Shown: in pieces, positions 1 to 33,007 of the stretch
How the letters are laid out: the number at the start of each line of letters is the position of its first letter
Numbering within the stretch: the stretch's first letter is position 1
Source: an uncultured Mycobacteriales bacterium
Lineage (GTDB): Bacteria > Actinomycetota > Actinomycetes > Mycobacteriales > CADCTP01
Reading direction: 5' to 3'
Assembly: GCA_902805565.1 (NCBI GenBank)
Contig: CADCTP010000329.1
Coordinates: 1-33,007 of the forward strand
DNA: 33,007 nt
Program-made: the position numbers and the translations under genes
The notes under the pieces: generated by a model
What the model saw: the letters and a program-made list of their open reading frames with translations, nothing else
Database searches by the model: none
What the model was told of the DNA's origin: nothing

Positions 1-40
1 CTCGCATCCGGATCGAGGACGGGCCCGAAAAGCTCGGCAC

Positions 41-373
41 ATGCCGGACACCACTCCCCGCCCGCTCCGCGCCCAGGTCTGGGCCCTGGCCGGGACGTTC
101 CTTCCCGCCGCCCTCGTCGCCGTCATCGCCTACACGGTCACCATCAGAATGGGCGACACGAATTGCGACGGCTACGGCTGCGTGTCCTTCGGCTACGGCC
201 TGATCGGGGCCTACGCGGCGTTCACCGCCCCACTGGTCGGCGTACTCGGCCAACTCGCCACCGCCGGCCTCGGCGCACTGTGGCCCTCGCTGCGCATCCA
301 CCCGGCCGCACTCGGCTTGCTGGGCGCGCTGGTGAGTTGGATCGTCCTGGGGCTGATCGTGGCGACTTTCTGA
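41..373 (+). CDS. Small hydrophobic membrane protein, unknown function
   Basis: This 110-residue protein has about three hydrophobic segments: roughly residues 13-34, 50-75 and 87-109. Two cysteines lie in a short loop between the first two (NCDGYGC, about residues 42-48), which could form a disulfide outside the membrane. There is no signal-peptidase site, so it is probably an integral membrane protein. I do not recognise a family. The ATG has only weak purine-rich sequence upstream, so the start is provisional. It stands alone ahead of the DUF4262 gene, about 150 bp away, and nothing links the two functionally. Confidence 0.6.
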   Translation: MPDTTPRPLRAQVWALAGTFLPAALVAVIAYTVTIRMGDTNCDGYGCVSFGYGLIGAYAAFTAPLVGVLGQLATAGLGALWPSLRIHPAALGLLGALVSWIVLGLIVATF

Positions 374-526
374 GCGCGCACCGTCGCGAGTCCTCCGCCG
401 GCGCCGGCGTTGCGGGGCGCCAGGTTCACCGGGGGTGGGCGCGTCAGCTCCAACCCGTCGGCGCGCTGTCGGGCCTCCATGGCGAAGCGGAAGCGGGAGA
501 TCTGTGGGTGCGTCTACAGTCCCGCC

Positions 527-1333
527 GTGGCGCAGCAGGAGGAACGCGACGACGAGGCCCGGGAGCAACTGCGGGCGATGATCGCTGAGCACGGGGTGGC
601 GATCCGCCATGTCTTCGGCGGCTCAGGTGGTGCGCGGTCGGACTTCTCCTACACCGTCGGCCTGACCGCGGTCGGACACCCCGAGATCGTGACCGAGGGC
701 CTGCCTCACGAGGTCGCGCACGCCTTCTTGAACATGATCGCTGACGACGTCCACCGCGGCCAACGGTTCCCGGCGGGCACCATCCGTACCGACCTGACGG
801 ACGAGCCGGCCCCTGTCGTGTTCCTGCACGCTGCCGACATCAGCGAACTGGACGCCGTACACGAGCTGTACGGGCGCGTCGAGGCCGTGCAGCTGGTCTG
901 GACGGACTCCGCTAGCCGCCTGCCCTGGCACCCGGGTTACCACAACCCACCCGACCAGCAGCGCCTACGCGGCCCCATCCCCGCCGAGGCGCTTGCGCTG
1001 CCCGCCCCGACCGCCGACCCCCACGACACCGAGGTGAGTCCCGGCACCCTGGTGAGCATCGACGATCGCAGCGTCGTCGCCGTCACCCCGGCTGTGCTCG
1101 GCGGGACGCCGGCCAGCAGCGTCTGGCACACCGAGGACGACACGTGGTGCTTCACGACCGACGACCACCACGTGCCCTCGCCGGGCCTCCCGCTGCTCGG
1201 AGTGGCACGGGACCACCTCCTCGTCCTCGATCCTTCCCTGCGGGACCTCGACGGCCTTCCGGCCGGAGTACGCGCCACCCGCTCGGGCGGGCACGGCAGC
1301 GACTGGGTGCAGTGGCCCCAGGGCTCGGCCTGA
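527..1333 (+). CDS. DUF4262 domain-containing protein
   Basis: The N-terminal half matches the DUF4262 pattern: a helix followed by a segment reading HVFGG, then FSYTVGLTAVGHPEIVTEGL, then a conserved WHPGYHNPP-like end near residue 140. The biochemical role of DUF4262 is unknown. The C-terminal ~120 residues are proline-rich and then hydrophilic, and I do not recognise them. The start is uncertain. The GTG at 527 gives 268 residues with the domain close to the N-terminus; an in-frame ATG at 479 would add 16 residues with two cysteines. Neither has a clear Shine-Dalgarno sequence. The gene is transcribed alone. Confidence 0.75.
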   Translation: MAQQEERDDEAREQLRAMIAEHGVAIRHVFGGSGGARSDFSYTVGLTAVGHPEIVTEGLPHEVAHAFLNMIADDVHRGQRFPAGTIRTDLTDEPAPVVFLHAADISELDAVHELYGRVEAVQLVWTDSASRLPWHPGYHNPPDQQRLRGPIPAEALALPAPTADPHDTEVSPGTLVSIDDRSVVAVTPAVLGGTPASSVWHTEDDTWCFTTDDHHVPSPGLPLLGVARDHLLVLDPSLRDLDGLPAGVRATRSGGHGSDWVQWPQGSA

Positions 1334-1544
1334 ACCCCACGCCGTCCACGGCACCCTGGCCCACCTCCCTCGCGTCACTCGCTCAGCGGCTACGCGGACG
1401 GATCACCCTGCTCGACGTGACGCGCCGGCCACGGCGACCGAGACTGACACCCATGCCGCCACACCCCGATGACGACCGCGTCGTACCGTCAGCGCCCGGA
1501 CCCGGCCGCACCCCGCCCGTCCCGCGGGCGGCGGTGAGCGCGCC

Positions 1545-3014
1545 ATGACCGACCTGGACCTGCTGGTGCTCGGCGGTGGCACCGCAGGGCTCGTGGCGGC
1601 GGTCATCGCCGGCGGCCTCGGCGCCGAGGTCACCCTGGTGGAACGGGACCGGACCGGCGGGGACTGCCTGTGGACCGGCTGCGTGCCGAGCAAGGCGCTG
1701 ATCGAGTCGGCCGGCCTGGCCCACGGCATGCGCCACGCCGACCGGCTCGGGCTGCCCCCGGTCGAGCCCGACGTCGACCTGGCCGCGGTGATGGAACACG
1801 TACGGGCGGCCCAGCGCGCGATCGAGCCGCACGACGCCCCGGAACGGGTGCGTGCCGCCGGCGCGCAGGTCGTCGCCGACTCCGCCGAGTTCGTCGGGCC
1901 GCGACGGGTACGGCTGCGGGCCGCGGGCACCGAGGTGAGCGCCCGGGCGGTCCTGGTGGCGGTCGGCTCCGAGCCGATCCTGCCGCCCGTACCCGGGCTG
2001 GCGCAGGCCGCACCGCTGACCAGCGACACCGTCTGGGACCTCACGGTCCTGCCGCCGCGGCTGCTGGTGCTCGGCGGCGGCCCGATCGGCTGCGAGCTGA
2101 GCCAGGCATTCGGCCGCCTCGGCAGCCAGGTCACCGTCGTAGAACAGGGCCCGCGCCTGCTGCCCCGCGAGGACCCCGACGTCGGCGACCTGATCGCCGG
2201 GCGCCTCACCGGCGAGGGCGCCGATGTGCGTACCGGCACCACCGTGGCCGACGTGCGGGCCGGCGTGCGGGCCGGTGGCGCCGAGCCGGACGGCCCGTGG
2301 CGGGTGCGGCTGACCGGAGCACGGCCCGGCGAGGTCACCGTCGACCGGATCCTCGTCGCCGGAGGCCGCCGGCCGCGCAGCTCGGGACTGGGTCTGGCCC
2401 GCGCCGGTGTCGCGGTCACCGACACCGGCGCGATCCGCGTCGACGCCCGCATGCGCACCTCGGCGCGGGGGGTGTACGCCGCGGGGGACGTGACCGGCAT
2501 CCTGCCGTTCACCCACGTCGCCGCCGCCCAGGCCGGCACCGCCACCCTCAACGCTCTGTTCGGGTTGCCGCGCCGGGTGCGCTACCTGCCGATGCCGTAC
2601 GTGGTCTTCACCGACCCCGAGGTTGCCCGGGTCGGGCTGCGCGCCGACCAGGCCCGCGCCCGCTGGGGCCGGCGGGCGGTCAGCACCCGCCTGGACCTGC
2701 GCGACGTCGACCGCGCCGTCGCCGCCGGACGCACCGACGGCTGGGTGAGCCTGGTCGCCGACCCCGGCTGGCGGCTGGTCGGCGCCACCGTCGTCGCACC
2801 CGCCGCCGGGGAGGTCATCGGGGAGCTGGCCGCCATGGTGGCCCGCCGCGCCCGGCTCACCGACCTCTACGCCACGGTGCACCCCTATCCGACGTACTCC
2901 CTCGGCGCCGTCGACGCCGTCGGCGAACTTCTGCAGGAGCGCCTGCTCACCCCGTCGACCCGTCGGCTGACCCGCCCGGTCCTGGCCGCCCTGCGCGCCG
3001 CCGCCCGTACGTGA
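1545..3014 (+). CDS. FAD-dependent pyridine nucleotide-disulfide oxidoreductase (MerA/Lpd-like)
   Basis: This 489-residue class I flavoprotein disulfide reductase has an N-terminal FAD-binding motif (GGGTAGLVAAVIAG, about residues 9-22) and a redox-active CX4C pair (GDCLWTGCVPSKA). It also has a central NAD(P)H-binding motif (LGGGPIGCELSQAF), a second FAD motif (VYAAGDV) and a C-terminal dimerisation domain. The family transfers electrons from NAD(P)H through FAD and the disulfide to a substrate. At the usual His-Glu dyad site of lipoamide dehydrogenase (HPxxxE) this protein reads HPYPTYSL. Tyr replaces the base and no Glu is present, which fits mercuric-reductase-like homologues of unknown substrate better than true Lpd. 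No N-terminal HMA domain or C-terminal Cys pair is present, so mercury reduction is not supported. It overlaps the next gene by GTGA. Confidence 0.85.
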   Translation: MTDLDLLVLGGGTAGLVAAVIAGGLGAEVTLVERDRTGGDCLWTGCVPSKALIESAGLAHGMRHADRLGLPPVEPDVDLAAVMEHVRAAQRAIEPHDAPERVRAAGAQVVADSAEFVGPRRVRLRAAGTEVSARAVLVAVGSEPILPPVPGLAQAAPLTSDTVWDLTVLPPRLLVLGGGPIGCELSQAFGRLGSQVTVVEQGPRLLPREDPDVGDLIAGRLTGEGADVRTGTTVADVRAGVRAGGAEPDGPWRVRLTGARPGEVTVDRILVAGGRRPRSSGLGLARAGVAVTDTGAIRVDARMRTSARGVYAAGDVTGILPFTHVAAAQAGTATLNALFGLPRRVRYLPMPYVVFTDPEVARVGLRADQARARWGRRAVSTRLDLRDVDRAVAAGRTDGWVSLVADPGWRLVGATVVAPAAGEVIGELAAMVARRARLTDLYATVHPYPTYSLGAVDAVGELLQERLLTPSTRRLTRPVLAALRAAART

Positions 3015-3808
3015 GCCGCCACCCTCACGTGCACCGGCCAGCCCGGCGGGACCCGGCCGCGATCGCCCGGGCGGCCGAGTGGGTGCAGCGCCGCCTGGTG
3101 CGGTACCACCGTGCGCGGGTGCACGGCCTCGACCACATCCCGCCCGGAGCGGCGCTGTACGTCGGCAACCACAACGGCGGCTTCTACACCGGGGACACCT
3201 ACCTGTTCGGCGCCGCGGTGTTCCGTGCCCGCGGCCTCGCCGACACGCCCTGGGTGCTGACCCACGACCTCGGCATCGCCCTGCTCGGTCGCTGGCTGTG
3301 TCCCCTCGGAGCGGTCAACGCCGACCCCGCCACCGCCGCCGCCCTGCTCGGGCGCGGCGACAAGGTCCTCGTGTACCCCGGCGGCGACGCCGACGGCGCC
3401 CGCCGCTGGACCGACCGCAACACGGTGACCTTCGACGGACGTACCGGCTTCGCCCGCCTCGCCGTCGCCTGCGGGGTGCCGGTCGTACCCGTTGCCGCGG
3501 CGGGCGCGCACAACACCGCCGTCGTGCTCCACGACGGTGCCGCCGTGGCGCGCCTGCTGCGGACCCGCCGGTGGCTGCGGCTCGGGCGGTGGCCGCTGAT
3601 GCTCAGCCTGCCCTGGGGGCTGACGTTCCTGCCCGCCGTGCCGTACCTGCCGCTGCCGGCGCGCATCACCATCGCCGTCGGCCCACCGCTGCACTTCCAC
3701 CGCAGCGGCCCCGCGGCCGCCGGCGACGACGCCTACGTCCGCGCCTGCGCGGCCGAGGCGGAGGCCGCCGTGCAAAAGCTGCTCGACGACCTGGTCGACG
3801 CCCGGTAG
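3011..3808 (+). CDS. Lysophospholipid/glycerolipid acyltransferase, MGAT-like LPLAT family
   Basis: This protein of about 265 residues starts at a GTG that overlaps the stop of the upstream oxidoreductase (GTGA), implying translational coupling. The block NHNGGFYTGD has a His...Asp spacing of eight, matching the NHSGG...PD variant of the PlsC His-Asp motif seen in the LPLAT MGAT-like group rather than classic HX4D. A second block, YPGGDADGARRW followed by a segment ending GRTGFARLA, is also typical of that group. Such enzymes transfer acyl chains from acyl-CoA to glycerolipids at the inner membrane face. A hydrophobic stretch near residues 195-220 may anchor it. The acyl acceptor cannot be assigned. 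Pairing with a flavin oxidoreductase is unexplained. Confidence 0.82.
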   Translation: MSRHPHVHRPARRDPAAIARAAEWVQRRLVRYHRARVHGLDHIPPGAALYVGNHNGGFYTGDTYLFGAAVFRARGLADTPWVLTHDLGIALLGRWLCPLGAVNADPATAAALLGRGDKVLVYPGGDADGARRWTDRNTVTFDGRTGFARLAVACGVPVVPVAAAGAHNTAVVLHDGAAVARLLRTRRWLRLGRWPLMLSLPWGLTFLPAVPYLPLPARITIAVGPPLHFHRSGPAAAGDDAYVRACAAEAEAAVQKLLDDLVDAR

Positions 3809-3862
3809 CCCAGCAGCCGCCGTGCGGCACTCCGGCCGAGCAAAGCCGGACGGAGCCCATCG

Positions 3863-4636
3863 TCAGCGGGCGAAGGACTCCGCGTGGGCGGCGAACTCGT
3901 ACGTCGCCTCCAGGGCGCCCGGCCGCGGTGGCTGGGACGGATCCCAGCCCAGCGAGCGGTCCGCCAGCACCTGCACGAGCAGTGGCCGCCACCGCGGGTC
4001 GAGGGCGTCGTGGGCCCAGTCCAGGGCTCCGCGTTTGGAGGTCACCGCGCCCGTGTGCAGGGTGTAGAGGACGCGGCAGTAGGTGGAGACGAGGTAGCGC
4101 TGGGTCCAGGCGATGTCGAACGGCGCCCACTGCCGGACGCCGGCCAGCACCTCCGGCAGCGCCGCGCGGGCCTCCGCGCGCAGCGCCTCGGGCGGGACCT
4201 CGTCCACGACCTCCTCGACCGGGGGGCCGGCGAGCCTGATGCCGTGGTGTCGCAGGATCCACCGGGCGTGCGGGTTGTTGCAGTGGGTGTCCCAGATCAG
4301 CTCGCGGTGGCCGTGGTCGTTGAACAGCCAGGGCGTGCCGCTGCCGGCGAGCGTGCGCAGGGAGGCGACGTCGGCGTAGGACCCCTCGAGGTTCTGCGGC
4401 CAGTAGCCGTCGCGGGTCGGGATCTCGTCGTGCAGCCGGCGCAGTGCCGTCTCGATCCGGCCGGCCGGCAGGACGGTGGTCGCGATGATGAAGTCGCAGT
4501 CGCTGTTCAGGTCGCCGGCACCCAGGGCGAAGGAGCCCTGGACGTAGGCGCCGACGAAGGTGTCGCCGAGGATGTCGCGGGCCGAGCCGACGAGGTCCGC
4601 CAGGACGGCGTCCAGCTCGGGATAGGGCGTGACCAT
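3863..4636 (-). CDS. Nucleotidyltransferase with DUF4111 domain (aminoglycoside adenylyltransferase-like)
   Basis: The N-terminus carries the nucleotidyltransferase fold signature GSFALGAGDLNSDCDF (about residues 34-49): a Gly-Ser motif and two acidic residues for metal and nucleotide binding. The C-terminal half resembles DUF4111, with RVLYTLHTGAVTSKRGALDW as the most family-like stretch. Relatives include streptomycin/spectinomycin 3''-adenylyltransferases, but many actinomycete members have no shown resistance role, so the substrate is open. The ATG has GGAG seven bases upstream. It converges with the acyltransferase (54-bp gap) and has a 420-bp upstream region that it may share with the divergent MDR gene. 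Confidence 0.78.
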   Translation of the reverse strand: MVTPYPELDAVLADLVGSARDILGDTFVGAYVQGSFALGAGDLNSDCDFIIATTVLPAGRIETALRRLHDEIPTRDGYWPQNLEGSYADVASLRTLAGSGTPWLFNDHGHRELIWDTHCNNPHARWILRHHGIRLAGPPVEEVVDEVPPEALRAEARAALPEVLAGVRQWAPFDIAWTQRYLVSTYCRVLYTLHTGAVTSKRGALDWAHDALDPRWRPLLVQVLADRSLGWDPSQPPRPGALEATYEFAAHAESFAR

Positions 4637-5058
4637 GACATGTCTCCGAACCCGTGGTCAGGATGGACGCGGACGGGCGCGGCGGCGCAGGGGGACCGGT
4701 CGCCGCGCTCAGGCGCGCCGGGTCCGGGTGGCAGCGGGGCAGCAGCAGGTCACCGCACGACGGTAGCCAGTCACCCGGGCGGCGCTCAACCGGGATCGGC
4801 GATGCACCGGGCGCCGGCAGTGGCGGGGCGCAGCCGGGTCTCCGGTCGACCGGCCGCAGCAGGATGGACGTCGGCTCCGGCCGCGGCCCACGGCGTCGGC
4901 GGGACCGGACCGGGGCGCCGCCGCGTCCTCGACCCGTGCGCGCCGCGCCACCCGGCGTGCTCACCGTCGCCGCCGCCCGGGCTTCGCCGTTCGCGGCCGC
5001 GGGTAGCTTCGGTCCGGCCGGCCGGTCGCGCCGGCCCGAGGCAGGACGAGAAGGCGGC
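4637..5058. other. 422-bp divergent intergenic region
   Basis: It lies between the minus-strand nucleotidyltransferase and the plus-strand MDR oxidoreductase, so it should hold both promoters. Frames are open across it on both strands, but they are Arg/Gly/Pro-rich and lack ribosome binding sites. I see no recognisable domain, clear -10/-35 pair or strong palindrome. Confidence 0.5.
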
Positions 5059-6015
5059 ATGAGAGCGGTTGTCCAGGACCGGTACGGCCCGCCCGAGTCG
5101 CTGCGGGTCGACGACGTCCCGGTGCCGGCGCCGAGCGCGAACCAGGTGCTCGTTCGCGTCGTCGCGACGTCGGTCAACCTGTCGGACTGGGAGTGCCTGC
5201 GGGGCACGCCGCTGTACGCGCGGCTCGGCGGTCTCCGTGCGCCGGCGCGGCCGATCCTCGGCTCGGATGTCGCCGGTCGCATCGAGGCCGTCGGCGCGGG
5301 CGTCAGCCGCTTCCAGGTGGGCGACGAGGTGTACGGCGACAACCTCCAGTTGAAGGGCGGCTTCGCCGAGTACGCGGTCGCCCCCGAGTCCGTCCTCGCC
5401 GCCAAGCCGCCGGAGCTGACCTTCGCCGAGGCGGCGACGATCCCGCAGGCGGCGACGATCGCGCTGCAGGGCACCGCCGGTGCCGCGCCGGGGCAGCGGG
5501 TGCTGATCAACGGAGCGGGTGGCGGCTCGGGCTCGTTCGCCATCCAACTGGCCAAGCGTGCCGGCACGCGCGTCACCGGCGTCGACAACGGCGGCAAGCT
5601 CGACTTCATGCGCTCGCTGGGTGCCGACGACGTGATCGACCACCGCCGCGAGGACTTCACCCGCACCGGCGAGCCGTACGACCTGGTCCTGGACCTGGTC
5701 GCGCATCGTTCGGCGTTCGCCTGCCGCCGGGCGCTGGCTCCCGGGGGCCGGTACTGGTGCGTGGGCGGGTCCGTGCCGACCCTGCTGGGGATCGCGACCC
5801 TCGGCGCGATTGTCGGACGGCTCGACCGGCGCCGGCTGGGGGTGCTGGTGGTGCGCTCGGGGCCGGCGCACTTCGGCCCGCTGGCCGACCTCTGCGTCGC
5901 CGGCGACATCGGCATCCACATCGACCGCACGTTCGGGCTCGACGAGGTGCCAGCGGCGCTGCGGTACGTCGGCGAGGGACGCGCCCGGGGCAAGGTCGTC
6001 GTCGCCACCGACTGA
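5059..6015 (+). CDS. NAD(P)-dependent MDR-family oxidoreductase (zinc-independent quinone oxidoreductase-like)
   Basis: This 318-residue medium-chain dehydrogenase/reductase has an N-terminal GroES-like domain (GSDVAGRIEAVGAGV near residue 71) and a Rossmann domain with the glycine-rich turn INGAGGGSGSFAIQLAKRAG near residue 150. The cysteine/histidine ligands of zinc alcohol dehydrogenases are absent, which places it with the quinone-oxidoreductase/enoyl-reductase-like MDRs. It would reduce an activated double bond or quinone with NAD(P)H; the substrate is unknown. The ATG is chosen because GAGAAGG lies about six bases upstream. Longer in-frame extension is possible but has no ribosome binding site. 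It appears monocistronic. Confidence 0.85.
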   Translation: MRAVVQDRYGPPESLRVDDVPVPAPSANQVLVRVVATSVNLSDWECLRGTPLYARLGGLRAPARPILGSDVAGRIEAVGAGVSRFQVGDEVYGDNLQLKGGFAEYAVAPESVLAAKPPELTFAEAATIPQAATIALQGTAGAAPGQRVLINGAGGGSGSFAIQLAKRAGTRVTGVDNGGKLDFMRSLGADDVIDHRREDFTRTGEPYDLVLDLVAHRSAFACRRALAPGGRYWCVGGSVPTLLGIATLGAIVGRLDRRRLGVLVVRSGPAHFGPLADLCVAGDIGIHIDRTFGLDEVPAALRYVGEGRARGKVVVATD

Positions 6016-6314
6016 GCGCCGGACCCGGCGGCCCGGCCGGAGCCTGATGTCATGGTCACCGGCGGTCGTGCCCCCGGCCGCGCCAAATACCAGGGATACC
6101 TACCTCGCCGCACGACACCACGGCACCGGTTCCCGGACACCGGCTCGTGGCCTGGGAACGGATCGACGAGTCCAACACTACGTTGCAAAGACTACTTTGC
6201 AAGTGCCTCCACGCCCGGGATACGGCGGCTCAGGCCGGTGGCCCGTACCGCCGACCGGGTGCACTACCGCGAGGCCGGGGATTCCGCAAGATGATCACGG
6301 GTACACCGGTCGGA
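6016..6314. other. About 300-bp intergenic region carrying a strong dyad
   Basis: No convincing gene lies between the MDR stop and the lipoprotein. The stretch around 6085-6205 is less GC-rich than its surroundings and contains the perfect inverted repeat listed at 6183-6202. An open frame from 6147 runs into the lipoprotein, but it has no ribosome binding site and would bury the signal peptide, so I reject it as the start. Confidence 0.55.
6183..6202. promoter_or_regulatory. Perfect 8-bp inverted repeat, likely operator
   Basis: TTGCAAAG, a 4-base spacer (ACTA), then CTTTGCAA form a perfect dyad in a relatively AT-rich spot of a GC-rich genome. The size and symmetry fit a dimeric winged-helix or TetR-type repressor site. 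It sits about 110-120 bp ahead of the lipoprotein start. No candidate regulator gene is adjacent, so the binding protein is unknown. Confidence 0.5.
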
Positions 6315-6716
6315 ATGAGGACCATGGGACGCGCCGCGGTGCTCGCCGTGGTGACGGTGGCGGGCCTGACCGCCGGGTGCGGCGCACAGCCGGGCGAGGA
6401 CGCGGTGACCCGTGCGGCGGGCCAGTGGCTGGCCGCGGCGCAGGGGCGGGACGCGGCGGCGCTGTGCCGGTTGCTGACCCCCGCGGCGGCGGAGTCGGCG
6501 GCGACCGGGGACGAGACGTGCCAGCAGGCGCTCGGCGACCTGGACCTGCCGGGCGACGGGCCGGTCGGGGCCGTGCAGGTGTGGAGCGACCAGGCCCAGG
6601 TGCGGGCCGGCGGCGACACCCTGTTCCTGACCCGGCTCTCCGACGGGTGGCGGGTGAACGCCGCCGGCTGCCGGCAGCAGGGCGACGAGCCGTACGACTG
6701 TGACGTGGAGGGATGA
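6315..6716 (+). CDS. Small secreted lipoprotein, unknown function
   Basis: The N-terminus is a short positively charged segment and a hydrophobic core (AAVLAVVTVAGL), followed by a lipobox-like TAGC. This predicts an exported lipoprotein anchored through that Cys. The mature part, about 110 residues, has four further cysteines, including C in ALCRLL, ETCQQ, AGCRQ and YDCDV, possibly two disulfides, plus an AAQGRDAAALCRLLTP segment of the kind seen in NTF2-like actinobacterial lipoproteins. Starts at 6291, 6315 and 6324 are all in frame. I prefer 6315 or 6324 because they place a normal-length signal peptide before the Cys. It leads a tight three-gene run with the micro-ORF and the DUF6766 gene. 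Confidence 0.7.
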   Translation: MRTMGRAAVLAVVTVAGLTAGCGAQPGEDAVTRAAGQWLAAAQGRDAAALCRLLTPAAAESAATGDETCQQALGDLDLPGDGPVGAVQVWSDQAQVRAGGDTLFLTRLSDGWRVNAAGCRQQGDEPYDCDVEG

Positions 6717-6717
6717 G

Positions 6718-6801
6718 ATGCGCACGCTCTACATCGGTCTGCTGACCTTCCTGGTCCTCGGTCTGGCGTACGTCATCGTCATCGGCCTGGTGCACCGGTG
6801 A
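6718..6801 (+). CDS. 27-residue single-pass membrane micro-protein
   Basis: An ATG follows an excellent Shine-Dalgarno sequence (GGAGGG at 6707-6712, five bases away) and encodes 27 residues, beginning MRTLY and ending VHR. The middle is a single hydrophobic helix of about 20 residues (IGLLTFLVLGLAYVIVIGLV). It begins one base after the lipoprotein stop, and its own TGA overlaps the GTG of the downstream gene as GTGA. The downstream gene has no ribosome binding site of its own, so this ORF is probably translated and couples its expression. Function is unknown; it could be a small subunit or stabiliser of the DUF6766 protein. Confidence 0.6.
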   Translation: MRTLYIGLLTFLVLGLAYVIVIGLVHR

Positions 6802-7472
6802 GCCGGCGGCTGAGGGACAACGGCCTGTCGCTGTTCTTCGGGACGATCTTCCTGCTGGCGCTGGTCGGGCAGGCGATCGCCGGGCTGGCGGACCACAACA
6901 ACCGGCAGCTGGCCGCCGGCGGCGACCCGGTCTCGATCTGGCAGTTCGTCACCTCCTCCAGCTTCGCCGTGGACGTCGCGGAGAACTGGCAGTCGGAGTA
7001 CCTGCAGTTCCTGTTGATGATCTTCGCGACGGTGTGGCTGGTGCAGCGCGGCTCGACCGAGTCCGCGGAACTCGACGAGGTCGGGACGGAGTCGGACGAG
7101 GAGCAGAAGGTCGGGCGGCACGCCGACGACGACTCGCCCCGCTGGGCCAGCGCGGGCGGCTGGCGCACCGGCCTCTACTCGACGTCGCTCGGCCTGGTGA
7201 TGGGCCTGCTCTTCGCCGGCTCGTGGCTGGCGCAGTCGATCGCCGGGCGGGCGGCGTACAACGCCGAGCAGCTGTCGGACTTCGAGGACCCGGTGTCCTG
7301 GGCCGGGTACGTCACCTCCGCCGACTTCTGGAACCGCACCTTCCAGAACTGGCAGTCGGAGTTCCTCGCCGTGCTGTCGATGGTGGTCCTGTCGGTCTAC
7401 CTCCGGCAGCGCGGCTCGGCGGAGTCCAAGCCGGTCGGCGCCGCGCACACGGCCACCGGCCTCGACGGCTGA
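6798..7472 (+). CDS. DUF6766-family membrane protein with internal duplication
   Basis: This 224-residue protein is built of two similar halves, about residues 7-93 and 127-213. Each half has two membrane helices, a soluble loop, and the closing signature NWQSE(Y/F)L followed by a helix and a (V/R)QRGS(T/A)ES end. The halves are joined by an acidic cytoplasmic linker (VGTESDEEQKVGRHADDD). I recognise this as the DUF6766 pattern, whose function is not established. Translation probably depends on the preceding micro-ORF through the GTGA overlap. It faces the patatin gene across an 85-bp gap. Confidence 0.8.
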   Translation: MSRRLRDNGLSLFFGTIFLLALVGQAIAGLADHNNRQLAAGGDPVSIWQFVTSSSFAVDVAENWQSEYLQFLLMIFATVWLVQRGSTESAELDEVGTESDEEQKVGRHADDDSPRWASAGGWRTGLYSTSLGLVMGLLFAGSWLAQSIAGRAAYNAEQLSDFEDPVSWAGYVTSADFWNRTFQNWQSEFLAVLSMVVLSVYLRQRGSAESKPVGAAHTATGLDG

Positions 7473-7510
7473 CCGCCCCGACCGCCGGCCCGCCGCTCCG
7501 GTCACGGGCG

Positions 7511-7546
7511 ACCGCGCCGGCCACCGCGCCGGCCACCGCGCCGGCC
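7511..7546. repeat. Three perfect 12-bp tandem repeats
   Basis: The unit ACCGCGCCGGCC occurs three times without interruption in the gap between the convergent DUF6766 and patatin genes. Each unit contains the palindrome GCCGGC, so it may form a weak hairpin in either transcript. It codes for nothing evident. Confidence 0.7.
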
Positions 7547-7557
7547 ACCCGCCGGGG

Positions 7558-8574
7558 TCAGGGTGCCTCGGTGCGGTCGGCGCGGGCCGGCGTGGCCGCG
7601 CGCCGGGTGGTCAGGTACTCCTCGAAGTCCCAGGTCTCCAGGAAGCGCTCGGCCGCCGACCGGCCCGACTCGTACAGCCGGGCGGCGGTGGCGGCGGTGA
7701 GGTCGAAGTCGGTCGAGCGGACCATCGACGTGTCGACGAAGATCGTGCGGCGGAGCACGTCCGGCCGGTTGAGGTGCATGCGGTCGTAGAAGCCGGTCAT
7801 CGTGGACAGCATCGCCCGGGACAGGCTGACCACGCCCCGCACCTCGTTGACCGCCGGCGCGTTCCGCGCGGACAGCTTGATCCCGAAGGTGGGCCACCGC
7901 GGCTGCTGGCCGTCGGTCCGGTCGAAGGCGTCGACCGGGAAGTTCGACAGCATGCCGCCGTCGACCAGCCAGGCCCGCCCGCCGTTGAGCTTGTCGGCAC
8001 AGCGGGCCGGGACGAAGAAGTACGGGATCGCCATCGACGCGCGGACGGCGTCGGCGACCGGCATCCCGTCCGGATCCATCCCGAACCTCGTCCGGTACGC
8101 GTACGGCAGCCGCACCAGCTCGCCCTGGGTGAGGTCGGACGCCATCGCGACGAACCGGAAGCCGCGGTCGGGATCCCGCAGCGCGGCGTCCGCGCCGGCG
8201 TCGGCCAGTCGCAGGTCGGCGAAGGTGTGGACGTCCCGCTCGGCCAGCATGTCGCTGACCCAGGAGCGCAGGTGGTCCCCGCGGCACCAGCCCTTGCGCA
8301 GCACGACCTGCGCGACCATCCCGGGCAGCAGGAGCCGGCCGAGCAGCGGCGGGTCCTGGAACCGCCGGTAGTCCAGGCCGTGCATCATCTCCTGGAGCCG
8401 GGTGGCCGGCGTGCCGGCCGCCACCAGGGCCCCGACGATGGCCCCGGCCGAGGTGCCGGCGACCTTGTGGAACCGGTAGCCCCGCTCCTCGAGCACCGAG
8501 ATCGCCCCCACCAGCGCGATCCCCTTCACCCCGCCGCCCTCGAGCACCAGGTCGGCGTCCGCCACCTTCGCCAT
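7558..8574 (-). CDS. Patatin-like phospholipase/acylhydrolase
   Basis: This protein of about 338 residues carries the patatin signatures in order: the oxyanion motif GGGVKGIA near residue 14, the nucleophile elbow GTSAG near residue 40, and the catalytic Asp motif DGG (LVDGGMLSNFPVD) near residue 205. Patatins use a Ser-Asp dyad to hydrolyse acyl chains from phospholipids. No signal peptide is seen, so it is probably cytoplasmic or peripheral. The ATG at 8574 is chosen because GAGGGGG lies just upstream; an in-frame ATG at 8616 has no such site. It lies downstream of lanD on the same strand but beyond a strong hairpin, so it is probably not part of the lanthipeptide operon. Confidence 0.88.
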   Translation of the reverse strand: MAKVADADLVLEGGGVKGIALVGAISVLEERGYRFHKVAGTSAGAIVGALVAAGTPATRLQEMMHGLDYRRFQDPPLLGRLLLPGMVAQVVLRKGWCRGDHLRSWVSDMLAERDVHTFADLRLADAGADAALRDPDRGFRFVAMASDLTQGELVRLPYAYRTRFGMDPDGMPVADAVRASMAIPYFFVPARCADKLNGGRAWLVDGGMLSNFPVDAFDRTDGQQPRWPTFGIKLSARNAPAVNEVRGVVSLSRAMLSTMTGFYDRMHLNRPDVLRRTIFVDTSMVRSTDFDLTAATAARLYESGRSAAERFLETWDFEEYLTTRRAATPARADRTEAP

Positions 8575-8690
8575 GTCCGCCCCCTCGAACGGTCGCCGGC
8601 CCTGGTCGGCCGACATGAAAAGGAGGCGGCGGGAGCCGGCTGAGATACACGGCTGTCGCGTCGGACGGGCCCGGGTCCGGTCGGGCGACG

Positions 8691-8730
8691 CCGGCGGCGG
8701 CCGGCCCGACGGTGGGCCGGCCGCCGCCGG
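8691..8730 (-). terminator. Strong hairpin at the end of the lanthipeptide operon
   Basis: Perfect 17-bp arms (8691-8707 and 8714-8730) flank a 6-base loop, and the repeat abuts the lanD stop codon. No T-run follows, as is common for actinobacterial terminators. Shorter outward complementary blocks (GGTCCGG at 8674-8680 and CCGGACC at 8742-8748) could extend the structure. Confidence 0.7.
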
Positions 8731-9306
8731 TCAGCCGGGGCCCGGACCGGCGCGGCGGGTGCGGGTGACCTCCCGGAGCAGCTCCACGGCCAGGGCCGGC
8801 GGCGGCATGGTGGCACCCGGGGTGACCTCGCCGGTGGCGACCTCGAAGCCGGGGCCGGCGACGGGGTCCACCACGACGTGCCCGTCCTCGCGGAGCGTGG
8901 CGACGTTGCGCCGCACGGCCGGGTTGTCCCACATCCGCGGGTTCATGTTGGGGAAGAAGACGATGCCCGGCTCGGCGGCGAGGATGGCCGCGGTCAGCGG
9001 GGACGGCGCGGCCCCGCGGGCGGCGTCGGCCAGGACGTTCGCCGAGGCGGGCAGCACGGTGAAGACCGAGGCCCACTGCGGCAGCACGACGTGCGCCGCC
9101 CGCCGGGCGGCGGGGGAGTCGGACGCGATCACCTCGTCGCAGAACAGCGCCAGCGTCTCGGCCGGCACCATCCGCTCCGCCGCCGCCGAGGTCACCACCT
9201 TGACCTCGGCGCCGAGCCGCACCTTCATCTCCAACAGGTACTGACACACCGAGACCACGCCGATGGAGCCGGAGACGCCCACCAGCACCCGCTCGACGCC
9301 GGTCAC
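8731..9306 (-). CDS. lanD: LanD-type peptidyl-cysteine decarboxylase (HFCD flavoprotein)
   Basis: This protein of about 191 residues belongs to the homo-oligomeric flavin-containing cysteine decarboxylases, with EpiD and MibD as models. Visible motifs are the N-terminal flavin-binding VGVSGSIG (residues 9-16), an active-site His (H72 in AAHVVLP), the PASAN motif (86-90) and the substrate-clamp motif PNMNPRMW (119-126). EpiD-type enzymes oxidatively decarboxylate the C-terminal Cys of a lanthipeptide precursor to an ene-thiol, which then closes an AviCys or AviMeCys ring. The motifs also occur in the CoA enzyme CoaC, but stand-alone size, cluster position and a precursor ending in Cys favour LanD. 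The GTG start overlaps the lanT stop (GTGA). It is the last gene before the terminator hairpin. Confidence 0.9.
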   Translation of the reverse strand: MTGVERVLVGVSGSIGVVSVCQYLLEMKVRLGAEVKVVTSAAAERMVPAETLALFCDEVIASDSPAARRAAHVVLPQWASVFTVLPASANVLADAARGAAPSPLTAAILAAEPGIVFFPNMNPRMWDNPAVRRNVATLREDGHVVVDPVAGPGFEVATGEVTPGATMPPPALAVELLREVTRTRRAGPGPG

Positions 9307-11462
9307 TTGCCCGCCAGGGAACGGTCGGACACCAGCTGGGTCTCCACCAGGGTCCGGTAGCGCCCGTCCCGGTCGAGCAGTTCCTCGTGCGTGCCGACCT
9401 CGACCACCTGGCCCTGGTGCAGGACGAGGATCAGGTCGGCGTCCTGCACGGTGCTCAGCCGGTGGGCGATGACGATCCGGGTGCACCGCAGCGGCCGCAG
9501 GTTGTCCTCCACCCGGCGTTCGGTCTCCGAGTCGAGGTGGCTGGTCGCCTCGTCCAGGAAGAGGATCGCCGGCCGGGCGGCGAGGGCGCGGGCCAGCGCC
9601 AGCCGCTGCCGCTGCCCGCCGGACAGCGCGTTGCCGCCCTCGCCCACGTACGTCCCGTAGCCCATGGGCATCGCGGCGATGTCGTCGTGGATGGCCGCCG
9701 CCCGCGCCGCCTCCTCCACCGCCTCCTGCGGCAGGTCGGTCTGGTGCAGCGCGATGGCGTTGCGGATCGACCCGCTGAACAGGAACGGCTCCTGGAGCAC
9801 CACGCCCATCCGGCGCCGTACGGCCGGCAGGTCGTACTGCTCGAGCGGGACGCCGTCCAGCAGGATCCGGCCGCCGCTGGTGGCGTACAGGCCGATCATC
9901 AGCTTGCCCAGCGTGCTCTTGCCGGCGCCGGTGTGGCCGACCAGCGCGACCTTCTGCCCCGGCTGGACGTCCACCGTCACGCCGGACACCGCCAGCGGGC
10001 CGCCGGTGGAGTACCGGAAGGAGACGTCCTCCAGGGTCAGCCGGCCGGTCAGCCGCTCGGGCACCAGCGACCCGGACCGCTCCGGGTCGGCGTCGACGAC
10101 GTCCTGCACCCGGCCGAACTCGGTCTGCAGGATCTGGATCTGCTCGACGCTGTCCATCAGCGAGTTGGCCGGCTGCAGGAACGCCGTGGCCACCGCGACC
10201 AGCGCGAGCGCGGTGCCGACCGTCATCGAGCCGGACAGCGCGAGCGCCGCCGCGAGCCAGATCAGCCCGAGGCTGGACACCGCGGTGATCGCGCCGAGCA
10301 GCCCGTCGTTGAGGGCCCGCAGCCGCTCGTTGCGCACGGAGATCGCCAGCTGCTGCCGGTAGAGCGTGCGCCAGCGGCCGAACGCGCTCTCCTCGGCCCC
10401 GGACGCCTTCACGGTGGCCACGCCGACCAGGACCTGGGACACGAAGCCCTGGGTCTGGCCGTTGGCGACCAGGTCGCGGGCCATCAGCTCGCGCAGCGGC
10501 CGGTAGAAGGTCAGCACCACGGCCAGCCGCAGCAGGCTCGCCAGCACGGCCAGCAGCGCGAACGGCGGCGAGATCGCCAGCAGCACGACCAGGTAGCCGA
10601 TCACCAGGCCGCCGTCCAGGACGGTCGCCACCAGCCGGCCGGTGACGACCTTGCGGATCGTGAGGGTGCTCTCGATCCGGGTCAGCAGGTCGCCGGACAG
10701 CCGCCGCTGGAAGAACGCGTACGGCAGGGAGAGCAGGTGCCCGACGAAGTCGGAGCCGAGCCGCTCGTCCATCCGCGCCTGCAGGCCGGCCACCATGAGG
10801 CCCCGGACGAGCAGCAGGACGGCCTGGGTCACCGCGACCGCGGCGATGCCCGCGGCCAGCAGCGGCAGCAGGTCGGTCCGGCCGTCCGGGATCACCTCGT
10901 CCACGATGACCTTGGTCAGCCCGGCCGGGATCAGCCCGGCCACCTGCAGCAGCAGGCTCATCCCGGCGACGAGGGCGAGCGTGCCGGGGGCGACGGCGAT
11001 CAGGCGGCGCAGGAACGCGCCGAGCGTCGCGGTCGGGCGGTAGTCCCCGGGCCGGAACGGCGCGGCCGGGACCAGCTCCAGCACGTGCCCGGAGTAGCCC
11101 TTGGTGAAGTCGTCCATGCTCATCCGCCGGCGCCCGCCGGCCGGGTCCACGATCCGGACCCGGCGCTCGGACATCCGCTCCACCACGACGTAGTGGTCGC
11201 CCTGCCAGTGCGCGATCAGCGGGAGGGCGAGGTCGGCGAGCATGGCCGGGGGCAGGCGCAGGCTGCGGCCCTCCATGCCGAAGCCCTCGGCGGCCTCCCG
11301 CAGCCGGCGCAGCGACGCGCCGTCCCGGCCGGAGCCGACCGCCTCCCGCACCTCCCGCATCGGGACCCGCCGCCCGTACGCGTGCAGCACCATCGTGACG
11401 CACGCCGCCCCGCAGTCCGGGGCGCTGGCCTGGCTGACGACCGGCACCCGGCCCCGGCTCAC
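9303..11462 (-). CDS. lanT: LanT: bifunctional C39 peptidase / ABC exporter for the lanthipeptide
   Basis: This 719-residue protein has three parts. The N-terminal C39 peptidase (about 1-130) has catalytic Cys17 (APDCGAAC), the oxyanion-hole Gln11, His90 (GDHYVVVE) and Asp106 (VDPAGG). A six-helix exporter domain spans about 150-430. The C-terminal ATPase has Walker A (GHTGAGKST), Q-loop (LQEPFLFSGS), signature (LSGGQRQRLALARA) and Walker B with DEATS. Such proteins cut the leader after a double-glycine-type site and export the modified core across the membrane. All catalytic residues are present, so it should be active. Its GTG start overlaps the lanM stop (GTGA), and its stop overlaps the lanD start, implying coupled synthesis of all three. 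Confidence 0.95.
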   Translation of the reverse strand: MSRGRVPVVSQASAPDCGAACVTMVLHAYGRRVPMREVREAVGSGRDGASLRRLREAAEGFGMEGRSLRLPPAMLADLALPLIAHWQGDHYVVVERMSERRVRIVDPAGGRRRMSMDDFTKGYSGHVLELVPAAPFRPGDYRPTATLGAFLRRLIAVAPGTLALVAGMSLLLQVAGLIPAGLTKVIVDEVIPDGRTDLLPLLAAGIAAVAVTQAVLLLVRGLMVAGLQARMDERLGSDFVGHLLSLPYAFFQRRLSGDLLTRIESTLTIRKVVTGRLVATVLDGGLVIGYLVVLLAISPPFALLAVLASLLRLAVVLTFYRPLRELMARDLVANGQTQGFVSQVLVGVATVKASGAEESAFGRWRTLYRQQLAISVRNERLRALNDGLLGAITAVSSLGLIWLAAALALSGSMTVGTALALVAVATAFLQPANSLMDSVEQIQILQTEFGRVQDVVDADPERSGSLVPERLTGRLTLEDVSFRYSTGGPLAVSGVTVDVQPGQKVALVGHTGAGKSTLGKLMIGLYATSGGRILLDGVPLEQYDLPAVRRRMGVVLQEPFLFSGSIRNAIALHQTDLPQEAVEEAARAAAIHDDIAAMPMGYGTYVGEGGNALSGGQRQRLALARALAARPAILFLDEATSHLDSETERRVEDNLRPLRCTRIVIAHRLSTVQDADLILVLHQGQVVEVGTHEELLDRDGRYRTLVETQLVSDRSLAGK

Positions 11463-14400
11463 GACCGGCCCTCACCCGGGACCGTGACCGGGTCCAGCAG
11501 CAGCAGGGACGGCATCTCGTCCGGGGCGGCGAGCCGGAGCAGCTGGTAGCCCATGCCGGCCATCCCGATCATGAAGCTGGGACTCGGGATCGGCAGCGGC
11601 AGCGCGGCCGGCCAGCCCAGCAGCCCGCCGGCGTCGACCGTCTCGGCGACGAGCCGTGGCAGCTGTTCCCGGGCGGTCCGGTCGCCGAGCACCCGGGCGG
11701 CCTGCAGCACGGTCTCCAGGTTCCCCAGGTCCCCGTGGCAGGCCGACAGCGTGGCGCCGAAGCCGTCGCGCAGCGTGGCCCGCAGCGCGAGCACCGCCTC
11801 CTCCTCCACCCGGGGGTCGGCGCCGCCCAGGTGGTCCAGCAGCGCGATCCGGGCCAGCCCGATGCCGGGCGCGCCGTGGCACCAGGCGACCACCTCCACC
11901 GGCTCGCCGCCCGCGCCCTGGCCGAGCAGCGCGGGGTCGCGCAGGTCCCGCCACGTGCCGGTGACCGGGTCGAAGGTGCCCCGCTCGTACGCCAGCGACG
12001 CCAGCGCCCCGTCCCGGAAGTCGGACCGGCCGGTGGCCGCGGCGAGCCGGCCGAGCGCGAGGGAGAAGCCGGAGGCGCCGTGGGACAGGCCGCCCAGCGG
12101 CACCTCCGGGCTGATGCCGGTGGTCCAGCCGATGCCGTCGCCGGCCGGCACCGACCGGGCCAGCAGGTGCTCCCCGGCCGCCACCGCGACGCCGAGCGCG
12201 CCGGTGGGGTCCTCGACCGCCCCGGCCACCGCCAGCCCGGCCAGCGCCAGGCCGGCCGCGCCGCCGACGACGTCGAGCACGGTGTCGGCGGCGATCCCGG
12301 CCCGCGCGGCGGCGAGCTCCGCCTCGGCCCGGGCCAGCAGGTCCGGCTCCCGCCACAGCATGCCGAGGCGGGCCAGCACGACGGCCACCCCGGCGTGCCC
12401 GGCGAAGAAGCCGCCCGGCAGCCCCTCCGGCGGCGTCCCGTCCAGCTGGGCCAGCATCGCCTCCGCCGCGGAGCGGGCGGTGTCGGTGTGCCGGTCCTCC
12501 CCGGTGAGCCGCCCCAGCTCGGCCAGGAACAGGGCGATGCCGGGCAGGCCGCCGTAGACGTCCAGGAAGGCGGGGCCCGCGCTCCACGCGCCCCGCTCGC
12601 CCATCTGCATCACCAGCCAGCTCAGCCCCTGGCGTTCGGGCAGGGCGCTGGCGCGGATGCGGTCGCCGAGGTCGCCGGCGACCCGGAGCAGGTCCGGCGG
12701 CGACGCGGCCGGCCGGGCCACCGGTGCGGCCCCGGGCCCGGCCGGGGAGCGGGCGCCGGCCGGGAGGGCCGCGGGGCGGCCGGCGGCCAGCGTGGCGAAG
12801 GAGCCGCGCAGCAGCCACAGCTGCCGGGCCAGGTCGTCCTCGCCGAGCGCGGCGATCCGCTCCCGGATCAGCTCGGCGGCCGGCCGGCGCAGCGCGTCGA
12901 CCAGTGAGCCGCCGGTGCCGGACTCCAGCGTGTGGGAGTGCACGGTCGTGGTGAACACCGGGATGTCGCCGCGCAGCAGGTCGACCTGCTCGGCCGGGAT
13001 CACCGTGGCCAGCTGCTCGTTGCGGCGCACGCCGGACCACAGCAGGTCCAGGTGCCGCTGCCGGTCGGCGTGGTCGCGCAGCAGCCACGGGTGGCTGCCC
13101 TCGTACAGCAGGCTGGCGTAGGTCGCGGTCGGCCGGACGATGACCCGCAGCGGCGCGCCGGCGAACCGGTCCAGCACCAGGGTCTCCAGCTCGTCCCGGA
13201 CGGCCAGCAGAGCGCGGTACGTGCTGAGGAAGCCGTGCTCGAGCCGGGCCAGGTGCTCGACGGGGGAGACCTCGGGCCGGCCGGGGATGCTCGGGCGGTG
13301 CCGGTCGGCCACCGGGACGGGCTGGTGCTCGTGCACCACCCGGATCTCATCGGTCCCGTCGCCGGTCACGGTCGGGACCGGCATCGGCGTCTGCTGGCCG
13401 CCCGCGGCGCCGATGCCGCTGAGGTCCAGGCCGGCGAGGGCGCCGCCGAGGAAGGCCGGCGAGGGGAGCAGGCCGCTGCGCAGCACCGAGCGGACCAGCG
13501 TCTGCGCGGCGGCCCGGATCGGCCCGTCGGTCATCCCGGCCAGCTCCGGCTGCAGCACCGACTCCAGGTCCAGCAGCACCGGGTGCGGGCCGGCCGCCAC
13601 CAGGTTCTCCGAGTGCAGGTCGGTCGCCTGCAGCAGGTAGAGCACGGCGACCAGGGCGCCGTGCCGCTCGTAGAAGTCGCCGGCCTCCGCCTCGGAGGAG
13701 CAGGGTGCGCCGGCGACGAACTCCTGCCACCCGTACCGGCCGTGGTCCAGCGACCGCGGCACGCGCAGCTCCGGGGTGATCCCGCGCCGGCCCAGCTCGG
13801 CGAGCAGCTCGGCGAACCGGACGTCCAGGGTGAGCGACCGCGGCTTGTAGACCACCCGGGCGCCGGAGGCGAAGCCGAGGATGGTGACCCGGCGGCCGCC
13901 CCGGTGCGGGTCGCCGGTCGGCGTCACCTCGACCAGCCGGTCGCCCGGCTCGACGCCGAGCCCGGCCAGGACGGCCCGGTCGGCCCGGAGCCGGGACAGC
14001 AGCTCGGTGACCGCCGCGTGCCACCGGTCGGTGCGCTCGACCAGGTCCCGGGCCAGGACCGGGTACTCGGCGAGCAGGTCGGCGACCCGGTCCGGCTCGG
14101 ACAGCCGGGCCAGCACCGCGCGGAAGCGTTCGGCCGGGTCCCCGTCGGCCGTCCCGTCGGCCGCCATGTCCAGGCGGGCGATGTTGATCTCGAGGATGAG
14201 GGTCCGCTGGGCGGTGAGCACCAGCAGCCCGGTGAGGTCGCCGAGCAGCGCCGGCAGCAGGCCGTCCCCGTCCACCTCCGCGCCGGACAGCAGCAGCGCC
14301 GAGCGGAGCCGGGTCGCCTCCTGCACCACGAACGGCAGCAGCGGCCGGGCGAAGTGGGCCCAGCCGGCGTCGAGGTCGGCCGCGCCCGGGGGCGCCTCGG

Positions 14401-14749
14401 AGCGGACCTCCACCCCGTTGTCCGCCAGGTCGCCGCTGTCCAGGATCTCCCGGAGCCGGCGGGTCCAGTCGGGCTCCGGCCCGGGCGGCGCCGCGGCGTC
14501 CAGCAGCCGGGCCAGCTCCGCCTCGGTCAGGCCGGCCGCCGCCAGCCGCTGCCCCCAGTAGGCGTCGTCGTCGAACGGTGCCTGCGCCCGCCAGGCCGCC
14601 AGCTTCCGGGCGGCGTCCGGGGACGGCCCATCGGCAGCGGCGGCCGGCCAACCGGCCCGTTCGGCCAGGGTGGCCGCGCGCGCCCACGCCTGCCGCTCCG
14701 GCCGGGTCCGGTCCTCCCCGATCGGGTCGGCCGTGTCGATGCTGCTCAT
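11459..14749 (-). CDS. lanM: LanM: class II lanthipeptide synthetase (dehydratase-cyclase)
   Basis: This 1096-residue enzyme has the standard LanM layout. The N-terminal kinase-like dehydratase domain shows VVYKPR (Lys302), TDLHSEN (Asp377, His379, Asn382) and LDLESVL (Asp394, Glu396), used to phosphorylate and eliminate Ser/Thr hydroxyls. A further conserved block, VRPTATYASLL, lies near 538. The C-terminal LanC-like cyclase begins near 700 with GLPGIALFL and has LSHGASG (His890). Its zinc ligands are Cys957 (WCHGAPG) and Cys1004-His1005 (SACHGDLGN). It would dehydrate core Ser/Thr and add Cys thiols to form (methyl)lanthionines. The ATG is set by GAGGAG a few bases upstream. It lies 91 bp after lanA, separated by a hairpin. 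Confidence 0.96.
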   Translation of the reverse strand: MSSIDTADPIGEDRTRPERQAWARAATLAERAGWPAAAADGPSPDAARKLAAWRAQAPFDDDAYWGQRLAAAGLTEAELARLLDAAAPPGPEPDWTRRLREILDSGDLADNGVEVRSEAPPGAADLDAGWAHFARPLLPFVVQEATRLRSALLLSGAEVDGDGLLPALLGDLTGLLVLTAQRTLILEINIARLDMAADGTADGDPAERFRAVLARLSEPDRVADLLAEYPVLARDLVERTDRWHAAVTELLSRLRADRAVLAGLGVEPGDRLVEVTPTGDPHRGGRRVTILGFASGARVVYKPRSLTLDVRFAELLAELGRRGITPELRVPRSLDHGRYGWQEFVAGAPCSSEAEAGDFYERHGALVAVLYLLQATDLHSENLVAAGPHPVLLDLESVLQPELAGMTDGPIRAAAQTLVRSVLRSGLLPSPAFLGGALAGLDLSGIGAAGGQQTPMPVPTVTGDGTDEIRVVHEHQPVPVADRHRPSIPGRPEVSPVEHLARLEHGFLSTYRALLAVRDELETLVLDRFAGAPLRVIVRPTATYASLLYEGSHPWLLRDHADRQRHLDLLWSGVRRNEQLATVIPAEQVDLLRGDIPVFTTTVHSHTLESGTGGSLVDALRRPAAELIRERIAALGEDDLARQLWLLRGSFATLAAGRPAALPAGARSPAGPGAAPVARPAASPPDLLRVAGDLGDRIRASALPERQGLSWLVMQMGERGAWSAGPAFLDVYGGLPGIALFLAELGRLTGEDRHTDTARSAAEAMLAQLDGTPPEGLPGGFFAGHAGVAVVLARLGMLWREPDLLARAEAELAAARAGIAADTVLDVVGGAAGLALAGLAVAGAVEDPTGALGVAVAAGEHLLARSVPAGDGIGWTTGISPEVPLGGLSHGASGFSLALGRLAAATGRSDFRDGALASLAYERGTFDPVTGTWRDLRDPALLGQGAGGEPVEVVAWCHGAPGIGLARIALLDHLGGADPRVEEEAVLALRATLRDGFGATLSACHGDLGNLETVLQAARVLGDRTAREQLPRLVAETVDAGGLLGWPAALPLPIPSPSFMIGMAGMGYQLLRLAAPDEMPSLLLLDPVTVPGEGRS

Positions 14750-14778
14750 CGTCTCCTCGCCTCCTGGGACAGGGCGGA

Positions 14779-14815
14779 CCGGTGGGAGCCCGGGGTGTCC
14801 GCGGGCTCCCACCGG
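14779..14815 (-). terminator. Hairpin between lanA and lanM, probable attenuator
   Basis: Perfect 14-bp arms (14779-14792 and 14802-14815) with a 9-base loop lie entirely within the 91-bp lanA-lanM gap. No T-run follows. In lantibiotic operons a hairpin here commonly lets most transcripts end after the precursor gene, so peptide exceeds enzyme. That role is inferred from position. Confidence 0.65.
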
Positions 14816-14840
14816 CATCAGTGGTGCACCGTCACCGCAC

Positions 14841-15083
14841 TCAGCAGTACGGGCACAGCGGGATGGTCAGGAACAGCGCGCTGTAGTAGAACGGCGCGCA
14901 GGGCAGCGCGGTCGGGCAGGGAACGGTGCACGGGCCGGTCGGGAAGGCGCCGTTGACCTCGTCCTCCAGCATGGGAGCGATCTGACCCGCCGGGTTCGCC
15001 GGGATCAGCGCCTGCTCCTCCGCGCTCAGCGACCCGAAGTAGTCGGGGTCGCGCCACGCACGCGCCACGGTGCTCGTGGTCAT
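14841..15083 (-). CDS. lanA: LanA: mersacidin-type class II lanthipeptide precursor
   Basis: The 80-residue precursor has a leader (1-46) containing RAWRDPDYFGSLSAEE, then NPAG at 30-33, as in the mersacidin/lichenicidin leader family. It ends EDEVNGA, a GA-type site for C39 cleavage after Ala46. The predicted 34-residue core (47-80) has no charged residue, seven Pro and many aromatics. It holds five Cys (52, 56, 62, 77, 80) and five Ser/Thr (T49, T53, T58, S68, T73). Short ring units TGPC, TVPC and TALPC are followed by a hydrophobic stretch and a C-terminal LCPYC. The ATG has GAGAGGAA about six bases upstream. The neighbouring lanM, lanT and lanD supply modification, export and C-terminal decarboxylation. 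I do not recognise this core among characterised lanthipeptides. Confidence 0.93.
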   Translation of the reverse strand: MTTSTVARAWRDPDYFGSLSAEEQALIPANPAGQIAPMLEDEVNGAFPTGPCTVPCPTALPCAPFYYSALFLTIPLCPYC

Positions 15084-15159
15084 GATGGTTCCTCTCGTCG
15101 GATGTCGGATGGGGACGGCGGCCTGGCCAAGGGCCGCACGCCGGGACCGCGGTCGTCGC

Positions 15160-15179
15160 TCCCGCCGCCGGCGGCGGGA
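15160..15179. promoter_or_regulatory. 20-bp perfect palindrome upstream of lanA
   Basis: The palindrome (half-site TCCCGCCGCC) lies 76 bp before the lanA start in the 187-bp gap after the PucR-type gene. It could be an operator, a terminator for the upstream regulator, or a leader-RNA hairpin. No convincing -10/-35 pair can be placed around it, so its role is undecided. Confidence 0.45.
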
Positions 15180-15270
15180 ACGTCCTCAGCCAACCGGCCC
15201 AGCCCGGGCAGGGCCATCCGCGTACGGGAAGGTCTGACCGAACCGTTGTCCAGCTGGGCAAGCCGCCCGG

Positions 15271-16452
15271 TCAGGACCCGTCGCCGGGCCGGTCGCCGCC
15301 CGTGGCGGCGGTCCACCGCAGCAGCACGACCGCCGCGTGCAGCCGCTGGATGCCGTCCGCCGCGCCCAGGTCGGCCCCGGTCAGCGCCCGGATGCGGGCC
15401 ACCCGGTACGCCAGCGTCCGGCGGTGCACGTGCAGCGCGGCGGCCGCCGCGGTCCGGTCCAGCCGGTGCCGGAAGAGGGTCTCCAGGGTCAGCGGCAGGT
15501 CCGGGCCGGCCGACAGCGTGTCCAGCAGCGCGAGCAGGTCGCCGCGGGCCGCGGGGTCCCGCAGCAGGGCCAGCTCCACCGCCCCGTCGGCCGGTCCGAG
15601 CGGTCCCGGCGGGGATTCCGGGCGGGCGGCGGCGATGTCGGCCAGCACCCGCGCCTGCTCGTACGCCGCGGGCACGGCGGCCAGGTCGACCGCCGTCGCG
15701 TACCCGGACGGCAGCCGGCCGTGCCGCTCCACCAGGTCGACGGCGTCGGGCGTCGGGCGCCAGTTCCGGTCGGCGGCGGCCCCCTCGGGCCGGGGCAGCA
15801 GGTGCACCCGCTCGGCCGCCCGGCGCAGGACCAGGGCTCCCGCCCGCCGGCACGGCGCGGTGCAGGCCGGGGCGCCGAGATCCCCGGGGCCGGACAGCGG
15901 CTCGCGGCTGACCAGCACGAAGTAGCCCGCCCCCAGCCGGATCCCGTGCGCGCCGGCCAGGTCCTGCACCGGCTCGCCGGCCAGCAGTCCCTCCACCACC
16001 CGCTCCTGCGGGGTGCGCAGGCGGGTGCCGGAGCTGCCCGTGGTGTACAGCCGCCGCAGGTGCTGCGTCAGGGCAGCGGACGCCCGGTCCAGCCGGTGCA
16101 GCAGCTCGCGCAGCTCCGCCCGCTCGTCCAGGCCGCACAGCTGCCACAGGGCCTGCTGGACGGCGAAGCCGATCACCTCGCCCTTCTCCAGGTAGTCCTC
16201 GAGCGGCAGCCGCCGGTCGGCGAAGAAGAGGCACGAGGCGGCGAAGGCGTCGTACGACTCGGGGTCCGGCGGGTCGCCGGCGCCGGGCCGCAGCAGCGTC
16301 TCCAGCGACTGCCGGACCGGGACCCCGATGTACCGGTGCCGCTCGGCCTCGGTCAGTGTCCGCAGGATCGGCACCTTCTCCAACCCGGCCGCCAGGGCCG
16401 CATCGGCGATCTCGTCGGCGTGGTCGAGGATTCGGCGGTCGAGGTCGCGCAC
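15271..16452 (-). CDS. PucR-type helix-turn-helix transcriptional regulator
   Basis: This regulator of about 393 residues has a C-terminal PucR-like HTH: LFRHRLDRTAAAAALHVHRR then TLAYRVARIRALTG, typical of this family. The N-terminal ~160 residues form a helical domain (RDLDRRILDHADEIADAALA...) often found in actinobacterial PucR proteins. The middle is a weakly conserved GGDEF-like segment. The GTG start has GAGGGGG six bases upstream. Located directly upstream of lanA on the same strand, it is a strong candidate for a pathway-specific regulator. It could be read with lanA or separated from it by the palindrome. Its ligand is unknown. Confidence 0.85.
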   Translation of the reverse strand: MRDLDRRILDHADEIADAALAAGLEKVPILRTLTEAERHRYIGVPVRQSLETLLRPGAGDPPDPESYDAFAASCLFFADRRLPLEDYLEKGEVIGFAVQQALWQLCGLDERAELRELLHRLDRASAALTQHLRRLYTTGSSGTRLRTPQERVVEGLLAGEPVQDLAGAHGIRLGAGYFVLVSREPLSGPGDLGAPACTAPCRRAGALVLRRAAERVHLLPRPEGAAADRNWRPTPDAVDLVERHGRLPSGYATAVDLAAVPAAYEQARVLADIAAARPESPPGPLGPADGAVELALLRDPAARGDLLALLDTLSAGPDLPLTLETLFRHRLDRTAAAAALHVHRRTLAYRVARIRALTGADLGAADGIQRLHAAVVLLRWTAATGGDRPGDGS

Positions 16453-16532
16453 AGTTGCCCCCTCGCGGGAGTGGTGGACCTGGCGGTGGTCCCGGGGACC
16501 GGCCCGCGGGGCCGGGCGGTCGGGGGACCGGC

Positions 16533-16561
16533 CCCGACGGTAGTCAGCGGCCCGTCGGGGG
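16533..16561 (-). terminator. Possible terminator after the LAL regulator
   Basis: CCCCGAC (16533-16539) and GTCGGGG (16555-16561) can pair around a 15-base loop, about 40 bases past the regulator's stop. No T-run follows. The 149-bp gap should also contain the promoter of the PucR-type gene. Confidence 0.35.
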
Positions 16562-16601
16562 AGGGGTGACGAAAGTGGTAGGCGGAGGTTGGGTGAACCC
16601 T

Positions 16602-19223
16602 CTACCGCCCGTCCGGCTGGAGCAGACCGAGGCTGCGCGCGACCACGACGGCTTCGAGCCGGGTCTTCACCCCCAGTTTCCCGAACAGGTTGTAGAGGTG
16701 CTTCTTCACCGTGCCGGTGGACACGAACAGCCGCGCGGCGATCTCCGTGTTCGACAGCCCGGCGCCGAGCAGCCGGAGGATCTGCCGCTCCCGCGGGGTG
16801 AGCAGGACGGGGGCGGCGGGGCCGGTGCCGGGCCGGCCCGCTGCCGCCGCGGCCAGCAGCGTGCGCAGGTAGTCGCGGAACCGGCCGGGCGACGCGTACA
16901 TCGTCCGGAGCAGCCCGGTCACCGCCTCGCCCTCGTCGAGGAACGTCCGGACGTAGCCTTCCGGCTCGGCCAGCTCGAGGGCGTGCGCGAGCGCCGACCG
17001 GGCCCCGGCCGGGTCGCCGGCGGCCAGCCGGGCCGTGGCCTGGAGCACCCGGGCACCGATGACGGCGCCCAGGGCGCCGCGGTCCGCCTCCTCGGTCACC
17101 ACCGCCCGCAGCAGCCGCTCGGCGGTGTCCGGCCGGCCCACCGCCAGGTGCAGCCGGGCGCGGGTGAGCGGGTGCAGCCGGGCCGCCGGGTCGGTGACCG
17201 TACGCCGCCACCGCTCCACCGCCGCCCGGTCACCGCGGATCACCCACAGCCGCAGTCGCGTGTCGTCGATCAGCCGGGCCGACCGCTCCGGCAGCTCGTG
17301 CCCGCCGAGCACCCGCTCGGCCGCGGTGACGGCGGCGTCGGCGGCCGGTTCGTCCCCGGCCGCCTGGCGGGCCAGCGCCAGCGTCAGCGACCCGAACAGG
17401 ACGACGTTGAGCAGCTCGCCGCGGCGGCCCAGCTCGACGGCCCGCTCCAGGTGCCGCGCGGCCTCATCGAGCCGGTTCCACTCGTGCAGCACCTCGCCGA
17501 GGCCGGCGTGCAGCGCGCCCGCGGCGGCGAGGGTGCCACCGGCCAGACTCTCGGCGTCCCGGAGGCCGTCCTCGTACGTGGCCGCGGCCGCGTGCAGCCG
17601 GCCGCCCTTGCACCGCGTCCGGCCCAGGCCACCGGCCGCGGTCAGCAGGGTCGGTCCGTCCCCGGCGGCGCGGCTGCGGGTCATCGCCTCCCGGAAGGTC
17701 GCCATGGCGGCCGGCAGCCGACCGCCCAGCGACTCCGCCCGGCCCTTGGTCAGCAGGATCGCGCTGGCCGCGGCCGGATCGGTGTCGCCGATCAGGTCCA
17801 CCGCCGCGTCCGCCAGCGTGACGGCCCGCTCGGTCTCCCCCGCGACAGTGGCCAGGTACGCCGCCAGCGCGGCCAGCGTCGCCCGGACCCGCGGCGGCTG
17901 GCCCGGCACGCCCCCGGGGGCGGCGGCGAACGCCCGCTCCGCCTCCCGGACCGCGTCGGCGACGGTGCCCCACTCGGCGCGGCGCATGGCGACCTCGGCG
18001 CGGCGCAGGAACAGCGCCGGCCGGTCGGCCCACTGCGCGGCCGGGAGCCGCCGGAGCCAGCGGTCCACCGTCGCCACCTCGCCCCGGGCCAGCGCGGCCT
18101 CGCCGGCCCGGTCGATCAGCTCCGCCGCCCGGGCCCAGGCGGCGCCGGCCAGGCAGTGGGTGATCGCCTCCTCGAGGCGGCCGTGGGAGACGTACCATTC
18201 CGCGGCCCGCTGGTGGACCAGCCGCAGCCGGTCGGGCGACCGGGCGAGCCGGCTGCGCAGGAAGTCGGCGAACATCGGGTGGTACCGGTAGCAGTGCCGC
18301 TCCCCGTCCAGCGGGACGACGAACAGGTGCTCCCGGTCCAGCAGTTCGAGCATCCGCTGGCAGTCCGACCGCTGGGTCACCGCGGCGCACAAGGGCGCGG
18401 TCAGCCGGTCCAGCACGGAGATGTCGGTGAGGAAGTCGCGCACCGGCGCGGGCTGGCCCCGCAGGACCTCCTCGGCCAGGTAGTCCTGCGTGAACCGGGA
18501 CGTCCCGGCGGACAGGTCGGCCACCGAACCGGTACGGGACAGGTGCAGCGCCAGCAGCCGCAGCCCGCCCATCCACCCCTCCGTCAGCCGCTCCACCTCG
18601 GCCAGCTCCGCCGGCCCCAGCGGCAGTCCGAGCCGGTCCACCAGCAGCTCGTGCGTCTCCGCCGGGGTGAACCGGAGGTCCTCCGGGCCCAGCTCGTCCA
18701 GCAGCCCCTCGACGCGCCAGCGCGGCAGCGGCAGGCCCGGCACCGAACGCCCGCCGAGCACCAGCCGGACGGACGCCGGGAGGGCGTCGACCAGCCGGGC
18801 CATCCCGCGATCCACCGCGTCGCCGGCCAGGTGGTAGTCGTCGAGGACGAGGACCAGCGGGTCGCAGTCCCCGAGGTCCTCGGCCAGCGTGCGCACCGCG
18901 TCGAGCTCCGCCGTCGGCTCGCCGGACCGCAGCAGGGCCAGCGCCCGGGCGCCGAGCCGGGGGTCGCCGGTACGCAGCAACCGCACCAGGCCGGCCCAGA
19001 ACCGGGCGGGGTCGACGTCCTCCGGGTCGAGGCCGGCCCCGTGGACCCGGCGACCGGCGCCGCGCTCCACGTCCTGCCACTGTGCCAGCGCGACCGTCTT
19101 GCCGTACCCGGCCGGCGCGGTCACCACGGTCACCGGGTGGCGGTGCACGAGGGCCAGCCGGCGGGTCAGCCGGTCCCTGGGCAGCACTCCGGCGGACCGC
19201 GGCGGCCGACGTGTCGCGTGCAC
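16602..19223 (-). CDS. LAL-family (MalT-like) LuxR transcriptional activator
   Basis: This 873-residue regulator has an N-terminal NTPase with Walker A (TAPAGYGKT, about residues 35-43) and a Walker B-like LVLVLDDYH near 130. A long central region of helical, TPR-like repeats follows. The C-terminal LuxR HTH (about 805-870) contains LTPRERQILRLLGAGLSNTE and VSTGTVKKHLYNLFGKLG. Large ATP-binding LuxR (LAL) proteins often activate antibiotic clusters in actinomycetes. The GTG start has GGGAGG five bases upstream. It lies upstream of the PucR gene on the same strand, so both may control the lanthipeptide operon. It is divergent from the methyltransferase region. Cluster membership is inferred from position only. 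Confidence 0.88.
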   Translation of the reverse strand: MHATRRPPRSAGVLPRDRLTRRLALVHRHPVTVVTAPAGYGKTVALAQWQDVERGAGRRVHGAGLDPEDVDPARFWAGLVRLLRTGDPRLGARALALLRSGEPTAELDAVRTLAEDLGDCDPLVLVLDDYHLAGDAVDRGMARLVDALPASVRLVLGGRSVPGLPLPRWRVEGLLDELGPEDLRFTPAETHELLVDRLGLPLGPAELAEVERLTEGWMGGLRLLALHLSRTGSVADLSAGTSRFTQDYLAEEVLRGQPAPVRDFLTDISVLDRLTAPLCAAVTQRSDCQRMLELLDREHLFVVPLDGERHCYRYHPMFADFLRSRLARSPDRLRLVHQRAAEWYVSHGRLEEAITHCLAGAAWARAAELIDRAGEAALARGEVATVDRWLRRLPAAQWADRPALFLRRAEVAMRRAEWGTVADAVREAERAFAAAPGGVPGQPPRVRATLAALAAYLATVAGETERAVTLADAAVDLIGDTDPAAASAILLTKGRAESLGGRLPAAMATFREAMTRSRAAGDGPTLLTAAGGLGRTRCKGGRLHAAAATYEDGLRDAESLAGGTLAAAGALHAGLGEVLHEWNRLDEAARHLERAVELGRRGELLNVVLFGSLTLALARQAAGDEPAADAAVTAAERVLGGHELPERSARLIDDTRLRLWVIRGDRAAVERWRRTVTDPAARLHPLTRARLHLAVGRPDTAERLLRAVVTEEADRGALGAVIGARVLQATARLAAGDPAGARSALAHALELAEPEGYVRTFLDEGEAVTGLLRTMYASPGRFRDYLRTLLAAAAAGRPGTGPAAPVLLTPRERQILRLLGAGLSNTEIAARLFVSTGTVKKHLYNLFGKLGVKTRLEAVVVARSLGLLQPDGR

Positions 19224-19346
19224 TGCGCCTCCCGGAAGGTCCCGGTGCCACCCCTGCTGCCCGCTCCCGGTCCGTACCGGTCGTCCCGGTCAGCCACCCG
19301 AAGTCCTACCCGTGCCCGTCCTCCGGCCGCAACGACAGGAGGCGAA

Positions 19347-19517
19347 ATGCAGGACAAGGACAGGCGTCCGGCCGGCGCAGCGTCCGGCCCCCGACCGGCC
19401 GCCGGCTTTGCCGGGTCGGCAAAGAACTTTGCCTCGCCGGGCGGGGGTCCCGCACCCTCGTGCCGGTGGTCGCCGAGCCGGCGACCCGGTCGGCAGCAGC
19501 GGAGGGACGTGGCCTGA
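19347..19517 (+). CDS. Possible 56-residue ORF coupled to the methyltransferase
   Basis: A consensus Shine-Dalgarno sequence (AGGAGG, 19337-19342) lies four bases before an ATG. The frame runs 56 codons to a TGA that overlaps the methyltransferase ATG as TGATG. The product starts MQDKDRRPAGAAS, is basic and Gly/Pro/Ala-rich, has one Cys and ends QQRRDVA. No family is recognised. Two TTT codons in a genome that prefers TTC fall in the CTTTGCC repeats, so this stretch could instead be a regulatory leader. The ribosome site and stop/start overlap favour translation; composition does not strongly support a folded protein. Confidence 0.35.
   Translation: MQDKDRRPAGAASGPRPAAGFAGSAKNFASPGGGPAPSCRWSPSRRPGRQQRRDVA
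19406..19433. promoter_or_regulatory. Three alternating CTTTGCC / GGCAAAG half-sites
   Basis: CTTTGCC (19406-19412), GGCAAAG (19418-19424) and CTTTGCC (19427-19433) form two nested dyads with spacers of 5 and 2 bases. The two direct copies are exactly 21 bp apart, two helical turns. This resembles a multi-site operator between the divergent LAL regulator and methyltransferase genes, although the possible small ORF reads through it. Confidence 0.45.
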
Positions 19518-20170
19518 TGGCCGGACACGGGACGCACGGGACCGAGGAGGACGCGGCGGCGATGTTCGAGCCGGCGAGCTGGGAGGAGCGGTACGCCGGC
19601 GCGGAGAAGGTCTGGAGCGGCAACCCCAACGCCCAGCTGGTCGCCGAGGTGTCCGGGCTGACCCCGGGCACCGCGCTGGACGTCGGCTGCGGGGAGGGCG
19701 GCGACGTGGTCTGGCTGGCCCGGCAGGGCTGGCGGGTCACCGGCGCCGACTTCTCGGCCAACGGCCTGGCCCGCGCCGCCCGGCACGCCGCGGAGGCCGG
19801 GGTGGCCGACCGCACCGACTGGTGGCAGGTCGACGCCCGGGCCTTCGCCGCCGGCGGCCGCTCGTACGACCTGGTCGCCAGCCACTTCCTGCACCCGCCG
19901 GACGGCGGGATGGTCGAGGTGGCGGGGCGGCTGGCCGGGGCCGTCGCGCCCGGCGGGCACCTGCTGGTCGTCGGGCACGCGCCGTCGGAGGTGTTCACGC
20001 AGCTGAGCGAGAGCCACCGGCGGGCGATGTTCCTGGCCGCGGACCTGGTGCCGGGACTGCCGGCGGGCTTCGAGGTCCTGGTGGCCGAGCAGCGGCCGCG
20101 GACGATGGTCCGCGACGGCGTGACCGTCGACGTCCACGACTCCACCCTGCTGGCCCGGCGTACGGCCTGA
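19517..20170 (+). CDS. Class I SAM-dependent methyltransferase
   Basis: This 217-residue protein has the Rossmann motif I LDVGCGEGGDVVWLARQG (near residue 55), an acidic motif II region ending GADFS, and a post-I Asp segment WWQVDARAF near 105. The N-terminal SWEERYAGAEKVWSGNPN is typical of TehB-like or generic actinobacterial methyltransferases. The substrate cannot be assigned. The ATG has GGAGGG about ten bases upstream, and overlaps the stop of the possible small ORF. It is divergent from the lanthipeptide regulators, and nothing specific ties it to the peptide. Confidence 0.85.
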   Translation: MAGHGTHGTEEDAAAMFEPASWEERYAGAEKVWSGNPNAQLVAEVSGLTPGTALDVGCGEGGDVVWLARQGWRVTGADFSANGLARAARHAAEAGVADRTDWWQVDARAFAAGGRSYDLVASHFLHPPDGGMVEVAGRLAGAVAPGGHLLVVGHAPSEVFTQLSESHRRAMFLAADLVPGLPAGFEVLVAEQRPRTMVRDGVTVDVHDSTLLARRTA

Positions 20171-20222
20171 CCCGGCCGGGCGGCGGAGGTGTCACGGCCG
20201 GCGGGCGGGGCACGCCCGGCCG

Positions 20223-20960
20223 GTGACCGGAGCGGCAGCGGGTGCGGCGTACGTCGCGCTGGGGGACTCGATCTCGATCGACGAGTACGCCGGCGGCCCC
20301 GGCCGCGGCGGCGCCGCCCTGCTGGCCCGCAACCGGGACGACGACTTCCCGGCCTGGCGCGGGCGTGACCTGGCCGGCACCCGGCCGGACCTGGACTTCC
20401 GGCTGCTGGCGACCGACGGCGGGACCACCCGCTCGCTGCTGGACGGCCAGCTGCCCCGGCTGGCGGCCTCGGGCGTCGTCCCCGAGGTCGTGACGCTCAC
20501 CATCGGCGGGAACGACGTGCTCGCGGCGTTCGGCGACACCCGGGAGGCGCTGCGGGTCGTCGCGCTCGTCCGGGTGCGGGTGGCCGAGGCGCTCGACCGG
20601 CTGGCGGAGCTGATGCCGGCGGGGCGGCCCGTCGTCGTCGGGACCGTCTACGACCCGAGCGACGGCACCGCCGCCACCGAGCGGGTCGGGCTGCCGCCGT
20701 GGCCGGACCTGGTCCCGGTCCTCGCCGAGCTCAACGCCGGGCTGCGCGAGGTCGCGGCCGGTCGCGGGGCCCGGGTCGCCGACATCCACGGCCGGTTCCT
20801 CGGCCACGGCCTGCGGCGCGGCGACCCCGGGCAGGGCGACGCCCGGCCCGCCGACCGCGACCTCTGGTACTGCCACCTCATCGAGCCCAACGCGTGGGGC
20901 GCCGACGCGGTGCGGGCGGCGTTCTGGGCCGCCCTGGCGGTCAGCCCGGACCCCGGGTGA
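20223..20960 (+). CDS. SGNH/GDSL-family hydrolase
   Basis: This 245-residue protein has block I VALGDSISIDEY (nucleophile Ser), block III TIGGNDVL (oxyanion Asn) and a C-terminal CHLIEPNAWGADAVR whose His is the likely general base. The family are esterases, lipases or acylhydrolases. No signal peptide is seen, which suggests a cytoplasmic enzyme. The GTG start lacks a clear ribosome site but fits the domain edge. The stop codon lies inside a 25-bp tandem duplication shared with the convergent alpha/beta hydrolase. Confidence 0.85.
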   Translation: MTGAAAGAAYVALGDSISIDEYAGGPGRGGAALLARNRDDDFPAWRGRDLAGTRPDLDFRLLATDGGTTRSLLDGQLPRLAASGVVPEVVTLTIGGNDVLAAFGDTREALRVVALVRVRVAEALDRLAELMPAGRPVVVGTVYDPSDGTAATERVGLPPWPDLVPVLAELNAGLREVAAGRGARVADIHGRFLGHGLRRGDPGQGDARPADRDLWYCHLIEPNAWGADAVRAAFWAALAVSPDPG

Positions 20961-20988
20961 CCGGGTCAGCCCGGACCCCGGGTGACCG
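20939..20988. repeat. Perfect 25-bp tandem duplication at convergent gene ends
   Basis: Two identical, adjacent 25-bp units (20939-20963 and 20964-20988) start GGTCAGCC and end GGTGACCG. Each unit is itself an imperfect palindrome (GGTCA...TGACC). The SGNH hydrolase stop lies in the first copy and the minus-strand alpha/beta hydrolase stop lies in the second. It may work as a two-way terminator. Confidence 0.85.
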
Positions 20989-21838
20989 CGGTGAGCTCGC
21001 GGACCAGCCGGTCGCCGGCCAGCAGCTCCCAGTCGTTGTGGTCGGCACCGGGGATCTCGACGTACCGCTTGGGGCCGGGCGCGGCGTCGTGCAGCCGGCG
21101 GCTCTGGCCGGCCGGCACGATCCGGTCCGCGGAGCCGGCCAGCACCAGCAGCGGGCAGTCCAGGGAGCGCACCCGGCCGATCGAGTCGTACCGGTCCTTC
21201 AGCAGCGCCCCGACCGGGAGGTACGGGTAGTGCAGCCGGCCGACGTCGGCGAGGCTGGTGAACGGGGAGCGCAGCACCAGCGCGGCCGGCCGGTGCTCCA
21301 CCGCCAGGCCCAGCGCCACCGCGGCGCCGAGGGACTCCCCGAAGTAGACGATCGACCCGGGCCGGACCTCCGGGCGGCCGAGCAGGTAGCCGCGGGCCGC
21401 CCGGGCGTCGGCGGCCAGCCCGGTCTCGGTGGGCCGCCCGGGATTTCCGCCGTAGCCGCGGTAGTCGAACAGCAGCACCGAGATCCCGGCCCGGGCCAGG
21501 GCCGCGGCCAGCGGGGCGCGGGCGGACCGGTTCCCGGCGTTGCCGTTGAACACCAGCACCGCCGGGCCGGCGGCACCGCCCGGGGGAGAGCTGCCCGGGC
21601 GAGCGCCGCCCGGGGGAGGGCCGCCCGGCAGGAACCAGCCGCTGAGCCGGAGCCCGTCCGCGGTGTCGAAGGACACCTCCTCGGCGCCGGGCAGCAGCGT
21701 GCCGACCGCCGGCACCGGTCCGGCGGCCGGCAGGTAGATCAGCTTGCGCTGCAGCGCCCAGGCCAGCACGAGCAGGGCCACGACCACCACCACCACGGCG
21801 GTCGCCACCCGGGCCAGGACCGGCGCGGGCCCGGTCAC
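20966..21838 (-). CDS. Membrane-anchored alpha/beta hydrolase (ABHD13/BEM46-like)
   Basis: This protein of about 290 residues has one N-terminal hydrophobic anchor (VATAVVVVVVALLVLAWAL). The alpha/beta hydrolase domain then shows FNGNAGNRS (oxyanion loop), DYRGYGGNPG, the nucleophile motif FGESLGAAV, the acid GSADRIVP and the base GADHND. It resembles BEM46/ABHD13-type serine hydrolases, for which natural substrates are poorly known. A Pro/Gly-rich insert (about 65-82) follows the first strand. The GTG at 21838 is chosen because it sits just ahead of the anchor. It follows the small conserved gene on the same strand, separated by a short GGGCCC-type hairpin. Confidence 0.85.
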   Translation of the reverse strand: MTGPAPVLARVATAVVVVVVALLVLAWALQRKLIYLPAAGPVPAVGTLLPGAEEVSFDTADGLRLSGWFLPGGPPPGGARPGSSPPGGAAGPAVLVFNGNAGNRSARAPLAAALARAGISVLLFDYRGYGGNPGRPTETGLAADARAARGYLLGRPEVRPGSIVYFGESLGAAVALGLAVEHRPAALVLRSPFTSLADVGRLHYPYLPVGALLKDRYDSIGRVRSLDCPLLVLAGSADRIVPAGQSRRLHDAAPGPKRYVEIPGADHNDWELLAGDRLVRELTAVTRGPG

Positions 21839-21866
21839 GGGCCCGCCGCCGGGCCCGCGGTCCCGG

Positions 21867-22121
21867 TCACCCGGCCGGGGTGCTGCCCCAGTAGCCGACC
21901 GGGTGGTCGCCGCCGCGCTCCAGGGACCACTCGTTGAGGGCCTGCGCCAGCAGGTCGTGCTGGTACGCGTCCGGGGCCAGCACACCGAGCACGTACGCCT
22001 CGACCTCGAGCCGCCCGGCCGGGCCGCCGAGCGCCAGCTGCCGCAGCCACAGCTCCTCGAAGGTCATGCCGGTCCTGGCCATGCCGTCGGGCAGGTCGAG
22101 CCCGGGGTCGTCGGAGGTCAC
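21867..22121 (-). CDS. Small conserved actinobacterial protein next to the ANTAR regulator
   Basis: This protein of about 84 residues contains GMTFEELWLRQLALGG, then EVEAYVLG and DQ-like helical segments (YQHDLLAQALNEWSLERG). I recognise this only as a small hypothetical type often found beside GAF-ANTAR genes; no function is known. Its GTG overlaps the stop of the upstream ANTAR gene (GTGA), so the two are probably translated together and may act together. It is soluble and mostly helical. Confidence 0.7.
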   Translation of the reverse strand: MTSDDPGLDLPDGMARTGMTFEELWLRQLALGGPAGRLEVEAYVLGVLAPDAYQHDLLAQALNEWSLERGGDHPVGYWGSTPAG

Positions 22122-22828
22122 GGGGCATTCTGTCGTCCGGCGCGGAGCAGCAGGTCCTCGGCCAGCTCGGCGACGCTCCGGCCCTGCCGCTGCGACTGCC
22201 GGGTCAGCTCGGCGAACGCGGCGGCCCGGTCCAGCCGCCGGGTCGCCATGAGCAACCTCAGCGCCCGGGAGATCCGGTCGCCCCGGGCCCGCTCCGCCGC
22301 CAGCCCGGCGCTGTCCGGCGGCGGCCGACCGCCCGGCAGCAGCGCGGTCACGCAGCGGGCGAGCAGGTCGGCGACGGCCAGGGTCCGCCCGGCCGCGTAC
22401 GCCCCGGGGGTGCCCGCGTAGAGGTTGAGGGCGGCCGGCCGGTCCAGGCCGGTCAGTCCGACCGACAGCGAGCTGCGCACGCCGGCCTCGGCGGCCGCGG
22501 TCCGGAACTCCGGGAACCGGGCCTCCCGGACCATGTCGTCCAACCGTTCGACCGCACCCCCGGACGCGGCCGAGAGGCACGGCCCCGTGCCGGCGTCGTA
22601 CTGCCGCTGGTCCAGGGCGACCGCGAGCTCGTTCGCCGACACGGTCGTCCGGTAGCCGGAGCCGGTCAGCTCGGTGACGCTGCATCCGGACGTGCCCGGG
22701 GCGATGTCCAGGCCGAGCCGTACGGCGGTCCGCAGGAGGTCACCGGGGTCGGACACCGGCGGGGACGCCGCGGCCGCGAGGACCGACGCCCAGTGTTGAT
22801 CGATCATCGAGCCGACTTTCGACGCCAC
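22118..22828 (-). CDS. GAF and ANTAR domain-containing RNA-binding regulator
   Basis: This protein of up to 236 residues has a GAF-type sensor region (about 25-165; YDAGTGPCLSA is typical) followed by a C-terminal ANTAR domain (about 175-228; RALRLLMATRRLDRAAAFAE then a long helix). ANTAR domains bind paired RNA hairpins and prevent termination. The GAF ligand is unknown. The start may be the GTG at 22828 or the ATG at 22807; neither has a strong ribosome site. It is divergent from the HATPase gene across 131 bp, and coupled to the small gene downstream. Confidence 0.85.
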   Translation of the reverse strand: MASKVGSMIDQHWASVLAAAASPPVSDPGDLLRTAVRLGLDIAPGTSGCSVTELTGSGYRTTVSANELAVALDQRQYDAGTGPCLSAASGGAVERLDDMVREARFPEFRTAAAEAGVRSSLSVGLTGLDRPAALNLYAGTPGAYAAGRTLAVADLLARCVTALLPGGRPPPDSAGLAAERARGDRISRALRLLMATRRLDRAAAFAELTRQSQRQGRSVAELAEDLLLRAGRQNAP

Positions 22829-22959
22829 CGTGTCGGCTCGGTTGCTCGGCCGTCGCCCCCAGCCTAGCTGCCCGGCGCCCCGCGATCACCCGCCGGCCGC
22901 CGCGCGCGCCCGCGGCGGTCGGGGCGTGTGGCCCCGGGCGAGCCGGGTACGTCCGCGCC

Positions 22960-23412
22960 GTGCCGCCGAAGGACGTGTCCGTCGAGGACGGGACGCAGAC
23001 CGAGGAGATCGTCGCCCGGTTCGGCCCGGAGGCCCGGGCGGTGTCGGAGTCCCGCCGCTTCCTGCGGAAGGCGCTGGCGGGCCTGCTGCCGGCGCCGGGC
23101 GACGCGGACGTGCTGGACACCCTCGTCCTGGCCGCGAACGAGCTCACCACGAACGCCGTCCTGCACGCCCGGACGGAGTTCTCCGTCCGGCTGCTGGCCA
23201 CCCCGGCGTTCCTGCGGGTCGAGGTCAGCGACCGGAACAGCCGCATGCCGCAGCCCTGCCTGACGCCCGCCGACGCGACCTCCGGCCGCGGGCTGGCCAT
23301 CATCGACGGCACCGGGCTGGACTGGGGGGCCGAGCGGCACCGCGGCGGCAAGACCGTCTGGGTCCAGGGCCGCCGGTGCGGGCCGTCCGCCGACGGCGAC
23401 GGCCCGTCCTGA
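22960..23412 (+). CDS. HATPase-domain anti-sigma-factor-like serine kinase
   Basis: This 150-residue single-domain GHKL protein is of the RsbW/SpoIIAB type. It has the N box LVLAANELTTNAVLHA (about 62-77) and the G box SGRGLAIIDG near 115. Such proteins bind sigma factors or phosphorylate anti-sigma antagonists. No sigma or STAS gene is nearby, so the partner is unknown; many actinomycetes carry dozens of orphan copies. The GTG start is provisional. The PP2C phosphatase at 25490-26737 is a plausible but unproven partner. Confidence 0.82.
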   Translation: MPPKDVSVEDGTQTEEIVARFGPEARAVSESRRFLRKALAGLLPAPGDADVLDTLVLAANELTTNAVLHARTEFSVRLLATPAFLRVEVSDRNSRMPQPCLTPADATSGRGLAIIDGTGLDWGAERHRGGKTVWVQGRRCGPSADGDGPS

Positions 23413-23441
23413 CCCCGGCCGGGTGACCTACGCTCGCGGCC

Positions 23442-23950
23442 GTGGAGATCGTGCCGGACGGCAAGGACTGGACCTGGGTGCTGGAGCGGCCGTGCCCGGA
23501 GTGCGGGCTGGACGCGCGGGACATCAGGTCCGCCGCGGTGGGCGGCATGGTGCGCGCGGTCGCGGCGTCCTGGGTGGCGGTCCTGGCCGGACCGGACGTC
23601 CGGGTCCGGCCGGCCCCCGCGGTGTGGTCGCCGCTGGAGTACGGCTGTCACGTCCGGGACGTCTTCCGCCGCTACGACCAGCGGCTGGAGTTGATGCTGA
23701 CCCGCACCGACCCGCTGTTCCCCAACCGGGACCAGGACGCGACCGCGATCGCCGACCGGTACGGCGAGCAGGACCCCGGCACCGTCGCCGCCGGGCTGCG
23801 GGCCGCCGCCGGGCCGCTGGCGAGCAGTGGGCGCGCACCGGACGACGGAGCGACGGCGCCGAGTTCACCGTCGACTCCTTCGCCCGCTACTTCGTGCACG
23901 ACCCGATCCACCACCTGTACGACGCGACCGGCCGCCCGTACCGGCCCTGA
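23442..23950 (+). pseudogene. Frameshifted DinB-family protein
   Basis: The first part (GTG at 23442, about 127 residues) is a typical actinobacterial DinB-like protein, with WTWVLERPCPECGLDA and SPLEYGCHVRDVFRRYDQRL, containing the first metal-ligand His. Near 23820-23827 the homologous frame moves to another phase, where GEQWARTGRRSDGAEFT and FARYFVHDPIHHLYD continue to a stop at 23950. Staying in the first frame gives a Ser/Thr/Pro-rich tail that looks non-native. The shift separates the first His from the later HxxxH pair, so the metal site would be lost. From memory of the family, some residues at the junction may also be missing. Sequencing error is possible. Confidence 0.75.
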
Positions 23951-24032
23951 CCGGCCCTGACCGGCCGGTCGCCGGTGTCGTACCGGTGCGACCGGCGGAA
24001 TCCCGCGCGGCCGGGGGTCCTTGCAGCCGTAC

Positions 24033-25439
24033 GTGACTGCTGTGACCACGTCCGGGGTGGGTCTGCGTTCGGAGCGCGGTCCGGTGCTGCTGGCGATGAT
24101 GCTGTCGACCGCGCTGATCGCCGTGGACGCCACGATCCTCGCGACCGCGGTCCCCTCGATCGTCGCGGACCTCGGCGGGTTCGCCGAGTTCCCGTGGCTG
24201 TTCTCGGTGTACCTGCTGGCCCAGGCGGTGTCGGTCCCCGTCTACGGCAAGCTGGCCGACCTCTTCGGCCGCAAGCCGGTGATGCTGTTCGGGATCGGGC
24301 TGTTCCTGCTGGGCTCGGTGCTGTGCGGCCTGGCCTGGAGCATGCCGGCGCTGATCGCCTTCCGGGTCGTGCAGGGGCTCGGGGCGGGCGCGATCACCCC
24401 GGTCACCGTCACGATCGTCGGCGACCTCTACACCCCCGCCGAGCGGGCCAAGGCCCAGGGCTACATCGCGAGCGTGTGGGGGATCTCCTCGGTGGTCGGC
24501 CCGACCCTCGGCGGGGTCTTCAGCGAGTACGCCTCCTGGCGGTGGATCTTCCTGGTCAACGTACCGCTGTGCCTGCTGGCCGCGGCGATGGTCGCGCGCA
24601 ACCTCACCGAGCGGGTGGAGCGGGGCTCGCCGCGGCTCGACCACCGCGGCGTCGTGCTCCTCACCGCCGGCCTCACCCTGGTCGTGCTGGCCGTGCTGGA
24701 GGGCGGCCGGTCCTGGGCCTGGGCGTCGCCCGCGGGCATCGGGATCCCGGTCGTCGGCGCGCTGGTGCTGGTCGGGTGCTGGCTGGTCGAGCGGGCGGCA
24801 CCGGAGCCGGTGCTGCCGCTGTGGATCTTCCGGCGCCGGCTGCTGGTGGCCAGCGGGGCGATCTCGGCCGGGGTCGGCGCGGTGCTGCTCGGGCTCACCT
24901 CGTACGTGCCGACGTACGTCCAGGTCGTCCTCGGGTACGGGCCGCTGGTCGCCGGGCTGGCGCTGGGCGCGCTCACCCTGGGCTGGCCGATCGCCGCCTC
25001 CCAGGCGGGCCGGGTGTACCTGCGCCTGGGCTATCGGGCGTGCGCGCTGATCGGCACGGCGGTGGTGCTGGCCGGCGCCGCGCTGCTGCTGCTGTTCGAC
25101 GAGCGCACCAGCGTCTGGCAGGTGGCCGGGACGTGCCTGGTCATCGGCGCCGGCATGGGCCTGACGGTGAGCCCGACGCTGATCGCCGCGCAGTCCAGCG
25201 TCGGCTGGGGGGACCGCGGCGTGGTCACCGCGAACAACCTCTTCCTGCGCTCGGTGGGCAGCGCGGTCGGCGTCGCGGTGTTCGGCGCGCTGGCCAACGC
25301 GGTCATCGGCACCGGCGCGTCGGTGGACCCGGGCGAGCTGACCACGGCCGTGCACCGGATCTTCCTCGTGGTGGTCGGGCTGTCCGCCGCGATGCTCGCC
25401 GTCGCCACCTTCCTGCCGCGCGGCCGGGTGGCCCGCTGA
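24033..25439 (+). CDS. 14-TM MFS drug transporter (DHA2 / EmrB-QacA type)
   Basis: This protein of about 468 residues has 14 predicted membrane helices. Motif A is YGKLADLFGRKPVM, following PWLFSVYLLAQAVS. The antiporter motif C-like stretch SVWGISSVVGPTLGGVFSEY is near 150, with SWRWIFLVNVP following. These proteins export drugs or lipophilic compounds using the proton gradient. The start is unclear: TTG 24021, GTG 24033 and GTG 24042 are in frame and none has a strong ribosome site. It is not close enough to the lanthipeptide operon to claim an immunity role. Confidence 0.9.
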   Translation: MTAVTTSGVGLRSERGPVLLAMMLSTALIAVDATILATAVPSIVADLGGFAEFPWLFSVYLLAQAVSVPVYGKLADLFGRKPVMLFGIGLFLLGSVLCGLAWSMPALIAFRVVQGLGAGAITPVTVTIVGDLYTPAERAKAQGYIASVWGISSVVGPTLGGVFSEYASWRWIFLVNVPLCLLAAAMVARNLTERVERGSPRLDHRGVVLLTAGLTLVVLAVLEGGRSWAWASPAGIGIPVVGALVLVGCWLVERAAPEPVLPLWIFRRRLLVASGAISAGVGAVLLGLTSYVPTYVQVVLGYGPLVAGLALGALTLGWPIAASQAGRVYLRLGYRACALIGTAVVLAGAALLLLFDERTSVWQVAGTCLVIGAGMGLTVSPTLIAAQSSVGWGDRGVVTANNLFLRSVGSAVGVAVFGALANAVIGTGASVDPGELTTAVHRIFLVVVGLSAAMLAVATFLPRGRVAR

Positions 25440-25454
25440 CCGGGACCGGCCGGT

Positions 25455-25508
25455 CGGTCGGAGCGGGGTGGTCGGCCGGGGCGGGGTGGTCAGCCGGGGC
25501 GGGGTGGC
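25455..25508. repeat. Three imperfect 18-bp tandem repeats
   Basis: Units at 25455-25472, 25473-25490 and 25491-25508 share the core GGGGCGGGGTGGT or a close variant. They fill the gap after the MFS gene, and the last copy encodes the C-terminal Pro/Arg tail of the minus-strand phosphatase. This looks like slippage expansion. Confidence 0.65.
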
Positions 25509-26737
25509 GACGCCCCGTCCCGGTTGGCGCCGGCGTCGGCCTCCCGGGCGCGCTCGCCGCCGCCGAACCAGTCGAGGCACAGCACGGTGGCGTCGTCCCT
25601 GAGAGCGCCGCCCACGGCCCGCAGGACGGCCCGGTTGACCTCCTGGACCACCTCGCGGGGGTGCAGGTCGCCGGTGCCGGCGACCAGGCCGACGATGTCG
25701 GCGGTGGCGGCGTTGCGCTCCAGCACGCCGTCGGTGACGAACACCAGGCGGTCGCCGGGCAGCAGCGGCAGCGGCTGCACCCGGTAGCCGTGGTCGGGCA
25801 CGATGCCGAACGGCGGGTCGGCCACCAGCCGGATCGTCTCGACCCGGCCGTCGCGCAGGCGCAGCGGCCCGGGGTGGCCGGCGTTGACGATCGCCGCGGT
25901 GCCCGCGCCCAGGTCGACCCGCATCAGCTGGCCGGTGACGAACTGGTCGGTGCGGGCGTGCCGGAGCAGCGCCGAGTTGGCCTGGCCGGCCTGCCCGGCC
26001 AGGGTCGCCCCGCCGCGCCGGCTGTTGCGCAGGCTGGCCACCAGCAGGCTGGCCAGCAGGGCCGCCTCCTCCTCGTGGCCCATGGCGTCGGTGAGCGACA
26101 CGTGCAGGGTGTCCCGGTCGAGGCTGTAGTCGAAGGTGTCCCCGCCGACGTTGCCCGCCGGCTCCACCGCGCCGGCCACGGTGAACTGCGCGCCCTCGCA
26201 GGTCAGCGAGGTGGGCAGCAGGCGGCGCTGGATCTCCGCGGCCAGCGAGAACGGCTGGCTGCGCTGGCCCCACTCGAACAGGTCGGTGAAGCGGCGGCTG
26301 ACGATCACCACGTACCCGAGGGCGTGCGCGGCCGCGGCGATGTGGTCGAGGGTGTCGCGGTCCGGGTCCGCCGGCAGCAGCATCTCCAGCACGCCGATGA
26401 CGTCGCCGCGGTCGGTGACCGGGGCCAGCACCCGGGTCCCCGCCTCCTCGTGGGCGACCTGCAGCCGCTGGGTCCGCAGCACGTGCTCGTACGGGGTGCC
26501 GGCCAGCACCACCGTCTCGGCCCCGTCCGCGCCCAGCGAGCGGTGCCCCCCGGCCCGGCCGTGGTGGCTCAGCCGGACCAGGGCGCTGCCGTTGAAGTCC
26601 GAGATGAGGAACGTGACCTCGGCCGCGGCCAGCCGGTCGCCCAGCTCGGCCGCGAACACGTCCACCGCGGCGACCGGCGGGGCGGCCTCCACGGCGGCCA
26701 GGAGGGAGCGCAGATCCAGACCTCCCCCGCCCGGCAT
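25490..26737 (-). CDS. GAF-PP2C (SpoIIE/RsbU-type) serine phosphatase
   Basis: This 415-residue protein has an N-terminal GAF-like sensor region (about 15-165; GTRVLAPVTDRGDVIGVLEM is typical). A SpoIIE-type PP2C phosphatase domain follows, with LAAEIQRRLLP, metal-binding GGDTFDY, LTDAMGHE, VNAGHPGPL, FVTDGVLER and DDATVLCLDW. Such enzymes dephosphorylate STAS anti-sigma antagonists to release sigma factors. No STAS gene is nearby. The C-terminus ends in a charged, Pro-rich tail affected by the 18-bp repeats. The start codon is inside a perfect inverted repeat, which suggests control of translation or transcription at the start. Confidence 0.88.
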   Translation of the reverse strand: MPGGGGLDLRSLLAAVEAAPPVAAVDVFAAELGDRLAAAEVTFLISDFNGSALVRLSHHGRAGGHRSLGADGAETVVLAGTPYEHVLRTQRLQVAHEEAGTRVLAPVTDRGDVIGVLEMLLPADPDRDTLDHIAAAAHALGYVVIVSRRFTDLFEWGQRSQPFSLAAEIQRRLLPTSLTCEGAQFTVAGAVEPAGNVGGDTFDYSLDRDTLHVSLTDAMGHEEEAALLASLLVASLRNSRRGGATLAGQAGQANSALLRHARTDQFVTGQLMRVDLGAGTAAIVNAGHPGPLRLRDGRVETIRLVADPPFGIVPDHGYRVQPLPLLPGDRLVFVTDGVLERNAATADIVGLVAGTGDLHPREVVQEVNRAVLRAVGGALRDDATVLCLDWFGGGERAREADAGANRDGASPPRPG

Positions 26738-26765
26738 GCCCGGATCCTAGGGGTCCGGGCATGCC
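26733..26765 (-). promoter_or_regulatory. 12-bp-arm inverted repeat covering the phosphatase start codon
   Basis: GGCATGCCCGGA (26733-26744) and TCCGGGCATGCC (26754-26765) pair perfectly around a 9-base loop. In the minus-strand transcript the AUG lies in the stem and the AGGA ribosome site lies at the loop edge. It could block initiation or act as an operator. Confidence 0.55.
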
Positions 26766-26814
26766 CGCGCCGGTCCGCCCCGACCTGGCTGAGCACCGGG
26801 GCCGGGAGACCTCG

Positions 26815-26820
26815 TAGACT
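26815..26820 (+). promoter_or_regulatory. Candidate -10 element for rnj
   Basis: TAGACT fits the actinobacterial TAnnnT -10 consensus, in a 287-bp divergent gap about 200 bases before rnj. A -35 (TGAGCA, 26790-26795) is weak and spaced 19 bases. This is tentative. Confidence 0.3.
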
Positions 26821-27024
26821 GTGCGCAACCGCGGGCCGGCTGCCCGGTCACCTTCTCGCCGGCGCGCACGGTCGACGGGTCAGCCCCCGGTCGCCGGGAC
26901 CGGCCCGACCGCGAGCCCACCGCCTCGCGTGACGACAGCCTCGTCCCGCCGCCCACGCCGCTGGCCGGCCGACCCCCGACCACGCACCGATGCGGCCGAC
27001 CGCCGCGCACTGGAGGCTGACGCT

Positions 27025-28710
27025 GTGAGTCACCCGCACCCGAAGCTCGGACCGCCCCCCAGGCTGCCCGCCGGCGCCCTGCGGGTCGTCGGTCTCGGCG
27101 GCCTGGGCGAGATCGGCCGCAACATGACCGTCTTCGAGCACGCCGGCCGGCTGCTCGTCGTCGACTGCGGCGTGCTCTTCCCGGAGGAGACCCAGCCCGG
27201 GATCGACGTGATCCTGCCCGACTTCACCTGGATCCGGGACCGCCTGGACAAGATCGAGGCGATCGTGCTGACCCACGGGCACGAGGACCACATCGGCGGG
27301 GTGCCGTACCTGCTGCGGGAGCGGCCGGACATCCCGCTGGTCGGGTCCAAGCTGACGCTGGCGTTCGTCTCGGCGAAGCTCGTCGAGCACCGCATCACGC
27401 CGCGGACGGTGCAGGTGTCCGAGGGCGACCGGGAGAAGCTCGGGCCGTTCGACTGCGAGTTCGTCGCGGTGAACCACTCGATCCCGGACAGCCTGGCCGT
27501 CGCGATCCGGACGGCTGCCGGCATGGTCCTGCACACCGGCGACTTCAAGATGGACCAGTTCCCGCTGGACCGGCGCATCACCGACCTGCGCGCCTTCTCC
27601 CGGCTGGGCGAGGAGGGCGTGGACCTGTTCCTGGTGGACTCGACCAACGCCGAGGTGCCGGGCTTCACCACCTCCGAGCGGGACCTGTCCCCGGCCATCC
27701 AGGAGGTGTTCCGCACCGCGCCCAAGCGCATCGTGGTGTCCAGCTTCGCCAGCCACGTGCACCGCATCCAGCAGGTCCTCGACGCCGCGCACGAGCACGG
27801 CCGCAAGGTCGCGTTCGTCGGCCGGTCGATGGTCCGCAACATGGGCCTGGCCCGCGACCTCGGCTACCTGAAGGTCCCGAAGGGCCTGGTGGTCGACCTG
27901 AAGGTGCTGGAGAAGCTGCCCGACAACCGGATCACGCTGATCTGCACGGGGTCGCAGGGCGAGCCGATGGCCGCGCTGTCCCGGATGGCGAACCGGGAGC
28001 ACATGATCCGGATCGGCGAGGGGGACACCGTCCTGCTGGCCAGCTCGCTCATCCCGGGCAACGAGAACGCGATCTACCGGGTCATCAACGCGCTCACCCG
28101 CTGGGGCGCGAACGTCGTGCACAAGGGCAACGCGAAGGTGCACGTGTCCGGGCACGCCAGCGCCGGCGAGCTCGTCTACTGCTACAACATCGTGCGGCCC
28201 CGCAACGTCATGCCGGTGCACGGCGAGTGGCGGCACCTGGTGGCCAACGGCGCGCTGGCCGCCCGCACCGGCCTCCCGGCCGAGAACCTGGTCCTGGCCG
28301 AGGACGGCGTCGTGGTGGACCTGGTCGACGGCCGGGCCCGGATCACCGGCAAGGTCCCGGCCGGCAACGTGTACGTCGACGGGATGACCGTCGGCGGCGC
28401 CACCGAGGCCTCGCTGAAGGACCGGCGGACGCTCGCCGAGGAGGGCTTCATCACCATCGTGCTGCTCCTCGACGCGGACACCGGCGCCCTCACCGAGCCG
28501 CCGGAGTTCCTGGCCCGCGGGTTCGTGCACGAGGCGGCCACGTTCGACCGGGTGGTGCCGCTGATCGAGAAGGCGCTGGCCAAGGCGGCGGCCGAGGGGA
28601 TCGGCGACGTGCGCCAGCTGGAGCAGATGGTGCACCGCACGGTCAGCCGGTGGGCGAACGACACCTACCGGCGCAGCCCGGTCATCCTGCCGATCATCAT
28701 CGACGCCTGA
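27025..28710 (+). CDS. rnj: Ribonuclease J
   Basis: This 561-residue metallo-beta-lactamase/beta-CASP ribonuclease has the zinc motif THGHEDHIGG (His84, His86, Asp88, His89), further ligands VNHSIPDS and HTGDFKMD, and the beta-CASP block SSFASHVHRIQQV. The RMMBL-type motif HVSGHAS comes next and then MPVHGEWRHL. RNase J combines endonuclease and 5'-3' exonuclease activity in mRNA decay and rRNA processing. The GTG start has GGAGG eight bases upstream. In many actinobacteria dapA precedes this gene; here the upstream neighbour is a divergent phosphatase. It converges with selO, with a 6-base gap. Confidence 0.95.
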   Translation: MSHPHPKLGPPPRLPAGALRVVGLGGLGEIGRNMTVFEHAGRLLVVDCGVLFPEETQPGIDVILPDFTWIRDRLDKIEAIVLTHGHEDHIGGVPYLLRERPDIPLVGSKLTLAFVSAKLVEHRITPRTVQVSEGDREKLGPFDCEFVAVNHSIPDSLAVAIRTAAGMVLHTGDFKMDQFPLDRRITDLRAFSRLGEEGVDLFLVDSTNAEVPGFTTSERDLSPAIQEVFRTAPKRIVVSSFASHVHRIQQVLDAAHEHGRKVAFVGRSMVRNMGLARDLGYLKVPKGLVVDLKVLEKLPDNRITLICTGSQGEPMAALSRMANREHMIRIGEGDTVLLASSLIPGNENAIYRVINALTRWGANVVHKGNAKVHVSGHASAGELVYCYNIVRPRNVMPVHGEWRHLVANGALAARTGLPAENLVLAEDGVVVDLVDGRARITGKVPAGNVYVDGMTVGGATEASLKDRRTLAEEGFITIVLLLDADTGALTEPPEFLARGFVHEAATFDRVVPLIEKALAKAAAEGIGDVRQLEQMVHRTVSRWANDTYRRSPVILPIIIDA

Positions 28711-28716
28711 CCGGCC

Positions 28717-30180
28717 TCAGGTCCCGCAGAAGGTGCGGTAGGCGCCGAAGTCGTCCGGGGGGCCGGCGGCGTGGCGCTCCAGCCCGGGGCGCTCGTCGTA
28801 CGGCCCGGTGACGGCGTCCAGGAGCCGGTGCAGCGGGCCCAGGTCGCCGCCGGTCGCGGCGTCCAGGGCCTCCTCGACCAGGTGGTTGCGGGGGATGTAG
28901 ACCGGGTTCACCCGGTCCATCGCGTCGCCGTCCGGGCCCAGGGCGCGCCAGCGGTCCAGCCACCCGTCGGCCGCCGCGAGGTCGAGGACCAGGCCCCGGG
29001 CCGGCTCGGCGTCGCCGCGGGCGGCGGCGCCGAGCGCGCGGAAGAACGCCGTGTGGTCGACGTGGTTGTCCCGCAGCAGCGTCAGCAGGTCCTCGACCAG
29101 CGGCGAGACCACCGCGTCCTCGATCCCGTCGGGCAGGCCGAGCTTGGCCCACATGCCCGTCGACCAGGCGGTGGCGTACCGCGGGCGGAACCCGCCGAGC
29201 GCCTCCACCGCGATCCCGACCGCCCGGTCCTGGTCGTCGTGCAGCAGCGGCAGCAGGGCCTCGGCCAGCCGGGCCAGGTTCCACTCGGCGACGACCGGCT
29301 GGTTGCCGTACGCGTAGCGGCCGCCGTGGTCGATCGAGCTGAACACCGTGGCCGGGTCGAAGGCGTCCAGGAAGGCGCACGGCCCGTAGTCGATGGTCTC
29401 GCCGGAGATCGTCATGTTGTCGGTGTTCATCACCCCGTGCACGAAGCCGACCAGCATCCACCGGGCCACCAGCGACGCCTGGGCGGCCACCACCGCCTCG
29501 AACAGGGCGAGGTACGGCTGCCCGGCCCGGGCGGCGTCCGGGTGGTGCCGGGCGATGGCGTGGTCGGCCAGCCGGCGCAGCAGGTCGGTGTCGCCGGTGG
29601 CCGCGGCGTACTGGAAGCTGCCGACCCGCAGGTGGCTGCTCGCGACCCGGGCCAGCACGGCGCCCGGCAGCAGGGTGTCGCGGCGCACCGGGCGCCCGGT
29701 GGCCACCACGGCGAGGGACCGGGTGGTCGGGATGCCGAGGGCGTGCATCGCCTCGCTGATGACGTACTCGCGCAGCATCGGGCCGACCGCGGCCAGGCCG
29801 TCCCCGCCGCGGGCGAACGGCGTCCGCCCGGAGCCCTTCAGGTGCAGGTCGCGCCGGGCGCCGTCGGCGTCGACCAGCTCGCCGAGCAGGAGCGCGCGCC
29901 CGTCGCCGAGCCGCGGGACGAACCCGCCGAACTGGTGCCCGGCGTACGCCTGCGCCACCGGCGTCGCCCCGGCCGGGACGCGGGTGCCGACCAGCAGGCC
30001 CAGGCCGCCGGGGCCGCGCAGCCAGTGGGGGTCCAGGCCGAGCCCGGCGGCGAGCGGCTCGTTGAGCACCAGCAGCCGCGGGTCCGGGGCCTCCTCGGCC
30101 TGCCAGGGCAGGGCCAGCTCCGGCAGCTCGCGGGCGAAGCGGGCGTCGAGCGCGACGGTGCGGGGCGGGGCGACACTCAC
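28717..30180 (-). CDS. selO: SelO/YdiU-family protein adenylyltransferase
   Basis: This pseudokinase-fold protein of about 487 residues is homologous to SelO, which transfers AMP from ATP to Ser/Thr/Tyr of target proteins. Visible motifs: [36 protein letters not shown] with the nucleotide-binding Lys, [19 protein letters not shown], then [13 protein letters not shown] and DYGPCAFLD with metal-binding Asn and Asp. Then come [13 protein letters not shown] and [12 protein letters not shown]. It ends FCGT, keeping the C-terminal Cys typical of bacterial members in place of selenocysteine. The GTG at 30180 is the best in-frame start, though its ribosome site is weak. It is separated from the plus-strand small gene by 134 bp. 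Confidence 0.93.
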
Positions 30181-30314
30181 CTCGTCCAGGGTACGTGTCC
30201 GCGCGGCCCGGCGGCCGAACCGTTCACCCACCCGGGCTGAACCCCCGCGGAGTGGGGTAGCGGGGCCGGAACGGGGGGATGACGACCCCGGTATCCGGTT
30301 TCGAGGAGGACAGC

Positions 30315-30536
30315 GTGCAGATCGCCAGGGACGAGATCGTCGGCGTGCTGGAGGCCATGGGGCGCCAGGAGGACGCCGACCGGGCGCGGCAGGAGCTGCC
30401 GGAGCCGGTCGACTTCGATCGCGACGCGGGCCTGCTGGACTCGTACGGCCTGGACGCGCAGCACCTCGCGGGCAAGATCGAGGGGCAGGGCGGGCTCGGC
30501 GGGCAGGGCGGCCTGCTGGAGGGCGAGGGCGTCTGA
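30315..30536 (+). CDS. Small acidic hypothetical protein with Gly-rich tail
   Basis: This 73-residue acidic protein starts at GTG with GAGGAGG (30303-30309) five bases upstream, better supported than the upstream in-frame ATG at 30279. An N-terminal helical region ([20 protein letters not shown]) leads to [11 protein letters not shown], then a short tail with [10 protein letters not shown]. The pattern is reminiscent of small conserved actinobacterial proteins of unknown role. No membrane segment or signal is seen. A bidirectional terminator-like hairpin follows. Confidence 0.65.
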
Positions 30537-30542
30537 GCCCGG

Positions 30543-30573
30543 GCCCGGCGGCCCGCTGGGCGGGCCGCCGGGC
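30543..30573. terminator. Bidirectional terminator hairpin
   Basis: Perfect 14-bp arms (30543-30556 and 30560-30573) with a 3-base loop lie between the convergent small gene and the minus-strand hypothetical gene. It is positioned to end both transcripts. Confidence 0.7.
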
Positions 30574-30581
30574 AGGGTGGG

Positions 30582-31031
30582 TCAGCCGGCGTGCCGCTCC
30601 ACCAGGGTGCCGAGGCGGGGCAGGGACTCGACCACGTTCTCCTGGCCGCGCGGGCGGAGCCGCCCGTAGACCGAGGTGATCGAGGCCCGGCTGGAGCGCT
30701 CGGCCCGCCGGTCGGTGACGGCCAGCAGCGCCTGCGAGACCTCCGCGGAGTGCGCGGAGAGGTAGGCGCCGAACCCGCCCTGGGTCGGCTGGGCCTGGTA
30801 GCTGGTCCAGTGCGGCTCCAGCGCGTCGACGAACTCGTCGAGCAGGCTGTCGATCGCGCTGCCGATGATGCCCGGCTTGACCTTCTTCACCGCGGCGTAC
30901 CCGGTCTTGATCAGGCCGCCGGACAGGCCGCCCTTGCCGGCGACCTCCTGGTCGACGAAGTCCTGCAGATCCGTGACGACCGCGGGACGGCGGTCGGCGT
31001 CGAGAAGACGTGCCTTGAGCGTGTCGGCCAC
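30582..31031 (-). CDS. Conserved hypothetical protein of about 150 residues
   Basis: This soluble, helical protein includes [19 protein letters not shown], then [20 protein letters not shown] and [15 protein letters not shown] recognise it only as a conserved actinobacterial hypothetical; no enzyme motif is visible. An ATG at 31040 is in frame, but GAAGGA touches it directly, whereas the GTG at 31031 has the same site nine bases away, so I favour the GTG (149 residues). It is divergent from the DUF6191-like gene across about 130 bp. Confidence 0.7.
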
Positions 31032-31163
31032 GTGCGCCATTCCTTCGTGTGCTCGGAGGTTGGAACGGTCCGCACCGTACGGGCCGGGCTCCCGGGTCGC
31101 CCAGCCGGGGGGACCCTGCGCGAGCCGGCGGCACCATCGGGTGACAGGGCGTACGGTCAGGGC

Positions 31164-31376
31164 ATGGGCTGGGGTTCGATGGAGGAGTTCGGCTCGCTGT
31201 TCGCGCCGGGGATGCGGCACGAGCAGGAGGAGAAGCAACGCCTGGAGATGACGCGGGAGGACCCGGACAGCGGCGCACCACCGCTGTCCACGGTCGACCT
31301 CGACGGCGGCAAGGCGGTCATCCGGCTGCCGGCCAGGCCGGTGCGGGGCCCCGAGGCCGAGCAGGGCACCGCGTAG
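31164..31376 (+). CDS. DUF6191-like small protein
   Basis: This 70-residue hydrophilic protein has [20 protein letters not shown] (a helix rich in charged residues) and then [20 protein letters not shown] near the C-terminus. The spacing of these two blocks matches the end of DUF6191 proteins, whose longer members carry an N-terminal membrane helix that is missing here. Function is unknown. The start has no strong ribosome site. It converges with the APC permease. Confidence 0.65.
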
Positions 31377-31397
31377 CCCGCCCCGCCGCCCGCCCGC

Positions 31398-32660
31398 TCA
31401 GACCGAGGGGGCGCGCACCGGGCCCGGGTGCCGGCGGCGGTAGAGCAGCGCGGCCGCGGCGATCAGCACCGTGGCGAGCAGCCCGATCCCGGCGAACGGC
31501 AGCAGCGCCAGGCACAGCAGGCTGGCGATGACGGCGGCGACCCGCCGGGCGCCGCGCAGCAGCACCACGCCGGCCGCGGTGCCGGCCGCGTAGACGGTGA
31601 TCACCAGCGCGTTCGGCACGACCAGGATGTCCTTGGCGTCCCAGCCGAACGCGGTGGCGAGGACCAGGCAGGAGATGGCGAACCCGCCGACGGCCAGCAC
31701 CGCCGGCAGCGGCACGCCGTCGGCGTTGACCCGCCCCAGCCGGCTCGGGAACATCCCGTCCCGGGCCAGCGCGTACGTCAGCCGGGAGGTCGCGGCCAGG
31801 AACGCGTTCGCGGTGCCGAGCGCGATGAGCACCGCGATCCCGGCGGCGACCGCCCCGACGCCGGTGCCCAGCGGGTCGGCCAGCAGCCGGGCCACCGCGG
31901 TCCGGTCCAGCTCCTCGGTGCCGTACGTGCCGGTGCCGATGGTGGCGACGGCGATGCCGAGGAACAGCACGGTGATGATCACGACGCTGATCAGCGTGCT
32001 GCGCACCACGTCCCGGGCCGGGTCCCGGAACTCCGCCGACAGGTGGCAGATCGCCTCCCAGCCGAAGTACGCGAAGAAGATCAGCACCGCCGCGTTGCCC
32101 ACCGCCGGCCAGCCCTCCGGCGCGAACGGCTCCCACCGCTCGGCCTCCATCCGCGGCCCGCTGACCACGATCGCCAGCACCAGCAGCACGGTCACGGCGG
32201 CGGAGAAGACGAGCTGGACCTGGCCGCTGACCCGCAGGCCCCGGCTGTTGGTCAACGTGGCGACGACCAGCATCGCGGTGGCCAGCAGCGCCACCCCGAG
32301 CCGGTCCAGCCCCAGGTGCGGCGCGGCGTAGTAGGCCCCGGTCAGGGCGACGAGGCTCTGCGCGCTGGCGGCGGCGAGGACGTAGAACCAGCCGATGACC
32401 ATGCCGACGGTCGGGCCGAAGGCGATCCCGGTGTAGGTGGCGACCCCGCCGGCGTCCGGGTGCCGGGCGGCGAGCGCGGCGAAGGTGAGCGCGATCGGCA
32501 GCCCGAGCAGCGAGTCGAAACCCCAGGCCAGCACGGACGCCGGCCCGGCCAGGCTGGCGCTGGCCCCGGGCAGGATCAGCACCCCGGCCCCGATCACCGC
32601 CCCGAGGTAGAGCGCCACGCCGTGCCACACGGAGATCGTCCGTCGCAATTCACCCTGCAC
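31398..32660 (-). CDS. APC-family amino acid permease
   Basis: This 420-residue, roughly 12-helix transporter has the APC helix 1 signature LGAVIGAGVLILPG (about 19-32) and AWGFDSLLGLPIALTFAALA. A conserved FFAYFGWEAICHLSAEFRDP stretch around helix 6 is followed by VLIALGTANAFLAATSRLTYA. It resembles YjeH-like efflux or uptake permeases of the APC superfamily. The substrate is unknown but probably a neutral amino acid. The GTG start is provisional. The promoter should lie in the 82-bp gap shared with the divergent regulator. Confidence 0.88.
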   Translation of the reverse strand: MQGELRRTISVWHGVALYLGAVIGAGVLILPGASASLAGPASVLAWGFDSLLGLPIALTFAALAARHPDAGGVATYTGIAFGPTVGMVIGWFYVLAAASAQSLVALTGAYYAAPHLGLDRLGVALLATAMLVVATLTNSRGLRVSGQVQLVFSAAVTVLLVLAIVVSGPRMEAERWEPFAPEGWPAVGNAAVLIFFAYFGWEAICHLSAEFRDPARDVVRSTLISVVIITVLFLGIAVATIGTGTYGTEELDRTAVARLLADPLGTGVGAVAAGIAVLIALGTANAFLAATSRLTYALARDGMFPSRLGRVNADGVPLPAVLAVGGFAISCLVLATAFGWDAKDILVVPNALVITVYAAGTAAGVVLLRGARRVAAVIASLLCLALLPFAGIGLLATVLIAAAALLYRRRHPGPVRAPSV

Positions 32661-32742
32661 GCGGCACAGGCTCGCCGACCGTGTCCGACGGTGTCAACAC
32701 CAGTTATCGTCGATACCGGTGTCGTACCCGGATGGAGCAGCC

Positions 32743-33007
32743 ATGGCCGAGGACATGGACCTCGTGCACGACTTCGCGAACACGCTGGACCGCCGCGGCT
32801 TCCGCGCGCACGGCGTCCGGCACGCCGGCGCGGACGCCTTCGCCGACACCGCCGGGCTGGCCGGCTGGTTGCGGGCGTACGGGCTGCTCGGGCCGGGTGC
32901 GCCGGTGACCGAGGCGGACCGGGCCGCGGCGGTCGCGCTGCGGGCGGCGCTGCGGGCGGCGCTGGCCCGGGCCGCCGGGCCGCCCGAGCCGCCCCGGTCG
33001 CCCGGGT
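32743..33007 (+). CDS. ABATE-domain (CGNR-type) transcriptional regulator, 5' part only
   Basis: The N-terminal 88 residues are present; the frame runs off the window. LVHDFANTLDRRGFR is the ABATE-domain opening (LDFVNT-like), followed by an LAGWLRAYGLL helix. Full-length relatives end in a CGNR zinc finger and are thought to be stress-responsive regulators. The ATG has GGAG about seven bases upstream. It is divergent from the APC permease, and may control it. Confidence 0.75.
   Translation, partial: MAEDMDLVHDFANTLDRRGFRAHGVRHAGADAFADTAGLAGWLRAYGLLGPGAPVTEADRAAAVALRAALRAALARAAGPPEPPRSPG

Follow-up and report, generated by a model that had tools for sequence, protein, structure and literature searches.

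The 33,007-nucleotide stretch of DNA analyzed here (the window) contains lanA, lanM, lanT and lanD, in that order and all in one direction, which make up an apparently intact operon of the class II lanthipeptide type that includes a decarboxylase gene (Table 1). Homology gives good support to the prediction that its product is a class II lanthipeptide whose C-terminal Cys is oxidatively decarboxylated. The kind is a known one, a mersacidin-family lanthipeptide with a Cys decarboxylase, and the core sequence and the long spacing at its tail appear to be new in the sets searched; the last ring would need to be unusual, or else bigger than those reported to date.

Table 1. Features of the lanAMTD operon and its neighbors in the window
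Feature	Coordinates	Strand	Basis
lanA, precursor peptide, 80 aa (leader 1-46, core 47-80)	14841..15083	-	translation, TIGR03898
Core peptide FPTGPCTVPCPTALPCAPFYYSALFLTIPLCPYC	14844..14945	-	residues 47-80, after the NGA site
lanM, class II lanthipeptide synthetase, 1096 aa	11459..14749	-	TIGR03897, DUF4135 and LANC_like
lanT, C39 peptidase and ABC exporter, 719 aa	9303..11462	-	PF03412, PF00664, PF00005
lanD, predicted flavin-dependent Cys decarboxylase, MrsD type, 191 aa	8731..9306	-	PF02441
lanA-lanM gap with strong GC hairpin, no T run	14750..14843	-	RNA fold
PucR-type regulator, upstream of lanA	15271..16452	-	PF13556, E 1.6e-14
Patatin-like phospholipase, 114 bases after lanD	7558..8616	-	PF01734, E 4.9e-35

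Genes of the lanAMTD operon

The genes lanM and lanT, as well as lanT and lanD, overlap by 4 bases. LanM matches TIGR03897 (E 3.6e-220) and has the dehydratase (DUF4135) and Zn-type LanC (LANC_like) domains of a class II synthetase, with the motifs DLHSEN at 377, WCHG at 956 and CHGDLGN at 1004 kept; its best solved relative is LicM2 (PDB 6st5, E 1.9e-91). LanT matches the C39 peptidase family PF03412 (E 8.7e-34) as well as PF00664 and PF00005, and carries the motifs DCGAAC at 16, DHYVV at 89 and VDP at 105.

The presence of a LanD, claimed in an earlier sequence-only reading of this DNA, was confirmed. As in clusters for AviMeCys peptides, a PF02441 gene with its catalytic residues kept lies in the operon of the precursor, and its motifs (H72, PASAN at 86, PNMN at 119, MW at 125) are intact. 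Its best PDB match with phmmer is MrsD (1p3y, E 1.6e-38), at 135.8 bits versus 76.6 bits for EpiD and 69.5 bits for CoaBC, and in the phmmer alignment H72 faces MrsD His75, the catalytic His. Two other PF02441 genes are found elsewhere in the genome (the better-scoring one is a 407-aa frame), so a housekeeping function need not explain lanD; in view of these genes and the best match to MrsD, LanD was rejected as the CoaC of this genome.

The precursor peptide and its relatives

The translation of positions 14841-15083 (minus strand) is MTTSTVARAWRDPDYFGSLSAEEQALIPANPAGQIAPMLEDEVNGAFPTGPCTVPCPTALPCAPFYYSALFLTIPLCPYC, followed by the stop codon at 14841-14843. The leader of LanA matches the mersacidin/lichenicidin leader family TIGR03898 of NCBIfam (E 4.5e-11) with 42.5 bits, the cut-off being 23.5 bits, and lanA is the sole gene of the genome above this cut-off. 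It has a GC3 of 0.95, and a ribosome-site-like GAGAGGA is found ahead of its ATG. The leader profile, the GC3 and the operon context argue against a spurious open reading frame; as expected of a precursor, LanA joins the cognate leader to a core of Ser, Thr and Cys residues, and its gene adjoins lanM.

The residues listed in the sequence-only reading (T49, T53, T58, S68 and T73, with C52, C56, C62, C77 and C80, the latter being the last of LanA) agree with the translation, as do the local units TGPC, TVPC and TALPC; the range 14841-14943 given for them lies in the right open reading frame, but is shifted by 2-3 bases relative to the actual core. A further local unit is T73-IPL-C77. When the 34 core residues were shuffled 200,000 times with their composition kept, at least three [ST]x(1-2)PC units were obtained in 0.4% of the shuffles, Cys was the last residue in 15%, and in 17% an earlier free Ser/Thr was available to each Cys. 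What stands out in the core is the TxPC repetition. The numbers of Ser/Thr and Cys are indeed equal (five each), which had been read as a sign that all of them can pair, but with 17% of the shuffles allowing the same this is weak evidence alone, and so is the Cys end, at 15%.

The system resembles that of mersacidin (mrsA/M/T/D) in the TIGR03898 leader, the class II LanM, the C39 LanT cutting at GA, the MrsD-type decarboxylase and the C-terminal Cys. Unlike in mersacidin, the core of LanA, which is unrelated, is longer (34 versus 20 residues) and lacks TxTxEC, the lipid II-binding motif of mersacidin-type antibiotics (PMC7268733). Considering that a mersacidin-type leader is found here without the lipid II motif, the target of the LanA product, if any, is likely to be different.

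Cleavage after Ala46, as proposed before, is supported by the C39 peptidase and by the leader end DEVNGA, which lines up with GG/GA sites in nine related precursors. For mersacidin, cutting by MrsT occurs before G-6, and AprE takes off the six residues that remain (PMC9486960). Only FPT lies between NGA and the first ring unit of the LanA core, so a second trimming step would not obviously be needed. The computed mass of core 47-80 is 3665.72 Da unmodified and 3575.67 Da with five dehydrations and an intact carboxylate; the predicted neutral monoisotopic mass is 3529.66 Da, with five dehydrations and a further 46.005 lost. The previous proposal of five dehydrations and a loss of 46 Da holds as the default prediction, with up to five dehydrations, backed by the homology of the operon, by LanD and by the cleavage site, and the same kind of mass-prediction rule is applied by antiSMASH (PMC3930743).

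No relatives of the whole precursor were found in the genome_contigs set, in viral contigs or in one genome of the same genus, and the 399 genomes of the order gave leader matches only, with other cores. The family search in 395 genomes of the class detected TIGR03898 precursors in four other genomes, and plasmids provided two leader matches to the LanA precursor. For comparison, we read 13-20 kb of each of ten LanM loci (L070-L078, L081) from the class, order and plasmid matches. These actinobacterial clusters share the leader family, LanM (approximately 33-38% identity), LanT (approximately 40-47%) and many Cys ends with the operon described here, but their cores are unrelated (one, in L073, shares TTVPC), and LanD was detected in none of the ten (0/10), the only matches being at chance level (E 0.4 and 0.85). 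Its decarboxylase thus sets the operon apart from the other sampled actinobacterial clusters of the family, which showed none. Two of these loci (L076 and L077) contain two LanM genes and paired Cys-rich precursors of the mersacidin family, with the look of two-component systems; the paired precursors end in Cys, with no LanD nearby.

Among the 11 precursors read from the ten LanD-free clusters, 8 end in Cys. The Cys end of LanA, although typical of AviMeCys peptides and previously taken as evidence for one, is therefore uninformative: it does not predict AviMeCys, and the lanD gene does. Within this family, lanD is the real evidence for decarboxylation. The same counts speak for the possibility that the product is a class II lanthipeptide of the ordinary sort, its carboxylate intact and LanD being inactive on LanA or serving another substrate. 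LanD relatives in genome_contigs are distant (31-36% identity). The nearest LanD found, in the 395 genomes of the class (G663, 61% over 158 aa), is encoded in a YcaO (thiopeptide-like) cluster without a LanM match rather than in a lan cluster, so a separate origin of lanD is possible and the gene may have been acquired separately. Arguments against an intact carboxylate are the 4-base overlap of lanD with lanT, the intact catalytic motifs of LanD, and the fact that among solved structures MrsD, from the mersacidin pathway, is closest to it; we consider an intact carboxylate quite unlikely.

The locus of this nearest LanD had the look of a sister cluster, but this reading was rejected: it has YcaO and nitroreductase genes and a Cys-rich peptide, and LanM gave no match there. 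Its positions 6808-13738 (L053) code for YcaO, a nitroreductase, LanD and a 52-aa peptide ending in SDCGCWCCSCC, which looks thiopeptide-like.

The C-terminal end of the product

The best explanation, and in our view the probable one, is a pathway of LanM, LanD and LanT that leads to a C-terminal two-ring end made from S68, T73, C77 and C80. LanM would bind the mersacidin-type leader, dehydrate the core Ser/Thr and add Cys thiols, giving the small MeLan rings T49-C52, T53-C56 and T58-C62; LanD would turn C80 into an enethiol by oxidative decarboxylation; the C-terminal end would be shut by the two rings; and LanT would cut after Ala46 and export the 34-residue product. Every chemical step here is deduced from homology, and the genes, motifs, order and residues are read directly. 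The weakest step is the partner of C80.

Going upstream from C80, the first Ser/Thr is T73, seven residues away (i-7) and beyond C77; there is no Ser/Thr 3-6 residues before C80, and the documented acceptors are found at i-3 to i-5. Mersacidin has its AviMeCys ring at T15-C20, so that its last acceptor is five residues before the last Cys, unlike in LanA. Epidermin and mersacidin have interlocked C-terminal rings with AviCys. In epidermin and gallidermin, as in the system proposed here, the C-terminal Cys is decarboxylated and the C-terminal rings overlap, but these are class I (LanB/LanC) peptides with an FMN enzyme, EpiD, to which LanD is less close than to MrsD, and with SxxC spacing. This epidermin/gallidermin-type spacing of 3 was also found here in a Priestia precursor ending in GSWNSFCC. 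P78-Y79, which directly precede C80, do not match the known substrate signature of EpiD. Rosin, massatide and the sis family have a LanD-made C-terminal enethiol and a Thr-derived acceptor in common with our proposal, but differ in their T-X4-C spacing (mat and sis families, massatide T12-C17, PMC11162475; rosin T20-C25, PMC12291118), and class V lanthipeptides have LanK/Y/X enzymes in place of LanM (PMC12291118, PMC11162475), with a dedicated cyclase, RosX, shown for this class (PMC12291118). Hence, an AviMeCys ring in the LanA product is not routine, its acceptor spacing exceeding the documented 3-5, and with T73 at i-7 and C77 between, the ring partner of C80 is not readable from the sequence. 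A homologous core was not found in the searched sets, hence there is no conservation behind any of the rings.

There is about an even chance that LanM and LanD form an AviMeCys/AviCys ring larger than those described in the sources consulted, either T73-C80 (7 apart) or S68-C80 (12 apart), interlocked with or enclosing the C77 ring. The likeliest end would be an S68-C77 Lan interlocked with a T73-C80 AviMeCys (8-residue ring), a tentative assignment that falls somewhat short of even; by analogy, it would copy the interlocking of epidermin and mersacidin, and it has the smaller AviMeCys ring. A nested end, with T73-C77 inside S68-C80, would be less likely and is rather doubtful; it uses the local TIPLC unit and needs the twelve-residue separation of S68 and C80. 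The suggestion in the sequence-only reading that C77 and C80 join T73 or S68 in nested or overlapping rings was a fair one, although the sequence does not choose between them.

The same T73-IPL-C77 unit, which resembles T58-ALP-C62, and the lack of an acceptor at documented spacings from C80 would also fit a decarboxylation without AviMeCys, in which T73-C77 forms a five-residue MeLan, S68 stays as Dha and the C80 enethiol is left open, lost or oxidized. We regard this as unlikely: S68 would lack a partner although the Ser/Thr and Cys counts of the core otherwise match, and an enethiol on its own should be reactive. The LanD products in PMC11162475 and PMC12291118 are cyclized, while in cypemycin the decarboxylase is not enough for ring formation according to Ding et al. 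2018, as cited in PMC10373908. Less probable still is an end like that of cypemycin, where the acceptor Dha comes from Cys and not from Ser (PMC4979651). In such an end C77 would lose its sulfur to become Dha and take the C80 enethiol, giving a four-residue AviCys ring, C77-P-Y-C80, with the i-3 spacing of epidermin. However, no linaridin-type enzyme gene was noticed in the cluster, there would be an excess of two dehydrated residues, and no LanM is known to take sulfur from Cys. With no Ser/Thr acceptor at the usual distance from C80, the structure of the product would tell whether a LanM can close a larger AviMeCys ring or the enethiol can stay open, and thereby bear on acceptor choice by LanD-made enethiols in LanM systems.

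Surroundings of the operon

The gap between lanA and lanM folds with -51.5 kcal/mol (z -3.3), and none of 200 shuffles was as good. The hairpin, GGTGGGAGCCCG...CGGGCTCCCACC, is not terminator-like; it is possibly an attenuator or a protector of the mRNA end, and could set the lanA:lanM ratio.

LanFEG-type immunity genes, an extra protease or an oxidase were not noticed among the genes of the window that were examined. The mersacidin cluster differs in this respect, having MrsFGE-type immunity genes, and in its regulators, mrsR/K, in place of which a PucR-type regulator is found here. The PucR-type gene is possibly the regulator of the cluster, to which the patatin-like gene may belong. LanM, the PucR-type regulator and the patatin-like phospholipase had no match in a second genome from the genus, a pattern compatible with an island specific to the species. 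Upstream of the PucR-type gene there is a large MalT/LuxR-type regulator (TPR_MalT and GerE; 16602-19223, minus strand), another possible regulator of the cluster, and positions 3863-4636 of the same strand code for an AadA_C-type nucleotidyltransferase (aminoglycoside adenylyltransferase C-terminal domain).
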